NCBI GenBank assembly: GCA_026002995.1
Contig: BPGK01000001.1
Location: 1,860,001-1,924,000, forward strand
From: Gaiellaceae bacterium
GTDB taxonomy: Bacteria; Actinomycetota; Thermoleophilia; Gaiellales; Gaiellaceae
Direction of reading: 5' to 3'
Length of the DNA stretch: 64,000 nt
This document shows, piece by piece, positions 1 through 64,000 of the stretch. The notes beneath the pieces were generated by a model that saw only the letters and a list, made by a program, of their open reading frames with translations, made no database searches and had not been told where the DNA came from. The translations under genes and the position numbers were made by a program. Each line of letters begins with the position of its first letter. The stretch's first letter is position 1.

Positions 1-654
1 GAGGCCGGCGACGCCGGGCGCGTGCGCGTGGGGACGTTCCAGAGCGTCGGCGCGAAGATCATCCCCGAGCTCCTGCGTCAGTTCGCCGCGAGCCACCCTG
101 GAGTCGAGGTCGTCCTCACCGAGTCCCAGGACGAGGACGAGCTCCTGGCCATGGTCGAGCGCGGCGACCTCGATCTCACCTTCTGGACGCTCCCGCTCGT
201 CGGAGGCCCGTATGAAGCCGTCGAGCTCCTGCGCGATCCATACGTGCTCGTCGTCCCGGCCGACTCGCCGCTCGCCCGACTCGAGCGGCCGCCGACACTG
301 CGGGAGATCACGCTCCACCCGCTCGTCGGCTTCAACCAGTGCCGCGCGATGGCGCACGTCGACCGCCAGCTCGCGGCGGCGGGCCGCACGCCGAACTACG
401 TGTTTCGCTCGGACAACAACGGCACGGTGCAGGGGCTCGTGGGAGCGGGCGTCGGCATCAGCCTCTCCCCTCGGCTGACGGTCGATGAGGACGACCCCAG
501 CGTCGCGATCATCGACCTCCAGGGACGCCTCGAGCCACGCGTGATCGGCCTCGTCTGGCACGCGGACCGGCACTTCAGCCCGGCGGCGCGTGCGTTCGTC
601 GAGTCGGCCGTGGCCGTGTGCAGCGAGCTCGCGGAGGCGCCGGCCGCCGCGTAA
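1..654 (+). CDS. LysR-family transcriptional regulator, 3' part
   Basis: The frame is open from the first base, so the gene begins upstream and its DNA-binding winged helix is not in the window. The 217 visible residues form the ligand-sensing domain of a LysR-type regulator: the opening RVGTFQSVGAKIIPELL strand-helix, then SHPGVEVVLTE, the hinge region around residues 75-90 (DPYVLVVPADSPLA) and the return lobe ending near NNGTVQGLVGAGVGISLSP. Such domains bind a small effector and control an adjacent operon, but the target lies outside the window. The gene is convergent with the coiled-coil gene that follows, with only 8 bases between the stops. The family call is firm; the effector is unknown. 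Confidence 0.85.
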   Translation, partial: EAGDAGRVRVGTFQSVGAKIIPELLRQFAASHPGVEVVLTESQDEDELLAMVERGDLDLTFWTLPLVGGPYEAVELLRDPYVLVVPADSPLARLERPPTLREITLHPLVGFNQCRAMAHVDRQLAAAGRTPNYVFRSDNNGTVQGLVGAGVGISLSPRLTVDEDDPSVAIIDLQGRLEPRVIGLVWHADRHFSPAARAFVESAVAVCSELAEAPAAA

Positions 655-662
655 GACCGGCT

Positions 663-1187
663 CTACGAGGCGAAGCGGTCGAACTCCTCCGGCTCGCCGG
701 GTTGGAGCGGCTCCGGGCCGATGCCCGCGACAACGGTCTCCTGCGAGCGCTCATGGAGCCGCTCGCGCCCCCGCTTCACGGCGGTCAGGAACTTGTCGAG
801 GTTCACCTCGAGCGTCGAGAGGATCGAGTCGGCCCAATCCTCCATCTCGAGCCGGGTCTCGCGGGCCTTCCGCTTCGCCTCCTCGATGATGTCCTCGGCC
901 TGGCTCTCGGCGAGCTTGACGATCTCGGTCTGCGAGGCCTCGCGGAGCGCCTGCTCGCGCGCCTCCTGGATGATCCGATCGCACTCCCGCTTGGCCTCCG
1001 CGAGCATCTCCTGACGCTCCTTGACGATCCAGCGGGCCTGCTTGATCTCCTCCGGGATGGTCGCGCGCATCTGGTCGAGGATCTCGTAGACCTCCTCGCG
1101 GTCGACGCGAACCTGGTCGGTGAGAGGGACGGCCTTCGCGTTGTGCACGAGGTCGTCGAGCTTGTCGATGAGCACGAGTACGTCCAT
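663..1187 (-). CDS. DivIVA/SepIVA-like coiled-coil protein
   Basis: A 174-residue, highly charged, almost entirely helical protein. The stretch from about residue 25 to 150 is a continuous coiled coil rich in E, K, R and A with few glycines or prolines, followed by a short Pro/Glu tail. It begins MDVLVLIDKLDDLVHNA, like the N-terminus of actinobacterial DivIVA-domain proteins often labelled ATP synthase subunit B-like. Actinobacteria usually carry such a gene next to coaD, as here, and the mycobacterial relative SepIVA acts in septation and peptidoglycan control. A cell-division or polar-growth role is inferred from family and position only. A TAGACT hexamer (1197-1202) lies 9 bases before the ATG, so the gene may have its own nearly leaderless promoter. 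Confidence 0.7.
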   Translation of the reverse strand: MDVLVLIDKLDDLVHNAKAVPLTDQVRVDREEVYEILDQMRATIPEEIKQARWIVKERQEMLAEAKRECDRIIQEAREQALREASQTEIVKLAESQAEDIIEEAKRKARETRLEMEDWADSILSTLEVNLDKFLTAVKRGRERLHERSQETVVAGIGPEPLQPGEPEEFDRFAS

Positions 1188-1239
1188 GGACCGGGAAGTC
1201 TACTGCCGGGACGGGATGAGACGGCCTCGGCGTCCCTTC

Positions 1240-1755
1240 TCACTCCTGCGGCGAGACCGGGGCGCCCGGACGCCCGTCGGGGTAGAGCTCGGCGAAGCGC
1301 TTCGCAACCGCGGCGGGCACGAGCTCGTCCACCCTCCCGCCGAACGACGCGATCTCCTTGACGCCGCTCGAGGAGACGAAGCTGTAGAGCGGGCTCGCCA
1401 TCACGTACACGGTCTCGATCTCGGGCGCGAGCTGGCGGTTCAAGTGGTTCATCTGGAACTCCCACTCGAAGTCCGAGATGACGCGGAGCCCCTTCACCAT
1501 CGTCTTCGCCTCGTGCTTGCGGGCGAACTCGACCACGAGCTCAGAGAAGACGTCGACGATGACGTTCTCGATGCCCGCCAGGGCAGCCTCGAGGAACGCG
1601 ACCCGCTCCTCGACCGAGAAGAGCGTCTGCTTGTGCGTCGGCTCGCGCACGACCCCGACGACGATGCGGTCGAAGATCGCGGCCGCGCGTCGGATCACGT
1701 CGACGTGCCCGTTCGTGACGGGGTCGTAGCTTCCGGGGCAGATGGCGGTGATCAC
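1240..1755 (-). CDS. coaD: Phosphopantetheine adenylyltransferase
   Basis: Transfers AMP from ATP to 4'-phosphopantetheine, giving dephospho-CoA in coenzyme A synthesis (cytosol). The 171-residue product has the nucleotidyltransferase fold signature PGSYDPVTNGHVDVI at the N-terminus, which holds the T/HxGH-type motif, a central VKGLRVISDFEWEFQMN and the YSFVSSSGVKEIASFGG motif that binds ATP. Length is normal for CoaD plus a 10-residue tail. The GTG start overlaps the rsmD stop by four bases (GTGA), so the two genes are translationally coupled. The pair rsmD-coaD is one of the most conserved bacterial neighbourhoods. A much longer in-frame ORF upstream is only an open frame read through rsmD. 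Confidence 0.95.
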   Translation of the reverse strand: MITAICPGSYDPVTNGHVDVIRRAAAIFDRIVVGVVREPTHKQTLFSVEERVAFLEAALAGIENVIVDVFSELVVEFARKHEAKTMVKGLRVISDFEWEFQMNHLNRQLAPEIETVYVMASPLYSFVSSSGVKEIASFGGRVDELVPAAVAKRFAELYPDGRPGAPVSPQE

Positions 1756-2288
1756 GTCTCGAGCACCGTGACTCGTGCGGAACCGTAGCGCCGCGTCGTC
1801 ACGAGGTCGAGTGGAAGCGCCGGCTCGACGTCCGCGGCGGTCTCGACGACGACGCGGGCGCCGTCGGCGAGCACGCGCGGCACGAGCTCCGCGAGGACGG
1901 GCTCGCGGCGGCGCCACTCCTCGTAGGGCGCGTCGGCGAGCACGAGGTCGTAGGTCCGTCCCGACGCTGCCTCTCCGCGGAGGGCGCGCGCCACGTCGGC
2001 ACAGCGGACGACGCTCAGCTCGTCGAGCCCCAGGCGCTCGAGGTTCCGCTCGATCACGCGGCAGGCGCGCGGGTCGCGCTCGACGAACAGGCAGCTTCGC
2101 GCCCCACGCGAGAGCGCCTCGATCCCGAGCGCGCCCGAGCCGGCGAAGAGGTCGAGCACGCGCGCCCGCTCGACCGAGCCGAGGATGGCGAAGATCGCCT
2201 CCCGCACCCGATCGCTCGTCGGCCGCGTGACGACGCCCTTCGGCGCCTCGATGCGGCGGCCCTTCCGCGACCCGGCGACGACCCTCAC
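1752..2288 (-). CDS. rsmD: 16S rRNA (guanine966-N2)-methyltransferase
   Basis: Methylates G966 of 16S rRNA using S-adenosylmethionine. The 178-residue protein has the expected Rossmann-fold order: RVVAGSRKGRRIEAP with the family RPTSDRVREAIFAIL signature, then SAM-binding motif I VLDLFAGSGALGIEAL (about residue 44) and the acidic residue at the end of strand 2 (FVERD). The catalytic motif is unusual: where the family normally has DPPY/F, this protein reads ADAPYEEW (about residue 118), so the first Pro is Ala. The rest of the fold is intact, so activity is likely. It lies between recG (3 bases from the recG stop) and coaD (4-base overlap). Confidence 0.92.
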   Translation of the reverse strand: MRVVAGSRKGRRIEAPKGVVTRPTSDRVREAIFAILGSVERARVLDLFAGSGALGIEALSRGARSCLFVERDPRACRVIERNLERLGLDELSVVRCADVARALRGEAASGRTYDLVLADAPYEEWRRREPVLAELVPRVLADGARVVVETAADVEPALPLDLVTTRRYGSARVTVLET

Positions 2289-2291
2289 GAC

Positions 2292-4397
2292 TCAGGACTC
2301 GCCGAGGTGCTCGGCCTCGCCCAGCAGGCGGTCGACCTCCTCCGCGAGGAGCCCTTCGTCCTCGAGCCCGGCCGCCACGGCGCGTGCCCGCTCGAGTAGG
2401 TCGGCATCGTGACGCAGCCGGACGAAACGGAGGTCGGAGAGCCCGGACTGCTGGGCTCCGAGCAGGTGGCCTTCGCCGCGGATCTCGAGGTCGCGCTCGG
2501 CGAGCTCGAAGCCGTCCGTGGTCTGCACCATCGCTTCGAGACGCTCGATCGCGCTGTCCGTGAGCTCCTCCCGCGGGCGCGAGACGAGCAGGCAGTAGGA
2601 CTGCTCGGCGCCACGCCCGACGCGGCCGCGCAGCTGGTGGAGCTGCGCGAGCCCGAAGCGATCGGCCTCCTGGATGATCATGATCGTCGCGTTCGGGACG
2701 TCGACGCCGACTTCGATCACCGTCGTGGCGACGAGGACGTCGAGCTCGCCGGCCTTGAAGCTCGCCATGATCGCTCGGCGCTCCGCCGCCCCCAGCCGGC
2801 CGTGCAGGCAGCCGACCCGGTACCCGCGCAGCTCGCCCTCGCGCAGCCGTTCGGCCTCCGCCTCGGCGGCGCGCGCGACGGTCGCCTCCGAGGCCTCGAT
2901 CAGCGGGCAGACGACGTATGCCTGCCGACCCGCGTCTAGGTGCCGGCGGAGGCGCGTGTACGCCTCGGCGCTGCGCTCGTCGCTGACCCACGCGGTCACG
3001 ATCGGCTTCCGGTCGGCCGGCGGGCGCGTCAGCTCGCTGACGTCGAGATCGCCGTAGACCGTGAGCGCGAGCGTCCGGGGGATCGGCGTCGCCGTCAGGT
3101 GCAGGACGTGCGGGCTCCGGCCCTGGACGAGCGCGCTGCGCTGCGCCACGCCGAAGCGGTGTTGCTCGTCGACCACGGCGACCGCGAGGTCTCGGAAGGA
3201 GACCTCCTTCTGGATGAGCGCGTGCGTCCCGACGACGAGCGCGGCGTCGCCCGAGGCGATGAGCTGACGGACGGTCCGGCGCTCGCGCGCGTGGACCGAG
3301 CTCGTGAGGAGCGACACCCGAACGCCGAGCGGCGCGCACAGCTCGTCGATCGTGAGGAAGTGCTGCTCGGCGAGCGTCTCCGTCGGCGCCATCAGCGCCC
3401 CCTGGCGACCCGCCTCGACCGCCCGCAGCAGTGCGTACAGCGCGACCACAGTCTTCCCGGAGCCGACGTCGCCCTGGAGCAGACGCTGCATCGGCGTCGT
3501 GCGCGCGAGGTCGGCGTCGATCTCGGCGATCGCGCGCTCCTGGTGGGGCGTCAGCGAGAAGGGAAGCGAGGCCCGGTAGCGCGCGAGGAGCTCCCCGGCG
3601 GGCGGAAGCGCCTGGGCGAACGCGCGCTCACGCGTCGCAGCTTGTCGAGCGAGCGCGAGCTGGAGCACGAGGAGCTCCTCGAAGGCGAGCGCCCGGCGCC
3701 CGCGCTCCGCCTCGGCGAGCGAGCGGGGACGATGCAGCGCGAGGAGGGCGTCGGCGCGCAACGGCAGGCCCAGTGCCTCGGCGACTGCGGCCGGCAGGGG
3801 AGCCCCGACGTCGCGGGCGTGGCGGAGCGCCTGGGCCCGGAGCTCGCGGAGCTTCTTCTGCGAGAGATCCTCCGTCGCCGGGTAGACGGGCGCGAAGTCC
3901 GCGGTCTCGAGCTCGCCCTCCAGGTCGTAGGAGCAGACGGTGAACCCGTAGCGACTCGGGCGCCCGCGCAGCCGCACACGCGTACCGGGCGAGAGGCGCG
4001 ACTCGAGCCAGGGCTGGTTGAACCACGTCGCCTTGATCTCGCCGGTCTCGTCGGCGACGCGTGCGGTGAGGATCGAGAGCCTCCCGCGCCGACGACTCGA
4101 GACCGAACGCACGACGACGTCGAGCACGACCTCGTCCTCCCCGAAGAGCTCGCTCACGGTCACGGTCGGGACGGGCGCCTCGTAGCGCCGGGGCCGCTGC
4201 CAGAGGAGGTCGCCGACCGTCTCGATGCCGACGCGCCCGAGCCGGCGGCGGAGCGCCGGGCCGACACCGGCGAGGGTCTCCACGGGGGCGGCGAGTCGGT
4301 CGCCGCGCGGAACGCTCGTAGGCCGCGGCCAGCGCTCGGGCGGGTCGAGCCCGGCGAAGCCGGCGGGAAGCCGAACGGCCGTGTTCGTCCCCTTCAC
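2292..4397 (-). CDS. recG: ATP-dependent DNA helicase RecG
   Basis: Reverses stalled replication forks and branch-migrates Holliday junctions. The 701-residue protein begins with the wedge/OB region (LAGVGPALRRRLGRVGIETV, then an OB fold ending near CSYDLEGE), followed by the helicase core: Walker A LLQGDVGSGKTVVA, DEQH box VVDEQHRFG, LTATPIPRTLAL, and motif VI QLRGRVGRGAEQSYCLL, ending with the TRG/RecG C-terminal wedge. The start is uncertain because the frame is open far upstream with no ATG. GTG at 4397 is preferred because TATAGT lies 10 bases before it; GTG at 4409 would add four residues but sits on that hexamer. The phosphatase gene ends 37 bases upstream. Confidence 0.93.
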   Translation of the reverse strand: MKGTNTAVRLPAGFAGLDPPERWPRPTSVPRGDRLAAPVETLAGVGPALRRRLGRVGIETVGDLLWQRPRRYEAPVPTVTVSELFGEDEVVLDVVVRSVSSRRRGRLSILTARVADETGEIKATWFNQPWLESRLSPGTRVRLRGRPSRYGFTVCSYDLEGELETADFAPVYPATEDLSQKKLRELRAQALRHARDVGAPLPAAVAEALGLPLRADALLALHRPRSLAEAERGRRALAFEELLVLQLALARQAATRERAFAQALPPAGELLARYRASLPFSLTPHQERAIAEIDADLARTTPMQRLLQGDVGSGKTVVALYALLRAVEAGRQGALMAPTETLAEQHFLTIDELCAPLGVRVSLLTSSVHARERRTVRQLIASGDAALVVGTHALIQKEVSFRDLAVAVVDEQHRFGVAQRSALVQGRSPHVLHLTATPIPRTLALTVYGDLDVSELTRPPADRKPIVTAWVSDERSAEAYTRLRRHLDAGRQAYVVCPLIEASEATVARAAEAEAERLREGELRGYRVGCLHGRLGAAERRAIMASFKAGELDVLVATTVIEVGVDVPNATIMIIQEADRFGLAQLHQLRGRVGRGAEQSYCLLVSRPREELTDSAIERLEAMVQTTDGFELAERDLEIRGEGHLLGAQQSGLSDLRFVRLRHDADLLERARAVAAGLEDEGLLAEEVDRLLGEAEHLGES

Positions 4398-4400
4398 CGT

Positions 4401-4420
4401 GCGGACCACTATAGGTCCGC
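4401..4420 (-). promoter_or_regulatory. recG promoter hexamer inside a perfect inverted repeat
   Basis: Seven-base arms GCGGACC and GGTCCGC flank a central six-base TATAGT (read on the minus strand), 4-10 bases before the chosen recG GTG. The centre is the best match to a -10 box in the area. A repressor-binding palindrome centred on a -10 box is one reading; a small RNA hairpin at the 5' end of the transcript is another. Confidence 0.5.
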
Positions 4421-4434
4421 GCGCCGGACGTCCG

Positions 4435-4998
4435 TCAGGCGTCCACCGCGTAGGCGTACTCCCAGCCAGGGCGCCAGGCGAACGAGCGGTCGACGAGCTC
4501 GGGAAGAGGAGTCCCCTCGAGGAGGTGGTCGAGCGCCCATTTGGTGGCCGAGTGACCGACGACGACGATGCGCCGCTCCACGAAGCGCGGCGCGACGTCG
4601 CGCAGGAAGCCACGGACGCGCTCGACGACCTGGCCGTAGCTCTCCCCGCGCGGGAAGGGCTCGTACACGTGCCGCCTGCGCTCCTGCTCCACCTGCGCCG
4701 CCGGCACACCGGCGAGATCGCCGTAGTCGCACTCGCGGAGCCGCCAGTCGAGGAAGAGCGGCAGGCCACGGGCCCCGAACGCGATACGGGCCGTGTCGGC
4801 AGCACGCGCCAGGTCGGAGGCGAAGACCGCCGCGATCTCGACGTCCGCGTAGCGCTGCCCCAGCTCACGTGCCTGCCTGCGCCCGAGCTGCGACAGCGGG
4901 CTGTCGAGCCAGCCCGAGGCGACCCAGCGCCCGTTGTCCACGCTGGCCGAGTGCGACTCGAAGACGATCGCGACGGAGGTGTGCCGCCTGCGCCGCAC
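4435..4998 (-). CDS. Histidine phosphatase superfamily protein (variant RHG motif)
   Basis: A 187-residue member of the phosphoglycerate mutase-like family. The catalytic His near the N-terminus sits in FESHSASVDN rather than the usual RHG(E/Q)T; the Arg before His is Ser here. The second half keeps the core features: GWLDSPLSQLGRRQA, FASDLARAADTA, the acid-containing RLRECDYGDLAG and the second histidine VVVGHSATKWAL. A subfamily with (T/S)HA/S in place of RHG exists in Actinobacteria and Chloroflexi, so this is probably natural, but its substrate is unknown. It lies 6 bases after degV and 37 bases before recG. GTG at 4998 is the only convenient start. Confidence 0.75.
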   Translation of the reverse strand: MRRRRHTSVAIVFESHSASVDNGRWVASGWLDSPLSQLGRRQARELGQRYADVEIAAVFASDLARAADTARIAFGARGLPLFLDWRLRECDYGDLAGVPAAQVEQERRRHVYEPFPRGESYGQVVERVRGFLRDVAPRFVERRIVVVGHSATKWALDHLLEGTPLPELVDRSFAWRPGWEYAYAVDA

Positions 4999-5004
4999 CC
5001 ACTC

Positions 5005-5865
5005 TCAGGGATCCATGAACCAGAAGAAGCCGACCGCGCCCGGGCCGGCATGCGTCGCCACGACGGCGCCGAGCGTGGAGGTGAACTCGATCTCCGCCTT
5101 GGGGCGCGTGCGCCACACGATCTCGCTGAGCGTTCCGACCCACTCCTCCGCGTCCGCGTGCGCGATCGCGACGCGAAGGCCGGGCGCGTCCTCGGTCGCC
5201 TCGAGGAAGCGGCGCTCGAACTCGGCCACGGCCTTCCGGCGGCCCCGGACGCGCGCCACGGGCACGACCACGCCGTCCTCGACACTGAGGATCGGCTTCA
5301 CGTTCAAGAGCGAGCCGGCGAGCGCCTGGGCGCGACCGATCCGACCGCCCCGCTGGAGGTACTCGAGCGTCTCGACGGTGAAGAGCACTCCCGCGTCGCG
5401 GTGGAACCGGCGGACGAGGTCGTCGATCTCCTCGTCCGTCGTTCCCCGCGTGAGCCGGCGCTGGATGGCGTGCGCGAGGAGCGCAATCCCGAGCGACGCC
5501 GAGAGCGAGTCGACGATGCGCACCTTGTCGCCTCCGAGCTCCGAGGCGGCGAGCTCGGCGCTCTGGAGCGTGCCCGACACCTTGGAGGAGACGTGGACGG
5601 AGTAGATGCGCTCGTACGCGTCGAGCTCCTCGTACACCCGGAGGAAGTCCTGCGGCGTCGGCTGCGCCGTCTGCGGGAGGGTCGCCGCGCTACGGAGCTT
5701 CTCGAAGAACGCGCTCGGGGCGAGCTCGACGTAGTCTCGATACGTCTCCTCGCCGAAGCGGACGTACAGCGGGACGAAGCGCATGTTCGGGAAGCGCGCC
5801 GGGGCGTCCGGGTAGTCCGACGTCGAGTCGAGGACGACGGCGGTGTTCTCGAGCGTCAGGTTCAC
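5005..5865 (-). CDS. DegV family fatty-acid-binding protein (FakB-like)
   Basis: A 286-residue DegV-fold protein. DegV/FakB proteins hold a fatty acid in a closed pocket and present its carboxylate to the kinase FakA. Signature pieces are the N-terminal VVLDSTSDYPD, the loop HVSSKVSGTLQSA, VRIVDSLSASLG, the LQRGGRIGRAQALAGSLLNVKPIL motif (split: LQRGGRIGRA then LNVKPIL) and the C-terminal HAGPGAVGFFWF. The DAK2-domain kinase gene lies two genes upstream in the same operon, supporting a fatty acid kinase pair that feeds acyl-phosphate to phospholipid synthesis. The GTG start overlaps the stop of the receiver-domain gene by 4 bases. Confidence 0.88.
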   Translation of the reverse strand: MNLTLENTAVVLDSTSDYPDAPARFPNMRFVPLYVRFGEETYRDYVELAPSAFFEKLRSAATLPQTAQPTPQDFLRVYEELDAYERIYSVHVSSKVSGTLQSAELAASELGGDKVRIVDSLSASLGIALLAHAIQRRLTRGTTDEEIDDLVRRFHRDAGVLFTVETLEYLQRGGRIGRAQALAGSLLNVKPILSVEDGVVVPVARVRGRRKAVAEFERRFLEATEDAPGLRVAIAHADAEEWVGTLSEIVWRTRPKAEIEFTSTLGAVVATHAGPGAVGFFWFMDP

Positions 5866-6239
5866 GTGTCGGCCCTCCCGGCGGCGGTCACGATGGCGTC
5901 GACGACGGCGCCGATCCCGTCATCCTTGCGGACGAGCGCCGCCCCCGACCGCTCCGCGGCATCGTACTCGGCCTCTCCCGCGGACGCGCTCAGGAAGACG
6001 ATCGCCACCTCGGGCCGGAGCTCGCGCATCCGGGTCGCGACCTCGAAACCGTCGAGATCCGGAAGCCGGTAGTCGAGGACGACGACGTCCGGATCGTGCT
6101 CCGCGCTTGCACGGAGCGCCGAGGCGCCGTCGGGCACCGCGGCGACGACGTCGAGCCGCTCGTCGCGTCGGAGGAGGAAGAGGAGCGACTCGCGGTAGAC
6201 GTCCGAGTCTTCCACGACGAGCACGCGGATCGCCGACAC
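5862..6239 (-). CDS. Stand-alone response-regulator receiver domain protein
   Basis: A 125-residue protein consisting only of a REC domain. The acidic pair is in VLVVEDSDVYR, the phospho-acceptor Asp is in VVVLDYRLPDLDGFE (about residue 56), the conserved Ser is in FLSAS and the Lys in LVRKDDGIGA, so the phosphorylation site is complete. There is no DNA-binding or enzymatic output domain. No histidine kinase is encoded nearby. It lies between fakA (2 bases away) and degV (4-base overlap), so it is almost certainly co-translated with the two halves of a fatty acid kinase. A regulatory link to that pathway is a guess from position. Confidence 0.85.
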   Translation of the reverse strand: MSAIRVLVVEDSDVYRESLLFLLRRDERLDVVAAVPDGASALRASAEHDPDVVVLDYRLPDLDGFEVATRMRELRPEVAIVFLSASAGEAEYDAAERSGAALVRKDDGIGAVVDAIVTAAGRADT

Positions 6240-6241
6240 GG

Positions 6242-7834
6242 CTACTCGGCGACGAGCAGGAGCGGGTAGTGCGGCTGCCCGCCCTCGTGGATCTCAACAT
6301 CGACCTCGGGGTGCTCGTGCTGCAAGCGGGCCATCAGCCCGTCGAGCTGGGGGGCGCCTTCGCCGGTCAGGATCACGAGCGACTCGCGATCCCCGGTCAA
6401 GAGCCTCGAGAGCACCTCCTCGAGAACCTCGTCGAGACGCTCGGAGGAGGCGACCGCGACCTCGTCGACGAGGCCGAGGTACGCCCCCTTGCGGATCGCC
6501 ACCCCGTCCAGCTCCGCATCGCGCGATGCGATCGTGATCTCGGCGGTCATGGCCGAGGCCAGCGCGTCGAGCATCTCTCGCTCGTTCTCCTCGAGCGAGC
6601 TCGTGGGCAGGAAGCGGTTGATCGCTGCGAGCCCAGCTTGCACCGAGCGGGAGGGGACGATCCGCACCTCCTTCGTCGCATGCGCGGCTGCCTGCTCGGC
6701 GGAGAGCACGACGTTCGCGTTGTTCGGCAACACGATCACCGCGTCCGCAGGCGTCGCCTCGATCGCCTCGAGAATCTCCGCGGTCGAAGGGTTCATCGTC
6801 TGCCCGCCCTCGATGACGTGCGTCGCGCCGAGGCTCTCGAAGAGGCGGCGGTTCCCCTGGCCCGGGCACACGGCGACGAGCCCGGTCTCGGGGGTGGGCG
6901 GAGCGCTCCGCGAAGACGAGAGCAGCCGCCCCTCACGCTCGGCGGTCTGGGCGTGCATGTTCGCGACCTCGACTCCCGCCACCACACCGTGGGCGACGCC
7001 CGCCGAGAGCGCCGCTCCCGGATCGTCGGTGTGCACGTGCACCTTGAGCGCGGTCTCGTCCCCGACGACGAGGAGCGAGTCGCCGAGCCCCTCCAGCTCG
7101 GCTTCGAGCGCGGCCGCGTCGAGGGACTCCCCCTCGACGACGAACACCGTGCAGTAGCGGTACGTGGACGGCTCTTGGTGGATCGCCTCGAGGCCGAGCA
7201 CGCTCGGCTCGGCGGGCGCCTCGGGGAGGGACTCGCCGGTCATGCCGAGGACGATGCCGCGGGTGATCTCGACGAGCCCGGCCGCGCCCGCGTCGACGAC
7301 GCCGGCGTCACGGAGGACGTCGAGCAGCTCGGGGGTACGCGCGAGCGCGTCCTCGCCGCGCGCGAGCACCCGCTGGAGGAGCTCGACCGGCGGCAGCTTG
7401 CGGTTCTCGCGGCGCTCGGCCTCCTCCGCCATCTCGCGGATCACCGTCAGCATCGTTCCTTCGACGGGGCGCTTGACCGCGCGGTAGGCCGCGTCGCTCG
7501 CCGACCGGAAGGCGCGGCGCAGGAGCGGCGTCGTGATCTCCTCGGACTGCCCGAGGACGTCCATGAACCCGCGCACGATCTGCGAGAAGATCACCCCCGA
7601 GTTGCCCCGAGCCCCCATCAGAGCCGCCCGGGTCAGCTCCTTCGCTGCGGCCTCGCTGCTTTTCGCCGTGGACGTGTCCAGCGTCTCGACGATGGAGCGA
7701 AGCGTGAGGGTGAGATTCGTGCCCGTGTCACCGTCGGGCACCGGGTACACGTTGAGGTCGTCGATCCGCTGACGATGCGCTTCGAGGTTCCGGAGCGCGG
7801 AGCGCGCGAGCTCTCTCACCACCTCGAGCGGCAT
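6242..7834 (-). CDS. fakA: DAK2-domain fatty acid kinase FakA
   Basis: A 530-residue kinase-type protein: N-terminal DAK2 (dihydroxyacetone-kinase-like, ATP-binding) domain with the metal/ATP loop LNVYPVPDGDTGTNL (about residues 26-40) and ALMGARGNSGVIFSQI, a central linker domain around VVDAGAAGLVEI, and a C-terminal DegV-like lobe with the VCPGQGNRRLFESLG and VLPNNANVVL segments. FakA phosphorylates fatty acids bound to FakB/DegV proteins. The ATG at 7834 shares its A with the stop of the asp23-like gene (TGATG). A longer ORF annotation reaching 8032 is only an open frame through that upstream gene. Confidence 0.9.
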   Translation of the reverse strand: MPLEVVRELARSALRNLEAHRQRIDDLNVYPVPDGDTGTNLTLTLRSIVETLDTSTAKSSEAAAKELTRAALMGARGNSGVIFSQIVRGFMDVLGQSEEITTPLLRRAFRSASDAAYRAVKRPVEGTMLTVIREMAEEAERRENRKLPPVELLQRVLARGEDALARTPELLDVLRDAGVVDAGAAGLVEITRGIVLGMTGESLPEAPAEPSVLGLEAIHQEPSTYRYCTVFVVEGESLDAAALEAELEGLGDSLLVVGDETALKVHVHTDDPGAALSAGVAHGVVAGVEVANMHAQTAEREGRLLSSSRSAPPTPETGLVAVCPGQGNRRLFESLGATHVIEGGQTMNPSTAEILEAIEATPADAVIVLPNNANVVLSAEQAAAHATKEVRIVPSRSVQAGLAAINRFLPTSSLEENEREMLDALASAMTAEITIASRDAELDGVAIRKGAYLGLVDEVAVASSERLDEVLEEVLSRLLTGDRESLVILTGEGAPQLDGLMARLQHEHPEVDVEIHEGGQPHYPLLLVAE

Positions 7835-8184
7835 CAGCGCACCCGCTCGATGCGGACGTTGAGGTCGGCGATCGGGAGGCCGAGCATGCGCTCGAGCTCG
7901 TACTCGATCCGCGAGCGGACGGCGGCGGCGACCTCGGCGAGCTTGAGGCCGTGCTCGACGACGACGTGGAGCTCGATCGCGAGACCGCCCTCCCCCATTC
8001 GTACGTCGATCGCCTTCGTCCGGTCGCGCCACGGGCGACGCAGTGCGAAGCGGCGGCGCCCGGCCAGCCCGACGACGCCGTAGCTCTCGAGCGCGGCGCT
8101 GCGGACGATCTGCGCGATCGCGTCGAGCGAGACGGCGACGCCGCCCTGCTCCGACGTCGTGAGAGTCACCGCCTCGCGCTGCAC
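7834..8184 (-). CDS. Asp23/Gls24 family envelope stress protein
   Basis: A 116-residue Asp23-family (DUF322) protein: SEQGGVAVSLDAIAQIVRSA, ALESYGVVGLAGRR, then the strand-rich IDVRMGEGGLAIELHVVVEHG and a C-terminal amphipathic RSRIEYELERMLGLP ending LNVRIERVR. These proteins coat membranes or envelopes through partners and are commonly encoded immediately before fakA, as here. The start was set at GTG 8184 because TAGGCT (8192-8197) lies 7 bases before it; GTG 8169 (VTLTTSEQGG) is the alternative. It is divergent from rpmB, and the 82-base gap holds both promoters. Confidence 0.82.
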   Translation of the reverse strand: MQREAVTLTTSEQGGVAVSLDAIAQIVRSAALESYGVVGLAGRRRFALRRPWRDRTKAIDVRMGEGGLAIELHVVVEHGLKLAEVAAAVRSRIEYELERMLGLPIADLNVRIERVR

Positions 8185-8191
8185 GATGTCG

Positions 8192-8197
8192 AGCCTA
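8192..8197 (-). promoter_or_regulatory. Putative -10 box of the asp23-fakA-recG operon
   Basis: TAGGCT on the minus strand, 7 bases before GTG 8184. It fits the TAnnnT-N6-10-start pattern seen at about twenty genes in this window and implies a leaderless or nearly leaderless mRNA. Confidence 0.5.
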
Positions 8198-8250
8198 GTC
8201 GACCGGGTCGCGACCCGCCCGAGGTCGCGGGCTCGCGAGCCGCGATCCGC

Positions 8251-8256
8251 TACACT
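8251..8256 (+). promoter_or_regulatory. Putative -10 box of rpmB
   Basis: TACACT, ending 10 bases before the rpmB ATG; a 5' leader of only 3-5 bases would follow. No Shine-Dalgarno sequence is visible in the gap. Confidence 0.5.
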
Positions 8257-8266
8257 CCGCGCCCGC

Positions 8267-8458
8267 ATGTCCAAGGTGTGCGTCATCTGCGGGAAGAAGC
8301 CGAGCTTCGGCCACAGCCGGAGCCACTCGATGGTCGCGACGAAGCGCCGCTTCGACCCGAACCTCCAGCGCGTGCGCGTCCTCCTCGACGGGCGGAAGAC
8401 GCGCGCCTACGTCTGCACGCGCTGCCTCAAGGCCGGCAAGGTCGAGAAGGCCGTGTAG
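8267..8458 (+). CDS. rpmB: 50S ribosomal protein L28
   Basis: A 63-residue ribosomal protein of the large subunit. It shows the L28 pattern CVICGKKPSFGHSRSHS, then RRFDPNLQRVRVLLDG and the C-terminal YVCTRCLKAGKVEKAV. Two CxxC pairs (CVIC and CTRC) mark the zinc-binding form. The ATG at 8267 gives the normal length; an upstream in-frame start at 8159 would add 36 unrelated residues overlapping the divergent gene and is rejected. The location beside asp23-fakA-recG matches the order in many Gram-positive genomes. The stop is only 6 bases from the stop of convergent ribH. Confidence 0.95.
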   Translation: MSKVCVICGKKPSFGHSRSHSMVATKRRFDPNLQRVRVLLDGRKTRAYVCTRCLKAGKVEKAV

Positions 8459-8464
8459 GCCCGC

Positions 8465-9277
8465 TCAGCGGGCCGCCGCCGCGGCGCGCAGCTGCGCGAA
8501 CACGTCGGCCATCTCGAGCGCGCTCCGCACCGCCTCGGCTCCCTTCTCGATCCGCGGCTCGGCCTGCTCGACGCGGTCGAGCGTGAGGACGCCGAACGCG
8601 ACCGGGACGCCGGTCTCGAGGCCCGCGAGCTGGAGCCCGCTCGCTGCCTCGCTCGAGACGTACTCGAAGTGCGGGGTGTCGCCGCGAATGACGCAGCCGA
8701 GGGCGACGATGCACGCGAAGCGCCTCGTCTTCGCGAGCGCGGTGGCGCCGAGCGGCAGCTCGAACGCTCCCGGGACGACCATGATCGTGATCGCGTCCCT
8801 GCGCACGCCGGCGGCCTCGAGCTCGGCCAGCGCACGCTCCAGGAGCCGCGACGTGATCGACCCGTTGAAGCGCGAGACGACAACGCCCACGGAGCGGCGG
8901 CCTCCGCTCGCCTCGCCTTCGAGCACCGCGTAGCCGTCGGGGATCTCGAGCTCGCCGACGGCGTGCTCATGGGAGAGCTCGATCGCCATCGGCGGCGGCT
9001 CCGGCGTGGGCACTTCGTCGCCTGGCGGCTCCTCCGCGGGCGCGAGCTCCTCCGCCGCCGGGGCGGCGACGCTCCCGAGGGGCGGCGACTCCTCGCCGGC
9101 CGGCTCCGCGGCGAGCTCGACGAGCGCGGGGCGCGCCGGCGACGGCGCAGTTCCCCACGCGCCAGCGGCGTCCTCGTCAGCCTCCGACTCCGCCTCGACG
9201 CGCTCCCGCAGCTCGTCGTCGCGAGCGGGCCATCCGGAGAGAACGTCCTCGCTCGTGTCGTCGATGTCTCGCGTCAC
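8465..9277 (-). CDS. ribH: 6,7-dimethyl-8-ribityllumazine synthase with acidic N-terminal extension
   Basis: Condenses 5-amino-6-ribitylaminouracil with dihydroxybutanone phosphate, the penultimate step of riboflavin synthesis. The enzyme core is the last ~155 residues: [17 protein letters not shown], the substrate loop [34 protein letters not shown] with the catalytic His, and FGVLTLD. In front of it are 96 extra residues, dominated by Glu, Ala, Pro and Asp, without recognisable fold. GTG 9277 overlaps the ribBA stop by 4 bases (GTGA), the coupling style used throughout this operon, so the extension is probably translated. An internal ATG at 8989 would give a standard 174-residue protein and could be a second start. 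Confidence 0.88.
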
Positions 9278-10584
9278 CTCTCGTCCTCCTGCGCGTCGTC
9301 GGCCTCGAGCCGCGTGCCCTGGTGGTGCAGCCGGGAGATCGTATGCCCGAGCTTCTCCCGCTTCGCGGCGAGGTACCGGGCGTTTTCGGGGTGCGGCTCC
9401 ACCTCGATCGGCACCTGCTCGACGACGGTGAGCCCGTACCCGTCGAGCCCGGTGAGCTTGCGGGGGTTGTTCGTCAAGATGCGGATCGTCGTCAGGCCGA
9501 GGTCGGCGAGGATCTGGTTGCCGATCCCCCACTCTCTGGCGTCCGCCGGGAACCCGAGCTCGAGGTTCGCCTCGACCGTGTCCAGGCCCGCCTCCTGGAG
9601 CTCGTACGCCTTGAGCTTGTTGAGCAGGCCGATCCCGCGGCCCTCCTGAGCCATGTACAGGAGCACCCCGCGCCCCTCGGCCTCGATCTGGGCGAGCGCC
9701 TGCTCGAGCTGCTCACCACAGTCGCAGCGCAGCGAGTGAAAGACGTCCCCGGTGAGACACTCCGAATGCACCCGGACGAGCACGTTCTCGGCGCCCGCGA
9801 CATCGCCCTTGACGAGTGCGACGTGCTGCTTGTCCGTGAGGAGCTCCCGGTAGGCCACAGCCTGGAACTCGCCGTACTCGGTCGGCAGGCGCACGGAGAC
9901 GACGCGCTCGACGAGCTTCTCACGCCGCCGCCGGTACTCGATGAGGTCGGCGACGGTGACCATCTTGAGCCCGTGCTCGGCGCAGAAGCGCGCGAGGTCG
10001 GGGACCCGCGCCATCGTCCCGTCGGCGTTCATGATCTCGCAGACGACGCCGGCCGGGTTGAGCCCGGCGAGCCGCGCGAGATCGACCGCGGCCTCGGTCT
10101 GGCCTGCCCGCTGGAGCACCCCACCCGGCCGCGCGCGGAGCGGGAAGACATGGCCGGGCTGGACGAGATCGTGCGGGGTCGAGCCGGGGTCGATCGCGAC
10201 CTGGATCGTGCGCGCGCGGTCCGCCGCGGAGATGCCCGTGGAGACGCCCTCGCGCGCCTCGATGGAGACGGTGAACGCCGTCCCGAGCGGCGTCTCGTTG
10301 CGCTCGGTCATCGGCCGCAGGCCGAGCTCGTCGCAGCGTTCGGGGGTGAGACAGAGGCAGATGAGGCCACGAGCGTGCGTCGCCATGAAGTTGATCGCCT
10401 CCGGCGTGACGAACTGGGCGGCGATGGTGAGGTCGCCCTCGTTCTCGCGGTCGGCGTCGTCCACGACGACGACGAACCGCCCGGAGCGGATGTCCTCGAT
10501 CGCCTCCTCGATCGTGGCGAAGGGCGACGAGGTCGTGCTGGTCTCGATGTCCACGGTCACGGGCGGATCGTAGCCCTCAGCCAC
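9274..10584 (-). CDS. ribBA: Bifunctional DHBP synthase / GTP cyclohydrolase II
   Basis: Fusion of two riboflavin enzymes in 436 residues. The N-terminal RibB half (3,4-dihydroxy-2-butanone 4-phosphate synthase) has [15 protein letters not shown], the THARGLICL loop and the [13 protein letters not shown] motif with its catalytic His. The C-terminal RibA half (GTP cyclohydrolase II) has the zinc cysteines in [32 protein letters not shown] and the TNNPRK loop. Both active sites look complete. GTG 10584 overlaps the ribE end by 8 bases and has GGGAG upstream; GTG 10560 is a shorter alternative. The C-terminal half ends with a 15-residue acidic tail. Confidence 0.94.
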
Positions 10585-11173
10585 CCCGGCTCCCGAGGAG
10601 GCGCTCGACATACTTCGCGAGGACGTCCGCTTCGAGGTTGACATCGCGCCCCGGCGCGAGCGACGAGAGCGTCGTCGCCTCCAGCGTATGCGGGACGAGC
10701 GCGACCTCGACTCCGTCGTCCTGGAGACGCGCGATCGTGAGCGACACGCCGTCGATCGCGATCGAGCCCTTCTCTACGCAGTAGCGCCGCAGGCCCTCGG
10801 GAACCTCGACGCGGATCCGCAGCCCCTCGCCCTCCTGCTCGACCGCCGCCACGCGGCCGACCGCGTCGACGTGCCCCTGGACGATGTGGCCGCCGAGCGG
10901 ATCGCCCGCGCGCAGCGCGGGCTCGACGTTCACTTCGGCTCCCGGCGCGAGCCCGCCGAGGGTCGTGCGCGCGAGCGTCTCCGGAACGGCGCGAAAGGCG
11001 ATCCGTTCGTCGTCGACCGACTCCACGGTGAGGCAGCAGCCGTTGATCGAGACCGAGTCGCCGACGGCGACGAACGCGGCCGTCTCCGGCGCCTCCACCT
11101 CGAGCGCGAGGCCGCCCCCGTCTTCCCGGGCGTCCGCGACGCGCCCGATCTCCCGCACGATCCCCGTGAACAC
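10577..11173 (-). CDS. ribE: Riboflavin synthase alpha chain
   Basis: Dismutates two 6,7-dimethyl-8-ribityllumazine molecules to riboflavin. The 198-residue protein has the two repeated lumazine-binding barrels: the N-terminal one begins FTGIVREIG with SINGCCLTV, the second has [13 protein letters not shown] and [11 protein letters not shown] with [10 protein letters not shown]. Length is typical. The GTG start directly precedes FTGIV, the family's usual second residue onward, 19 bases after the ribD stop. No clear ribosome-binding site is visible. Confidence 0.94.
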
Positions 11174-11192
11174 GGAGCGAACGGTACTCGTC

Positions 11193-12155
11193 TCAGGGCT
11201 CGTGAACGTAGGCCTGGAGGAGGACATCCTCCCCCACCCGCCGCGCCTGGAGTCGGCGGAGCTCGACCGGATCGGGAAGCCCGGCCAGCATCCCCGGCCC
11301 CGCTCCCGAGAGCGTCGGCGCGACGAACGCGAGGATCTTGTCCACGAGCCCGCGCTCGAGGAAGGCGGCGGCAAGCGTGGGCCCCCCTTCGAGCAGGAGC
11401 GACTGGACGCCCTCCGCCGCGAGCTCGGCCAATTCGTCCTCGAGCGGTCCCGAGCGCAACTCGAGCTCGGAGCCCTCGGGGAGCGGACCGCGTCCGAAGG
11501 CGAGCCGGCGCGGCTGGCCGCGCGGCGTCGGCACGTCGCGCGCGTCGAGGCGCGGGGCATCCCAACGAACCGTCCCCATGCCCACCGCGACGGCGTCGGA
11601 GGCCGCGCGCAGGACGTGGACGAGTCGGCGAGACTCCTCGCCCGACACCCACCGCCGGCCGGGGACGGAGACGCGGCCGTCGAGCGAGACCGCGACCTTG
11701 TACGTGACGAACGGACGACCGCGCGCCACCCACGTCCGCCACTCCTCGATCTGCTGGCGACAGCGAAACGCGAGCTCGCCCGTCGCCTCCTCCGCCTCGA
11801 TGCCGGCGGAGCGGAGCCGCTCGAGACCCCCGCCGACGACCTTCGGGTTCGGATCGCGCTGCCCCGCCACGACCCGCGCGACGCCGGCGGCGATCAGCGC
11901 GTCCGTGCAGGGAGGCGTGTCCCCGTGGTGCGCGCACGGCTCGAGCGTGACGTAGACGGTCGCGCCCCGCGCGCGCTCGCCGGCCGCGGCGAGCGCGATC
12001 GTCTCCGCATGCTCGTCGCCCTTGCGCCGATGCCAGCCCTCGCCGACGACCTCCCCGCCGGCGACGACGACCGCGCCGACGATCGGGTTCGGGTGCGTCG
12101 ATCCCCTCCCGCGCTCGGCGAGCTCGAGCGCCCGCTCCAGGAAGGTCTCGTCCAC
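11193..12155 (-). CDS. ribD: Bifunctional pyrimidine deaminase/reductase RibD
   Basis: Deaminates and then reduces the pyrimidine intermediate of riboflavin synthesis. Residues 1-145 are the zinc deaminase: STHPNPIVGAVVV, the catalytic GDEHAETIAL and the zinc cysteines in EPCAHHGDTPPC. The remainder is the NADPH-dependent reductase: RPFVTYKVAVSLDGRV, DAVAVGMGTVRWDAP (a variant of the usual G.GTV..D.P), and LLLEGGPTLAAAFL. At 320 residues it is slightly shorter than E. coli RibD. GTG 12155 lies 10 bases after rsmB with AGGA nearby. No FMN riboswitch could fit in that gap. Confidence 0.94.
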   Translation of the reverse strand: MDETFLERALELAERGRGSTHPNPIVGAVVVAGGEVVGEGWHRRKGDEHAETIALAAAGERARGATVYVTLEPCAHHGDTPPCTDALIAAGVARVVAGQRDPNPKVVGGGLERLRSAGIEAEEATGELAFRCRQQIEEWRTWVARGRPFVTYKVAVSLDGRVSVPGRRWVSGEESRRLVHVLRAASDAVAVGMGTVRWDAPRLDARDVPTPRGQPRRLAFGRGPLPEGSELELRSGPLEDELAELAAEGVQSLLLEGGPTLAAAFLERGLVDKILAFVAPTLSGAGPGMLAGLPDPVELRRLQARRVGEDVLLQAYVHEP

Positions 12156-12165
12156 GGGGCCGATC

Positions 12166-13416
12166 CTACGGCTCGGGAGCGCGCAGCCGCGCGACGAAGA
12201 AGCCGGCCGTGCCGTGAACGTGGGGAAGCGTCTGGAGGAACTCCGGACGCCGCCGATGTCGGAACCGCGGCCACTCGTCACCGAGCGACTCGTCCACCTC
12301 GAGCCCCGATGCAGCCACGACCGCCTCGCCCTCGTCGGCGTTCACGGTGCAGACGGAGTAGACGATCGTCCCGCCCGGCCGTACCCGCTCGGCGGCGGCG
12401 CGCAGGAGCTCGAGCTGGAGCTCGGGGAGGGGCTCTGCGCGCCAACGCAGATCCGGGCGCTGGTTCAGGACGCCGAGGCCGGAGCAGGGCGCATCGACGA
12501 GAGCGCGATCGAAGCCCGTGAGCGCCGGGGGCAGCGAGCGCCCGTCCGCCACCACGACCCTCACGTTCTCGGCGCCGAGCCGCCGCGCGGTCTCCTCGAG
12601 CTCGCGGGCGCGCGCCTCGTTCACCTCGACGGCGACCACATCCCCCGCCAGCATCGTCGCCTTCCCCCCAGGAGCGGCGCAGAGGTCGAGCACACGCTCC
12701 CCCTCGCGGGACCCGACCACGAGCCCGACGAGCTGCGACGCCCGGCTCTGGGGCCAGATCCGGCCCTCGGCGAGCGCCGCCTCGTCGAGCCGATCGACGT
12801 GCCAGGCTCCCGGGATCTCCGGATCCGGCCGGCCGTCGATCTCGCCGCGCACGAGCCGGACGGTCGTCTCCGCGGGCTCGTTCTGCGCCCGCATGAGCGC
12901 ACGGGCCTCCTCGGGCCCGAGGTCCCGCCACCACACGTCCGCCACCCAGTCGGGGTACGAGTGGCGCAGCGCCGCCTCATGCGGCCGCTCCTCGGGCAGG
13001 GCGTCGATGAGCGGCCGGATGCCGTCGGCTAGGCGCCGTAGGACGGCGTTCGTGAATGGGACGGCGCGCTCCCGTCGCGCGCGACGCACGAGCTCCACCG
13101 ACTCGTTCACCGCCGCATAGCGCGGCACGCCCTCCACGAACCCGAGCTGGTACGCGCTGAGGCGGAGCGCCGCGCGCACCGGCGGGTCGAGCCGGTCGAC
13201 CCTCCTGCGCCCGAGCGCCTCGATGGCGTGGTCGAGCGTCCGACGCCGTTGCACGGCACCGTAGGCGAGACGCTGCGCGAGCGCGCGGTCGCGCTCGTCG
13301 AGGCCCGCCGCCGCGCTCCGGAACGCCCGATCCGCATACGCGCCGTCCTCGAAGACGCGGAGCAGCACCTCGAAGGCGGCTGCGCGTGCGGGGCTTACCG
13401 AAGCCCGCGAAGCCAC
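12166..13416 (-). CDS. rsmB: 16S rRNA (cytosine967-C5)-methyltransferase
   Basis: Methylates C967 of 16S rRNA. The 416-residue protein has an N-terminal NusB-like RNA-binding domain (residues ~1-125, from RAAAFEVLLRVFEDGAYADRA to AVNESVELVRRARRER) and a C-terminal SAM-dependent domain with VLDLCAAPGGKATML, VDAPCSGLGVLNQRPD (catalytic-loop Cys) and IVYSVCTVNADEGEA (second Cys). Both cysteines of the m5C mechanism are present. GTG 13416 gives a 22-base overlap with fmt and has GGAG eight bases upstream. fmt-rsmB neighbourhoods are widespread. Confidence 0.93.
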   Translation of the reverse strand: MASRASVSPARAAAFEVLLRVFEDGAYADRAFRSAAAGLDERDRALAQRLAYGAVQRRRTLDHAIEALGRRRVDRLDPPVRAALRLSAYQLGFVEGVPRYAAVNESVELVRRARRERAVPFTNAVLRRLADGIRPLIDALPEERPHEAALRHSYPDWVADVWWRDLGPEEARALMRAQNEPAETTVRLVRGEIDGRPDPEIPGAWHVDRLDEAALAEGRIWPQSRASQLVGLVVGSREGERVLDLCAAPGGKATMLAGDVVAVEVNEARARELEETARRLGAENVRVVVADGRSLPPALTGFDRALVDAPCSGLGVLNQRPDLRWRAEPLPELQLELLRAAAERVRPGGTIVYSVCTVNADEGEAVVAASGLEVDESLGDEWPRFRHRRRPEFLQTLPHVHGTAGFFVARLRAPEP

Positions 13417-14195
13417 GCTGCGAACTCCATGCGGCGTCCGCCCTCGGGCTGGACCTCGAGCGGCTCGAACGAGCCGTCCTCCGCAACACGGGCGCGCCAG
13501 ACGATGACGCGCCGACCGTGCAGCGTCGCCCGCGCGCCGATGTGCGGCGAGAGCGCGCGGACGCGGGCGACGAGCTCCGAGGCGGGAAGCGAGAGGTCGA
13601 GCTCCCGGTCGCTGGGGCGGATCTTCTCGGCGTACGTGACGCCCTCGGCCGGCTGGGGGACGAACGTCGGCGCGGGAAGCGCCTCCTCGAGCAGCTCGAC
13701 CGCGAGCGGCGCGGCCTTCGCATACACGGCACCGGCGTCGTCGTCGGGCTCGATCGGAAACGCCCGCTGGGCGGCGATCGGCCCGGCGTCGAGCTCCTCG
13801 ACGAGCCGGATGATCGTCACCCCCGTCTCCGTGTCTCCGGCCATGATCGCGCGCTCCACGGGCGCCGCTCCCCGCCAGCGGGGGAGGAGTGAGGGATGGA
13901 CGTTGAGCCAGAGCCGCTCCTCGAGCACCGGCCCGGGAACGATGACCCCGTACGCGACCGCGACGACGACGTCGGCGCCGAGCGGAAGGCCGGGCTCTAG
14001 CCGCTCCGGCTGGAGGACGGGGATCCCGAGCCGATCGGCGACCTCCTTCGCCGGCGGCGGCGCGAGCGTGCGCCCCCGCCCGGCCCGTGCGTCGGGGCGG
14101 GTCAGGAGCGCGCTGATCTCGTGTCGCTCGGCCAGACGCTCGAGGACGTCCGCGCCGAAGGACGCGGTTGCCGCGACCGCGATCGGCGCGCTCAC
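13395..14195 (-). CDS. fmt: Methionyl-tRNA formyltransferase (short form)
   Basis: Formylates initiator Met-tRNA using 10-formyl-tetrahydrofolate. The N-terminal catalytic domain is complete, with NVHPSLLPRWRGAAPVERAI (catalytic Asn and His plus the SLLP..RG..P signature) and VEELDAGPI (catalytic Asp). At 266 residues it is about 50 shorter than E. coli Fmt. The loss is inside the C-terminal tRNA-binding barrel, where the text runs almost directly from VIVWRARVAEDG to EPLEVQPEGGRRM. The GTG start overlaps the def stop by 4 bases (GTGA). Confidence 0.92.
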   Translation of the reverse strand: MSAPIAVAATASFGADVLERLAERHEISALLTRPDARAGRGRTLAPPPAKEVADRLGIPVLQPERLEPGLPLGADVVVAVAYGVIVPGPVLEERLWLNVHPSLLPRWRGAAPVERAIMAGDTETGVTIIRLVEELDAGPIAAQRAFPIEPDDDAGAVYAKAAPLAVELLEEALPAPTFVPQPAEGVTYAEKIRPSDRELDLSLPASELVARVRALSPHIGARATLHGRRVIVWRARVAEDGSFEPLEVQPEGGRRMEFAAWLRGLR

Positions 14196-14791
14196 CGAGC
14201 GCCGAGGACGGGCTGTGGCCGGAGCCGGGCGAGCGCGGCGCGGCGCGACTCGGGGTCGGTACGGTCGAGGATGAGGACCCCGTCGAGGTGGTCGAGTTCG
14301 TGCTGGACGATACGCGCCTCCGGGAGCGAGAGCTCGAACGAGATGGGCTCTCCACGGACGTCGACACCCTCGATCGTGACCGAGGTGACGCGCTCCACCG
14401 GGACGAGGACGTCCTGGATCGAAAGGCAGCCCTCCTCGTCGACCTCGGTCTCTCGCCCCTGGGAGGTGATGACGGGGTTCACGAGCACCCGATCCTCCCC
14501 CTGGTCGACGAACACGAACAGCCGTCGGAGGACGCCTACTTGCGTGGCAGCGAGACCGACCCCCTGCGCCTCGTGCATCAGGGTCGTCATCCGCTCCGCG
14601 AGCCGGGCGAGGTCCTCGTCGAAGACCTCGACCGGTCTCGCCTTCATGCGCAAGACGGGATCCCCGTACTGACGGATCCGCGCCAATGCGAGGAGACGGC
14701 GCGCGCGGCGCTCGAGCTCCACGCCCTCGTCCGCGTCGAGCTCGTCGCCCTCCAGGCGCTCCTCGTGGTCGTGGTCTGCGTGGTCGTGCAT
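14192..14791 (-). CDS. def: Peptide deformylase with His/Asp-rich N-terminus
   Basis: Removes the formyl group from new proteins. All three family motifs are present: GVGLAATQVG, EEGCLSI (metal-binding Cys) and QHELDHLDG (HExxH metal site). The 199-residue protein carries about 35 extra residues at the front that begin MHDHADHDHEERLEGDELD, a cluster of His, Asp and Glu that could bind metal. TAGACT (14801-14806) lies 9 bases before the ATG, supporting this long start. It is the first gene of the def-fmt-rsmB-ribD-ribE-ribBA-ribH series. Confidence 0.93.
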   Translation of the reverse strand: MHDHADHDHEERLEGDELDADEGVELERRARRLLALARIRQYGDPVLRMKARPVEVFDEDLARLAERMTTLMHEAQGVGLAATQVGVLRRLFVFVDQGEDRVLVNPVITSQGRETEVDEEGCLSIQDVLVPVERVTSVTIEGVDVRGEPISFELSLPEARIVQHELDHLDGVLILDRTDPESRRAALARLRPQPVLGAR

Positions 14792-14800
14792 CGCGCGGCG

Positions 14801-14806
14801 AGTCTA
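14801..14806 (-). promoter_or_regulatory. Putative -10 box of the def-to-ribH operon
   Basis: TAGACT on the minus strand, 9 bases before the def ATG. All downstream genes overlap or nearly touch, so this may be the main promoter for translation-initiation and riboflavin genes together. Confidence 0.5.
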
Positions 14807-14831
14807 GCCCGCCGCGCCCTGCACGTCAGGC

Positions 14832-15434
14832 TCAGCCCGAGAGACCGGTTGCTTGTCGCTGCAACTCCCGCCCGTCCGCATCGAGTGCGACGACCGCCGT
14901 CGGCACGGTCCCCAATCGGAGATCGGATCCTCGAGCCCTGAAGCCGAAGACCGCGAGATCGCGAAAGCCTCCTCTCGCGCGTGTCAGGGACACGACACGC
15001 CGTGACCCGTCGCTCATCTCGATCGCGACGCGCACCACACGACGCGAAGCCAAGCCCACGATCCGCGCATCGCTGATGTCGCGCGTCGTCGGGCCGCCAT
15101 CGAACGACAACGAGACGAACATCTCCGCCCCGCCGAGTGGATCGGACTCCAGGTTGCAGCCTCCCTGCCGGGTCAGCGACCCCGCAGACGGCGCATCCCA
15201 CAGGCAGACGTACCCGTCCGCTCTCTGGAGGAAGATCGCCCTGCGCGGAAGACCTCCCCCAGACGGGACATCGGCGACATACTCCATCGGAGCTTTCGCA
15301 AGCACGCGATGGAGCTCGTCGACGCTCTTCCCCCCGGGCGGCAGGTTGGCTCCGACGATGCCTCCAGCCAGGACACCGGTCGCCGCGCCCACTGCGGCGA
15401 GGACGACCACACTCCGTTTCCTCTGGGCGTGCAT
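14832..15434 (-). CDS. Membrane-anchored or secreted protein of unknown function
   Basis: A 200-residue protein with a basic start (MHAQRKRS) and one hydrophobic segment (residues ~9-29, VVVLAAVGAATGVLAGGIVG), so it is exported and perhaps stays anchored. The remainder looks like a compact beta-rich domain with GYVCLWDAPSAGS and GGCNLESDPLGG (two Cys) and ends with a strand series (VVALDADGREL). No family was recognised. The start is secure: AGGAGG lies just before the ATG. The gene follows the next entry by 10 bases, so the two are probably one operon of exported proteins. Confidence 0.75.
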   Translation of the reverse strand: MHAQRKRSVVVLAAVGAATGVLAGGIVGANLPPGGKSVDELHRVLAKAPMEYVADVPSGGGLPRRAIFLQRADGYVCLWDAPSAGSLTRQGGCNLESDPLGGAEMFVSLSFDGGPTTRDISDARIVGLASRRVVRVAIEMSDGSRRVVSLTRARGGFRDLAVFGFRARGSDLRLGTVPTAVVALDADGRELQRQATGLSG

Positions 15435-15444
15435 CACTGACCTC

Positions 15445-15786
15445 CTAGCTGTAGACGTGGCAACTCCCGTAGAACCCCCAGCTGTTGGCGACGCAGTGCG
15501 CCTTCTTGACCTGCGAGCTGAACCACCAGGTCGAGGTGAAGAAGCCGGTAGACCTCGTCGTGAAGTGCCACGAATACGAGACGTTGTCGATGAACGTGAC
15601 CGTCGTCCATGCGTTCGAGCTCTGCTTCCAGAACGTGTTCCGGACCCAGTTCGGGCTGAACGAGCTTCCGGCGCCCTGACCTGCCTGCCAGTACACCGGC
15701 TGCTGGTAGATGAAGGCCCCGGCCGAAGCGCTCGACGCGAAGGCGAGCATGAACGCGAGCGCAACGGTCGTGATCGTGCGTCTCAT
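15445..15786 (-). CDS. Small secreted aromatic-rich protein
   Basis: A 113-residue protein with a classical signal peptide: MRRTIT, a hydrophobic core VALAFMLAFASSASA and a likely AxA cleavage near residue 22. The mature ~90 residues are unusually rich in Trp, Tyr, Phe, Ser and Thr, with a TSTWWFSS segment and two Cys close to the end (HCVANSWGFYGSCHVYS) that could form a disulfide. The base composition is visibly less GC-rich than the surroundings. A strong GGAGG ribosome-binding site precedes the ATG. No known family was recognised; an extracellular structural or antagonistic role cannot be told apart. Confidence 0.75.
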   Translation of the reverse strand: MRRTITTVALAFMLAFASSASAGAFIYQQPVYWQAGQGAGSSFSPNWVRNTFWKQSSNAWTTVTFIDNVSYSWHFTTRSTGFFTSTWWFSSQVKKAHCVANSWGFYGSCHVYS

Positions 15787-15897
15787 GGACGTCCTCCCTC
15801 CTGCGGGCGGCTCGATGACCCGACGAGCCCGGTGTAGCCGACCTCGGAGCGCTCCACAAGTGGCCGCTCCGGCCAGTGGCCGAACGGGGCTTGTCCG

Positions 15898-17826
15898 CTA
15901 GAGCGACTGCGGATCCACGTCCACGACGGCCGAGAGCCCGTCGCGGCGCATCGCCGGGGCAGACGCGGTCAGGAGTGAGGCTGCGCGGCGCGCGAACGCC
16001 CGCGGGGAGTCGGTCTTCGCGAGGAGCTGCGCACGGTAGCGCCCTCGGAGCCGGAAGAGCGGGGCGGGCCCCAGAAGCGTCACGCCCGGCATCCGGAGCG
16101 CCTCCCGGAGCTCACTGAGGGCGCGCATGGCCATGGCCGGCTCGGGCGCGGCGACGACGAGTGCGACGAGATGCGAGAACGGCGGGTAGGCGAGCTCTTC
16201 CCGCCGAGTGAGCTCCCGCTCCAGGAAGCCGGCGACGTCGTGCCGTACCGCGTAGCGGAACGGCGTCGCATCGGGCTGGAAGGTCTGGACGAGCACGCGG
16301 CCGGGGGCGTCCCGCCCGCTGCGTCCGGCGAGCTGCGTCACGAGCTGGAACGTCCGCTCCTCCGCACGGAAGTCGGGGAAGGCGAGTCCGGTGTCGGCAT
16401 CGACGACCGCCGCCACCTCGACGCCGGGGAAGTGGTGGCCCTTCGCGACCATCTGCGTCCCTACGAGGACCGCCGCCCGGGCCGACGCGAACCGCGCCAG
16501 GGACTCGTGCAGGGCCTCGGGCGTGCGGACGCTGTCGGCGTCGAGCCGGATGCGCTCGAGCCCGGGGACGCGGCGAGCGAGCTCGGCCTCGAGCCGCTGC
16601 GTGCCCGCGCCGACGCGCGCGAGCTCGACCGACCCGCATGCCGGGCACGCGGCCGGGTAGGGCTCCGAGAAGCCGCAGTGGTGGCAGTGGAGCCTCCCGT
16701 CGGCGTGCAGGGTCAGCGCGACGTCGCAGCTCCCGCAGCGCCGCGTCCGACCGCAGGCTCGGCAGTGGACGGCGCCGGAGACGCCTCTGCGGTTGAGCAG
16801 CAGGATCGCCCGCGCGCCGCGCTCCTCGACGCGGGCGAGCTCGGCGAGGAGAGGCGCCGAGAGCGGGTAGCCAGCCTCGCGCCGGAGGTCGACGAGGCGC
16901 ACGGAGGGCAGCGGCGCCCCGATGCGCGCGGGGAGCTCGACACGAGCGAGTCGCGCCCAGCTCTCCGCTCGAGGGGTCGCGCTGCCGTAGACGACCACAG
17001 CGCCCTCGAGCGCCGCCCGCTTCGCCGCGACCGTGCGCGCGTCGTAGCGTGGATCCGCTTCCTGCTTGAAGGACGCGTCGTGTTCCTCGTCCACGACGAT
17101 CAGACCGAGCCGCTCGACGGGCGCGAACACCGCGGAGCGCGCGCCGATCGCGATCCGAGCCGCTCCCGACCGCAGCCTCGCCCGCTCGTCGCGGCGCTCG
17201 GCGTCGGTGAGCGCGGAGTGGAGGACGGCGATCCGCTCGCCGAAGCGGGCAGCGAAGCGGCCGACCGTCTGGGGCGTGAGCGCGATCTCGGGGACGAGCA
17301 CGATGACCCCCCGCCCGCGCTCGAGGGCCGCAGCCGCAGCCTGGAGGTACACCTCGGTCTTCCCGCTCCCCGTCGGGCCGTGGAGGAGGACGTGCCCGCC
17401 GCCGCCGTCGAGGGCGCGGAGAACCGCCGCCACCGCCTCCTGCTGCTCGGGGGTGAGCGCGGCCGGCGCCGGCTCTCCGAGCGGCGCGGCGCGCCGCGCG
17501 CGGGATCGGTGAGCTCCCCGCCGCGTCCGCTCGTGGGGAGCGACGAGCGCGAGCGCGCGGGCCGGTGTGCTCCCGTAGTACTCCGCCATCCAGAGGGCGA
17601 GCTCGACGAGCCGAGGGGAGACGTGGTCGACCACCGGCCCCGCCGGAGCGACCTCGATCCCCGGCGGCGCCTCGACGCCGACCTCCGCGACGACCGCGCG
17701 CACGCGCCGCCCGGCGAGCGACACCGACACGACGTCGCCGCGCCGGACGTCGTCTGCGACCTCGTACGTGAAGGCCCGCGCGAGCGCGCGCGCCGTCACG
17801 AGCGGGTACACCTCCGCGAAGGACAC
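15898..17826 (-). CDS. priA: Primosomal protein N' (PriA helicase)
   Basis: Restarts replication at repaired forks by loading the replicative helicase. The 642-residue protein has an N-terminal DNA-binding region, Walker A LLHGPTGSGKTEVYL, VVDEEHDASFKQE (DEEH box), GSATPRAESW, eight zinc-site cysteines between CRACGRTRRCGSCDVAL and CHHCGFSEPYPAACPACG, then the GTQMVAKGHHFPGV and QLAGRSGRDAPGRVLVQTF helicase motifs. Some actinobacterial PriA proteins have lost helicase residues, but here they are intact. GTG 17826 is chosen since TACGCT lies 8 bases upstream. The gene is divergent from fbpC, with about 78 bases between the starts. Confidence 0.93.
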   Translation of the reverse strand: MSFAEVYPLVTARALARAFTYEVADDVRRGDVVSVSLAGRRVRAVVAEVGVEAPPGIEVAPAGPVVDHVSPRLVELALWMAEYYGSTPARALALVAPHERTRRGAHRSRARRAAPLGEPAPAALTPEQQEAVAAVLRALDGGGGHVLLHGPTGSGKTEVYLQAAAAALERGRGVIVLVPEIALTPQTVGRFAARFGERIAVLHSALTDAERRDERARLRSGAARIAIGARSAVFAPVERLGLIVVDEEHDASFKQEADPRYDARTVAAKRAALEGAVVVYGSATPRAESWARLARVELPARIGAPLPSVRLVDLRREAGYPLSAPLLAELARVEERGARAILLLNRRGVSGAVHCRACGRTRRCGSCDVALTLHADGRLHCHHCGFSEPYPAACPACGSVELARVGAGTQRLEAELARRVPGLERIRLDADSVRTPEALHESLARFASARAAVLVGTQMVAKGHHFPGVEVAAVVDADTGLAFPDFRAEERTFQLVTQLAGRSGRDAPGRVLVQTFQPDATPFRYAVRHDVAGFLERELTRREELAYPPFSHLVALVVAAPEPAMAMRALSELREALRMPGVTLLGPAPLFRLRGRYRAQLLAKTDSPRAFARRAASLLTASAPAMRRDGLSAVVDVDPQSL

Positions 17827-17834
17827 CGGGAGCG

Positions 17835-17840
17835 AGCGTA
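17835..17840 (-). promoter_or_regulatory. Putative -10 box of priA
   Basis: TACGCT on the minus strand, 8 bases before GTG 17826, fitting the near-leaderless pattern. Confidence 0.45.
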
Positions 17841-17887
17841 GTCGAGCCGCTGGGCGCCGCCCGCCCGTTCGCCGGCGCGGCGAGCCG

Positions 17888-17905
17888 TGTAAGGTACTCC
17901 TTACA
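17888..17905 (+). promoter_or_regulatory. DtxR-type operator 1, at the fbpC start
   Basis: Inverted repeat TGTAAGG-TACT-CCTTACA with perfect 7-base arms. The core TAAGGTACTCCTTA differs by one base from the TnAGGTnnACCTnA pattern of the other three sites. The site contains TAAGGT, a possible -10 box 9 bases before ATG 17905, and its last base is the first base of that ATG. A bound repressor would therefore block the promoter directly. Confidence 0.75.
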
Positions 17906-18924
17906 TGAGTGGCTCCATGATCCGCCTCGAGCGCGTGACGAAGCGCTTCGGCGACGTCACAGCCGTGGACGAGGCCTCGCTCGGGGTCGCGCGGGGCGAG
18001 GTGCTCGCGCTGCTCGGGCCGTCGGGGTGCGGGAAGACGACGCTGCTCCGGCTCGTCGCCGGCTTCGAGCAACCGGACGCCGGAGCGATCGAGATCGCAG
18101 GAGAGCTCGTGAGCGGACGTGACACCTGGGTGCCGCCCGAGCGCCGGCGTGTCGGCATGGTCTTCCAGGACTACGCGCTCTTCCCCCACCTCACGGTTCG
18201 CGAGAACGTCGGCTTCGGTCTCGCCCGACGCGAGCGCCGGGCACGCGTCGCCGAGTTGCTCGCGATCGTCGGCCTCGAGGAGCTCGGCTCCCGCTACCCG
18301 CACGAGCTCTCGGGCGGCCAGCAGCAGCGGGTCGCGCTCGCGCGCGCGCTCGCCCCCTCGCCCGAGCTCGTCCTGCTCGACGAGCCGTGGTCGAACGTCG
18401 ACTCCTCGATGCGCGAGACGCTGCGCGCCGAGGTCGCGGACATCATCCGGCCGCTCGGCGTGACCGTCGTCCTCGTGACCCACGACCGCGAGGAGGCCTT
18501 CTCGCTCGCCGACCGCATCGCGCTCATGCGCGACGGCGCGATCGTGCAGGAAGGCACCTCGGAAGAGCTCTACTTCGCCCCGGCGAGCCGCTGGGCCGCC
18601 GAGTTCGTCGGCGCCGCGAACGTGCTCACGGGGCCTGTCGAGCACGGCCTCGTGCGCACGCCGATCGGCGCCTTTCCCGTCGATCGGGACGGCGACCGCG
18701 CGGAGGTCGAGGTGCTCGTCCGCCCGGAGCTCCTCGAGCTCGAGCCGGACCCGAGTGGCGCAGGCGAGGTGGTGGCCCGCGAGTTCCGCGGCCACGACGT
18801 CTTCTACCGCGTCCGCCTCGGAGGCGTCGAGGTCGTCTCCCAGCGCCCGTCGAACGAGGTGGTCCCGCTCGGCTCCCGCGTGCGGGTCAAGCTGCACAAC
18901 GGCCGCACGGCCGTCTTGCGGTAG
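17905..18924 (+). CDS. fbpC: Iron(III) ABC transporter ATP-binding protein
   Basis: ATPase of a ferric iron importer of the FbpABC/spermidine-type family, 339 residues. Walker A is LLGPSGCGKTTLLRLVAG, the Q-loop MVFQDYALFPHLTV, the signature ELSGGQQQRVALARALA, Walker B LVLLDEPWSNVD and the switch His VTHDREEA. The C-terminal ~100 residues form a TOBE-like regulatory domain (from AANVLTG to VRVKLHNGRTAVLR). ATG 17905 overlaps the operator; ATG 17917 (MIRLERVTKRFG) is a plausible alternative. Order here is fbpC-fbpA-fbpB-dtxR. The iron assignment rests on the paired binding protein, the permease and the operators. Confidence 0.88.
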   Translation: MSGSMIRLERVTKRFGDVTAVDEASLGVARGEVLALLGPSGCGKTTLLRLVAGFEQPDAGAIEIAGELVSGRDTWVPPERRRVGMVFQDYALFPHLTVRENVGFGLARRERRARVAELLAIVGLEELGSRYPHELSGGQQQRVALARALAPSPELVLLDEPWSNVDSSMRETLRAEVADIIRPLGVTVVLVTHDREEAFSLADRIALMRDGAIVQEGTSEELYFAPASRWAAEFVGAANVLTGPVEHGLVRTPIGAFPVDRDGDRAEVEVLVRPELLELEPDPSGAGEVVAREFRGHDVFYRVRLGGVEVVSQRPSNEVVPLGSRVRVKLHNGRTAVLR

Positions 18925-18936
18925 GCGACCCAGGTA

Positions 18937-18954
18937 TGTAAGGTGCACCTTACA
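18937..18954 (+). promoter_or_regulatory. DtxR-type operator 2, upstream of fbpA
   Basis: TGTAAGGTGCACCTTACA is a perfect 18-base palindrome between fbpC and fbpA. Its core TAAGGTGCACCTTA matches TnAGGTnnACCTnA exactly. Its centre is 23 bases from that of operator 3, close to two helical turns, so two dimers could sit side by side. Confidence 0.8.
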
Positions 18955-18961
18955 CCGCGGC

Positions 18962-18975
18962 TGAGGTAAACCTTA
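18962..18975 (+). promoter_or_regulatory. DtxR-type operator 3, upstream of fbpA
   Basis: TGAGGTAAACCTTA matches TnAGGTnnACCTnA, 6 bases before the GAGGAG ribosome-binding site of fbpA. Binding here would cover the transcription start region. Confidence 0.7.
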
Positions 18976-18991
18976 TCCAAGAGGAGCGAAT

Positions 18992-20017
18992 GTGACGAAG
19001 AGGATCACTGCCGTCCTGTTTGCGGCCCTACTCGGGGCGCTCGCGCTCGTGAGCGGCGCGACGCCGGCCCCCACGCAGTCGACGACGCTCACCATCTACT
19101 CGGGCCGCGACGAGCGCCTCGTAAAGCCGATCATGGATCGGTTCACGCGCGAGACCGGAATCCAGCTCAACGTGCGCTACGCCCCCTCCGCGGCGCTCGC
19201 GACCGCGCTCGTCGAGGAGGGTCGCAACAGCCCCGCCGACGTCTTCTGGTCGCAGGAGCCCGGCACGCTCGGTCTCGTCGCCGCCCGCGGGCTCCTGGCT
19301 CGACTGCCGCAAGCGACGGTCGGCAAGGTGCCACCCCGCTTCTCGACGCGCAGCCGGCGCTGGGTGGGCACGAGCGCCCGCTCGCGCGTCCTCGTCTACA
19401 ACACGCGCGAGCTCACAGCGAGCCAGCTCCCGACCTCGGTCTGGAATCTCGTCGATCCGCGCTGGAAGGGGAAGATCGGGATCGCGCCCACGAACGCGTC
19501 GTTCCAGGCCTTCCTCGGTGCGACGATCCACCTCTACGGCGAGGAGCGCGTACGCAGCTGGCTGCGCGGGCTGGAGGCGAACGACGTCCGCCTCTACCCG
19601 AACAACACCTCGATCGTGCAGGCCGTCGGCCGCGGCGACGTGCTGGTCGGGCTCGTGAACCACTACTACCTCTACAACGTCCTCGCCGACACGCCGGGTC
19701 TCCCCGTGCGCAACCACTGGTTCCGGGACGGCGACCCGGGCAACCTCGTCCTCGCCGCAGGCGCGGGGATCGTCGCCTCGACGACGAAGCCCGCGCAGGC
19801 GCAGCGCTTCGTCGACTTCCTCCTCTCGAAGTGGGCGCAGCGGTTCATCGCGCGAGGGCCGGGCGCCGCCGAGTACCCGCTGATCAAGGGCGTCCCGCGG
19901 CGCCCCGGACTGCCGGCTCTCGCCGACATCAAGGGGCCGAAGTACCCGCTCGGCCGCCTGGCCGCGGACATCGGGCCGGCCGTGCGACTCCTCCTCGAGG
20001 AGGGCCTCATCAAGTGA
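18992..20017 (+). CDS. fbpA: Iron(III) ABC transporter substrate-binding protein
   Basis: Extracytoplasmic ferric-binding protein of the FbpA/transferrin-like class, 341 residues. A signal peptide (MTKRITAVLFAALLGALALV) is followed by LTIYSGRDERLVKPIMDRF, the family's N-terminal strand-helix, and DVFWSQEPGTLGL. The adjacent tyrosines in LVNHYYLYNVL match the metal-ligand Tyr pair of FbpA proteins. RWKGKIGIAPTNASFQAF and FRDGDPGNLVLAAGAGIV are other family hallmarks. No lipobox Cys is evident. GTG 18992 follows GAGGAG with 5-base spacing; the overlapping ATG at 18990 is out of frame. Confidence 0.9.
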   Translation: MTKRITAVLFAALLGALALVSGATPAPTQSTTLTIYSGRDERLVKPIMDRFTRETGIQLNVRYAPSAALATALVEEGRNSPADVFWSQEPGTLGLVAARGLLARLPQATVGKVPPRFSTRSRRWVGTSARSRVLVYNTRELTASQLPTSVWNLVDPRWKGKIGIAPTNASFQAFLGATIHLYGEERVRSWLRGLEANDVRLYPNNTSIVQAVGRGDVLVGLVNHYYLYNVLADTPGLPVRNHWFRDGDPGNLVLAAGAGIVASTTKPAQAQRFVDFLLSKWAQRFIARGPGAAEYPLIKGVPRRPGLPALADIKGPKYPLGRLAADIGPAVRLLLEEGLIK

Positions 20018-21627
20018 GCTCGGGCGCGGCGGCCGCGGTCGCACCACGCGGCCGCCGCCCCCCGTGGCTCCTCCTCGTCGCGGCGACGCTCGTCGCGCTC
20101 GCCGCCGTGCTCCCGCTCGCCTACCTCGCGCTGCGCGCGCTCTCCGCGGACGCGGAGGCGCGAGCGCTGACGCCGGCTGCGACTGTGCTCGAGCTCGTCG
20201 CGGACACGGCTCTGCTCGCAGGCGGCGTGCTCGTGGCGGCGCTCCTCGTGGGCGTTCCCTACGCCTGGCTCGTCGTCCGGACCGACCTGCCGGGACGGCG
20301 ACTCTGGGGGCTCGCGGCCTCGCTCCCGCTCGTCGTCCCGAGCTTCGTCGCTGCCTTGGCGCTCCTCGGCGCCCTCGCTCCTCGCGGCCTCGTCCAACGC
20401 GCGCTCGGGCCGCTCGGCGTCGAGCGCTTGCCCGATCTCGACGGGTACTGGGGCGCCACGCTCGCGCTGACGCTCTCCACCTACCCATACGTGTTCCTGC
20501 TCGCCGCCTCGGCCCTGCGCAGCGTCGACCCGTCCGCGGAGGAGGCCGCTCGCGGCCTCGGCAGCGGGACGGTCGGCGTCTTCGCTCGCGTCACGCTGCC
20601 GTCGCTCCGCCCGGCGCTCGCCGCGGCCTCGCTCCTCGTCACGCTGTACGTGCTCTCCGACTTCGGCGCCGTCTCGCTCATGGGGTACGAGACGCTCACG
20701 ACCGCCGTCTACGTGCGCTACGAGTCCCTGCTCGCCCTCGACTCCGCGGCCATTCTCGCGCTCGTTCTCGTCGCGCTCGCGGTTGTCCTCGTCCTCGTCG
20801 CGTCTCGCCTTCGACTCCGCGGCGCGATCTACCGAGCCACCCCGGGAGCCGGGCGGCAGGCGCGGCTCGTGCGCCTCGGCCACTGGCGCTGGCCGGCGCT
20901 CGGCTTCTGCGCGCTCGTCACGGGCCTCTTCCTCGTGCTGCCGCTCGCGGTGCTCGTCTCCTGGTCGCTCGAGGCCGATCCGATCGTGGGCCGCGCGGGC
21001 GTCGCCTGGGCGGCCGCGGCGCGCTCGACCGCTGTGGCCGGGCTCGCAGCGCTCGTCGCAGCGCTCATCGTGCTGCCCGCGGCCGTGCTCGCGTGGCGCT
21101 ACCCGTCGCCGCTCACGCGCCTCCTCGAGCGCGTCACGCTGTTCCCGAGCGCGCTGCCCGGGATCGCGGTCGCGCTCGCGCTCGTCTTCTTCGGCTCGCG
21201 GGCCGGGAGCATCGTCTACCAGAGCCTCGGTCTCCTGCTCGCCGCGTACGTGCTCCGCTTCATGCCCTACGCCCTCGCCTCGACGCGGGCATCGCTCGAT
21301 GCCATCAACCCGCACCTGGAGGAGGCGGCGCGCTCGCTCGGGCGCAGACCGACCGGCGCGGTCGTCTCCGTCGTGCTCCCGCTCGCGCGCTCGGGAATCC
21401 TCGCCGGCGCCGCGCTCGTCTTCCTCAGCACGATCAAGGAGCTTCCCGTCACGCTCCTCCTCCGGCCCATCGGGTTCGAGACGCTCGCGACCGAGATCTG
21501 GAAGGGCACCGCTGTCGGGGCCTACTCCGAGGTGGCCCCCTCCGCTCTTGCCCTGATCGCGATCGCGGCGCCCTTCGTCTACCTCCTCTCCTGGCGCAAC
21601 GCCTGGGAGCTCGGCGCCGCCGATTGA
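20014..21627 (+). CDS. fbpB: Iron(III) ABC transporter permease (double-length)
   Basis: A 537-residue membrane protein made of two fused permease units, as usual for FbpB, with about 12 hydrophobic segments. Each half has the EAA loop that contacts the ATPase: SAEEAARGLGSGTVGVFARV in the first and LEEAARSLGRRPTGAVVSVV in the second. The start is GTG 20014, overlapping the fbpA stop by 4 bases (GTGA); a longer open frame beginning in fbpA is not used. It completes the importer with fbpC and fbpA and is followed 40 bases later by the regulator gene. Confidence 0.9.
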   Translation: MSSGAAAAVAPRGRRPPWLLLVAATLVALAAVLPLAYLALRALSADAEARALTPAATVLELVADTALLAGGVLVAALLVGVPYAWLVVRTDLPGRRLWGLAASLPLVVPSFVAALALLGALAPRGLVQRALGPLGVERLPDLDGYWGATLALTLSTYPYVFLLAASALRSVDPSAEEAARGLGSGTVGVFARVTLPSLRPALAAASLLVTLYVLSDFGAVSLMGYETLTTAVYVRYESLLALDSAAILALVLVALAVVLVLVASRLRLRGAIYRATPGAGRQARLVRLGHWRWPALGFCALVTGLFLVLPLAVLVSWSLEADPIVGRAGVAWAAAARSTAVAGLAALVAALIVLPAAVLAWRYPSPLTRLLERVTLFPSALPGIAVALALVFFGSRAGSIVYQSLGLLLAAYVLRFMPYALASTRASLDAINPHLEEAARSLGRRPTGAVVSVVLPLARSGILAGAALVFLSTIKELPVTLLLRPIGFETLATEIWKGTAVGAYSEVAPSALALIAIAAPFVYLLSWRNAWELGAAD

Positions 21628-21653
21628 GCCCCGGGCCGGCAGAGGGCGCCGGC

Positions 21654-21659
21654 TAGACT
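21654..21659 (+). promoter_or_regulatory. Putative -10 box of the DtxR-family gene
   Basis: TAGACT ending 8 bases before ATG 21668. It would let the regulator be transcribed apart from the fbp genes. No operator-like palindrome is present in this 40-base gap, so autoregulation is not evident. Confidence 0.45.
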
Positions 21660-21667
21660 CGGGGTCG

Positions 21668-22354
21668 ATGGCACAGGCGCACGGACACTCGGTCGACGAG
21701 TACCTCGAGACGATCTACTTCCTCGCCTTCCCGATCGGCGAGTACCGCCCCGCGACCGGCTCGACTGCGATCGCGTCGCGCGTCGCCGAGATGCTCGGCG
21801 TCTCGCGCGCCTCGGCGGGCGAGATGCTGAAGCGCCTCGAGGCCGAGGGACTCGTCGAGCGCGGCGAGCAGAAGGAGGCGATCCTCACACCCGAGGGCGC
21901 GGAGCGGGCGAAGAGGGTCGTCCGTAAGCACCGGATCATCGAGTGCTTCCTGACGGACTTCATGGGCTACACCGCCGCCGAGTCCCACGTCCACGCCGAT
22001 GAGCTCGGCGACACGTTCACCGACGACATGATCGAGCGGATGAACGAGCGCCTGGGCCGTCCTGCCCGCTGCCCGCACGGGTGGCCCGTGGACACCGAGG
22101 TCGAGCAGGCCGAGAACGCGCACCTCGTCCCGCTCGGCGAGTTGGGCGCGGGACGGGAGGCCGAGATCGTCCGGCTCGCCGAGCACGACGGCGAGCTCCT
22201 GCACTGGTTCTACGCCACGGGTCTCGCGCCGGGAACCCGCGTGCGGGTCGTCCGCGCCGAGCCGGCGGTGGGACAGCTCGTCGTCGCCGTCGACGGCACC
22301 GAGCGCGCCGTCACGGAGAAGGCGGCCGACGGGATCTACGTCCGGGCCGAGTAG
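21668..22354 (+). CDS. DtxR-family metal-dependent repressor
   Basis: A 228-residue metalloregulator. Residues ~1-75 are the winged helix (SVDEYLETIYFLAF, IASRVAEMLGVSRASAGEMLKRLEAEGLV), ~76-140 the dimerisation and metal-binding domain (ECFLTDFMGYTAAESHVHADEL, RLGRPARCPHGWPV), and the C-terminal ~75 residues a FeoA/SH3-like domain (LAPGTRVRVVRAEPAVGQLVVAVDG). The Cys/His/Glu residues of the two metal sites seem present. Whether it senses Fe2+ or Mn2+ cannot be decided from sequence, but it follows an iron importer, and DtxR-type boxes precede that importer and FTR1, so iron is favoured. Confidence 0.9.
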   Translation: MAQAHGHSVDEYLETIYFLAFPIGEYRPATGSTAIASRVAEMLGVSRASAGEMLKRLEAEGLVERGEQKEAILTPEGAERAKRVVRKHRIIECFLTDFMGYTAAESHVHADELGDTFTDDMIERMNERLGRPARCPHGWPVDTEVEQAENAHLVPLGELGAGREAEIVRLAEHDGELLHWFYATGLAPGTRVRVVRAEPAVGQLVVAVDGTERAVTEKAADGIYVRAE

Positions 22355-22470
22355 GCGACGACGCGCGACGCGCGAGCGCGAAGCTCTTAGAGAGCTCTTA
22401 GACGGCCCTCACAGTCGCCTTACGCATCCCTGCGAAAGTGGATGCGCACTTCCTCCCTCCTGCCCTTCGC

Positions 22471-22494
22471 CGAAGGCCCGCTCGCGGGCCTTCG
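22471..22494. terminator. Bidirectional hairpin between dtxR and metK
   Basis: Perfect 10-base stem CGAAGGCCCG / CGGGCCTTCG with a CTCG loop, midway in the 157-base convergent gap (22355-22511). There is no U-run on either side, as is common in GC-rich Actinobacteria. The rest of the gap holds a short tandem repeat of GCTCTTAGA (around 22382-22402) and a weaker GCATCC/GGATGC hairpin; no gene is seen. Confidence 0.7.
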
Positions 22495-22511
22495 CGCCGT
22501 CTCGGGTCGAC

Positions 22512-23765
22512 TCAGGCGACCGGCGTCTCGGTGACGAGCCCTGCCCCCGCGCGCAGGGCGTCCACCTTGTCGAGCCGCTCCCACGTGAAGTCGCGCTCGT
22601 CGCGGCCGAAGTGCCCGTAGGCGGCGGTCTGTGCGTAGATCGGGCGGAGGAGGTCGAGGTCTCGGATGATCGCGCCCGGGCGCAGGTCGAAGTGCTCGCG
22701 CACGAGCTCCTCGATGCGGGCGAGCGGGATCGCCTCGGTCCCGAAGCAGTCGACGCTGACGCTCATCGGGTGCGCCATACCGATCGCGTATGCGACCTGG
22801 AGCTGACAGCGGTCGGCGAGGCCGGCGGCGACGACGTTCTTCGCGGCATAGCGGGCGGCGTAGGCGGCGGAGCGGTCGACCTTCGTGGGATCCTTGCCCG
22901 AGAAGGCGCCACCCCCGTGCGGTGCGGCCCCGCCGTACGTGTCGACGACGATCTTCCGCCCGGTCAGCCCGGTGTCCCCCATCGGCCCACCGATGACGAA
23001 CTTCCCGGTCGGGTTCACCAACAGGAAGTCGCGCTCGCCAAGCCGGGCAGGGTCGTAGAGGCCGCGGAAGTCGGCGTGCAGGATCGGCTCGACGACGTGC
23101 TCGAGGAGGTCGGGCTTGAGGAGCGTCTCCACGTCCAGGCCGTCACGGTGCTGGGTCGAGATGAGCACGCGCTCGATCTCGACCGGGCGCTGGATGCCGC
23201 GCTCGTCCACCTCGTAGCGCACCGTCACCTGCGATTTGCCGTCCGGCCGCAAGTACGGGAGCACGTTCGCCTTGCGCACCTCCGCGAGCCGCTTCGTGAG
23301 CTTGTGGGCGAGGAGGATGGGGAGCGGCATGAGCTCCTCCGTCTCGCGGGTCGCGTACCCGAACATCATCCCCTGGTCGCCTGCGCCGAGGGCGTCGAGC
23401 GGGTCGGTGTCGCCGTGCTGGGCCTCGAACGACTGGTCGACTCCCCGCGCGATGTCCGGCGACTGCTCGTCGATCGCGACGACGACGCCGCAGGTCTCGA
23501 AGTCGAAGCCGTACTTCGCCCGCGTGTAGCCGATCTCCGCGATCCGGTCGCGGACGATCGAGCGGATGTCGACGTACGTCTCGGTCGTGATCTCACCAGC
23601 GACCACGACGAGCCCCGTCGTGACGAGCGTCTCGCACGCGACGCGCCCGTTCGGGTCGTCCGCGAGCACCGCGTCCAGCACGGAGTCCGAGATCTGGTCT
23701 GCGACCTTGTCCGGATGCCCCTCGGTGACGGACTCGGACGTGAACGAGAACGAGCGCACGGCCAC
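22512..23765 (-). CDS. metK: S-adenosylmethionine synthetase
   Basis: Makes S-adenosylmethionine from methionine and ATP. The 417-residue protein has [16 protein letters not shown], the hexapeptide-type [12 protein letters not shown], and [19 protein letters not shown] with P-loop-like residues; the order and length are standard for bacterial MetK. It is the last gene of the aroA-cmk-plsC-der-gpsA-metK series, 34 bases after gpsA. No SAM riboswitch precedes it, because the gap is too short and the gene is internal to the operon. GTG 23765 ([13 protein letters not shown]) is the natural start. Confidence 0.96.
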
Positions 23766-23799
23766 GGAGGCGAAGGGTACCTGGCGAACCCGCGGAGCC

Positions 23800-24756
23800 C
23801 TACTCCGTCGTCGGCGCGCGGCTCATGAGCTGCGCCACGAGGTCGGTGAGCGACGTCCCCTCGAGCACGGCGCAGACTCCTTCCGTGATCGGCATCTCGA
23901 CGCCGAGCCGCCGCGCGAGGTCGCGCAGCACGGGTGCAGTGGTCAGCCCCTCGACGACCATCCCGATCGCCGCGCGCGCCTCGTCGGGGCTCGCGCCCCG
24001 AGCGATCAGCTCCCCCGCCCGCCGGTTCCGCCCGGAGGGCGACCAGCAGGTGACGATGAGGTCGCCCATGCCGGCGAGGCCCGCGAAGGTCTCGGGCCGT
24101 GCGCCGGCGACCTCCGCGAGGCGCCGCATCTCGGCGAGGCCGCGGGTGACGAGCCCCGCCTTCGCGTTGTCGCCCAGCCGGAGCCCGTCGGCGCCCCCCG
24201 CGGCGAGCGCGATGACGTTCTTCGCAGCCGCGCACAGCTCGACCCCCACGATGTCGTCGCTGACGTAGACGCGGAAGACGACCGAGTTCACCGCGAGCTG
24301 GATCCGGACGGCGAGCTCGAGGTCGGCGCTTGCCACGACCGCGGCGGCCGGGAGCCCGCGCACGATCTCGTCCGCGATGTTCGGCCCCGAGAGGACGGCG
24401 ACCGGGCGACCGTGGACGAGCGTCGAGAGGCGCTCGCCGGTCGCGGGATCGAGGCCCTTCGTGAGCCCGAGGACGGGCGCGGCGCCGGGGAGCGTCGCCA
24501 CCACCTCCCCGAAGACCCGGCTCGGCACGGCGACGACGACGAGCTCGCTCGTCGCGACGTCCGCGTCCTCGATCGTCGAGGCCGCGATGTCTCGCAGGTC
24601 GGCCTCGCGCGCGTAGCGCGGGTTGCGGCCGGTAGCGCGGATCACCTCCACCTGGGCGGGGTCGCGGGCTGCGAGCGTCACCTCGTGGCCGTTGTCCCGC
24701 AAGAGGCAGGCGAACGCCGTGCCCCACGACCCCGCTCCGACGACGACGATCCTCAC
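23800..24756 (-). CDS. gpsA: Glycerol-3-phosphate dehydrogenase [NAD(P)+]
   Basis: Reduces dihydroxyacetone phosphate to sn-glycerol 3-phosphate, the backbone for phospholipids. The 318-residue protein begins [17 protein letters not shown] (dinucleotide-binding GxGxxG), followed by the catalytic-lysine region [42 protein letters not shown] and [26 protein letters not shown] 24756 overlaps the der stop by 4 bases (GTGA). plsC, the next acyltransferase in lipid synthesis, lies just upstream in the same operon. Confidence 0.95.
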
Positions 24757-26105
24757 GCCGAGGTGACGAAGTCGATGGAGACGGGGACGCCCTCGAGGTG
24801 GAACCGGCGCCGCAGCTCGTTCTCGACCCAGAAGGCGTAGTCGCGGGTGACGAGGCTCCGGTCGTTCACGAACAGACGGAACCGGGGCGGGCGCGAGCTC
24901 ACCTGTGTGCCGTAGAGGAGGTTGAGGCGGCGCCCGCGCCGGCCCGGGGGTTGACGAGCCTCGCGGAGCTCGCGCAAGGCGCGGTTCAGCTCGGCCGTGG
25001 ACACGCGGCTCGTGTACCGAGCGAAGACGTCCTGGACGAGGTCGAGGAGCCGTTCGAGACCTCGGCCCGTGTGCGCCGAGACCGCGATCACCGGCGGGCG
25101 CTGCCGGATCCGCCGCTCGAGCTCGGGACGGGCCTCCTCGATCCGCAGTCGAGAGACGTCCCACTTGGCGAGGACGACGATCGTCGCGCAGCCGGCCTTG
25201 CGAGCGACGTCGGCAACCGTGAGATCCTGCTCGACGATGCCTTCGCTCGCATCGACGAGCACGAGCGCGACGTCGGCACGCTCCGCCGCCTCGAGCGTGC
25301 GCAGCTCCGAGAAGTACTCGATGCCCTGCCGCTGCTTGCGCTTGCGCCGCAGGCCGGCGGTGTCGACGAGGACGAACGTGGCGCCGTCGCGCTCGAGAAC
25401 CGTGTCGATCGAGTCTCGCGTCGTGCCCGGCACCTCGGAGACGATCACGCGCTCGCGCCCGAGCAGCGCGTTCACGAGGCTCGACTTCCCGACGTTCGGG
25501 CGACCGAGAATGGCGACCCGCACCGCCTCCTCGCCCACAGGACGCTGGCCGGTCCCCGGGAGCCGCGAGACGACGAGGTCGAGGAGGTCTCCCGTCCCGT
25601 GCCCGTGCAGCGCGGAGATGGGGAACGGGTCGCCGAGCCCGAGCCGATGGAGCTCGAGCGCGTCGGCGTCGCGCCTGGGGTCGTCGAGCTTGTTGGCGAC
25701 GACGATCACCGGCCGCCGCGAGCGGCGCAAAAGCTCCGCGAGCTCCTCGTCGCCGGGCGTGACGCCGACAGAGGCGTCGACCACGAAGAGCACGAGGTCG
25801 GCCTCCTCGATCGCGATGCGGGCCTGGCTCGCGATCTGCTCGCCGAACGGGCCGCTGTCGGCACGATCGACACCCCCGGTGTCGATCACCCGGAACGTCG
25901 TCCCCGCCCACTCGCAGAGCAGCTCCTTGCGATCGCGGGTGACGCCCGGCGTCTCGTGCACGACCGCCGCCCGCGTCTGCGTGAGCCGGTTCACGAGCGT
26001 CGACTTGCCGACGTTCGGGAAGCCGACGATCGCCACCGTGCCGGCGATCTCCGGCCCCGCGGCGTCCCCCGCCGTGCCCGCGTCGGTCTCGAGGAGGTCG
26101 CTCAT
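24753..26105 (-). CDS. der: GTPase Der (double Era-like GTPase)
   Basis: Essential ribosome-assembly GTPase for the 50S subunit, 450 residues. Two G domains follow each other: the first has G1 AIVGFPNVGKSTLVNRL, DTGGVDR (G3) and NKLD (G4); the second has G1 AILGRPNVGKSSLVNALLG, DTAGLRRK (G3) and AKWD (variant G4, NKWD in most proteins). A KH-like C-terminal domain ends with RPPRFRLFVND and VPVSIDFV. The N-terminus has about 22 extra acidic residues. ATG 26105 overlaps the plsC stop by 4 bases (ATGA). Confidence 0.95.
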   Translation of the reverse strand: MSDLLETDAGTAGDAAGPEIAGTVAIVGFPNVGKSTLVNRLTQTRAAVVHETPGVTRDRKELLCEWAGTTFRVIDTGGVDRADSGPFGEQIASQARIAIEEADLVLFVVDASVGVTPGDEELAELLRRSRRPVIVVANKLDDPRRDADALELHRLGLGDPFPISALHGHGTGDLLDLVVSRLPGTGQRPVGEEAVRVAILGRPNVGKSSLVNALLGRERVIVSEVPGTTRDSIDTVLERDGATFVLVDTAGLRRKRKQRQGIEYFSELRTLEAAERADVALVLVDASEGIVEQDLTVADVARKAGCATIVVLAKWDVSRLRIEEARPELERRIRQRPPVIAVSAHTGRGLERLLDLVQDVFARYTSRVSTAELNRALRELREARQPPGRRGRRLNLLYGTQVSSRPPRFRLFVNDRSLVTRDYAFWVENELRRRFHLEGVPVSIDFVTSA

Positions 26106-26752
26106 CGCGGCGGCGTCGCATCGTGGGGACGTCCGAGCCGGTGCACGTCGACGAGCCAGCCCCAGAGCGCGTGGATCGCGCGCTCGATCTCCGCGGACGC
26201 CTCCTTGTAGCCTTTTCCCCCGCGCGGGAGACCGACGAACGACTGCGGCTCCCCCCACGCCACCGACACGGGGGCGAAGGTTCCCGGCTTCCAGTGCTGG
26301 CTGCCGTGGATCGCCACCGGGAGCACCGGTACGCCTTCGGTGATCGCGACCATCGCAGCGCCCGGCTGCACCGTCCCGGGGACGCCGCTCCGCTGCCTCG
26401 TTCCTTCTGCGAAGAGGCCGAGCGCATTCCCCTCCGCGACGATCCGTCGCATCGTTCGGACCGCGTCCCGGTCCGACTCGCCGCGGCGAACCGGGAAGGC
26501 CCCGAACGCCCGCATGAGCTGACCGAGCCCGGGGACGCGGTGCGCCTCCACCTTCGCCATGTAGTAGAGCGTGCGTGGGCAGGCGGCGCCGAGCACGGGC
26601 GGGTCGATCCAGCTGAAGTGGTTGCAGGCGACGACGAGGCCGCCGCTGCGCGGTACCCGCTCGGCGCCGTAGACGCGCAGGCGCGTGGCGAGCTTCACGA
26701 CCGTGCCGATCGTCGGGCGGCCGAGCGCCCAGATGACGTCCGTGCGGTTCAC
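26102..26752 (-). CDS. plsC: 1-acyl-sn-glycerol-3-phosphate acyltransferase
   Basis: Adds the second acyl chain to lysophosphatidic acid at the membrane. In 216 residues it shows the PlsC motifs: NHFSWIDPPVLG (NHX4D catalytic), MAFGAFPVRRGESDRDA-type block II (FGAFPVRRG), FAEGTRQRSGVP (block III) and VLPVAIHGS (block IV). The first 25 residues are mildly hydrophobic, consistent with peripheral membrane association. The start overlaps the cmk stop by 4 bases. plsC-cmk and plsC-der neighbours are common in bacteria. Confidence 0.92.
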   Translation of the reverse strand: MNRTDVIWALGRPTIGTVVKLATRLRVYGAERVPRSGGLVVACNHFSWIDPPVLGAACPRTLYYMAKVEAHRVPGLGQLMRAFGAFPVRRGESDRDAVRTMRRIVAEGNALGLFAEGTRQRSGVPGTVQPGAAMVAITEGVPVLPVAIHGSQHWKPGTFAPVSVAWGEPQSFVGLPRGGKGYKEASAEIERAIHALWGWLVDVHRLGRPHDATPPR

Positions 26753-27387
26753 CCGCGACGCTCCTCGACGAGAGCGGCGATCCGGTCGACGACCTCGTCC
26801 ACGCTCATCGTCGTCGTGTCGAGGACGACCGCGTCCGCGGCTCTTCGCGTGTTGACGGCGTCTTGCTCGTCGCGCGCGCGCAGATCCGCGGCGATCTCCT
26901 CCGCGCCGACTCCCGGGCGGTCGGCGAGCCGTCGCCGGGCGCGCTCCCGCTCGTCGGCGACGAGGAAGACCTTCACCTCCGCCTGCGGAGCGACCACCGT
27001 GCCGATGTCACGACCTTCGATGACGGAGTCCGCCTCCTCCCCGAGCGCGCGCTGGCGCTCGCGCATGATGGCGCGCACCTCCGGGTGCCGGGCGACGACG
27101 GGGGCGAGGCGGTCGATCTCGGCCTCCCGGATCGCGTCCGTGACGTCGATGCCCGCGATCTCGATCGAGCCGTCCGCTTCGAAGGAGACCGGGCTCGCGG
27201 CCGCGAGCGCGGCGAGCGCAGGGCCGTCTTCGGGGTCGACGCCCCGTTCTCTCGCAAGCCAGGTCAGCGCGCGGTACATGGCGCCGGTGTCGACGTAGCG
27301 GAACCCGAGCCGACGCGCGAGCGCGGCGGCGACCGTGCTCTTCCCCGCCCCGGCGGGCCCGTCGATGGCGACGATCATCGCCTGCAT
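26749..27387 (-). CDS. cmk: Cytidylate kinase
   Basis: Phosphorylates CMP and dCMP. The 212-residue protein has the P-loop IDGPAGAGKSTVAAALA, RYVDTGAMYRALTWLA, EGRDIGTVVAPQAEVKVFL and the lid region RARRRLADRPG. All are standard for bacterial Cmk. ATG at 27378 (MIVAIDGPAG) is three codons downstream of the annotated start and equally possible. The aroA stop lies 44 bases upstream; aroA-cmk pairs are very common. Confidence 0.95.
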   Translation of the reverse strand: MQAMIVAIDGPAGAGKSTVAAALARRLGFRYVDTGAMYRALTWLARERGVDPEDGPALAALAAASPVSFEADGSIEIAGIDVTDAIREAEIDRLAPVVARHPEVRAIMRERQRALGEEADSVIEGRDIGTVVAPQAEVKVFLVADERERARRRLADRPGVGAEEIAADLRARDEQDAVNTRRAADAVVLDTTTMSVDEVVDRIAALVEERRG

Positions 27388-27431
27388 TCTCGCCGGAGAG
27401 CGGCCGGACGCATCGACTCCAGCCCGGACGT

Positions 27432-28713
27432 TCAGGCCGCGAGCTGCGGGAGCAGGTCGAAGAACCCCGGGAAGCTCACATCGACGGCCTCGGCTCCCAC
27501 GAGCTCGACGCCCTCCCGCGAGGCGAGGCCGACGACGGCGCCGAGCATGGCGAGCCGATGGTCGCCCCGGGAGTCGAAGGTGCCTCCCCGCAGCCGAGCC
27601 GGAACGCCGCGCACACGAAAACCGTCGGCGGTTGCGCGGATGTGCGCGCCGACCCGCCGCAGCTCCTCGACGACGCCCTCGATCCGGTTCGTCTCCTTGA
27701 CCCGCAGCTCCTCCGCGCCCTCGACCGCGCTCGTCCCCCGCGCGTGCGCCGCCGCCACCGCGAAGAGCGGCAGCTCGTCGACGAGCAGCGGCACCTCCTC
27801 CGCCGTGACGGTCGTCCCGACGAGCTCCGACGCGCGAACCTCCACGTCCCCGACAGGCTCGCCCCCGAGCGTCCTACGGTTGTAGACGGCGACGCGTGCG
27901 CCCATCCGCTCGAGGACGTCGAGGAGGCCCGTCCGTCGCGGGTTGAGCCCCACCCCGTGCACGGTGAGATCCGAGCCCGGGACGATCGCGGCCGCCACGA
28001 GCAGCGGCGCGGCCGAGGAGAAGTCGCCGGGAACCTGGATCTCTCCGAGTTCGAGACGCGCGGCGGCGCCGATCGAGACGGAGCCGGGCCGGCGCCGGAT
28101 CGGCGCGCCGGCGAGGCGCAGGATGCGCTCGGTGTGATCTCGGCTCGGGAGTGGCTCGACCACCGTCGTCTCGCCGCTCGCGTACAAGCCCGCGAGGAGG
28201 ATCGCCGACTTGACCTGCGCCGAGGCCACAGGCAGGCGGTACGTGATCCCGGTCAGCTCGGCGCCACCTTCGACGACGAGCGGCGCGTGCCCGTCCGTCG
28301 TGGAGACGGTCGCGCCCATCCGCCGGAGCGGCTCGGCGATCCGCTCCATCGGTCGCGACGACAGGGATGCGTCGCCGACGAGCTCGAAGCGCCCACGCTG
28401 CCCCGTCGAGGATGCCTGCCAGCAGGCGCATCAGCGTGCCGGCGTTGCCGCAGTCGATCGGCTCGGCTGGCGCCCGGAGCCCACGCAGGCCCACCCCCTG
28501 GATCGTCAGCGCATCGGGGCCACGGTCCTCGACCTCGACGCCGAGCGCGCGCACGGCGGAGACGGTCGACTCCGTGTCCCCGGAGCGCCCGAAGCCGGTG
28601 ACGCGCGTCTCCCCGTCGCAGATCGCGCCGACGAGCACGGCTCGGTGCGAGATGGACTTGTCGCCCGGAACGGCGACGTGCCCGATGAGAGCTGCTGCCG
28701 GCTCGATGCGCAC
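27432..28713 (-). pseudogene. aroA: 3-phosphoshikimate 1-carboxyvinyltransferase, frameshifted
   Basis: EPSP synthase of the shikimate pathway, present in full but in two frames. Frame 1 (28713 to ~28402) gives VPGDKSISHRAVLVGAICDG and CGNAGTLMRLLAGILDG; frame 2 (from ~28400 to 27432) continues QRGRFELVGDASLSSRPMER, then RIAEPLRRMGA, SAQVKSAILLAGLYASG, PGDFSSAAPLL and ELRVKETNRIEGV, RGDHRLAM. One surplus C in a CCCC run (28401-28404) accounts for the break; removing it yields ~426 residues, the normal length. The PGDKS form suggests a class II-like enzyme. A sequencing or assembly error is the simplest explanation, since both parts look fully conserved and the gene heads an operon. Confidence 0.88.
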
Positions 28714-28719
28714 CGGGCG

Positions 28720-28725
28720 AGTCTA
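28720..28725 (-). promoter_or_regulatory. Putative -10 box of the aroA-metK operon
   Basis: TAGACT on the minus strand, exactly 6 bases before the aroA GTG at 28713, which predicts a leaderless transcript starting at the G of the start codon. Confidence 0.55.
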
Positions 28726-28782
28726 GTCGGCTCGACGCGCTCTCCTCGACGAGGCGCCGGCGGTCCAGAGAGAATCCCGCGG

Positions 28783-29781
28783 GTGAGGATCTTCTCCGGC
28801 ATCCAGCCCACCGGCGCCAAGCACCTCGGCAACTACGCCGGCGGCTTCCGCCAGTACGTCGCCACGCAGGACCTCGCGGCGCGCGAGGGCGGCGAGGCGT
28901 TCTTCTGCATCGTCGACCTCCACTCGGTCAGCGTCGAGTACGACCCCGCCGACCTCCGCGAGCGGACGTTCGACCTGCTCGCTCTCCTCGTGGCGACGGG
29001 CCTCGACCCCGAGCGCTCGACGATCTTCGTACAGAGCCACGTGACGGCGCACGCGGAGGCCAACTGGCTCCTCGCGACGGTAACGAGCTTCGGCGAGCTG
29101 CGCCGTATGACCCAGTTCAAGGACAAGGCCGAGGCGCAGGAGTTCGTCTCCGCCGCGCTCTTCACGTACCCCGTGCTCCAGGCCGGGGACATCCTCCTCT
29201 ACCAGACCGACCTCGTTCCCGTCGGCGTCGACCAGCGCCAGCACATCGAGCTCACACGCGACATCGCCGAGCGCTTCAACGCCCGCTACGGCGAGACCTT
29301 CACGATTCCACGCGGCGTCTACCCGGAGACCGGGGCTCGGATCCAGGATCTCCAGGAGCCCGAGCGGAAGATGTCGACGACGGGTGGCACCGAGCAGGGC
29401 ACCGTGTACCTGCTCGACCCGCCGGATGCGATCCGGCGCAAGCTCAAGACCGCGGTCACCGACTCTGGCCGCGAGATCGTCCACCGCGAGGACAAGCCCG
29501 GCATCTCGAACCTCATCGAGATCATGACCGTCGCCACCGGCGAGTCGATCCCCGAGGTCGAGGCTCGGTTCGCGGGGCAGGGCTACGGCGCCTTCAAGGA
29601 GCAGGTGGCCGAGGCCGTGATCGCGCTGCTCGAGCCGATCCAGGCGCGGTTCCGCGAGATCCGGAGCGATCCCGGCGAGCTCCGGCGCCTCCTCAGCGTC
29701 GGCGCGGAGAAGGCGAGGGCCGCCTCGGCGCCGACGATCGAGGCGATGTATGAGCGGATGGGCTTCGTCCGCCCGTCGTGA
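28783..29781 (+). CDS. trpS: Tryptophanyl-tRNA synthetase
   Basis: Charges tRNA-Trp. The 332-residue class I synthetase begins IFSGIQPTGAKHLGNYAGG, where HLGN is the HIGH motif, and has DLVPVGVDQRQHIELTRDIA and DLQEPERKMSTTGG, where KMSTT stands in for KMSKS. The last Lys of that motif is thus Thr, a variant known in some TrpRS lineages. GTG 28783 directly precedes the conserved start; GAGAAT lies 7 bases before it. The gene is divergent from aroA, and its stop overlaps the next start by four bases. Confidence 0.94.
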   Translation: MRIFSGIQPTGAKHLGNYAGGFRQYVATQDLAAREGGEAFFCIVDLHSVSVEYDPADLRERTFDLLALLVATGLDPERSTIFVQSHVTAHAEANWLLATVTSFGELRRMTQFKDKAEAQEFVSAALFTYPVLQAGDILLYQTDLVPVGVDQRQHIELTRDIAERFNARYGETFTIPRGVYPETGARIQDLQEPERKMSTTGGTEQGTVYLLDPPDAIRRKLKTAVTDSGREIVHREDKPGISNLIEIMTVATGESIPEVEARFAGQGYGAFKEQVAEAVIALLEPIQARFREIRSDPGELRRLLSVGAEKARAASAPTIEAMYERMGFVRPS

Positions 29782-30833
29782 GACGCACCCTCGCCCTCTC
29801 CGGGATCGTCTTCGCCTTCGTTCTCGCGGGCGGCATCCTCGACCGAACGGGAGTGTCGGCCGTCGCCACCTTCCTCGTCACGGGGATCGCGCTCGCGGGC
29901 GTCGCCTGGACGATCGGGGTCGCGACCGAGTCGGTCGGCGCCCGCTACGGCCCGGCCGTGACCGGCGCCCTCCAGTCCACGCTCGGGAACCTCCCGGAGC
30001 TCTTCATCGTCCTCTTCGCGCTCGCGGCCGGCGAGCTCGTCGTCGCCCAGTACTCGATTCTCGGCTCGATCTTCGCAAACGCGCTCCTCGTGCTCGGCCT
30101 CGCGATCACGGTGGGGGCGGTCCGCGCGCCGGGCGCCGTCATGACCTTCTCCCACCGACTCCCGATGGACACGGCGACCCTCCTCATCCTCGCCGTGTTC
30201 ATCATCTCACTCCTCGGCGTCTCCGATCAGGCGGGCGACGCGGCGAGCGACAACGCCATGGCGATCTCGATCGTCGGCGCCGTCCTCCTGCTCGCCGTCT
30301 ACGGACTCTGGATCTGGGGCTACCTGCGGGCCGAGACGCGCGCCGAGCCGGCGCTCGAGCAGCCGGCGCACGACGCGCTCCCCTTCCGCTTCTCGGTCGG
30401 GCTGCTCGCGACCTCGGGCGTGGCCGCCGCGCTCGTCTCGGAGTGGTTCGTGCACGCGATCGACCCGGCGGTGCAGGAGCTCGGGATCTCGAAGGCCTTC
30501 ACCGGGCTCGTGATCGTCGCGATCGCTGGCAACGCGGTCGAGAACGTCGTCGCGGTGCAGCTCGCGGCGAAGCGCAAGTACGACCTCGCCGTCTCGGTGG
30601 TGAAGAACTCCGTCGTGCAGATCGCGTGCTTCCTGTGGCCCGTCCTCGTGCTCGCCTCCCTCGCCTTCGCGGAGGACCTGACCTTCGTCGTGCCGCCGCT
30701 CTTCGTCGGCGCGCTCCTGCTCATGGCGCTCGCGCTCTGGCAGATCACGGGGGACGGCGAGGCGACGCCCTTCGAGGGCGCGTCGCTCATCGCCCTCTAC
30801 GTCGTCCTCGCGACGATCGTCTGGTTCGAGTAG
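29778..30833 (+). CDS. Sodium/calcium (Ca2+/H+) exchanger family protein
   Basis: A 351-residue integral membrane protein with about 11 hydrophobic helices, of the CaCA antiporter superfamily, resembling Ca2+/H+ exchanger CAX/ChaA. The two ion-binding alpha repeats are visible as GALQSTLGNLPELFIVLFAL and VIVAIAGNAVENVVAVQLA, each with the conserved GN..E. It probably extrudes Ca2+ or another divalent cation in exchange for protons. The GTG start overlaps the trpS stop by 4 bases, so the pair is co-translated although no functional link is known. Confidence 0.88.
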   Translation: MRRTLALSGIVFAFVLAGGILDRTGVSAVATFLVTGIALAGVAWTIGVATESVGARYGPAVTGALQSTLGNLPELFIVLFALAAGELVVAQYSILGSIFANALLVLGLAITVGAVRAPGAVMTFSHRLPMDTATLLILAVFIISLLGVSDQAGDAASDNAMAISIVGAVLLLAVYGLWIWGYLRAETRAEPALEQPAHDALPFRFSVGLLATSGVAAALVSEWFVHAIDPAVQELGISKAFTGLVIVAIAGNAVENVVAVQLAAKRKYDLAVSVVKNSVVQIACFLWPVLVLASLAFAEDLTFVVPPLFVGALLLMALALWQITGDGEATPFEGASLIALYVVLATIVWFE

Positions 30834-30839
30834 CGGCTC

Positions 30840-31547
30840 CTAGGCGAGCCCGACGAGCTCGCGGAGCCGTCGCACCTCGGCGGGAGCGAGCGGCCGGCTC
30901 TCCCCCGGCCGGAGGCCGTCGAGTGTCAGCCCCGCGTAGCTCTTCCGATGCAGGCGGCGTACCGGATGTCCCACGGCTGCGCACATGCGCTTGACCTGGT
31001 GCTTGCGACCCTCGTGGAGCGTCAGCTCGAGCAGGCTCGTCTCGTCCCGTGTTGCGACGAGACGAGCCTCGGCGGGCGCGGTCTCGCCGTCGTCGAGCTC
31101 GACCCCTTCGCGCAACGCTGCGAGCGCCTCGGGGCCGGGGACGCCCTCGACCTCGGCCTCGTAGACCTTGGGCACCTCGTACCGGGGGTGGGCGAGCCGG
31201 TGCGCGAGCGCGCCGTCGTTCGTCAGGAGCAGCGCGCCGGTCGTGTCCAAGTCGAGCCTGCCGACGGGGACGACCCGCGGCTTCCGCGGGACGAGGTCGA
31301 CGACCGTGCGCCGCCGCTGGGGATCCCGGGCCGTCGTGACGACACCCGCGGGCTTGTGGAGAAGGACGTAGGCGAGCGGCTCGAGCGCGACGCGCCGCCC
31401 GTCGACCTCCACGACGTCGTGCGCACCGACGAGGGTGTGCAGGGAGGCGAGCTCGCCGTTCACGCGCACGCGCCCCGCCCGGACGAGCTCGTCCGCCCGA
31501 CGCCGCGAGGCGATCCCAGCACGCGAGAGGTACGCGTTCACTCGCAT
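30840..31547 (-). CDS. rluB: Pseudouridine synthase, RsuA/RluB family
   Basis: Isomerises a specific uridine in rRNA. The 235-residue protein has an N-terminal S4 RNA-binding domain (VNAYLSRAGIASRRRADELV...VRVNGE) and the catalytic domain with LLHKPAGVVTTARDP and VGRLDLDTTGALLLTNDG, which holds the catalytic Asp, then LHEGRKHQVKRMCAAVGHPV. It is commonly next to scpAB in Gram-positive bacteria, and here scpB is 2 kb away. ATG 31547 has GAGAAT six bases before it. The ATG sits in CATATG, back to back with an ATG of the divergent aminopeptidase frame. Confidence 0.93.
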   Translation of the reverse strand: MRVNAYLSRAGIASRRRADELVRAGRVRVNGELASLHTLVGAHDVVEVDGRRVALEPLAYVLLHKPAGVVTTARDPQRRRTVVDLVPRKPRVVPVGRLDLDTTGALLLTNDGALAHRLAHPRYEVPKVYEAEVEGVPGPEALAALREGVELDDGETAPAEARLVATRDETSLLELTLHEGRKHQVKRMCAAVGHPVRRLHRKSYAGLTLDGLRPGESRPLAPAEVRRLRELVGLA

Positions 31548-31580
31548 ATGATCATTCTCGCCCCGCCCACCGATCCCGAC

Positions 31581-32789
31581 ATGAACGACGACCGAATCGC
31601 CGAGCTCGAGACGCGCCTCGCCGAGCTCGCCGTCGCCGCGGTCGACGTCCAGGTTGGCCAGCTCGTGGCCGTGACGAGCTCCATCGGGAAGGAGCCCCTG
31701 ACCCGCAAGATCGCGCGGGCCGCGTACGAGCGCGGCGCAAAGTACGTGGACGTCTTCTACTTCGACCAGTGGCTGAAGCGAGAGCGGATCGCGCTCGCCG
31801 ACGAGGAGACCCTCGACTACGTTCCGCCCTGGCTGACGCAGCGGCTCCTCCACCTCTCGGACGAGCGCGGCGCCCGCATCAGCCTCTCCGGCCCGCAGGC
31901 GCCCGACGCGCTCCGCGACCTCGATCCGGCCCGCGCGGGCCGCGACCGGCTCCCGTACCTCGCAGAGACGGGCGAGGTGGTCAACGCCCGCACGACGAGC
32001 TGGACCGTCGTCCCCGGGCCGACCGCCGAGTGGGCCGCGGTCGTCTACCCGGAGCTCGATCGCGAGCGAGCGCTCGAGGCCCTGTGGGAGGACATCGCCC
32101 TCGTCTGCCGACTCGACGAGGACGATCCGGCGGCCGCGTGGGAGGAAAGGACGGCGGAGCTCGAGGCGATCGCCGATCGCATCAGCGAGCGACGGTTCGA
32201 CGCGATCCGCCTGCGCGGGCCTGGAACCGATCTCGTCGTCGGGCTCCTGCCGAGCTCGCGCTGGCAGGCGGGGAGCGACGTGACGGTGGACGGGATTCGC
32301 CACCAACCGAACATCCCGACCGAGGAGATCTTCACGACGCCCGACCCGCTGCGAGCGGACGGCCACGTACGGGCGACGATGCCCCTCCAGCTCTTCGGCA
32401 CGCTCGTCGACGGGATCCGGATCGAGTTCGAGGGCGGACGGGCGGTCGCCATCGAGGCCGCCGAGGGCGCCGACGCCCTGCGCGCGGCCGCGTCCGTGGA
32501 CGAGGGGGCCGCCCGCCTCGGCGAGATCGCGCTCGTCGACGGCAACGGTCGCGTGGGGTCGCTCGGACGCATCTTCCGCGACACGCTGATCGACGAGAAT
32601 GCGGCCAGCCACCTCGCGCTCGGGAGCGGCTACCAGCGCGCGGTCGGCGACGCCGCCGACAAGGCCCGTGCGAACAGGAGCCGGATCCACGTGGACTTCA
32701 TGGTCGGCAGCCCCGAGCTCGAGGTCGACGGGATCACGCGCGACGGCGACACCGTCCCGGTGCTGCGCGACGGCGCCTGGCAGATCTGA
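31581..32789 (+). CDS. M29 family aminopeptidase (thermophilic type)
   Basis: A 402-residue cytosolic metallo-aminopeptidase of family M29 (AmpS/AmpT-like). Metal ligands appear in order: IPTEEIFTTPD (Glu), RLGEIALVDGNG (Glu), FRDTLIDENAASHLALGSGY (His and Tyr) and RIHVDFMVGSPELEVDGI (His-x-Asp). The N-terminal half shows the family's GQLVAVTSSIGKEPLTRKIA region. The start is placed at ATG 31581 (MNDDRIAELETRL); an in-frame ATG at 31548 would add 11 residues and would abut the start codon of the divergent pseudouridine synthase gene. Confidence 0.9.
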   Translation: MNDDRIAELETRLAELAVAAVDVQVGQLVAVTSSIGKEPLTRKIARAAYERGAKYVDVFYFDQWLKRERIALADEETLDYVPPWLTQRLLHLSDERGARISLSGPQAPDALRDLDPARAGRDRLPYLAETGEVVNARTTSWTVVPGPTAEWAAVVYPELDRERALEALWEDIALVCRLDEDDPAAAWEERTAELEAIADRISERRFDAIRLRGPGTDLVVGLLPSSRWQAGSDVTVDGIRHQPNIPTEEIFTTPDPLRADGHVRATMPLQLFGTLVDGIRIEFEGGRAVAIEAAEGADALRAAASVDEGAARLGEIALVDGNGRVGSLGRIFRDTLIDENAASHLALGSGYQRAVGDAADKARANRSRIHVDFMVGSPELEVDGITRDGDTVPVLRDGAWQI

Positions 32790-32850
32790 CCGTCGAACCG
32801 AGCGGCGACGCGACGCGAACCAGAGGCGTCACCTACGAGAGGAGGTCCTC

Positions 32851-33348
32851 ATGCGTCGACGTGCCATCACGTCAGCCGTGGTCGTCGCCGGTGCCGTCGC
32901 AGCCGTTCTCGTCACGGCCTTCGGCGCGCTCGCCGGACACACGAACACCGTTCTCGAGGCGAGTCTCGACGGGCGCTCGGAGATTGCCACGGGCGCGACG
33001 AACATGCGGATCGTTGGCGACCCGGACGGACGGGGCGAGGTCTACGTCTTCGGCATCGACGGCGACCCGACGACGCTCTGCTACGTCCTGCTCGTCGACA
33101 GAATCGCGCCCGCGACGGCGGCGCACATCCACGAGGCGCCCGCGGGTCAGAACGGGCCGGTCGTCGCGAACCTCGCGGCCCCCGCGGATGGCGACGCGGC
33201 GGACTGCCTCACCGAGGGGGAGCAGGGCAAGTTCCCGACCGGAGAGAAGGTTGCCGACATCCTCGCGAACCCCACGGGCTACTACGTGAACGTCCACACC
33301 GCCGACTACCCGGGCGGCGCAGTGCGCGGCCAGCTCCGAGGTCACTAG
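32851..33348 (+). CDS. Secreted CHRD-domain protein
   Basis: A 165-residue exported protein: a signal peptide (MRRRAITSAVVVAGAVAAVLVTAFGALA) followed by one CHRD domain, a beta-sandwich first described in chordin. The family hallmarks are AHIHEAPAGQNGPVVANLAAP and the closing YYVNVHTADYPGGAVRGQL, with HIH and VHT strands. Two cysteines (CYVLL, DCLTEGE) may pair. AGGAGG lies 6 bases before the ATG. Function in bacteria is unknown; a stable extracellular role is likely. The gene has its own terminator. Confidence 0.88.
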   Translation: MRRRAITSAVVVAGAVAAVLVTAFGALAGHTNTVLEASLDGRSEIATGATNMRIVGDPDGRGEVYVFGIDGDPTTLCYVLLVDRIAPATAAHIHEAPAGQNGPVVANLAAPADGDAADCLTEGEQGKFPTGEKVADILANPTGYYVNVHTADYPGGAVRGQLRGH

Positions 33349-33359
33349 CTGGGGGAGCG

Positions 33360-33400
33360 ACGGAGCCGGCCTCGCGCGGCAGCGCGCAGGCCGGCTCCGT
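33360..33400. terminator. Strong bidirectional hairpin between CHRD gene and scpB
   Basis: A perfect 13-base stem (arms 33360-33372 and 33388-33400, ACGGAGCCGGCCT and its complement) encloses a 15-base loop that itself contains GCGC/GCGC. It lies between two convergent stops and has no U-run. Most of the 55-base gap is this hairpin. Confidence 0.8.
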
Positions 33401-33403
33401 CGG

Positions 33404-34006
33404 CTACGAAGCGCGCGCTTCGGCGACCTCGAGCAGGCGGTCGCGAAGGCCCTCCGCGTCCTCGGCCAGGTCGTCGAGGCGCGGCAGGGCGGCGAGGCTC
33501 TCGAGCCCGAAGACGCGTTCGAAGAGCGGCGTCGTGCGGTAGCGGACGGCGCCGCCCACGCCGCGCTCACGTCCGGCCTCGGCCACGAGCCCGCGCTCGA
33601 CGAGGCTCGCGACGGCGGAGTCGGCGGCGACGCCCCGGATCTTTGCGATCTCCGGACGCGAGCAGGGCCCGAGGTAGGCGATGATGGCGAGCGTCTCCAG
33701 CGCAGCCTGCGAGAGCCCGCGCTCGACCGGACGCTCGAAGAGCCGCGCGCACGCCTCTGCGGCGTCCCGACTCGCGCGGAAGGCGAAGCCCCCCGCAACC
33801 CGCTCGAGCACGATTCCGCTCCGACCCTCGCAGTAGCGCTCGGAGAGCAGCGCGAGCGCCATCTCGACCCGTTCGGAGTCGTCGTCCGTCGCCTGCGCGA
33901 GCTCGGCGACGGAGAGGGGCGCGGCGGCGACGACGAGGAGCGCCTCGATCGTCCTGGCGAGGCGATCGAGCGGATTGGTGGAGATCAGGCGGAGCGGGCT
34001 GTCCAC
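33404..34006 (-). CDS. scpB: Segregation and condensation protein ScpB
   Basis: Winged-helix partner of the SMC condensin. In the 200-residue protein the first wing starts LARTIEALLVVAAAPLSVAELA and the family core reads LSQAALETLAIIAYLGPCSRPEIAKIRGV, then VASLVERGLVAEAGRE and FGLESLAALPRLDD. GTG 34006 has AAAGGA a few bases upstream and lies inside the scpA 3' end (22-base overlap), so the pair is coupled. A longer open frame through scpA is not used. Confidence 0.92.
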   Translation of the reverse strand: MDSPLRLISTNPLDRLARTIEALLVVAAAPLSVAELAQATDDDSERVEMALALLSERYCEGRSGIVLERVAGGFAFRASRDAAEACARLFERPVERGLSQAALETLAIIAYLGPCSRPEIAKIRGVAADSAVASLVERGLVAEAGRERGVGGAVRYRTTPLFERVFGLESLAALPRLDDLAEDAEGLRDRLLEVAEARAS

Positions 34007-34746
34007 TGGGGAGTCCTTTCGCTGTCGGCTCTCGAAACCCTTATCGGGGCAAACGGGGCTGGCTGGCTGAGTGCGATCTCGCCCGTCTTGCGCAACTCGA
34101 GGAGGGCGAGGAAGGCGACGGCCTGCTCGACGCGCGAGAGCCCGCCCACCTCCTGCTCGAAGTCGAACCGGCTGCGGCGCGCGAGCAGCGCGCGGAAGCG
34201 CTCGAGGAACTGCGACACGGGCGGGAAGCGGAGCGCCATGTGCGCGAGCGAGACGCTCGGCGGCGGCGTCGCGAGAGCCCGGATCGCCTCGGCGAGCGCC
34301 GCGGGCGGCTGCGGCGCGAGACGGCGCTCGCCGCGGGGCTGGAGCGGAGCAGGGCCGAGCCGGAACCAGCGGTCGCGCTGGGACGCGAGGCGCTCGGCGA
34401 GCCAGGTGGCGGCCTCCTTCATGCGTCGGTACTCGGCGAGCCGCCGAGCGAGCTCCTCGGCCGCCTGCTCCGGCTCGAGGCCCTCCAGCTCGGCCGCCTC
34501 CTCGGGGAAGAGCAGGCGCGCCTTCAGCTCGAGCAGCGCAGCGATCAGGACGAGGAACTCCCCGCACGCCTCGAGGTCGACCTCGCCTCGCCCCTCGAGA
34601 CGCTCGACGAAGGCGACGACGATCGCCGCGACGTCGACCTCGCGCGGCTCGAGGTTCTCCGCGAGGAGGAGCGTCAGCAGCAGGTCGAACGGTCCCTCGA
34701 AGGCGTCGAGGTCGAGCTCGAGGTCGGCGACGGGAGTCGCGGGCAC
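33985..34746 (-). CDS. scpA: Segregation and condensation protein ScpA
   Basis: Kleisin subunit that bridges the SMC heads. The 253-residue protein begins LDAFEGPFDLLLTLLLAENLEPREVDVA, the N-terminal SMC-binding helical domain, has a middle Glu-rich region (KARLLFPEEAAELEGLEPEQ) and ends with the C-terminal winged helix (VAFLALLELRKTGEIALSQPAPFAPI). All are typical. GTG 34746 lies 6 bases after TAGCCT, suggesting a leaderless transcript. smc itself is not in the window. Confidence 0.92.
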   Translation of the reverse strand: MPATPVADLELDLDAFEGPFDLLLTLLLAENLEPREVDVAAIVVAFVERLEGRGEVDLEACGEFLVLIAALLELKARLLFPEEAAELEGLEPEQAAEELARRLAEYRRMKEAATWLAERLASQRDRWFRLGPAPLQPRGERRLAPQPPAALAEAIRALATPPPSVSLAHMALRFPPVSQFLERFRALLARRSRFDFEQEVGGLSRVEQAVAFLALLELRKTGEIALSQPAPFAPIRVSRADSERTPQWTARSA

Positions 34747-34752
34747 CCGCGG

Positions 34753-34758
34753 AGGCTA
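34753..34758 (-). promoter_or_regulatory. Putative -10 box of scpA-scpB
   Basis: TAGCCT on the minus strand, exactly 6 bases before GTG 34746; matches the leaderless pattern. Confidence 0.5.
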
Positions 34759-34775
34759 GCCGCGCGGCCGGACGC

Positions 34776-35654
34776 CTACCGGGGCTTGGGGATCGCCATC
34801 GCCTCCAACCTCGGTGGCGCCCCCTGGTCGCGCCGCCAGCGTCGCTGCCGCACGACGAAGACGACGACTCCGGTGAGGAGGGCGAACGCGGCGACGTAGA
34901 CGTTGAGGCGCACGCCGGCGATCTCGTGCGACGGGTCGATGCGCAGGAGCTCCACCCAGATGCGTCCGAGGCTGTACAGCGCGACGTAGAGGGCGAACAG
35001 GTTGCCCGGACGAATCCGCCCGCGGAACACGCGCTCGACGACGAGGAGCACCCCCGCCATCGAGAAGGACCACAGGGCCTCGTACAGGAAGGTGGGATGG
35101 AACGTCTCCGCCTCGGGGTGGTCGAAGGGACGGTTCTCGACGTCGATCTCGAGACCCCAGGGGAGATCCGTCGGGCCTCCGAAGAGCTCCTGGTTCCACC
35201 AGTTCCCGAAGCGGCCGATCCCCTGCGCCACGAGGAGCGCGGGCGCGGCGCAGTCGGCCAGCGCGGCCACGCTCACGCCCGAGCGCCGCGCGACGATGGC
35301 GCCGACGAGGGCACCGAGGCCGATCCCGCCCCAGACCCCGAGGCCGCCCTTCCAGATGGCGAACGGCCCCCACCACTCGTCGGGGAGCTCGTCCCAGCTC
35401 GTGAGCACGTGGTACGCGCGCGCGCCGACGATCCCGAACGCGACCCCCCAGACGGCGACGCGGAAGACGAGATCCCAGTCTCCACCCCGCCGCGTCCAGC
35501 GAACGCCCGTGATCGCGACCGCGGCTGCGATCGCGACGAGCAGCGTGAGGCCGTAGAAGTGGATCGAGATCGGGCCGATCTCGATCGTGCTCGAGCTCGG
35601 CGACGGAATCGAGGCGACGAAGATGCTCGCAGACACAGCCGCGACATTCTGCAT
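34776..35654 (-). CDS. lgt: Prolipoprotein diacylglyceryl transferase
   Basis: Attaches diacylglycerol to the lipobox cysteine of prolipoproteins in the cytoplasmic membrane. The 292-residue protein has about 7 transmembrane helices, the early IHFYGLTLLVAIA segment (His-Tyr-Gly typical of Lgt), GGLGVWGGIGLGAL and the family signature VAQGIGRFGNWWNQELFGGPT with the essential Arg and Asn, followed by FHPTFLYEALWS. ATG 35654 has GGGAG upstream; a longer frame begins in the next gene upstream but has no support. It lies 29 bases before scpA. Confidence 0.93.
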   Translation of the reverse strand: MQNVAAVSASIFVASIPSPSSSTIEIGPISIHFYGLTLLVAIAAAVAITGVRWTRRGGDWDLVFRVAVWGVAFGIVGARAYHVLTSWDELPDEWWGPFAIWKGGLGVWGGIGLGALVGAIVARRSGVSVAALADCAAPALLVAQGIGRFGNWWNQELFGGPTDLPWGLEIDVENRPFDHPEAETFHPTFLYEALWSFSMAGVLLVVERVFRGRIRPGNLFALYVALYSLGRIWVELLRIDPSHEIAGVRLNVYVAAFALLTGVVVFVVRQRRWRRDQGAPPRLEAMAIPKPR

Positions 35655-35697
35655 GCGCTCCCGCCCCCGCGCCCGGCGAAGCGCTCGACGCGTCTCG

Positions 35698-35901
35698 CTA
35701 GAGGAGGATCTGGAGGGCGAGCTCGACGGAGCAGCCGCGCTCGAGGAGCTCGACGGCCTGGTGCAGGTCGACGTCGTGGCTCGCCGCGAGCACGACCGCC
35801 GCCTCCGGGTCGTACCCGGCTCGCTCGAGCGCCTCGTGACGCCACTGCTCGACCCGGTCGAGCTCGGACGCGAATCTCGTTTCGACCTCTGCCGCAGACA
35901 T
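35698..35901 (-). CDS. Small acidic protein of unknown function
   Basis: A 67-residue, all-helical looking protein: MSAAEVETRFASELDRVEQW, then HEALERAGYDPEAAVVLAAS and HDVDLHQAVELLERGC to a hydrophobic end. The repeating helix-turn-helix pattern (YDPEAA...VDLHQA) resembles small helical bundles used for protein contacts. I do not recognise the family. It lies 43 bases before lgt on the same strand. ATG 35901 has GAGG nearby; earlier in-frame ATGs would run into the promoter of the cyclase gene. Confidence 0.6.
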   Translation of the reverse strand: MSAAEVETRFASELDRVEQWRHEALERAGYDPEAAVVLAASHDVDLHQAVELLERGCSVELALQILL

Positions 35902-36058
35902 CGGTGCCTCGCTTCGCTGGATGGTCTCGTATACCTCGCTCTTCGTCGGGTGAGACGTGTCGGATCTCCCCTTTCTGGGGGGATTCGGTTGCGGCTTCGT
36001 AAACATCCGGTGAAGGCACTCCACAGCGTCGGCCCTCGGCATCGGGCACACTCGCTGG

Positions 36059-39000
36059 ATGCCGCTCTGCGGGAGCTGTGGCACCGAGAACCCGGACATC
36101 GCACGGTTCTGCCTCGCCTGCGGCACGCCCCTCCTGGCTCCCCCTCCGCCACAGGAGGTGCGGAAGGTCGTGACGATCGTCTTCTCCGACCTGAAGGGCT
36201 CCACGGCGATGGGCGAGAAGCTCGACTCGGAGTCGCTGCGGGAGGTGATGACGCGCTACTTCGACGCAATGCGCGCCGAGCTCGAGCGACACGGAGGCGT
36301 GATCGAGAAGTTCATCGGCGACGCGATCATGGCCGTCTTCGGGTTGCCGAGACTGCACGAGGACGACGCGCTCCGCGCGGTCCGAGCCGCTGCGGCGATG
36401 CAGCGCGCGCAAGAGAACCTGAACGACGAGCTCGAGCGCCGATGGGGCGTGCGGTTGACCGTGCGCACGGGCGTGAACACGGGCGAGGTCGTCGCAGGAG
36501 ACCCAACCGGAGGACAGCGCCTCGTCACGGGCGACGCCGTCAACGTCGCCGCCCGGCTCGAGCAGGCGGCCGGAGCGCAGGAGGTCCTTCTCGGCCACCT
36601 GACCTACCGCCTCGTTCGCGACTACGTCGACGTGGAGGCGGTCGAGCCACTCGAGCTGAAGGGCAAGTCGGAGCGCGTGCCCGCCTACCGACTTCTCTGC
36701 GTGCACGACGACGCGGAGCGCCCGCGCCGACTCGACGCGCCGATGATCGGGCGCGATGCCGAGCTCGCCGAGCTCGGCGCAGCGCTCGCCGACGCTCGCC
36801 GGGCGCGCGCGTGCCGACTCGTCACCGTCGTCGGCGAGGCAGGCGTCGGGAAGACACGACTGATCGACGAGTTCCTGCGCACAGTCGAAAGCGAGGCGAC
36901 GATCACGCGCGGACGGTGCTTGCCCTACGGCGACGGGATCACGTACTGGCCGCTCGCCGAGGCCGTCCGCAGCGCAGCCGGGATCGGCGAGCGCGACAGC
37001 GCCGACGCTGCGCGCGAGAAGCTCGCGACGCTCGCCGGGGACGTCGAGATCGCCGAGCGCGTCGGCGCCGCGATCGGGCTCTCGCAGGCCTCGTACCCCG
37101 GGGAGGAGCTCGCCTGGGGCGCCCGTCGACTCTTCGAGGCGCTCGCTGCTCGGCGGCCCCTCGTCGTGCTCTTCGACGACATCCACTGGGCGGAGCCGAC
37201 CTTCCTCGAGCTCGTCGAGCACCTCGTCGCAGCGACCCGGAACGCCGCGCTCGTCCTCGTGGCGACGGCCCGCTTCGACCTCCTGGAGCGGCTCCCGGAC
37301 TGGTCGACCGGTCCCGGCATGCGTCGTCTCGAGCTCGCCCGACTCGACGAGGACGACACGGCGGCCGTGGCGGAGCACCTGCTCGGTCGAGCAGGCCTCG
37401 ACGAGCGGGTCCGCGCCCGCGTCGTGCAGGCGGCGGAGGGGAATCCCCTCTTCGTCGAGCAGCTCCTCTCGATGCTCGTGGACGAGGGCCGCATCCGAAA
37501 CGAGAACGGCGTCTGGAGGCCGACGGCGACTCTGGACGAGATCGCGGTCCCGCCGACGATCCAGGCGCTCCTCGCCTCCCGGATCGACAGCCTCGGCGCC
37601 GACGAACGCGCCGTGATCGAGCCCGCGTCGGTGATCGGACAGGTCTTCGCTGTCGATGCGGTCCGTCACCTCGCGCCCGACCGTGTGCAGCCCGAGCTCC
37701 CACTCCACCTCTCGGAGCTCGCGCGCAAGCAGCTCGTCGAGCTGGACGCCGGCTCGGCGGACGACGCGTACAAGTTCCAGCACATCCTGATCCGCGACAC
37801 GGCGTACGAGGGCATCCTCAAGCGCGCGCGGGCGACGTTCCACGAGGAGTTCGTCCGCTGGGCGGACAGCGTGAACCGCGAGGGCGCCACCGAGTACGAG
37901 GAGATCCTCGGCTACCACCTGGAGCAGGCCCACCGGTATCTCTCGGAGCTCGGCCCGCTCGACGACCACGGTCGCGCGCTCGGCGTCGACGCGTCGCGGC
38001 GGCTCGCCGCAGCCGGACGGCGCGCCTTCGCCCGCGGCGACATCCCCGCCGCCGCGAGCCTCCTCGATCGCGCCGCCGCGCTTCTCCCCGAGGACGATCC
38101 CGTCCGCCTCGCCCTCCTGCCCGAGGTCGGCGAAGCGCTGCTCCAGGTGGGCCGCTACGACGACGCCGCAGCGACGCTCGACGAAGCGATCGCCCGGGCG
38201 GAGCGGAGCGGCGCCGAGCACACGCTCGCGCACGCGTCGCTCGTGCGCCTACTCGTCAGGTTGCGCGCGGGCGATCCCGAGCGCTGGCGCGAGGAGGCGG
38301 CGAAGACGACCGACGCGGCACTGGCGATCTTCGAGGCCGCCGACGACCACGCCGGCTTGGCCAAGTGCTGGCGTCTGCTCGCATGGACGCACGGAACCTC
38401 GCTCCAGTTCGGGAACGCGGCCGAGGCCTCCGAGCGAGCCATCGAACACGCCAGACTCGCCGACGACGTCCGCCAGCTCAAGCTCGCGGCCACGGCCTAC
38501 GCGGCCGCAGCCGCCTTCGGGCCCACGCCGGTGGCGGAGGTGGTCGCACGCTGCGAGGAGATCGTCCGCCTCGTGCGGGGTGACCGCCAGTCGGAGGCCA
38601 CGGTCATGGCCTTCCAGGGGAGCATGCTCGCGCTCCAGGGCTCGTTCGCCGAGGCCCGCCGACTCGCGGGACGCGCGCTCTCGATGCTCGACGAGCTCGG
38701 GCTCGACGTCACGTACGCGCACATGTGTCTGGAGGCCTGGCGCATCGAGCTCCTCGGCGGTGAGCTCGAGGCCGCGGAACGCGTCCTCCGCGACGCGCAT
38801 GCGCGGCTCGAGGCGATCGGGGAGAAGTACCTGCTCTCGACGGTGGGAGGTCTCCTCGGCCAGACGCTCTGCCGGCTCGGGCGCGACGAGGAGGCGGAGC
38901 CGTTCGCGCGGCAAGCGATGGAGCTCGCGACGGACGACGACGTCGACACCCAGACGCTCTGGCGCTCTCTCCAGGGCAAGCTCCTCGCTCGGCGAGGCGA

Positions 39001-39250
39001 GGTCGCCGAGGGCGAGCGGCTCGTGCGCGAGGCCGTGGCGCTCCTCGAGCCCACCGACGCGCTCCTCTTCCACTACGACGCGCTGCTCGACCTCGCCGAG
39101 GTCCAGCTCGCCGCACGGCGAGAGGAGGAGGCCGGCGCCACCATCGCCGCGGCGATCGCTCTCGCCGAGCGAAAGGGGAGCCCGATCCTCGCGGCGAGCG
39201 CCGAGCGGCAGCGGGCAGGCGCTCGTTCGGCCGTGCTCTCGTCCGACTAG
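36059..39250 (+). CDS. Class III adenylate/guanylate cyclase with AAA ATPase and TPR-like repeats
   Basis: A 1063-residue signalling protein. Residues 4-21 are a zinc ribbon (CGSCG...CLACG). Residues ~36-215 are a class III cyclase: IVFSDLKGSTAMGEKL (first metal Asp), FIGDAIMAVFGLPRLHEDDA (second metal Asp) and GDAVNVAARLEQAAG (transition-state Asn and Arg), so it should be active. From ~228 comes an AAA-type ATPase (MIGRDAELAEL, VVGEAGVGKTRLIDEFL, LVVLFDDIHWAEP), then ~450 residues of helical repeats ending at the C-terminus. Such cyclase-ATPase-TPR fusions are expanded in Actinobacteria; the stimulus is unknown. A CACACT hexamer lies 6 bases before the ATG. The stop overlaps the convergent next gene. 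Confidence 0.9.
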   Translation: MPLCGSCGTENPDIARFCLACGTPLLAPPPPQEVRKVVTIVFSDLKGSTAMGEKLDSESLREVMTRYFDAMRAELERHGGVIEKFIGDAIMAVFGLPRLHEDDALRAVRAAAAMQRAQENLNDELERRWGVRLTVRTGVNTGEVVAGDPTGGQRLVTGDAVNVAARLEQAAGAQEVLLGHLTYRLVRDYVDVEAVEPLELKGKSERVPAYRLLCVHDDAERPRRLDAPMIGRDAELAELGAALADARRARACRLVTVVGEAGVGKTRLIDEFLRTVESEATITRGRCLPYGDGITYWPLAEAVRSAAGIGERDSADAAREKLATLAGDVEIAERVGAAIGLSQASYPGEELAWGARRLFEALAARRPLVVLFDDIHWAEPTFLELVEHLVAATRNAALVLVATARFDLLERLPDWSTGPGMRRLELARLDEDDTAAVAEHLLGRAGLDERVRARVVQAAEGNPLFVEQLLSMLVDEGRIRNENGVWRPTATLDEIAVPPTIQALLASRIDSLGADERAVIEPASVIGQVFAVDAVRHLAPDRVQPELPLHLSELARKQLVELDAGSADDAYKFQHILIRDTAYEGILKRARATFHEEFVRWADSVNREGATEYEEILGYHLEQAHRYLSELGPLDDHGRALGVDASRRLAAAGRRAFARGDIPAAASLLDRAAALLPEDDPVRLALLPEVGEALLQVGRYDDAAATLDEAIARAERSGAEHTLAHASLVRLLVRLRAGDPERWREEAAKTTDAALAIFEAADDHAGLAKCWRLLAWTHGTSLQFGNAAEASERAIEHARLADDVRQLKLAATAYAAAAAFGPTPVAEVVARCEEIVRLVRGDRQSEATVMAFQGSMLALQGSFAEARRLAGRALSMLDELGLDVTYAHMCLEAWRIELLGGELEAAERVLRDAHARLEAIGEKYLLSTVGGLLGQTLCRLGRDEEAEPFARQAMELATDDDVDTQTLWRSLQGKLLARRGEVAEGERLVREAVALLEPTDALLFHYDALLDLAEVQLAARREEEAGATIAAAIALAERKGSPILAASAERQRAGARSAVLSSD

Positions 39251-40290
39251 CCGAAGCCCCAGCGCCCGTTCTCGAGCGCCTTCACGACGACGGTCGTGAT
39301 CTTCCTCCGGTTGTCGACCCGGATGCTCTCGACGTGCGGAAAGTCGTCCGGATCGGTCGAGACGAGGACGCCGTCGTGGAACACCTTCGTGATCTTCACG
39401 CCCCTCGGCAGCGTGCTGTTCGCGATCGTGAAGGTGAAGGTCGCAGGCGCCGAGGTATCGAACGAGAACGAGGTCGAGCTCGGGCAGGTGGCGCCCGCCG
39501 ACGGGATGCAGATCTCGGAGACGTCGGTGATCCCTGGCTCGCCGGTGCGCTTCGCTCCCTCCTCGATGACGACGACGAGCCCGGGGTTGAACACGTCGTT
39601 CTCCGGCATCTTCGGCGCACACACCCGCGTCGCGATCGGGTTGCCCGCGCCTACCGACGGATTGGTCTGCAGCGTCGTCTGCGATGCCGGATCGGTGCAC
39701 GCCGAGAGCGGGTAGCCCCCGGCCTTCTGCGCGTCGGGGACGACGAGGAGCTCCGTCTCGACCGTGTTCGAGACAAACGTGTCCGGCCCGGCGGAGCCTT
39801 CCTTCCCGGTGCCCTCCTTGATCGTCCACACAACGCGGTTCGTGAGGCAGGCGGCCGAGAGCTGACAGCCCGCCGACGAGCTTCCCTCGACGCCAGGGGT
39901 GCCCCAGACGATCGTCACTCGGGCCGTCTCGCCCGACCCGAGCTGGTGGATCTCGTCGCAGACGAACGCCGTCGCGGTCAGGGTTCCCGGGCAGCTCGCG
40001 TACTTGAACGTCGCCGGATACGTCTCTCCGTTCAGCGTCGTCGTCGGGATCGGGTTGGAGAACTGGACCTTCGTGAACATGCTCTGGCCCGTGTTCTCGA
40101 GCGTCGCCGTGTAGGCGATGTTCTTGCCGTACGTCACCGCCGTCGGGCCGGGGAGCCCGCTGAGCACGGCGGACGGGCTCCGGTTGTTCGCCGGCGCGTC
40201 GGCGACGACGACGGCGGCGAGCACGCCGCCGAGAGCGAGCGTCGTCGCGACGGCGACCGCCGACCAGCGCCCCAACGACCTCGTCCTCAT
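39247..40290 (-). CDS. Secreted DUF11-like repeat protein
   Basis: A 347-residue exported protein: basic start MRTRSLGRW, hydrophobic stretch SAVAVATTLALGGVLAAVVV and Ala-rich cleavage region near residue 33. The rest looks like two immunoglobulin-like beta sandwiches of the DUF11 type: TAVTYGKNIAYTATLENTGQ (about residue 50) and TFTFTIANSTLPRGV further on. Eight or so cysteines suggest disulfides. No sortase motif or transmembrane tail is present. GGGAGG precedes the ATG and TATGGT (40322-40327) would be the -10. Its stop codon and that of the cyclase gene overlap in CTAG. Function unknown; probably cell surface. Confidence 0.75.
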   Translation of the reverse strand: MRTRSLGRWSAVAVATTLALGGVLAAVVVADAPANNRSPSAVLSGLPGPTAVTYGKNIAYTATLENTGQSMFTKVQFSNPIPTTTLNGETYPATFKYASCPGTLTATAFVCDEIHQLGSGETARVTIVWGTPGVEGSSSAGCQLSAACLTNRVVWTIKEGTGKEGSAGPDTFVSNTVETELLVVPDAQKAGGYPLSACTDPASQTTLQTNPSVGAGNPIATRVCAPKMPENDVFNPGLVVVIEEGAKRTGEPGITDVSEICIPSAGATCPSSTSFSFDTSAPATFTFTIANSTLPRGVKITKVFHDGVLVSTDPDDFPHVESIRVDNRRKITTVVVKALENGRWGFG

Positions 40291-40364
40291 CGCCCTACCT
40301 CCCTAGCTCGATGTCGGGCCGACCATACTCCTTGCAGTCCCCGGCGTCCACCGCCGACAGGCGC

Positions 40365-40370
40365 TACGAT
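40365..40370 (+). promoter_or_regulatory. Putative -10 box of the cNMP-binding protein gene
   Basis: TACGAT exactly 6 bases before ATG 40377. The same hexamer with the same spacing precedes the glycosylase gene at 57485. It predicts a leaderless mRNA. Confidence 0.55.
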
Positions 40371-40376
40371 CGCTCG

Positions 40377-40796
40377 ATGCCGCTGAGGAAGAACGCGAAG
40401 GTCGAGCTCCTGAAGCGCGTGCCGCTGTTCGCGGGATGCTCGAAGGCGGAGCTCGGCGAGCTCGCCGCGAGCACCGACGAGCTCGCGCTCCCGGAGGGCC
40501 GGGTGCTCGCTCGCGAGGGGAGGTCGGGGCGCGAGTTCTTCGTCCTCATCGACGGAACCGTGTGCGTGTCGAGGGGCGGCCGCACGCTCACCGAGCTCGG
40601 AGCCGGGGACTGGTTCGGAGAGATCGCCCTCGTGACTGGTGCGCCGAGGACGGCAACCGTCACCGCGACGTCGCCCGTGGACGTCCTCGTGCTCGACGAG
40701 CGCGCCTTCCGCCGCGTCGTCCAGGAGATGCCCTCGATCGCGCTGAAGGTGATGGCGAGCCTCGGGCAGCGACTGGCCGCCGACGCGAGGTCGTAG
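40377..40796 (+). CDS. Stand-alone cyclic-nucleotide-binding domain protein
   Basis: A 139-residue protein made of one cNMP-binding barrel. It has LLKRVPLFAGCSKAELGELA, the glycine-rich EGRVLAREGRSGREFFVLIDG and the phosphate-binding cassette GDWFGEIALVTGAPRTATVTA with the Glu and Arg that contact the cyclic phosphate-ribose. There is no helix-turn-helix, so unlike Crp it does not bind DNA by itself. Start ATG 40377 is supported by the -10 box; an upstream ATG at 40311 lies before that box. Being 1.1 kb from a class III cyclase, it may read the same cyclic nucleotide. Confidence 0.85.
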   Translation: MPLRKNAKVELLKRVPLFAGCSKAELGELAASTDELALPEGRVLAREGRSGREFFVLIDGTVCVSRGGRTLTELGAGDWFGEIALVTGAPRTATVTATSPVDVLVLDERAFRRVVQEMPSIALKVMASLGQRLAADARS

Positions 40797-40817
40797 GGGC
40801 GACCCTCCGGGTCGCCC
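40797..40817. terminator. Hairpin between the cNMP-binding gene and dnaE
   Basis: A perfect 9-base stem GGGCGACCC / GGGTCGCCC with a three-base loop, in the 33-base convergent gap. An outer GTAGGGG / CCCCTAC pairing (about 40793 and 40833) could extend it. No U-run. Confidence 0.75.
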
Positions 40818-40829
40818 TCGAGGCTCCCC

Positions 40830-43800
40830 CTACGTCGCGATCGCTGCCTCGCCGAGGAGCGAGCGCACCTCGGCGAAGAAGTCGGAGTCGGGCGTGACGC
40901 GGTAGTCGGGGCCGAGGGCGAGCGTCCGCTCGCCGGTCGAGGTCTCGAGCTCGACGTAGACCGCCGTCTCACCGGGGTACTGGCGGACGAGGGCGGCGAG
41001 CTCGCGGATGAGACCGGCCGGCGCCTCGCGAGCGTCGATCCGAATCCGGACATCGGTGCGCGGAGAGGCGGCCTCGAAGGGCGTCACCTCGAGCGCGACG
41101 AGCTTCGTCTCGCCTGCTTGCTTGTGGTCGACTCGTCCCTTCACGACGAGGATCGCGTCCGCCTCGAGGTGCTCGCGCGCCGCGGCGTACGTCGAGTTGA
41201 AGACGACGATCTCGACGCTTCCGGTCGGATCGTCGAGGGTGACGAAGACCATCGGATCGCCACGCTTCGTCGTCACCTGCCTGAGCGCCGAGACGATCCC
41301 GCCGACCGTCACGATCTCGCCGTCTCTCCGGCGCTCGAGCTCCGCGATCGCGCAGTCCGTTCGGCGCCGGAGGTCACCGCGCACGCGCTCGAGCGGGTGG
41401 TCGGAGACGTACAGCCCGAGCGTCTCCTTCTCGAGCCGCAGGAGCTCGCGCTCGTCGAACTCGGCGGTCGCGATCGGCGGGTGGTGGGTCGCCGCCGAGG
41501 CCGCCTCGTCCTCGCCGAGACCGTCGAAGATCGACGCCTGCCCGGCGAGCCGGTCCTGCTGCTGACGGGAGCCGTGGGCGAGCGCAGCATCGAGGATCCG
41601 CTCGTCGAGCATCCCCATCCGCGTCGCGCCCGTCGAGCCGAGCGCTCCACAGCGGATGAGCGACTCGAGCGCCCGTCGGTTGAGGTACTGGGGATCGACA
41701 CGCTCGACGAGGTTCCAGAGCGACGTGAACGGGCCCCCCTCCTCGCGCGCCCGGACGATCGCCTGCGCGGCCGCCTCGCCGACGTTCCGGACGGCGTTCA
41801 GGCCGAAGCGGATCTTCCCTTCGACGACGGCGAAGTCCGCCTGCGAGTAGTTGACGTCGGGCGCGAGCACCTCGATCCCCATCTCGCGGCAGGCGTTCAC
41901 GTAGAAGGGGACGCGGTCCTTCGTGTTCATGACCGACGAGATGAGCGCGGCCATGTACTCGCGCGGGTGATGGGCTTTGAGCCACGCGGTCCGGTAGGCG
42001 ATGAGCGCGTAGCACGCCGCGTGCGACTTGTTGAACGAGTAGTCCTGGGCCTTCTGCATGTCGTCCCAGAGCTGGCGCGCGACCGCCGGGGCGACGTCGT
42101 TCCGAGCGCAGCCGTCGAGGAACTTCTGCTCGAGCGAGGCCATGAGCGAGTGGATCTTCTTCCCAATCGCCTTGCGGAGGTCGTCGGCCTCGGCAGGCGA
42201 GAAGCCGGCGAGCTGCTTCGCGATCTCCATGTACTGCTCCTGGTAGACGCAGATCGCGTACGTCTCGCCGGTGATCGGCTCGAGCCGCGGATCGAGGAAG
42301 GTGACCGGCTCCCGTCCGTGCTTGCGAGCCGCGTACGTGGGGATGTAGCCCATCGGACCGGGTCGGTAGAGGGCGACGAGCGCGATGAGGTCCTCGAAGC
42401 GCGTCGGCTTGACCTGCCGCAGCGCCTCGCGCATCCCCGAGGACTCGAACTGGAAGACCCCGGTCGACTCGCCGCGGGCGAGCATCGCGTACGTCTCGGG
42501 ATCGTCGAGCGGGATCGCCGACATGTCGATGCCGCCCGCGAGCTCTGCCGCCTTCTCGATCACGTCGAGGTTGCGGAGCCCGAGGAAGTCCATCTTGAGG
42601 AGGCCGAGCGCCTCGACGTCGCCCATCTTGAGCTGGGTCACGACCTCCTGGTCGGCGCCCTTCTGCTGCAGCGGAACGACCTCGATGAGCGGCTGTGCGC
42701 CGATGACGACGCCTGCAGCATGGATCGAGTCGGCGCGCGTCAGGCCCTCCAGCGGACGCGCGAGCTCGACGATCTCCTTGGCGACCGGGTCGCTCTCGAC
42801 CGCCTTCGCCAGCTCCGAGCCGGGCTTGAGCGCGTCGGCGAGCGTCTGCCCCGGCCCCTCGGGAACGAGCTTCGCGATCTTGTCCACGACCCCGTACGGG
42901 ATGTCGAGCACGCGCCCGGCGTCGCGGATGGCGGCGCGGGCGGCCATGGTCGAGAAGGTGATGATCTGCGCCACACGGTCGCGGCCGTAGCGCTCGGCGA
43001 CGTAGTTGATGACGCGGTCTCGCCCCTCCACCGCGAAGTCGATGTCGATGTCCGGCATCGACTTGCGGCCCGGGTTCAGGAACCGCTCGAAGAGGAGGTC
43101 GTACCGGATCGGGTCGAGGTCGGTGATCTCGAGGCAGTACGCGACGAGCGAGCCCGCCGCCGAGCCGCGGCCCGGGCCGACGCCGATGCCGTTCCGCTTC
43201 GCGAAGCGGATGAAGTCCCAGACGATGAGGAAGTAGTCGGCGAAGCCCATCTCCTTGATCGTCTGCAGCTCGAACCGAAGCCGCTCGGTGAGCTCCGGCG
43301 TCGGGCGCCCGTACCGGGCGACGAGGCCCTTCTCGCACAGCTCGACGAGGTAGTCGAAGGCATCGCGGCCATCGGGCACCGGGTAGCGCGGGAGCAGGAT
43401 CCGCCCCAGCTCGAGCTCGACGTTGCAGCGCTCGGCGACCTCGAGCGTCCGCGCGAGCGCGTCCTCGAGCCCGGGGAAGTCGCCCGCCATCTCCTCCTGC
43501 GTCTTGAAGAAGAACTCGTTCGTCTCGAGGCGCCAGTGCCGTGGGTTCTTGAGCGTGTCCCCCGACTGGATGCAGAGCAGGGCCTCGTGGGAGTACGCGT
43601 CCTCGGCGTTCAGGTAGTGGACGTCGCCCGTCGCGACCAGCGGAAGCCCCGCGTCCTCGGCGAGCGCGACAAGCGCGGGGTTGATGCGCTTCTGCTCTTC
43701 GAGGCCCGCATTCTGGATCTCGACGTAGGTGGAGTCGCGGCCGAAGATCTGCACCAAGCGGTCGAGATCGGCGCGCGCGTCGCCAGGTCGGCCCTCGACG

Positions 43801-44228
43801 AGCGCGCGCGCAACCCGGCCGGAGAGGCATCCGGAGAGGGCGACGATGCCCTTCGCGTGGCGATCGAGCAGCTCCCAGTCCACGCGCGGCTTGTAGTAGT
43901 AGCCCTCGAGGTAGCCGAGCGAGCTGAGCTTGATCAGGTTCCCGTACCCCTCGTTCGACTCGGCGAGCAGCGTGAGGTGGGCGTACCCCTTCCGCTGGGC
44001 CCGACGGTCGTCGGCGACGTACACCTCACATCCGAGCAGGGGCTTCACGCCGGCGGCGCGGGCCTCGCGATAGAGCTCGACGACGCCCGCGAGCGAGCCG
44101 TGGTCGGTGAGCGCGACCGCAGGCATCTCGAGCGCGGCCGCCTTGGCGACGAGCGCCGGTATGCGGCAGGCCCCGTCGAGGATCGAGTACTCCGAGTGGA
44201 CGTGGAGGTGGACGAAGGGAACGGCCAC
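40830..44228 (-). CDS. dnaE: DNA polymerase III alpha subunit
   Basis: The replicative polymerase, 1132 residues. The N-terminal PHP domain keeps its metal motifs (FVHLHVHSEYSILDG, VALTDHGSLAG), consistent with an intact editing-type PHP. The polymerase core has FVGPGRGSAAGSLVAYCL-like GVGPGRGSAAGSLVAYCL, the catalytic KSMPDIDIDFAVEGRD and FNKSHAACYALIAYRTAW. The helix-hairpin region YSQADFAVVEGKIRFGLNAVRN is followed by an OB fold (VTVGGIVSALRQVTTKRGDPM). GTG 44228 has TAGGAT 9 bases upstream. Only this one alpha subunit lies in the window. Confidence 0.96.
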   Translation of the reverse strand: MAVPFVHLHVHSEYSILDGACRIPALVAKAAALEMPAVALTDHGSLAGVVELYREARAAGVKPLLGCEVYVADDRRAQRKGYAHLTLLAESNEGYGNLIKLSSLGYLEGYYYKPRVDWELLDRHAKGIVALSGCLSGRVARALVEGRPGDARADLDRLVQIFGRDSTYVEIQNAGLEEQKRINPALVALAEDAGLPLVATGDVHYLNAEDAYSHEALLCIQSGDTLKNPRHWRLETNEFFFKTQEEMAGDFPGLEDALARTLEVAERCNVELELGRILLPRYPVPDGRDAFDYLVELCEKGLVARYGRPTPELTERLRFELQTIKEMGFADYFLIVWDFIRFAKRNGIGVGPGRGSAAGSLVAYCLEITDLDPIRYDLLFERFLNPGRKSMPDIDIDFAVEGRDRVINYVAERYGRDRVAQIITFSTMAARAAIRDAGRVLDIPYGVVDKIAKLVPEGPGQTLADALKPGSELAKAVESDPVAKEIVELARPLEGLTRADSIHAAGVVIGAQPLIEVVPLQQKGADQEVVTQLKMGDVEALGLLKMDFLGLRNLDVIEKAAELAGGIDMSAIPLDDPETYAMLARGESTGVFQFESSGMREALRQVKPTRFEDLIALVALYRPGPMGYIPTYAARKHGREPVTFLDPRLEPITGETYAICVYQEQYMEIAKQLAGFSPAEADDLRKAIGKKIHSLMASLEQKFLDGCARNDVAPAVARQLWDDMQKAQDYSFNKSHAACYALIAYRTAWLKAHHPREYMAALISSVMNTKDRVPFYVNACREMGIEVLAPDVNYSQADFAVVEGKIRFGLNAVRNVGEAAAQAIVRAREEGGPFTSLWNLVERVDPQYLNRRALESLIRCGALGSTGATRMGMLDERILDAALAHGSRQQQDRLAGQASIFDGLGEDEAASAATHHPPIATAEFDERELLRLEKETLGLYVSDHPLERVRGDLRRRTDCAIAELERRRDGEIVTVGGIVSALRQVTTKRGDPMVFVTLDDPTGSVEIVVFNSTYAAAREHLEADAILVVKGRVDHKQAGETKLVALEVTPFEAASPRTDVRIRIDAREAPAGLIRELAALVRQYPGETAVYVELETSTGERTLALGPDYRVTPDSDFFAEVRSLLGEAAIAT

Positions 44229-44298
44229 GGGAAGGCCATCCTACTGCCGAGACCCGACGGGACCCGACGGCGCCCCGGCGAGGCGACGACGCTGTCGC

Positions 44299-44547
44299 TC
44301 AGCCCGTCTCGCCGGCCCAGAGGGCGTCGGCGAGCGAGCGCCACTCGTCCCGCAGGTCGACGCGCCCGGTCACCCGCTGGAGCTCCCAGTAGGCGCGGAC
44401 GAGCGCCCCGAGATCGGGCTCCCGGCCGTCCTCGCGACCCGACTCGAGGACGCGGAGCCACCACGCGCCCGCGTCGACTCCGTGCTCAGCGGAGAGGACG
44501 AGCGCGCGGTCTCGCAGCTCCGTGGTCGATGTCTCGAGGCGGGCCAT
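44299..44547 (-). CDS. Small protein of unknown function upstream of dnaE
   Basis: An 82-residue candidate: MARLETSTTELRDRALVLSA, then EHGVDAGAWWLRVLESGRED and PDLGALVRAYWELQRVTGRV, ending WRSLADALWAGETG. It is helix-rich with several Trp, and the amino acid composition looks like a real protein rather than a high-GC shadow. I recognise no family. It shares its strand with dnaE, 70 bases upstream. GATAGC lies six bases before the ATG. It is divergent from the phosphatase gene with a 99-base gap. Confidence 0.55.
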   Translation of the reverse strand: MARLETSTTELRDRALVLSAEHGVDAGAWWLRVLESGREDGREPDLGALVRAYWELQRVTGRVDLRDEWRSLADALWAGETG

Positions 44548-44646
44548 GACCACGCTATCGGCACGGCGCTCGGAGGCGTTGAGGCGCGCCACCCGGACGA
44601 GGTACCCACCCTGCGGGCTCACCCTCTGGGCAGACTGTGCGCCGTC

Positions 44647-45111
44647 GTGCGCCCTCCCACCGTCGTCGAGCCCAACCGCCTCATCGCCGGCCGCCATCCG
44701 TGCGCGTGGGGCCCGGACAACGCGCCCGCCGAGGTCGCGGCTCTCCTCGAGGCGGGGGTCACCCTCTTCCTCGACCTCACGCAGGAGGGCGAGCTCCAGC
44801 CGTACCGTCAGCTCGTCCCCCCTCCCGCACGACACGTCCGCGCGCCGATTCGCGACCTCTCGGTTCCGAGCGACGGGCAGCTCGTCGCGCTCCTCGACGA
44901 GATCGACCGCGAGCTCGAACGCGGGGGCGTCGTCTACGTCCACTGCTGGGCAGGCTGCGGCCGCACGGGGGTCGTCGTAGGAGCCTGGCTCGTGCGGCAC
45001 GGCGCCGACCCGCACGACGCGCTCGCGCGCATCGCCGAGCTCCGTGGGCGGGGCTGCCCGCAGACGCTCGAGCAGCGGCTGCTCGTCTTGAGCTGGGCCC
45101 CGGGGCGCTGA
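44647..45111 (+). CDS. Dual-specificity/tyrosine phosphatase-like protein
   Basis: A 154-residue cysteine phosphatase. The catalytic P-loop is VYVHCWAGCGRTGVVVGAWL (HCxxGxxRTG, with Cys and Arg present), preceded by the general-acid region PIRDLSVPSDGQ. The start EPNRLIAGRHPCAWGP and DLTQEGELQPY resemble atypical phosphatases of the KAP/PTP type in bacteria. GTG 44647 is used; a much longer open frame upstream is antisense to dnaE. CAGACT lies 10 bases before it. Substrate unknown. Confidence 0.82.
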   Translation: MRPPTVVEPNRLIAGRHPCAWGPDNAPAEVAALLEAGVTLFLDLTQEGELQPYRQLVPPPARHVRAPIRDLSVPSDGQLVALLDEIDRELERGGVVYVHCWAGCGRTGVVVGAWLVRHGADPHDALARIAELRGRGCPQTLEQRLLVLSWAPGR

Positions 45112-45202
45112 CCGTCGCGCCGCCCTCCCCGAAACGGGTGAGCGAGACCCGTCGCGGGCGCTCCGATATGGCTGGTGATGCGCATCGGCCCTCCTCGCCA
45201 CC

Positions 45203-46291
45203 ATGCATCCCTCGTTCGATAGCGACCGCGAGATCGGAAGCGAGATCCTCGCGGCCAGGATCGAGTCGCTCGCGGCGTGGATCGCCGAAGTCGAGTCGCG
45301 CGTGCGGACGACCGAGCTCGCGACGACCGACGAGGCCGGAGCGCGCGAGCTTCGACGCGCACTCGAGGTCATCGCGAGCCACGACCCCGATCTCGGCGAG
45401 AAGCTCGGCGACAAGATCGCCGTCGTCAGCGAACGCCTGGAGACCCTGTCGTCCGCGCTCGCCACGACGGCGTCCTCGCTCGCGGCCAAGGACGGAGAGA
45501 TCGCCGAGCTCAGGCACCGGGTCGAGGAGCACGAGGTGCGACTCGAGCTCCTCTCCACGACCCGGGCCGGGCTCGGCTCGGGCGCCGGAGACGACCTCCG
45601 GCGGGCGATCGCCGAGCTCTCCGCCAGGGTCGAGGCGATCGTCGAGGGCGACGCCGCCCGACGCCGCGACCTCGAGGAGCTCGCGGCGCGGTTCAGCAGC
45701 TCGGACGAGCACCTCGGCTCGCTCGCCGACGAGCTGAAGCAGCGGCTCGAGGAGCTCGCCGGAGACGCGCGGGCTCCCGCCGACGAGCGGCTCGAGGAGC
45801 TCGACACCCGCCTTCACTCGCTCGAGCTCGCGGTTGGTGCGACGCAGGAGTCGTACGCGGAGATCGCGCAGACACGGACGCAGCTCGAGGGACTGCGCAT
45901 GCGCCTCGCCGCTGCCGAGCGGGAGCTCGCCGCGCTGTCCGGCTCGCAGCACGTCGCCGATCGCATCAACGACGTCGCGCGGCGGTTGGCGGCGATCGAG
46001 CCCGCCGTCGAGCTCTCCCGGCTCTCGTACGTTCCCACGCCGGAGTCGACGCGCACCGGCGCCGAGCTGCGGGCCCTCGAGCTGCGGCTGGAACGCGCGG
46101 AGGCGGCCGAGCGGGAGACGCGGATCGAGTTCCTCACGCACCTGGAGCGGCTCGCGCAGCGAATCGAGGAGCGCCTCGGCTCGCTCCGCGACCCCGAGGA
46201 GGCGGCCCCGACCCCACCGACCTCGCCGCGAGCGCAGGTGGTGGCGCTTCACGAGCCGGAGCGCGCCGAGGCGTCGTCCTCCTCGCTGTAG
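45203..46291 (+). CDS. Long coiled-coil protein of unknown function
   Basis: A 362-residue protein that is almost all coiled coil, with heptads from about residue 15 to 325 rich in Leu, Glu, Arg and Ala (for example VVSERLETLSSALATTASSL and LRHRVEEHEVRLELLS). It has no signal peptide or transmembrane segment. The last 40 residues are Pro/Ser-rich and end ASSSSL. Structural or scaffolding roles are typical of such proteins, but no family is recognised. The upstream 91 bases hold an inverted repeat ACGGGT-N7-ACCCGT (45134-45152) and the palindrome GATGCGCATC. The end is 22 bases from the convergent acetyltransferase gene. Confidence 0.72.
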   Translation: MHPSFDSDREIGSEILAARIESLAAWIAEVESRVRTTELATTDEAGARELRRALEVIASHDPDLGEKLGDKIAVVSERLETLSSALATTASSLAAKDGEIAELRHRVEEHEVRLELLSTTRAGLGSGAGDDLRRAIAELSARVEAIVEGDAARRRDLEELAARFSSSDEHLGSLADELKQRLEELAGDARAPADERLEELDTRLHSLELAVGATQESYAEIAQTRTQLEGLRMRLAAAERELAALSGSQHVADRINDVARRLAAIEPAVELSRLSYVPTPESTRTGAELRALELRLERAEAAERETRIEFLTHLERLAQRIEERLGSLRDPEEAAPTPPTSPRAQVVALHEPERAEASSSSL

Positions 46292-46313
46292 CGAGCGGCG
46301 GGCCTCGCCTCGG

Positions 46314-46820
46314 TCAGGCCTCCGGCACGGAGAGGGCCATGAGCACCGCGTCGACGAGCTCGTCGCCGCGGCGGAAGTGCGCCTTGCGGTAGCCCTCTCG
46401 CTCGAAGCCGACGGACTCGTAGAGGCGAATCGCCGGCTCGTTCCAGGGAAAGACGTGGAGCTCGAGCTTCGTCACTCCCGCGTCGCGCGCCCACGCGAGC
46501 GCCGCCTCGAGGAGCATCCGGCCGATCCCCCGTCTCCGCCGGTCGGCCGCGACCATGAGCCCGAGGTCGGCGACGTGCCGGCTCGCGGGATGGAGGTCGC
46601 GCGCGAGCGAGAGGCGGCCGACGATGCGCCCGTCCTCCTCGGCGACGAGCACAGCGGCGTCCGGGTGGCGGCGGACCGCCTTGAGGTACTTCCGCTCCTC
46701 CGCGACGGACCGCCACGTGTCCGTCGCGAGCATCCACCGCCCCTCCTCGCGCCCGACGGCCTCCGCGAGCGCCACGAGCGCGGGGGCGTCTCCCGCCTCT
46801 GCACGCCTCACCCGGATCAC
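46314..46820 (-). CDS. GNAT family N-acetyltransferase
   Basis: A 168-residue GCN5-like acetyltransferase of the RimI/YhhY-type. The acetyl-CoA motif A is LGLMVAADRRRRGIGRMLLEAALAWA (R/QxxGxG/A as RRRGIG), followed by motif B LELHVFPWNEPAIRLYESVGFEREGYRKAHFRRG. The opening IRVRRAEAGDAPALVALAEA is also standard. The GTG start overlaps the ggt stop by 4 bases (GTGA), so the two are coupled. Its substrate (amine, protein N-terminus or antibiotic) cannot be told. Confidence 0.88.
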   Translation of the reverse strand: MIRVRRAEAGDAPALVALAEAVGREEGRWMLATDTWRSVAEERKYLKAVRRHPDAAVLVAEEDGRIVGRLSLARDLHPASRHVADLGLMVAADRRRRGIGRMLLEAALAWARDAGVTKLELHVFPWNEPAIRLYESVGFEREGYRKAHFRRGDELVDAVLMALSVPEA

Positions 46821-48151
46821 GCCACGACGAGGCCGACACCGCCTCGGCGCGGGTCGCCGGCGGCCCGGAGCTCGCCCGCAGGCGTCCGCTCGACCGCCTG
46901 GACACCGCCGAAGTAGAGGTTCAAGGCGTCCCAGCGGACGACCTGCCAGTGCGGGGAGAGCGCCTCGGCGGCGGCGTCCGGCCAGCCTCCCTCCAGGTGC
47001 ACCGTCGATCCCTCGACGTGGAGGCGCGGCGCCTCGATCGCCTCGGCCGGACAGGCGCCGCCGAGGATCCGCCAGGCGACCTGCGCGATGGCCCCCGCGA
47101 GGCGCACCGAGCCTGCGCTCCCGAGCACGAGCCGTGTACGACCGGCCTCGTCGAGCGCGATCGTCGGCGCCATCATGCTCGGCAGACGCTCCCCTGGCGC
47201 CCGCGGCTCGGTCCCGATGACGTCGAGCTCGCCGAGCATGTTGTTGAGCTGGAGGCCCCCGCGGAACACGCCCGAGCCGGCGCCGAGCGTCGAGGAGAGC
47301 GACACCGCCATACCCGAGTCGTCGACGAGCGCGATGTGCGTCGTCCCCTTCGGAGCATCGCTCCAGCGTCGGTACGCGCGACCGACCACCTCCGCCTCGC
47401 CCTCGAGCGACCACGGCTCGAGGGCCGCGAGCCCCGCGAGGATCTCGAGCACGATCTCGCCGCCGCGCGACGGCCGGGGCATGGTGCAGACGCGCGCTTC
47501 CCAGATCCGATCCTCGAGCGGAGCGACCTCTCGGACGCGGTAGACGGCGAGGTCGTCAGCGAGCTCCGGCACGAGCTCCGCGAGCGCCCGAGAGCCGGCC
47601 GCGGAGATCCGCTCGAGCGTCGGGACGAGCTCGGCGGTCTCGACGCGGGTCGGGTCGCCGAAGATGCGGCGGCCCTCGGGGGTTCTCAGGAGGATCCCGG
47701 CGAGGATCGAGTGCAGGAACGCGCGGGGCGGGTCGACGGCGACCCCGCGCCGGGCGAGCTCGATCGCCGGGGCGACGAGCTCCTCCCAGGGTCGCGTCGC
47801 GTAGCGGCCGTGAGCCTCCTCGAGCCCCTGGAGCAGCCCGGGCACAGCCACCGACCCCGTCCCGACGTGGAAGACCTGAGTGCCGGAGTCGGCGAAGTCC
47901 ACCACCTCCTCCTCCATCTCACCGAGCGGCCGCTCCGGCTCGGCGAAGAAGCAGTCGAGCGCGACGACCGCCCCATCCGGCTCCGCGACGAGGAGGAAGC
48001 CGCCCCCGAGCGGCCCGGTGAGCGGCCCCTCCGCGACCGCCGCCGCGAACGCGGCGGCGATGCACGCGTCGACCGCGTTGCCGCCGTCGCCGAGCACCCG
48101 CGCGCCGACCTCGGCGGTCAGCGGATGCCCCGCTGCGATCGCCCCTCGCAT
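46817..48151 (-). CDS. ggt: Gamma-glutamyltransferase-family Ntn hydrolase
   Basis: A 444-residue Ntn-hydrolase of the gamma-glutamyltranspeptidase family. The autoprocessing point that generates the catalytic Thr is visible in KGTTHIALVDDSGMAVSLSST, with GSGVFRGGLQLNNMLGE, LPSMMAPTIALDE and LVLGSAGSVRLAGAI downstream. The N-terminus (AAGHPLTAEVGARVLGDGGNAVDACIAAAFA) is typical. It is shorter than E. coli GGT (~580) and has no signal peptide, so it is probably cytosolic; acylase-type substrates are possible. ATG 48151 is chosen since TACGCT lies 7 bases before it; the earlier ATG at 48175 lies upstream of that box. Confidence 0.87.
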   Translation of the reverse strand: MRGAIAAGHPLTAEVGARVLGDGGNAVDACIAAAFAAAVAEGPLTGPLGGGFLLVAEPDGAVVALDCFFAEPERPLGEMEEEVVDFADSGTQVFHVGTGSVAVPGLLQGLEEAHGRYATRPWEELVAPAIELARRGVAVDPPRAFLHSILAGILLRTPEGRRIFGDPTRVETAELVPTLERISAAGSRALAELVPELADDLAVYRVREVAPLEDRIWEARVCTMPRPSRGGEIVLEILAGLAALEPWSLEGEAEVVGRAYRRWSDAPKGTTHIALVDDSGMAVSLSSTLGAGSGVFRGGLQLNNMLGELDVIGTEPRAPGERLPSMMAPTIALDEAGRTRLVLGSAGSVRLAGAIAQVAWRILGGACPAEAIEAPRLHVEGSTVHLEGGWPDAAAEALSPHWQVVRWDALNLYFGGVQAVERTPAGELRAAGDPRRGGVGLVVA

Positions 48152-48158
48152 GGCGCGC

Positions 48159-48164
48159 AGCGTA
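48159..48164 (-). promoter_or_regulatory. Putative -10 box of ggt
   Basis: TACGCT on the minus strand, 7 bases before ATG 48151. It argues for the shorter GGT start over 48175. Confidence 0.45.
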
Positions 48165-48279
48165 CTGCGCCCCATCCGCGGAAGCCGGTGGCAGTAACTG
48201 GGTCAACCTACTGCACGGCTCCGGGCGACTCTGTGTGTCGCCACCGCGGCCGGGAGAGCTGCTGCAAGCGCGCTCGTGC

Positions 48280-49665
48280 CTACGAGCTGAGGAAGGACGG
48301 CAGCTCGGGATCTGCGCTCGCCCGCGCGCGTGGCGAGGCGTCGAAGGACACCCGCTCGGAGCGGCGGCGGGGGCCGCCGAGGCCGGTCGCGACCACGGTG
48401 ACCCAGACCTGGCCCGTGAGCCGAGAGTCGACGGTCGCGCCGAAGATGATGTTCGTGTCGTCGGTCGCCGTCGCGCGGACGACCTCGGCCGCATCGTTCA
48501 CCTCGACGAGCGAGAGGTCGTCGCCGCCTGCGATCGAGAGCAGGATCCCGCGCGCGTTCACGACCTCGGCGTCGATGAGCGGCGAGCCGAGCGCGCGCTC
48601 GGCGGCCTCGCGCGCCCGGTTCGGCCCGGTCGCGTAGCCGATACCCATGAGCGCCGAGCCCGCGTCCTGCATGACCGCGCGCACGTCGGCGAAGTCGAGG
48701 TTGATGAGGCCGGGCGTCGTGATGAGGTCGCAGATGCCCTGCACGCCCTGGCGGAGGACGTCGTCGGCGATCTTGAACGCGTCGAGCATCGACGTCGAGC
48801 GATCGAGCACCTCGAGCAGGCGGTCGTTGGGGATGACGATCAGGGTGTCGCACGCGGCACGGAGCTCCTCGACGCCTCGCTCCGCGGCGGAGCGGCGGCG
48901 AGTGCCCTCGAACCGGAAGGGCGTCGTCACGATCCCCACCGTCAGCGCACCGAGCTCGCGAGCGATGCGAGCGACGACCGGCGCCGCACCGGTTCCGGTG
49001 CCGCCACCCTCGCCCGCGGTCACGAAGACCATGTCCGACCCGCGCAGCGCCGCCCTGAGCTGGTCGGCGGCATCCTCGGCCGCTTTCCTGCCCACCGCCG
49101 GTTCCGCGCCCGAGCCGAGCCCGTGGGTCACGTCCTCGCCGATCGAGATCTTCGTGGGCGCATCCGAGACCGCGAGCGCCTGGACGTCCGTGTTGACGGC
49201 GATGAAGTCGACCTGCGCGATCCCGGCGTCCATCATCCGGTGGATCGCGTTCAGCCCGGCGCCGCCGACGCCGACGACGCGGATGGAGGCGATGTACGCC
49301 GCGCCCTTCGGGGGAGCGACCTTGTGCAGTCGCGGGGCTGGCTCGAGCATCGTCTGGAAGTAGCGCGCTGCGGCCCGAGAGGCCGCCGCCTCCGCCGTCG
49401 GCTCCGGCTCCGCCGGACGCGCCACGCTCACCGGAGCCACGGGCGGCTCCTCGGAGGTCGGCGCAGGGGTCGGCTGCGCGCTTCGGACGAAGTCGGGGAC
49501 GTGCTCGACCGTCTCCTCGAGCGCCGCCTCCGCGCGCGGGTCTCGCTCGGGTGGGGCGCCTGCAGTCCCCGCGTCGCCCTCGTCCTGCGCACGCTGGGCG
49601 GCCTCCGTCTTCCGGAAGAGCTCCGCGAGGGGGCCCTCACGCAGGCTCGCGCGCTTGCGCGCCAT
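48280..49665 (-). CDS. ftsZ: Cell-division protein FtsZ with long N-terminal extension
   Basis: Tubulin-like GTPase that forms the division ring. The core starts near residue 128 ([17 protein letters not shown]) and is complete: [13 protein letters not shown], the tubulin signature [11 protein letters not shown] (219-229), [10 protein letters not shown], the T7 loop [11 protein letters not shown] and [19 protein letters not shown]. The C-terminal peptide PELPSFLSS resembles the usual D.PxFL tail that binds partner proteins. Unusual are the first ~125 residues, Pro/Glu/Ala-rich, which include EHVPDFVRS (54-62), itself like an FtsZ C-terminal peptide. The gene overlaps parA by 29 bases, not ftsQ/ftsA as in most dcw clusters. 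GGAGGTG precedes the ATG. Confidence 0.93.
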
Positions 49666-50545
49666 CGAGCACCTCCTTCGCCAGGTCGCGGTAGGCCTGC
49701 GCGGCGGGCCCGGTAGGGTCGTACCGGAGCACGGAGCTCCCCTTCACCGGCGCCTCCGCGTAACGAACCGTCTTGCGGATGCGGGTCTCGTAGACGAGGT
49801 CGCCGAAGTGCTCCTCGAGGATCTCGATCGCCTCGCGCGCATGGAGGGTGCGCCCGTCGTACATCGTCGGGACGATTCCCTCGACGCGCACGTCGGGGTT
49901 GAGGTTCTCACGCACCATGGCGAGGGTGTTCTCGAGCTGCACGAGACCGCGCAGGGAGAGGTACTCGCACTGCACGGGGACGATCACGGACGACGACGCG
50001 ACGAAGGCGTTGATCGTGAGCAGCCCGAGCGAGGGCGGGGTGTCGAGGAGGATGAAGTCGTAGCGGTCGCGGACCTCGACGAGCGCCTTCTCGAGGGCGC
50101 GCTCGCGGCCGATGAGCGCGGAGAGGGCGAGCTCGGCGCCGGCGAGGTCGATCGAGGACACGGCGATGTCCACCTCGACCGTGTGGATGACGTCGGAGAT
50201 CGGGATGCGATGGACGAGCACGTCGAACATCGAGCGCTCGATCGTGTCCGGGTTCATCCCTTGGCTCATGGTCAGGTTGCCCTGCGGGTCGAGGTCGACG
50301 AGCAGCACGCGCTTGCCCAGCTCCGAGAGCGCGACACCGAGATTGAGCGTCGTCGTCGTCTTCGCGACGCCGCCCTTCTGGTTCGCGAACGCGATGACCT
50401 TCGCCATCACCCGCTCCGGCGTCTCGGGGACGGGGACGGCCCGGAGCTGGAACGCAGCCGGGCTCTCAGGCTCGCGCTCGGCCGTGGGAGCGGCGACGGC
50501 GGGCACGGCTCGCGCGGGCCGCGGCAGGAGCTTCGAGAGTCCCAT
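49637..50545 (-). CDS. parA: ParA/Soj family ATPase
   Basis: A 302-residue deviant Walker ATPase that moves cargo on nucleoid DNA or membranes. The motif is [20 protein letters not shown] (residues ~55-73, KGGxxKT with both signature lysines), then [13 protein letters not shown] and [19 protein letters not shown], ending [18 protein letters not shown]. No parB gene is adjacent. The 46 residues before [10 protein letters not shown] are Pro/Ala-rich; ATG 50407, with GGAG upstream, is an alternative start giving a canonical 256-residue ParA. TACCGT (50593-50598) and AAGGTGAC give this gene a normal leader with ribosome-binding site. The overlap with ftsZ implies joint dosage. Confidence 0.9.
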
Positions 50546-50610
50546 GACCGTGTCACCTTCCGCGCACCCTCCGAATCTCCTTCAACGCCCCCACGGTACC
50601 CCGCGACGGC

Positions 50611-51564
50611 TCAGTCCTCGCCGTCCCAGTAGTCGACCGGCCCGCCCAGGCGCGTGACGAGCCCGATGCCACGAAACATGACCTTGCCGGACCGCGGGTA
50701 GAAGCAGACGTCGTTCGAGTCGCGCGTCCCGTAGAGGAGCAGCGTCAGTCCCGATGCGCCGCCGCGAAACGCGTGCGCGACACCCGTCCCCGCGACCCGC
50801 ACGACGACGGACCCCGCCCGAACCTCATGCTCGACGACCCCCTCCCGCTCCCAGAGAAGAAGGTGGCCGTCTCCCTCGAGCACGACGAAGATCTCCTCCT
50901 CGGCGGAGTGACAGTGCGGCGGCGAGCCGAGCTTCCCGGGGGAGATCTCGGAGAGGCGAAGCCCGGTGCGGATCGACCCGGCCGCGCGTCCGAGGTCGCG
51001 TATGCGTCGTCCGATCGTCGCTGTCTCGCGCTCGACTACCTCGACATCCTCGGCGTTGACGATGCTCGGGGGGCGCTCCGAGAGCTCGCCGATCTCGGGT
51101 GGACCTACCGCCGCCTCCCGCGCCCACGGGTGGTCCGCCTCGGCTCCGACCGACGCCCAGGTCTTGCCGAGCCAGGCGACGCTGGCACGGGGAAGCCACG
51201 TGATCCCGTTCGCGTACGCCCGCTGACCGAACGCGAGCACGTCGATCCCGTCGGGGCCAGCCTGGAGCGTGTGGGCGCTCTCGAGAGCGCGGTGGACGAG
51301 GCAGTCGCCCTCGCGCACCTCGTATCCGACGGGCTCGTCGTCCCCCTCCCCCCACTGCACCGACACCCCCGAGCCGCCGAGCACGTAGAAGATCTCCTCC
51401 TCCGCGCCCTCGAGGTGGAGCGGCGTCGACCAGCTGCCTGGGTCGACCCTGATCCGCTTGAGCCCAACCGTGCGCGACTCCCTGCCTGTCAGGCTCGACC
51501 AGGTGGCAGCGATGTGGCCCTTCTCTGCGCGCCAGGTGCGCGCGTCGTCCCAGTGCGAGATCAC
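50611..51564 (-). CDS. Bicupin domain protein
   Basis: A 317-residue protein with two cupin barrels. The first has PGSWSTPLHLEGAEEEIFYV with histidine and Glu metal-ligand positions (residues ~45-65); the second has PGKLGSPPHCHSAEEEIFVV, a full HxH-E pattern, at ~205-225, with the matching downstream His in VAHAFRGG. Cupins of this type can be oxidases, isomerases or sugar-binding proteins; no specific function can be assigned. GTG 51564 has CATGAT six bases upstream. It lies 7 bases after the small gene above it on the same strand. Confidence 0.85.
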   Translation of the reverse strand: MISHWDDARTWRAEKGHIAATWSSLTGRESRTVGLKRIRVDPGSWSTPLHLEGAEEEIFYVLGGSGVSVQWGEGDDEPVGYEVREGDCLVHRALESAHTLQAGPDGIDVLAFGQRAYANGITWLPRASVAWLGKTWASVGAEADHPWAREAAVGPPEIGELSERPPSIVNAEDVEVVERETATIGRRIRDLGRAAGSIRTGLRLSEISPGKLGSPPHCHSAEEEIFVVLEGDGHLLLWEREGVVEHEVRAGSVVVRVAGTGVAHAFRGGASGLTLLLYGTRDSNDVCFYPRSGKVMFRGIGLVTRLGGPVDYWDGED

Positions 51565-51571
51565 CCGGCGA

Positions 51572-51775
51572 TCATGGCACGGACGAGTCGGTGAGCGCGG
51601 TTCGCAGCCTCGACACCGCACGCGCTCCGGCGGCACCTCCTTCGTTCCGCGACCACGCCTCGGCCTCGGCGACGAGCGCGCGGAGCTCGTCGACGAGCTC
51701 CTGCGGCGGCGCGCCGGCGCGTTCGAGCCGCTCGATCCTCGCCAGTCGCTCGAGCACCGCCCTCGCTTCGTCCAT
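51572..51775 (-). CDS. Small helical protein of unknown function
   Basis: A 67-residue protein: MDEARAVLERLARIERLERA, then GAPPQELVDELRALVAEAEA and a basic tail SRLRTALTDSSVP. Its pattern of two short amphipathic helices separated by GAPP looks like a genuine small protein. Family not recognised. TACCGT (51784-51789) lies 8 bases before ATG 51775, supporting this start over an earlier ATG at 51805. It is followed by the bicupin gene after 7 bases and may be co-transcribed. Confidence 0.6.
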   Translation of the reverse strand: MDEARAVLERLARIERLERAGAPPQELVDELRALVAEAEAWSRNEGGAAGARAVSRLRTALTDSSVP

Positions 51776-51801
51776 GTCCGCCGACGGTAGCCCTCCCCCG
51801 G

Positions 51802-53046
51802 TCACGCATGGCGAACGGCTTCGCGCCGAGACGAGGACGCGAGCCGAACGACGCTGCGGCGCGGGATGCCGAGGAGCTCGCGGTCGAGTGCGTGGACGAG
51901 CTCCGCGCGATCGCCCTCGCGGAGGACAGCGACCACAGCGCGCCGGGCGGCCTCGATCGCCGGCCCGCTTGCCGGGCCTCCCTCCGCGAGCGCGGCGAGG
52001 TGCGCATGCACGTCCTCACGAGCCTCGCCGGGAGGCTGGAGGAGGACGGCGCAGCGCATCGGCCAGGTCGTCCCGAGGAGCGTGGCGAGCGCGGCGCGCA
52101 GCTGCTCGCTGCGGAAGGGCTCGTTCTGGAACAGGGAGAGCTCCCAGCGATCGAGCGCCTCGGCGAGCTCGGGATCGCCGTCGGCGTCAGCGAGGGCCGC
52201 CAGCACCTCCGCGGTGATCGGCGCCCGAAACGCGTCGAGACGAGACGGCTCGCCCGGAGGCTGCGTTGCTGCGATCGGCAACGACGGGCCGATCCCGAAC
52301 GGCCGGCCGTCGAGGAGCTCGAACACGACCGGCCCGGCGGCGAGCGCGGCGGCCGTTGTGAGACGGATCGCGCTCACGACGTCGGCGACCTCGGCCGCGG
52401 CGTCCGGTGGCTCGTCACTCGAGTGGAGATCGCGTCGGAGCTCGATCACGCAGTGCCGGTCGGGCTCGCGGCCGAACGACGGCGGCAGGAGCCGGCGCGA
52501 CTCTGGCCAGTGCCCGGCGAGCTCGCCGGAGCGGAGCATGCGAACCGTGACTCCCTGGGCCAGCTCGACGGGCTTCGAGATCGAGAGCCCCACGAGCGGC
52601 GCGATCGCGACGTAGCGCCGCCGCTCGGCGAGGAGGGTCGCCTCGAAGCGCTCGTAGGCGCGCTCGAAGGCCTCGTCGTCCCAGTCGAAGCCGCCGCACG
52701 CCTCCGCGGTCGAGACGAGGATCCCGAGGAGAACGGTGCGAAAGAGGGCGTCGTCCTCTGAGGCCTTCGGCCCGGCATGGGCACGCGCGAAGATCGTCGC
52801 CGCCGGCTCGCGGCGAAGCTCCTCGAGCGCGATGCGCGCGTCCTCGCGGGCTCGCAGGAGCGCCTCGCGCTCCTCGATGAAGGCGCGGACGAGCGGCCTG
52901 AGCTCGTACAGCGTGGGGCCCGAGCGCTGGACGTGTTCCTCGAACGCAAGGGGTAGCTCGGCGCCCTCTTCGAGCTCGCGCCCGAGCACGACGAAGGACC
53001 CGAGCGCGAACCCTCGGAGGAGCGGATACAGGTGCGGCGCACGCAC
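51802..53046 (-). CDS. Conserved-looking protein of unknown function
   Basis: A 414-residue, mainly helical soluble protein: RAPHLYPLLRGFALGSFVVL at the start, an acidic first third (ELEEGAELPLAFEEHV), the CGGFDWDDEAFERAYERFEA segment near residue 120, SRLDAFRAPITAEVLAALAD further on and a C-terminal region with WELSLFQNEPFRSEQLRAAL. It has no signal peptide, membrane segment or known catalytic motif that I can name. GTG 53046 is preferred over GTG 53052 because TAGAGT lies 7 bases before it. It is separated from lhr by 57 bases and from the 67-residue gene by 26. Confidence 0.7.
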   Translation of the reverse strand: MRAPHLYPLLRGFALGSFVVLGRELEEGAELPLAFEEHVQRSGPTLYELRPLVRAFIEEREALLRAREDARIALEELRREPAATIFARAHAGPKASEDDALFRTVLLGILVSTAEACGGFDWDDEAFERAYERFEATLLAERRRYVAIAPLVGLSISKPVELAQGVTVRMLRSGELAGHWPESRRLLPPSFGREPDRHCVIELRRDLHSSDEPPDAAAEVADVVSAIRLTTAAALAAGPVVFELLDGRPFGIGPSLPIAATQPPGEPSRLDAFRAPITAEVLAALADADGDPELAEALDRWELSLFQNEPFRSEQLRAALATLLGTTWPMRCAVLLQPPGEAREDVHAHLAALAEGGPASGPAIEAARRAVVAVLREGDRAELVHALDRELLGIPRRSVVRLASSSRREAVRHA

Positions 53047-53053
53047 GGGCACG

Positions 53054-53059
53054 ACTCTA
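53054..53059 (-). promoter_or_regulatory. Putative -10 box of the 414-residue gene
   Basis: TAGAGT on the minus strand. GTG 53046 is 7 bases downstream while GTG 53052 is only one base away, so the pattern chooses between the two starts. Confidence 0.45.
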
Positions 53060-53103
53060 GGTACGGGGCGGGCGAGCCCTCTCCTGCCCGCAACGTTCCG
53101 CGG

Positions 53104-56100
53104 CTACGGGCGCAAGACGGCGCGGCGGGGGCCGGCGAGGAAGCCTGCTTCGACGAGGAGCTCGAGCGCCTCCGTCTCGACCACCGGGGCTCCGTCGAAG
53201 CGCTCGACCGCGAGACGCTTCGCGCCCCCGGCTCGCACGTGAGCGACGAGCGCTCCGAGCGCCGGCTGGAGCCAATCGGCCTCGGGATCGCGGAGCGGGA
53301 CGAGCGAGCGTCCGCCCCGCTCGACGTAGAGGACGGCGTCGCCGTCGAGCAACACGACCCAGGCGCCGGCCACCCGCGCCGCCCTTCCCGCAGCCCGTCT
53401 CGGCCACGGCAGCGCCGCGCCGTACGGCTGCGCCGGATCGGCTGCGGCGAGGACGAGCGCGGCGCCCATCCGGCGCGTCGCGCGCTCCTCGCGCAACCGC
53501 TCGACCGCGCCCGGCAGGGCGAACTGCGCACCGCCGAGCCCCTCGACGAAGTACCCGCGGCGGCAGACGCCGAGCGTCTCGAGCGCGCGGAGCTCGCCGT
53601 ACACGGCGCCGTAGCCACCCCTGATCCCCTCCGCGCGCACACCGTCGCGCGTGACGATCCCCTGCCGCTCGAGCAGGAGCTCGGCGAGCGCGCGACGGGA
53701 CGCAACACCGGGGTCAGGTCTCCGGCGTTGCACCTCTGGCGCAACGCTCGAGGCCCGACCCCGACCCCGACCCGGGGGTGCAACGCCGGAGACCTGACCC
53801 CAGAGCGTTGCGGTCAGCGACCAGCGTCCCTGAGTCGGCGACGGCGTCGCGGCGCGCGAGCGCGCGAACCGACGCGAACGTGGTGCGGGCCGCGGCGCCT
53901 GGTAGCGGCGCGGGGCACGCAGCGGTACCCACGCGTCGTTCGTCACCTCTCCCGCCCAGACGAGCTCCCACAGCGCTGCGAGCGCCACGTCCGGGTCGAG
54001 CCCGCTCGCGGCCAAGAGGTCGCCCCAGAAGAGCGCGCCGCCCGCAAGCGCAGCACGCAGCGCCGCGGGCGCCTCACCCTCCGGGGGAGGGTCCGCGGGC
54101 GGCGGCCCGAGCGCGGGCGCGTCCTCGCGGAAGTAGATCGCGACCCGGTCGAGCCCGGCCCCGACCCAGACGACCTCGCCCGAGGCGCAGAGGGCATCGA
54201 GCTCGGCCGGCTGGTACGACGGCACGCGCCGCGGGAGGACGTCGCTCTCCCAGAGCCCGACCGGGAGCGGAAGCGCTTGCAGCGGAACGAGCGCCTCGCG
54301 CAGCGTCTGCCGGCGGCCGACCCCGTGCCAGGCCGGTAGAAAGCGCCCGAGCGCCGCCTGCTCAACCGGCTCGACCTCCCGCCGCAGCGCGGCGAGCGTG
54401 GCACGACGGATTCGCCGCAGCACCTCCGGGTCGCACCACTCCCGCTCCACGCCGCCGGGTCGGAGCTCCCCGCGGATGATCCGCTCGTCGCGTTCGAGCG
54501 CGAGCAGGTCCTCCTCGACCTCGCTCGGCTCGAGCGCGAAGCGCACCGCAACCTCCTTCGTCGTGAAGGGCCCGTGCGTGCGTGCGTACCGGAGGAGGAG
54601 CGCCGAGCGCGCGTCGGACATGGGCTGGAGGAACGCGTCCGGGACGCCGCTCGGGAGCGCCACACCGAGCGCGTCCCGCAGCAGGCCCGCATCCTCGACC
54701 GCAGCGAACGCCTCTCTGCCGCCGATCCGAACACGGACGGCCCGCCGCTCTCGGACGAGCGCCTCGGCGAGCCCCGCATCGAGCTCGTCGCGGAAGAGGG
54801 GGCCGCCGCGCCGGAGCTGGTCGTGGAGCTCGTCCGCGTCGCGCGGCCTCGGAAGGAGCGACGCCTCGACCTGCTCGATCGCCCCCGCGTCGAGCAGCTC
54901 CCGCAGCTCCTCGATCCCCATGAGCTCGCGCAGGAGATCGCGGTCGAGCGCGAGCGCCTGCGCACGGCGCTCGGTCGGCGGGGTGTCGTCCTCGTACATG
55001 TAGGTCGCCACGTACTCGAAGAGGAGTGACGAGGCGTACGGGGACGACGAGGGGGTCTCCACCTCCACGAGGTCGATCTCCCGCGCTCGGATCCGCCGCA
55101 GGATGCTCCGAAGGGCGGGCAGGTCGAAGACGTCCTGGAGACACTCCCGAGTGGTCTCGAGCACGATCGGGAACCGCGGGTAGCGGCGCGCCACCTGGAG
55201 CAGCCCCTGGGCCTTGAGTCGCTGCTGCCAGAGTGGCGTGCGTTGCCCCGGGCGGCGTCGCGGGATGAGGAGGGCGCGAGCGGCGTTCTCTCGGAATCGC
55301 GCGCCGAAAAGCGCGGACGAGCCGAGCTCGGCGAGCACGAGCTCTTCGATCTCCTCCGGGTCGAAGAGGAGGTCGGCGACCACCCGAGGCGCGTCACTGT
55401 CGGGGAAGTGGAGCGCGATCCCGTCATCCGACCAGAGCGCGTGCGCGTCGATGCCGAGCGCCTCGCGCAGCCTCGCTGCTAGCGCCAGCGCCCACGGCGC
55501 ATGGACGCGGGCGCCGTAGGGGCTGAGTATGCAGACGCGCCAGTCCCCGATCTCGTCCCGGAAGCGCTCGACCACGACGGCGCGATCGGACGGGACGACG
55601 CCGGTCGCCGCCTCCTGCTCCCTCAGGAAGGCCTCCAGGTTCGCGGCCGCCCGCGCATCGAGCCCGTACTCCTCCACGAGCCGCGCGCGCATGACCTCGT
55701 GGCTCTGAGCCACGAGCTCCCGCGCGACCGCGCCGATCCGAGCGCCGAGCTCGGCCGGGCGCCCCACCCCCTCGCCCTTCCAGAACGGGGCCACGCCGGG
55801 CACACCGGGCGCCGGAGAGACGAGCACTCGGTCGCGGGTGATCTCCTCGATCCGCCACGTCGACGCGCCGAGCACGAACGTCTGGCCCTCGCGGGCCTCG
55901 TACACCATCTCCTCGTCGAGCTCACCGACGCGTCCGCCGCCGTCGACGAGGTAGACGCCGTAGAGGCCGCGGTCGGGGATCGTGCCCGCGTTCGTCAGCG
56001 CCAGCCGCCGCGCGCCCGGCCGTCCCCGCACGACGCCCGCGACGCGATCCCACACGATCCGCGGCCGCAGCTCCGCGAACTCGTCGGACGGGTAGCGTCC

Positions 56101-57447
56101 TGCGAGCATGTCGAGGACGTTCTCGAGCTGCTCGCGAGAGAGATCGGAGAAGGGGTACGCTCGGCGAACGAGCTCGTGCAGGTCGTCGACCGCGACCTCC
56201 TCGTCGGCACAGATGGCGACGACCTGCTGCGCGAGCACGTCGAGCGGATTGCGCGGGATCCGTGTCTCCTCGATCTCGCCCTCGCGCATCGCCTTCGCGA
56301 CGACCGCCGACTCGAGCAGGTCCATGCGGTACTTCGGGAAGATGCGGCCCTTCGCGACCGCGCCCAGCGCGTGGCCCGCGCGCCCTATCCGCTGGAGTCC
56401 GCGCGCGACCGACTTCGGGCTCTCCACCTGGATCACGAGATCGACCGCTCCCATGTCGATGCCGAGCTCGAGCGACGAGGTCGCCACGAGACACGGGATC
56501 CGGCCCGCCTTCAGGAGCTCCTCGACCTGGACGCGCTGCTCGCGCGCGAGCGACCCATGGTGCGCACGGGCGAGCTCCTTCCCGGCGAGCTCGTTCAGCC
56601 GCAGCGCGAGCCGCTCCGCGAGGCGGCGGTTGTTGACGAAGACGATCGTCGAGCGATGCTCGCGGACGAGCTCGAGGATCGCAGGGTAGATCGACGGCCA
56701 GATCGAGCGACTCGACTGCTCGACACCCGCCCCCGGCTGTGCAGACGAGCCGAGCTCACGCAGGTCGTCGACCGGGACGACGACCTCGAGGTCGAGCTCC
56801 TTCCGCACGCCCGCGTCCACGAGTTCGATGTCGCGTCGCGATCCGGCGACGAAGCGGCCGATCTCGGCGAGCGGCCGCTGCGTGGCGGAGAGCCCGATGC
56901 GCTGGAAGGGGCGCTCGACGAGCGCCTCGAGTCGCTCGAGCGAGAGGGCGAGGTGCGCGCCGCGCTTCGTCCCCGCGACCGCGTGCACCTCGTCGAGGAT
57001 CACGGTCTCGATCCCACGCAGCGTCTCCCGTGCCTGCGAGGTGAGGAGCAGGAAGAGCGACTCGGGCGTCGTGATGAGGATGTCGGGCGGCGTGCGCAGC
57101 ATCCTCCGGCGCTCGTCGGCCGGGGTGTCGCCCGTGCGAACGGCGACCGAGAGCTCGGAGCGGAGGCCGACGAGCGGCGCGCGCAGGTTCCGCTCGATGT
57201 CGTAGTTGAGCGCCTTCAGAGGGGAGACGTACAGCAGCCGGAGCCCCTCTGCCGGCCTCTCGCTCAGGCGGTCGATCCCGACGAGGAACGCAGCGAGCGT
57301 CTTTCCCGATCCGGTCGGCGCCTGGAGGAGCACGTGCCCACCACGTGCGATCGCCGGCCAGCCGAGCGCCTGCGCAGGCGTCGGCGCGGCGAACGTCCGC
57401 TCGAACCACTCCCTCGTCCGCGGCGAGAAGGAAGAGAGCGGATCCAC
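53104..57447 (-). CDS. lhr: Lhr-family large DNA helicase
   Basis: A 1447-residue superfamily 2 DNA repair helicase. The core (residues ~1-850) has Walker A LLQAPTGSGKTLAAFLVG, VILDEVHAVAGTKRG, SATQRPLAEIG, SSLELGIDMGAVDLVIQV and QRIGRAGHALG, followed by the Lhr winged-helix and beta-barrel domain; the C-terminal ~600 residues are the Lhr-CTD module that can bind and unwind or aid base removal. Around residues 1212-1246, in the linker after GRWSL, a palindromic repeat is inserted in frame and adds ~35 Pro/Arg-rich residues. The GTG start is 6 bases after TACCCT. It is divergent from a base-excision repair gene. Confidence 0.93.
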   Translation of the reverse strand: MDPLSSFSPRTREWFERTFAAPTPAQALGWPAIARGGHVLLQAPTGSGKTLAAFLVGIDRLSERPAEGLRLLYVSPLKALNYDIERNLRAPLVGLRSELSVAVRTGDTPADERRRMLRTPPDILITTPESLFLLLTSQARETLRGIETVILDEVHAVAGTKRGAHLALSLERLEALVERPFQRIGLSATQRPLAEIGRFVAGSRRDIELVDAGVRKELDLEVVVPVDDLRELGSSAQPGAGVEQSSRSIWPSIYPAILELVREHRSTIVFVNNRRLAERLALRLNELAGKELARAHHGSLAREQRVQVEELLKAGRIPCLVATSSLELGIDMGAVDLVIQVESPKSVARGLQRIGRAGHALGAVAKGRIFPKYRMDLLESAVVAKAMREGEIEETRIPRNPLDVLAQQVVAICADEEVAVDDLHELVRRAYPFSDLSREQLENVLDMLAGRYPSDEFAELRPRIVWDRVAGVVRGRPGARRLALTNAGTIPDRGLYGVYLVDGGGRVGELDEEMVYEAREGQTFVLGASTWRIEEITRDRVLVSPAPGVPGVAPFWKGEGVGRPAELGARIGAVARELVAQSHEVMRARLVEEYGLDARAAANLEAFLREQEAATGVVPSDRAVVVERFRDEIGDWRVCILSPYGARVHAPWALALAARLREALGIDAHALWSDDGIALHFPDSDAPRVVADLLFDPEEIEELVLAELGSSALFGARFRENAARALLIPRRRPGQRTPLWQQRLKAQGLLQVARRYPRFPIVLETTRECLQDVFDLPALRSILRRIRAREIDLVEVETPSSSPYASSLLFEYVATYMYEDDTPPTERRAQALALDRDLLRELMGIEELRELLDAGAIEQVEASLLPRPRDADELHDQLRRGGPLFRDELDAGLAEALVRERRAVRVRIGGREAFAAVEDAGLLRDALGVALPSGVPDAFLQPMSDARSALLLRYARTHGPFTTKEVAVRFALEPSEVEEDLLALERDERIIRGELRPGGVEREWCDPEVLRRIRRATLAALRREVEPVEQAALGRFLPAWHGVGRRQTLREALVPLQALPLPVGLWESDVLPRRVPSYQPAELDALCASGEVVWVGAGLDRVAIYFREDAPALGPPPADPPPEGEAPAALRAALAGGALFWGDLLAASGLDPDVALAALWELVWAGEVTNDAWVPLRAPRRYQAPRPAPRSRRFARSRAATPSPTQGRWSLTATLWGQVSGVAPPGRGRGRASSVAPEVQRRRPDPGVASRRALAELLLERQGIVTRDGVRAEGIRGGYGAVYGELRALETLGVCRRGYFVEGLGGAQFALPGAVERLREERATRRMGAALVLAAADPAQPYGAALPWPRRAAGRAARVAGAWVVLLDGDAVLYVERGGRSLVPLRDPEADWLQPALGALVAHVRAGGAKRLAVERFDGAPVVETEALELLVEAGFLAGPRRAVLRP
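53710..53812. repeat. REP-like palindromic repeat inserted in frame in lhr
   Basis: Two long inverted arms, 53710-53732 (starting GGGGTCAGGTCTCCGG) and 53779-53801 (its exact 23-base complement), and a second pair, CGCAACGCTC (53740-53749) and GAGCGTTGCG (53803-53812). The order A-B-A'-B' could form a hairpin plus pseudoknot, and GCGTTGC/GCAACGC also recur within each half. The centre is CCGACC-rich. GGGGTCAGGTCT...AGACCTGACCCC arms are known from REP elements mobilised by IS200-like (REP-associated) transposases. None is encoded here. The insert keeps the lhr frame open. Confidence 0.8.
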
Positions 57448-57453
57448 GGGCCC

Positions 57454-57459
57454 AGGGTA
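57454..57459 (-). promoter_or_regulatory. Putative -10 box of lhr
   Basis: TACCCT on the minus strand, exactly 6 bases before GTG 57447. The divergent promoter of the glycosylase gene begins only 13 bases away. Confidence 0.5.
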
Positions 57460-57472
57460 GCGGTCGGCTGTC

Positions 57473-57478
57473 TACGAT
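57473..57478 (+). promoter_or_regulatory. Putative -10 box of the HhH-GPD gene
   Basis: TACGAT exactly 6 bases before ATG 57485. Both genes of this divergent pair therefore look leaderless, within a 37-base intergenic space. Confidence 0.55.
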
Positions 57479-57484
57479 CTCCCC

Positions 57485-58042
57485 ATGCCGGAGGCGCTCT
57501 ACTTCACCGACTCGGAGGAGGCGAACGAGCTCCTCGCCCGCGACCCGATGGCGCTGCTGATCGGCTTCGCGATCGACCAGCAGGTGCCCGTGCCCACGGC
57601 TTTCTCGGGACCGCTCAAGCTGAAGCAGCGGCTGGGGACGCTCGACCCCGCTGCAATCGCCGCGACCGACCCCGATCGGCTCGAGGAGGTCTTCCGCGAG
57701 AAGCCCGCGATCCACCGCTTCCCCGGCGCGATGGCGCGGCGCGTGCAGGAGCTCGCTGCGGTCGTCGCCGACGAGTACGACGGCCGAGCCGAGCGGATCT
57801 GGACGGAGGCGCGCGACGCCGACGACCTGCGCAGCCGCATCGGCGCGCTCCCCGGCTTCGGCGCGATGAAGGTCACGGGCCTCGGCTCCGTGCTCGCGCT
57901 CCGCTTCGGCGTCGAGGCAGCGCAGGAGCTCGTCCCCGACCATCCGTGCCTCGGCGCGGTCGACTCACCTGAGGCGCTCACGGCCTACCAAGAGGCGAAG
58001 CGGGCGAGGAAGGCAGCCGCCCGCGCGTCCGGCTCGGCGTAG
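57485..58042 (+). CDS. HhH-GPD-type base excision DNA repair protein
   Basis: A 185-residue actinobacterial member of the helix-hairpin-helix GPD superfamily, which includes EndoIII and AlkA. The start LLIGFAIDQQVPVPTAFSGP is the signature of this family, and the hairpin that grips DNA is ALPGFGAMKVTGLGS (about residue 115), followed by catalytic-region Asp candidates in ELVPDHPCLGAVDSPEAL. No iron-sulfur cluster cysteines are present. A role in removing damaged bases is inferred from family. The divergent Lhr helicase supports a repair context. Confidence 0.87.
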   Translation: MPEALYFTDSEEANELLARDPMALLIGFAIDQQVPVPTAFSGPLKLKQRLGTLDPAAIAATDPDRLEEVFREKPAIHRFPGAMARRVQELAAVVADEYDGRAERIWTEARDADDLRSRIGALPGFGAMKVTGLGSVLALRFGVEAAQELVPDHPCLGAVDSPEALTAYQEAKRARKAAARASGSA

Positions 58043-58068
58043 GAGCCGCGCCCGAGACGGTCTCGCCC

Positions 58069-58692
58069 GTGAACGAGAGCGCGGAACGTCGTCGCCACTG
58101 GGATGCGACGTACGGCGCGCGCGGCCCAAGCGGCGTGAGCTGGTACGAGCCGCAGCCGCGCATCTCGCTCGAGCTCGTCCAGGCTCTCGGGGTCGGGCCG
58201 GAGATACCGGTGATCGACATCGGGGGTGGCGCGTCGCTCCTCGCCGACAGCCTCCTCGAGCGCGGCTTCCTCGACGTCACCGTCCTCGACCTGTCCGCCG
58301 TCGCGCTCGAGGAGGTGCGCAAGCGGCTCGCGGGCCAGCCGGTCGAGCTCGTCCAGGCAGACGTCCTCGCCTGGAGACCGCCGCGGGCGTACGGTCTCTG
58401 GCACGACCGTGCGCTCTTCCACTTCCTCGTCGCCGAGGACGAGCGACGTCGCTACCTCGACCGTCTCCGGGAGGCGCTGCCTCGAGGAGGGTGCGTCATC
58501 GTGGGGACGTTCGCCCCCGACGCCCCTCCGACCTGCTCGGGCCTCCCCGTCACGCGCTACGGGGCAGCCGACCTCGCCCTCACGCTCGGGCCCCACTTCG
58601 AGCTCGTCGAGGCTCGCCACGTCGAGCACCGGACCCCTCGTGGGACCGCGCAGCCCTTCACCTGGCTCGCCGGAAGGGTCCGTGCTCACTGA
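58069..58692 (+). CDS. Class I SAM-dependent methyltransferase
   Basis: A 207-residue methyltransferase of the small-molecule/thiopurine-like class. It begins RRHWDATYGARGPSGVSWYE, then motif I VIDIGGGASLLADSLLERG, acidic motif post-I VLDLSAVALEEV and VELVQADVLAWRPP with WHDRALFHFL (a family sequence seen in such enzymes). The substrate is unknown. It follows the glycosylase gene by 26 bases. The convergent iron permease gene lies 48 bases beyond its end. Confidence 0.87.
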   Translation: MNESAERRRHWDATYGARGPSGVSWYEPQPRISLELVQALGVGPEIPVIDIGGGASLLADSLLERGFLDVTVLDLSAVALEEVRKRLAGQPVELVQADVLAWRPPRAYGLWHDRALFHFLVAEDERRRYLDRLREALPRGGCVIVGTFAPDAPPTCSGLPVTRYGAADLALTLGPHFELVEARHVEHRTPRGTAQPFTWLAGRVRAH

Positions 58693-58740
58693 GCTCCGAC
58701 GCGTCCAGCGCCGAGCCGAGGTCCGCGGTGGAGCTGCTCC

Positions 58741-59766
58741 CTAGAAGGACGGCGGCGCGTCCGGACGAAAGGCCGGCTGCTCGCCACGGGAACGAGGGCG
58801 CACGACCTTGACGTGCCGCGCGGCGAGGTACGAGCCGAGCACGAGGATCACGGCGAGCGCCTGTGCGGTCAGCGTCTCGTACGTCGGGACGACCTCGAAC
58901 CAGCGCGCGAGCCAGTCGGGGAAGCCGACGCCGAGGGGCGTCGTCGGGATCCAGCCGAGGTCCTGCAGCGTTCGCGCGCTCCCGCCCACCATCACGACGA
59001 GGACCGCCCCGAGCATCACCCCGGTCGTGACGAGCAGGCGGCGGTACGGGAGCTTCTGCGCGAGGAAGAAGGTCACGATCCCGACCGCGGCCGTCCCGGC
59101 GAGCCCGATCGCGACGCCCTCGAGCACGGTCGCGGTTCCCGCCCGGAGCTGCAGGTTCTGGAGGAAGAGGACGACCTCGAAGCCCTCGCGGTACACGCTG
59201 CTGAAGCCGAGCAGGACGAGGCCCGCTACCTGCCCGCTGAGGAGGCCCCGCTCGGCAGAACGAGCGAGCGCCCGCCGCCGCTGATCGTTGCGCTTCGCGA
59301 TCCAGCGCGTCCAGTAGAGCTTGTGGAAGAACCAATTCATGATCACGAGGAGCACGACGATCGCAAGCAGCCCGGTGAGCGCGAGGAGCTCGTCCTCGTA
59401 GGCGGAGAACTGCGCCAGGATCGCCTGCGCCACGAACCAGGTCGCGACAGTAGCCGCGAACGCGACCGCGGCGCCGACGGCGACCGGCCGTCGCAGGCGG
59501 CTCTGCGCTCCGAGCAGGGCGGCCGTGACCGCTGCGAAGATCAGGATCGCCTCCAGCCCCTCGCGGAAGACGATCACGGCGCTGTTGACGACGACGACGG
59601 CGTGCGCCTGCTGCACCGTCGCCTCCGTGGGATCGGGTGACCCGCTCTGCGCCACGACCGCGATCCCGGCGATCACCGCCATGGCGGTGAAGCCGGCGAG
59701 CAGCCAGACTGCCGGTGTCACCCACGACCTCCTCCGGAGCCGAACCTGCGCGCTGCGCGATTGCAT
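58741..59766 (-). CDS. FTR1-family iron permease
   Basis: A 341-residue membrane protein of the Ftr1/EfeU family with about 7 transmembrane segments. The two iron-relay motifs are present as VFREGLEAILIFAAV (residue ~65) and VYREGFEVVLFLQNL (about 210): REGLE and REGFE. The N-terminal 45 residues include one extra hydrophobic segment. EfeO or EfeB partners are not adjacent. ATG 59766 has TAGGAT 8 bases upstream, and a DtxR-type operator lies just before that, so expression is probably iron-repressed like the fbp importer. It is 37 kb from the regulator gene. Confidence 0.9.
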   Translation of the reverse strand: MQSRSAQVRLRRRSWVTPAVWLLAGFTAMAVIAGIAVVAQSGSPDPTEATVQQAHAVVVVNSAVIVFREGLEAILIFAAVTAALLGAQSRLRRPVAVGAAVAFAATVATWFVAQAILAQFSAYEDELLALTGLLAIVVLLVIMNWFFHKLYWTRWIAKRNDQRRRALARSAERGLLSGQVAGLVLLGFSSVYREGFEVVLFLQNLQLRAGTATVLEGVAIGLAGTAAVGIVTFFLAQKLPYRRLLVTTGVMLGAVLVVMVGGSARTLQDLGWIPTTPLGVGFPDWLARWFEVVPTYETLTAQALAVILVLGSYLAARHVKVVRPRSRGEQPAFRPDAPPSF

Positions 59767-59774
59767 GGTGCGCC

Positions 59775-59780
59775 ATCCTA
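59775..59780 (-). promoter_or_regulatory. Putative -10 box of the FTR1 gene
   Basis: TAGGAT on the minus strand, 8 bases before the FTR1 ATG and 6 bases downstream of the operator at 59787-59800. Confidence 0.5.
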
Positions 59781-59786
59781 CAGACG

Positions 59787-59800
59787 TAAGGTCTACCTGA
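59787..59800. promoter_or_regulatory. DtxR-type operator 4, upstream of FTR1
   Basis: TAAGGTCTACCTGA matches TnAGGTnnACCTnA. It covers the spacer between -10 and -35 positions of the FTR1 promoter, where a bound repressor would exclude RNA polymerase. This is the only intergenic match outside the fbp region that I found. Confidence 0.75.
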
Positions 59801-59848
59801 CAAGCTCGCCATGGCCCACGACCTCCGCGGGCCGCTCGACGGAGAGAC

Positions 59849-60160
59849 GTGATGCACGCTCTGCTCGAGTCGGAGACCGGGGCCCGAAACCTCGTGATCT
59901 CGGCTGCGCTCGTGGCGACGGGAGCGCTCGCCGTCGTGGCCGTCGCCTATGCGTTCGGGCTCCTCTCCGAGGCCCCGGTCGACGCGAGCACGAGCTCGCA
60001 GGTGGCGGCGCGACTGAACCCGAGGATCGACGACCCCACCGAAGCCGCCGACGGCGACGCGTCGGGAGCTGGAGCGCGAGCTCTTGGCGCTCGTCTCCTC
60101 CGAGGATCTCGACCACGAGGACGACGGCGCAGGGCCTGGGGTCGGGACCTCACTCTGGAA
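59849..60160 (+). pseudogene. Degraded fragment of a DUF389 gene
   Basis: The frame from ATG 59849 gives GARNLVISAALVATGALAVV, then AYAFGLLSEAPVDASTSSQV and LNPRIDD, almost matching residues ~76-130 of the intact DUF389 protein at 60672 (same order and most residues). It then leaves that homology: a second frame gives RRELERELLALVSSEDLDHED, looking like the tail of another protein. N-terminal helices and the C-terminal half are missing. It is best read as a remnant of a partial duplication, filling the 402-base space between FTR1 and the reductase gene. Confidence 0.65.
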
Positions 60161-60168
60161 GCGAGCTC

Positions 60169-60573
60169 TCAGTCGCCGCCGGCCTCCAGGCGGAACACCG
60201 GCAGGCCCGCCCCACCCTCGTCCAACATCGCCCTCGTTCCGCTACGCCCGGCGGTGGAGCGGTAGGCAGCGATGACCGGCGGCCTCTCGGCAGGCGGGAG
60301 CTCGACCGCGGTCACGTCCTCCTCACGTCGGCCGAAGAAGAGGCGGGCCTGCGGCGTCCGCCGCAGATTCCGGGCCCAGTCGGACTCGCCGTAGAGCGAG
60401 ACGACGTAGCGCCTTCCGTCGAGCACGAGCACCTTGACCGGGGTACGGCGCGATCGTCCGGTGCGGCGCCCGATCACCTCGAGCGTCCGGACGCCGTCGA
60501 TGTCACGACCGAGCAGGACTCCGGTCCGCACGGCGCGGTTGACGACGTTCCGCTGGAACCAACTCGCGGGCAT
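60169..60573 (-). CDS. F420-dependent nitroreductase/quinone reductase (Ddn-like)
   Basis: A 134-residue protein of the split-beta-barrel deazaflavin reductase family (Ddn/AOR type), which uses cofactor F420H2 to reduce quinones or nitro compounds. Markers are LEVIGRRTGRSRRTPVKVLV and VVSLYGESDWARNLRRTPQA, the second being the usual GxSxWxRNLR helix. F420 proteins are typical of Actinobacteria. TACGCT (60583-60588) lies 9 bases before the ATG. It converges with the DUF389 remnant and is divergent from the intact DUF389 gene. Confidence 0.85.
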   Translation of the reverse strand: MPASWFQRNVVNRAVRTGVLLGRDIDGVRTLEVIGRRTGRSRRTPVKVLVLDGRRYVVSLYGESDWARNLRRTPQARLFFGRREEDVTAVELPPAERPPVIAAYRSTAGRSGTRAMLDEGGAGLPVFRLEAGGD

Positions 60574-60671
60574 CGGCCCGGGAGCGTAGCGCGCCCCTGC
60601 CCGATCCGAACACCGGGTCCGTCCGTCCCGGACACGACACTGACGAGCGCTTTCCGTCTCGCTCTCGCACC

Positions 60672-61661
60672 ATGCCCTCGATCGCCGTCACCGACATCGC
60701 TCGCATGCGCGAGACGCTCTTCTTCGAGGGGGACGAGCGCACGCGCAAGCTCAGCGCCTACTGGACGCTGCTGCTGCTCGCGGCGATGATCGCCTCGGCG
60801 GGCGTTGTCTCCGACTCGACCGCGACCGTGATCGGCGCGATGATCGTCGCGCCGCTGATGACTCCGATCCTCGGGATCGTCCTCGCGGTCACGATCGGCG
60901 ACGGGCGCAACCTGGCGAGCTCGGCGGCGCTCGTGGTGACGGGCGCGCTCGCCGTCGTGGCGGTCGGCTACGGCTTCGGGCTCCTCGCCGAGGTGCCCGT
61001 CGACGCCTCGACGAGCTCGCAGGTCTCGGGTCGCGTGAACCCGAGGCTCATCGACCTCGTCGCGGCGGTCGCGACGGGCGCGGTCGGCGCGTTCGCGCTC
61101 GTGCGAGCGGACGTCTCGGACACCCTGCCCGGCGTCGCGATCGCGATCTCGCTCGTCCCGCCGCTCGCCGTGGTCGGCCTCACGCTCGAGGCGGGGCAAG
61201 GCGACGAGGCAGGCGGCGCCCTGCTCCTCTTCCTCACGAACGTGGGAGCGATTCTCATCACCGGCGTGCTCGTGATGGCCCTCTACCACGTCCGCTCGGC
61301 TGCGCTCGAGTCACTCGCGCGACCGCCGCTCGGCCGCCGCGCGGCGGTGACGCTGATCGTCGCCTTCGTGGTCGTCATCGCGGTGCCGCTCGCCGGCTCG
61401 ACCGCACGCATCGTCGACGAGCGCCTGACGATCGCCTCCGTGACGGACGTCGCGCGGCCGTGGGCGGAGAGCGCGGGCTGGGAGATTGTGGCCGTGACGA
61501 CGCGACCGGAGGGCGTGGTCATCCACGCGCTCGGCCCCGTCCCGGCTCCCGATCCCGGCGAGCTCCGCCGGGGCCTCGACGCCGAAGGCCTCGGCGACGT
61601 CGACGTCCGGCTACAGCTCGTGCCCGAGGAGCGCGTCGACCTCGAGGCGACCGGCGAGTAG
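60672..61661 (+). CDS. DUF389 membrane protein
   Basis: A 329-residue membrane protein of the DUF389/TIGR00341 family, function unknown. It has a soluble N-terminus, about 6-7 hydrophobic helices and a C-terminal ~85-residue cytosolic domain. Family features include YWTLLLLAAMIASAGVVSDS, ATVIGAMIVAPLMTPILGI and AIAISLVPPLAVVGLTLE. Some relatives were linked to membrane stress, but no activity is established. A partial degraded copy lies 0.8 kb upstream on the same strand. No clear -10 box is seen. Confidence 0.85.
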   Translation: MPSIAVTDIARMRETLFFEGDERTRKLSAYWTLLLLAAMIASAGVVSDSTATVIGAMIVAPLMTPILGIVLAVTIGDGRNLASSAALVVTGALAVVAVGYGFGLLAEVPVDASTSSQVSGRVNPRLIDLVAAVATGAVGAFALVRADVSDTLPGVAIAISLVPPLAVVGLTLEAGQGDEAGGALLLFLTNVGAILITGVLVMALYHVRSAALESLARPPLGRRAAVTLIVAFVVVIAVPLAGSTARIVDERLTIASVTDVARPWAESAGWEIVAVTTRPEGVVIHALGPVPAPDPGELRRGLDAEGLGDVDVRLQLVPEERVDLEATGE

Positions 61662-61664
61662 AGT
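61659..61664 (+). promoter_or_regulatory. Putative -10 box of the metallo-hydrolase-like gene
   Basis: TAGAGT exactly 6 bases before ATG 61671; its TAG is also the stop codon of the DUF389 gene. Confidence 0.5.
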
Positions 61665-61670
61665 CGCGCG

Positions 61671-62237
61671 ATGCGCGAGGTGACTGCCGGCGTCTGGCAC
61701 TGGAAGGCTCCGCATCCGGAGTGGAACGACCGGCAGGAGTGGGAGCGGCTCGTCTCCTCGTACGCGATCGACACCGGCGATGCCGTCCTGCTCTTCGACC
61801 CGCTCGACGTCCCGCCCGCTCTGCTCGAGCGAGCCGACGCGGTCGTCCTCACGTGCCCGTGGCACCGCCGAGACGCGCCGAGGCTCGGGCTGCCGATCTT
61901 CGTCCCTCCTCCCGATCCGCCCGACCCGGATCCGGTCCGGGGCGAGGTGTTCCGCGCCGGCGACACGCTGCGGTTCGGCGTGCGCGCGTTCGAGGGGTTC
62001 GAGCCGAACGACCTCGTGCTCTACGTCGCCAGCCGCCGCGCGGTCGTCGTCGGCGACACGCTGATCGACCGCGGCGACGGGCTGCGCATCCATCCCGACT
62101 GGCCCGTGGACGCCGTCACGCCCGGCGACGTCGCACGGCGGCTGCGCCCGCTGCTCGACCTGCCGGTGGACGTCGTGCTACCGACCCACGCGGAGCCCGC
62201 CGACCGCGCCGCGCTCGAGCGGGCGCTGGCGGCGTAG
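61671..62237 (+). CDS. Metallo-beta-lactamase-fold protein with degenerate metal site
   Basis: A 188-residue protein resembling short metallo-beta-lactamase (MBL)-fold hydrolases: REVTAGVWHWKAPHPEW start, SSYAIDTGDAVLLFDPLDVP, then VVLTCPWHRRDAPRLGLPIF where true MBLs have HxHxDH, VVVGDTLIDRGDG where the second metal Asp is expected, and VVLPTHAEPAD at the last His position. The first His of HxHxDH is missing, so it may bind one metal or none. No substrate can be given. It is 9 bases after DUF389 and 21 bases before the phospholipase D-like gene. Confidence 0.7.
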   Translation: MREVTAGVWHWKAPHPEWNDRQEWERLVSSYAIDTGDAVLLFDPLDVPPALLERADAVVLTCPWHRRDAPRLGLPIFVPPPDPPDPDPVRGEVFRAGDTLRFGVRAFEGFEPNDLVLYVASRRAVVVGDTLIDRGDGLRIHPDWPVDAVTPGDVARRLRPLLDLPVDVVLPTHAEPADRAALERALAA

Positions 62238-62258
62238 GACGGCCTCGCTTCGACGAGC

Positions 62259-63326
62259 GTGAGCCTGATGGGACGCTCCGACGCGATCGAGACCCACACG
62301 CTCACGGACGGTGGCCAGCGGTCGGCCGACGTCGCGCGCGCGATCGCGGAGTTCCTCGCTGCCGGCGAGCGCTCGCTCGATATCGCGATGTACGACGTGC
62401 GCTTCGAGACCGACGCCGGCGGGCTTGTCCTCGCGTCGCTCCTCGCCGCGCGACAACGAGGCGTCACGATCCGCTTCCTCTACGACGTCGAGCACCCCGG
62501 GCCGATTCCGGTGCCGCCCCCTCCGCGGACGGTTCCAGAGGCCCTCGAGGCGCTCCCGATCTCGACCCGGGGCATCGCCGGCATCCCGGACCTCATGCAC
62601 CACAAGTTCGTCGTCTTGGATGGGCACACGGTCTGGACGGGATCGACGAACTGGACGGACGACTCGTGGGAGCGCCAGGAGAACGTCGTCGCGGTCGTGC
62701 GCTCGCGCGAGATCGCGTACGCGTACACGCTCGCCTTCGACGAACTCTGGGGGGCGGGAACCGTCGAGGGGACGGGAACCGTCGAGCCGCGCCCCGTCGA
62801 TGTCGACGGCGCCCGTATGCGCGCCTGGTTTTGCCCCGGGCACGGTGAGGCACTCGCCCACCGGATCGCGAAGCACATCGGGAAAGCGCGCGAGCGCGTC
62901 CGGATCGCGTCCCCCGTCATCACGTCGGGGCCGATCCTCGGAACGCTCGTGGAGTGCGTCAACGAGCGCCGCTGCGATCTCGCTGGCGTGATCGACGACA
63001 CGCAGGTCGACGAGGTGTTCGGCCAATGGCGCGCGAACGGGGTCAGCGCATGGAAGATCCCGCTCTTGCGGCGCGTCCTCGAAGACGCGCCGTTCAGCGG
63101 GAAGCGCTCGACGCCGTGGACGCCCGAGGCCGTGCACGACGTCATGCACGCCAAGGTCGTGGTCACCGACGACACGGCCTTCGTCGGCAGCTTCAACCTC
63201 TCTCGCTCGGGCGAGCGGAACGCCGAGAACGTGCTCGAGATCCGCGACCGCCGGGTCGCGGACCGGCTCGCGTCCTTCGTGGACGACATCCGCGACCGCT
63301 ATCCCCCGGCAACGCCTCCGGGATAA
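62259..63326 (+). CDS. Phospholipase D/nuclease-family protein
   Basis: A 355-residue PLD-superfamily hydrolase with two HKD motifs: MHHKFVVLDGHTVWTGSTNW (about residue 110) and MHAKVVVTDDTAFVGSFNLS with RNAEN at the end (about 300), both with the HxKx4D core. It lacks a signal peptide. Such proteins may be phospholipases, cardiolipin synthases or nucleases (Nuc/ PLD-like); the conserved ERNAENVLEIRD favours the nuclease/PLDc_2 group, but the activity is not decided. A GTG start is taken; ATG 62268 is an alternative. Upstream gene end is 21 bases away. Confidence 0.87.
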   Translation: MSLMGRSDAIETHTLTDGGQRSADVARAIAEFLAAGERSLDIAMYDVRFETDAGGLVLASLLAARQRGVTIRFLYDVEHPGPIPVPPPPRTVPEALEALPISTRGIAGIPDLMHHKFVVLDGHTVWTGSTNWTDDSWERQENVVAVVRSREIAYAYTLAFDELWGAGTVEGTGTVEPRPVDVDGARMRAWFCPGHGEALAHRIAKHIGKARERVRIASPVITSGPILGTLVECVNERRCDLAGVIDDTQVDEVFGQWRANGVSAWKIPLLRRVLEDAPFSGKRSTPWTPEAVHDVMHAKVVVTDDTAFVGSFNLSRSGERNAENVLEIRDRRVADRLASFVDDIRDRYPPATPPG

Positions 63327-63327
63327 T
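63322..63327 (+). promoter_or_regulatory. Putative -10 box of the agmatinase-family gene
   Basis: GATAAT exactly 6 bases before GTG 63334; the hexamer overlaps the PLD gene stop codon (TAA). Confidence 0.5.
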
Positions 63328-63333
63328 CCTCGC

Positions 63334-64000
63334 GTGATCGACCCGCTCGAGCGCTGGCGCGCACTCGGCCTCCCGGACAAGCCGGACTACGCCGGGCTCC
63401 TCACCTTCGCGGGCATGCCGTACACGCAGGATCCGGCGGAGCTCGCCGGCGTCGACGTCGCGGTCGTCGGCGCGCCGACGGACGACCTCGTCTCCGACCG
63501 CCCCGGCACACGCTTCGGTCCACGGGCGATCCGCGCCGCGAGCTGCCCGCCCGGGCCGCATCTGGAAGCGAAGGTCGACGCGTTCGCGAAGCTCCGGGTC
63601 GTGGACTTCGGCGACGCGGCCGTGCTCCCGGCCGATCCCGTCCGGACGCACGAGCAGATCGAGTCGACGGTCTCGCAGGTCGTCGAGGCGGGCGCAATCC
63701 CGGTCGTCCTCGGCGGCGACCACTCGATCACCGAGCCGAACGTGCGCGCCGCCGCGGCGCGACACGGCCCGGTCGGGCTCGTCCACTTCGACACGCACAC
63801 CGACACGGGCACGGAGGTCTTCGGCGTCGAGCACTCACACGGGACGCCGATGTACCGACTCGTGCGCGACGGCCACGTCGATCCCGCCCGCTACGTCCAG
63901 ATCGGCCTGCGTGGCTACTGGCCCGGCGAGGCAGAGTTCTCCTGGCAGCGCGATCGAGGGATCACGTCCTTCTTCATGCATGACGTGCGCGACCTCGGGA
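63334..64000 (+). CDS. Agmatinase/arginase-family ureohydrolase, 5' part
   Basis: The first 222 codons of a manganese ureohydrolase; the gene runs off the end of the window. Recognisable pieces are VDVAVVGAPTDDLVSDRPGT, RFGPRAIRAASC, VVLGGDHSITEPNVRAAAA (first Mn ligand His) and VHFDTHTDTGTEVFG (DxHxD cluster, with Thr where Ala is usual), then HSHGTPMYRLVRDGH. This order is that of SpeB/agmatinase and related guanidino hydrolases; the exact substrate cannot be fixed. It is 7 bases after the PLD gene stop. Confidence 0.88.
   Translation, partial: MIDPLERWRALGLPDKPDYAGLLTFAGMPYTQDPAELAGVDVAVVGAPTDDLVSDRPGTRFGPRAIRAASCPPGPHLEAKVDAFAKLRVVDFGDAAVLPADPVRTHEQIESTVSQVVEAGAIPVVLGGDHSITEPNVRAAAARHGPVGLVHFDTHTDTGTEVFGVEHSHGTPMYRLVRDGHVDPARYVQIGLRGYWPGEAEFSWQRDRGITSFFMHDVRDLG

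What the first reader, a model, noticed from the sequence alone, without database searches (positions are those of the whole stretch)
14832..15786. Two-gene operon of exported proteins including a Trp/Tyr/Phe-rich low-GC peptide
The 113-residue protein has a clear signal peptide, many aromatic residues, a C-terminal cysteine pair and lower GC than all neighbours, consistent with recent arrival or special codon constraints. Its partner is a single-helix anchored protein. Both have strong ribosome-binding sites. No family was recognised, so they may represent an undescribed surface or antagonistic pair.
Basis: partly seen in the sequence, partly recalled or inferred. Interest (0 to 1): 0.5.

Follow-up and report, generated by a model that had tools for sequence, protein, structure and literature searches.

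The report
Paired secreted and membrane-anchored protein cassette
A soil actinobacterium carries a swappable two-gene cassette for a small secreted protein and a matching membrane-anchored partner, an arrangement that resembles a toxin with its antidote but whose function has not been tested.

Summary
A 113-aa exported protein (p113, 15786-15445, minus) and a 200-aa anchored protein (p200, 15434-14832) form an operon between priA and def in a Gaiellaceae-like genome (Thermoleophilia). No Pfam, NCBIfam, PHROGs or PADLOC model matches significantly. p113's low GC reflects its amino acids: its GC3 is 0.91. The pairing is conserved: 10 genomes carry it, 7 at the same priA-def site. Three genus members have an empty site there. 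Two allele types exist, and both genes switch type together: sister species G006 and G007 (bootstrap 100) carry opposite types, and tree tests reject the species grouping for both genes. A conserved promoter with a palindrome precedes the operon. p113 is predicted to be a jelly-roll beta-sandwich; p200's ectodomain ends in an Ig-like half. The same ectodomain family also occurs on membrane proteins encoded after ECF sigma genes (31 of 44 hits) or after other small secreted proteins (8 of 44). The best reading is a polymorphic exported effector with a membrane-tethered cognate partner, most likely antagonist and immunity (about 45%). Binding and toxicity are untested.

The parts
15445..15786 (-). 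p113: exported small protein, 113 aa, Trp/Tyr/Phe-rich, C98 and C109 invariant in the family
15721..15786 (-). predicted Sec-type signal peptide of p113 (about residues 1-22, ending ASA)
   Evidence: read from sequence; low-confidence N-terminal helix in the model
15448..15720 (-). mature part of p113, predicted jelly-roll-like beta-sandwich
   Evidence: AlphaFold pLDDT 80; structural neighbours
14832..15434 (-). p200: anchored partner, 200 aa, C77 and C93 invariant in 14 relatives
15366..15416 (-). predicted transmembrane helix of p200 (residues 7-23); only about 6 residues precede it
15861..15875 (-). palindrome TGGCC-GGAGC-GGCCA, possible operator, conserved in form in most of 7 genomes
15831..15859 (-). 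predicted promoter TTGTGG-N17-TACACC (TTGACR-N17-TAGAYN in most relatives)
   Evidence: only occurrence of palindrome plus promoter pattern in the genome
15898..17847 (-). priA, upstream flank of the cassette site
   Evidence: Pfam
14192..14791 (-). def (peptide deformylase), downstream flank of the cassette site
   Evidence: Pfam; empty sites in relatives

Best explanation
A polymorphic two-gene cassette for an exported beta-sandwich protein (p113) and a cognate membrane-tethered ectodomain (p200). Proposed working: p113 is exported by the Sec route, folds outside with one disulfide and acts in the envelope of related cells; p200, fixed in the membrane facing outward, binds p113 of its own type and protects the producer. 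Shown here: the operon layout, conserved pairing, joint switching of allele type, presence/absence at one site, a conserved promoter sequence. Predicted only: export, topology, folds. Inferred: binding, toxicity and protection.
For: Pairing: all 10 genomes with a clear p113 relative (G000, G001, G002, G003, G004, G006, G007, G010, G013, G039) have a p200 relative directly downstream; nine measured gaps are 10-19 nt. In G039, of another genus, the pair lies elsewhere, so the link is not just shared synteny. Joint type switch: def and priA are about equally diverged (0.71-0.76), yet p113 and p200 fall into types A and B at the same site; the flanking-gene tree joins G006 with G007 (bootstrap 100), while p113 and p200 each join G006 with G010 (96, 97); AU tests reject the reverse in all three data sets (p 4e-9, 1e-60, 8e-5). 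Empty sites in G004, G005, G008. Anchored proteins group by the type of their secreted partner: 10 of 10 for p113 type, 3 of 3 for a second secreted family, 2 of 3 for a third. G039 has three more secreted/anchored pairs in a row. Precedent: TipC, a single-helix membrane immunity protein with an outward inhibitory domain (PMC6193138, abstract and passages).
Against: No toxic motif, no dedicated transporter next door and no recognised bacteriocin family. No orphan immunity gene was established. The same ectodomain family sits mostly downstream of ECF sigma genes (31 of 44), which suggests a general sensing or binding module rather than a dedicated immunity fold. Fold matches are generic: p113 best Z 10.6 to a protease jelly-roll domain; p200 best Z 6.1.
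Confidence: 0.45

Rival explanations
1. Surface recognition or wall complex: p113 is a surface protein held by p200, used for adhesion, kin recognition or wall structure. Allele types would then reflect recognition specificity or phage escape, not toxicity.
For: Jelly-roll fold near carbohydrate-binding and lectin-type modules and an Ig-like half in p200; joint allele types fit self-recognition equally well.
Against: Absence from the site in 3 of 10 assessable genus members means it is not essential there; several unrelated secreted partners for one ectodomain family fit a diversified arsenal better.
Confidence: 0.27
2. Signal pair: p113 is a secreted signal, and ectodomains of this family detect such proteins. 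In other species the ectodomain is wired to an ECF sigma factor; p200, without a cytoplasmic part, is a decoy or co-receptor.
For: 31 of 44 family hits follow an ECF sigma gene; median distance from sigma stop to membrane helix is 122 nt, against 11-52 nt for most secreted-linked partners. In G039 a sigma gene is divergent from the p113 pair and an anchored gene with a sigma-linked type of N-terminus lies inside the array. A conserved palindrome suggests regulation.
Against: The window genome has no second ectodomain hit better than E 0.95, so no sigma-linked receptor of this type is visible there; p200 has no signalling domain.
Confidence: 0.18
3. Ordinary lineage-specific secreted proteins with no special interaction, linked by chance and inherited together.
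For: Both are simple exported proteins without known domains; fast divergence alone could be weak constraint.
Against: The pair also occurs outside the shared locus (G004, G013, G039) and both genes switch type together; 8 of 10 evaluable non-sigma partners have a small signal-peptide gene directly upstream against 4 of 95 control genes.
Confidence: 0.1

Closest known systems
TelC-TipC (type VII secreted toxin with membrane-anchored immunity protein, Streptococcus intermedius)
   Same: An exported protein encoded with a partner that has one N-terminal membrane helix and an outward-facing domain of about 180 residues (abstract and passages of PMC6193138).
   Different: p113 is about 90 residues after signal cleavage with a Sec-type signal, not a large type VII effector; folds differ; no activity is known.
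Lactococcin 972 family
   Same: Small exported protein; recalled: aromatic-rich beta-sandwich of similar size. Lactococcin 972 binds lipid II and is not modified (passages of PMC9964109).
   Different: No Pfam match to it at E 1 for p113 or its 9-member alignment; neighbours are priA and def, not the multi-pass immunity protein and ABC transporter recalled for that family.
ECF sigma-linked membrane anti-sigma-like proteins of Thermoleophilia
   Same: Ectodomain matched by the profile that contains p200.
   Different: They carry a cytoplasmic N-terminal stretch and follow a sigma gene; p200 has about 6 residues before its helix and follows a secreted protein gene.
PBSX exported protein XepA and the Tk-SP protease jelly-roll domain
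   Same: Same beta-sandwich arrangement as the p113 model (Z 9.7 and 10.6).
   Different: 10-12% identity; a shared fold shows no shared function.

Membership tests
Lactococcin 972 bacteriocins | sequence match to a Pfam profile (that the family has its own Pfam model is recalled) | tested here: not met
   no Pfam family at E up to 1 for p113; among 9 relatives only three stray weak hits to other families
Lactococcin 972 bacteriocins | multi-pass immunity protein and ABC transporter alongside (recalled) | tested here: not met
   flanks are priA and def; p200 has one helix
TelC-TipC type effector-immunity pairs | toxin exported by type VII secretion | tested here: not met
   p113 has a signal-peptide-like N-terminus and only 113 residues
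TelC-TipC type effector-immunity pairs | immunity protein with N-terminal membrane helix and outward inhibitory domain | tested here: inconclusive
   helix 7-23 and a beta ectodomain predicted; orientation and inhibition not testable here
Polymorphic toxin-immunity pairs (general) | cognate genes vary together between strains at one locus | tested here: met
Polymorphic toxin-immunity pairs (general) | toxic activity neutralised by the partner | not testable with these tools
   needs experiment
Membrane-bound anti-sigma factors | cytoplasmic sigma-binding domain and a sigma gene next door | tested here: not met
   about 6 residues before the helix; upstream genes are p113, then priA; no anti-sigma Pfam hit among 14 members at E 0.1

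The most novel reading that the evidence does not exclude
A class-wide recognition system in Thermoleophilia: one superfamily of two-cysteine ectodomains is used both as stand-alone membrane partners of diverse small secreted proteins and as the outer part of ECF sigma-linked membrane regulators, so that cells neutralise their own secreted protein with one copy and sense kin or rival proteins with another, with pairs exchanged as cassettes.
Probability: 0.2. Interest if true: 0.8.

Novelty: new variant of a known kind. Interest (0 to 1): 0.57.

Why it matters
If the pair is an antagonist with its antidote, it opens a diversified family of antibacterial proteins in a largely uncultured soil lineage. 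If it is a signal pair, it would say what the many ECF-linked ectodomains of that lineage detect. Either way the two allele types give a direct specificity test: does type A bind only type A?

Tried and rejected
Recent arrival by composition: rejected, as p113 GC3 is 0.91. Phage or plasmid origin: no p113 match in the phage or plasmid collections; a viral contig scan gave 36 pattern stretches and no relative. Defence system: no PADLOC match. The weak Pfam hit of p200 to Bacteriocin_IIc (E 0.087, score 13.3, cut-off 27.1) covers only the membrane helix and was dismissed. Solved structures by sequence: three hits above E 0.4 for p113, none for p200. p200 by Foldseek: no match below E 0.001. The viral structure library gave only generic beta-sandwich matches for p113, 37 below E 0.001. 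Hits L014 (G006) and L015 (G065) of the p200 search (E 0.005-0.006) were dropped, being, by eye, in a beta-propeller-like and a methylenetetrahydrofolate reductase-like frame; six weak p113-profile hits above E 1e-4 (G236, G298, G053, G078, G157, G094) were not followed. A4 hits in other classes (L125, L126, L128, L129) were viewed; two look like lipoproteins without a small secreted neighbour. Literature searches: Thermoleophilia with secreted and ECF sigma (0 papers), Gaiellales with hypothetical proteins and secreted proteins (0), Thermoleophilia with anti-sigma (3), Thermoleophilia with bacteriocin (10 found, 8 listed), and others; I saw listings and passages of three papers, and none described this pair.

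The flanking genes used for the tree lie on the same contigs as the pair in G006 and G007; a chimeric contig cannot be fully excluded.

Full report
What is there. On the minus strand between priA and def lie two genes 10 nt apart: p113 (15786-15445) and p200 (15434-14832). Both have strong ribosome-binding sites. Pfam identifies priA (15898-17847) upstream and def and fmt downstream. Neither protein matches Pfam, NCBIfam, PHROGs or PADLOC significantly.

Composition. p113's GC is 0.617, with GC1 0.38, GC2 0.56 and GC3 0.91; fmt and priA have GC3 0.91-0.92. The low GC is an amino-acid effect. p200's GC3 is 0.77, lower than its neighbours and similar to its orthologues (0.74-0.77).

Where it occurs. 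With p113 alone, 7 of 101 genomes (window genome and relatives) match; with a profile, 11 of 399 genomes of the class do at E 0.001, three of them weakly. With p200 alone, 8 of 61 match, three of them weakly. Named relatives are uncultured Actinomycetota, Thermoleophilia and Gaiellaceae assemblies (4 loci). The pair lies between priA and def in G000, G001, G002, G003, G006, G007 and G010, and elsewhere in G004, G013 and G039. The p113 relative of G004 was found by a profile that did not contain it, directly upstream of its p200 relative.

Site. In G004, G005 and G008 of the same genus, def follows the priA stop after a short gap that ends in a TAGACT- or TACACT-like box before the def ATG; the filled sites carry the cassette between the priA stop and that box. 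G009 could not be judged, because its contig ends 69 nt upstream of the def match. So 7 of 10 assessable genus members are filled.

Types that switch together. def identity to the window is 0.71-0.76 in the five genomes compared, including G006 and G010, and priA is 0.76 in the three compared. p113 is 0.43-0.51 to three type A genomes but 0.37-0.41 to G006 and G010; p200 is 0.43-0.47 against 0.24-0.31 over about half its length; G006 and G010 are 0.56 and 0.47 to each other. A tree of def, fmt and priA joins G006 with G007 at 100. The p113 and p200 trees each join G006 with G010 (96 and 97). AU tests reject the G006-G010 clade for the flanking genes and the G006-G007 clade for p113 and for p200. 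Some other nodes are weak (53-64, 32-35). The simplest account is exchange of the two genes as one unit.

Promoter. Upstream of p113 most genus members share TTGACR-N17-TAGAYN and, just before it, a palindrome of the form TGNCC-N5-GGNCA (window TGGCC-GGAGC-GGCCA); G007 and G002 fit it less well. The combined pattern occurs once in the 2.62-Mb genome, at this promoter; the reversed control occurs nowhere. The promoter form is shared by both types, so it stayed while the coding parts changed.

Partner family. A profile of 14 anchored relatives (A4) matches 76 of 399 genomes of the class at E 0.01. I fetched 40 stretches around hits outside the training set, out of more than 100 hits listed; 44 open frames matched locally. 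Directly upstream lies an ECF sigma gene in 31 of 44 and a small signal-peptide gene in 8 of 44 (one, L089, without a clear start codon); 3 are cut by contig ends and 2 have neither. In a control, 4 of 95 other genes in these stretches have such a small gene upstream, one of them preceded by a family member itself. Distance to the membrane helix is 83-264 nt after sigma genes (median 122) and 11-52 nt after most secreted genes, with L087 at 103 and L111 at 65, so most stand-alone partners lack a cytoplasmic part.

Several secreted families. Besides p113 there is a family with a CSGWxYW-like motif in three genera (G039, G245, G233), and another in G013 (two copies) with a weaker relative in G039. 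The last link rests on weak similarity: scores 47-50 against shuffled maxima of 44-67. Anchored partners find their best match within the same secreted type in 10 of 10 (p113), 3 of 3 and 2 of 3 cases. In G039 four secreted/anchored pairs lie in about 6 kb beside a sigma gene; a 148-nt stretch that covers the sigma-p113 intergenic region is repeated at 93% before the second pair.

Structure. p113: mean pLDDT 80, eight strands, best structural neighbours Tk-SP jelly-roll (Z 10.6) and XepA (Z 9.7). p200: mean pLDDT 84.6, helix 7-23 then a beta ectodomain; no Foldseek match below E 0.001, best Z 6.1 over residues 103-199 to Ig/fibronectin-type domains.

Reading. Operon layout, conserved pairing, empty sites, joint type switching and an array of alternative pairs together point to a cognate exported effector and tethered partner. 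Antagonist with immunity is the best-supported function by analogy with TipC, but toxicity and binding are inference. Surface recognition and signalling remain open. It is not a lactococcin 972 member by profile, and p200 is not an anti-sigma factor by architecture.

Noticed in passing
14192-14791 and relatives L016, L018, L021, L043: Peptide deformylase of this genus starts with a His/Asp/Glu-rich stretch (HDHADHDHEE in the window, longer HDHDH runs in relatives), which may bind metal.
   Followed up: no
14789-14806: def seems leaderless: a conserved TAGACT-like box lies 9 nt before its ATG and is kept in empty and filled sites.
   Followed up: partly
17905-22354: By eye, upstream of priA on the plus strand lie genes resembling an iron-type ABC transporter (ATPase, binding protein, permease) and a DtxR-like regulator.
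   Followed up: no
L020 1862-2009 and 3420-3567: 148-nt direct repeat, 93% identical, covering the sigma-p113 intergenic region and repeated before another secreted/anchored pair.
   Followed up: partly
L085, L090, L092, L095, L099, L101-L107 and others: A large family of membrane proteins encoded right after ECF sigma genes in Thermoleophilia, often with two or more profile matches to the ectodomain in one protein.
   Followed up: partly
L126 about 1160-1761, L128 about 1498-2145: Lipoprotein-like relatives of the anchored ectodomain in other classes of the phylum.
   Followed up: partly
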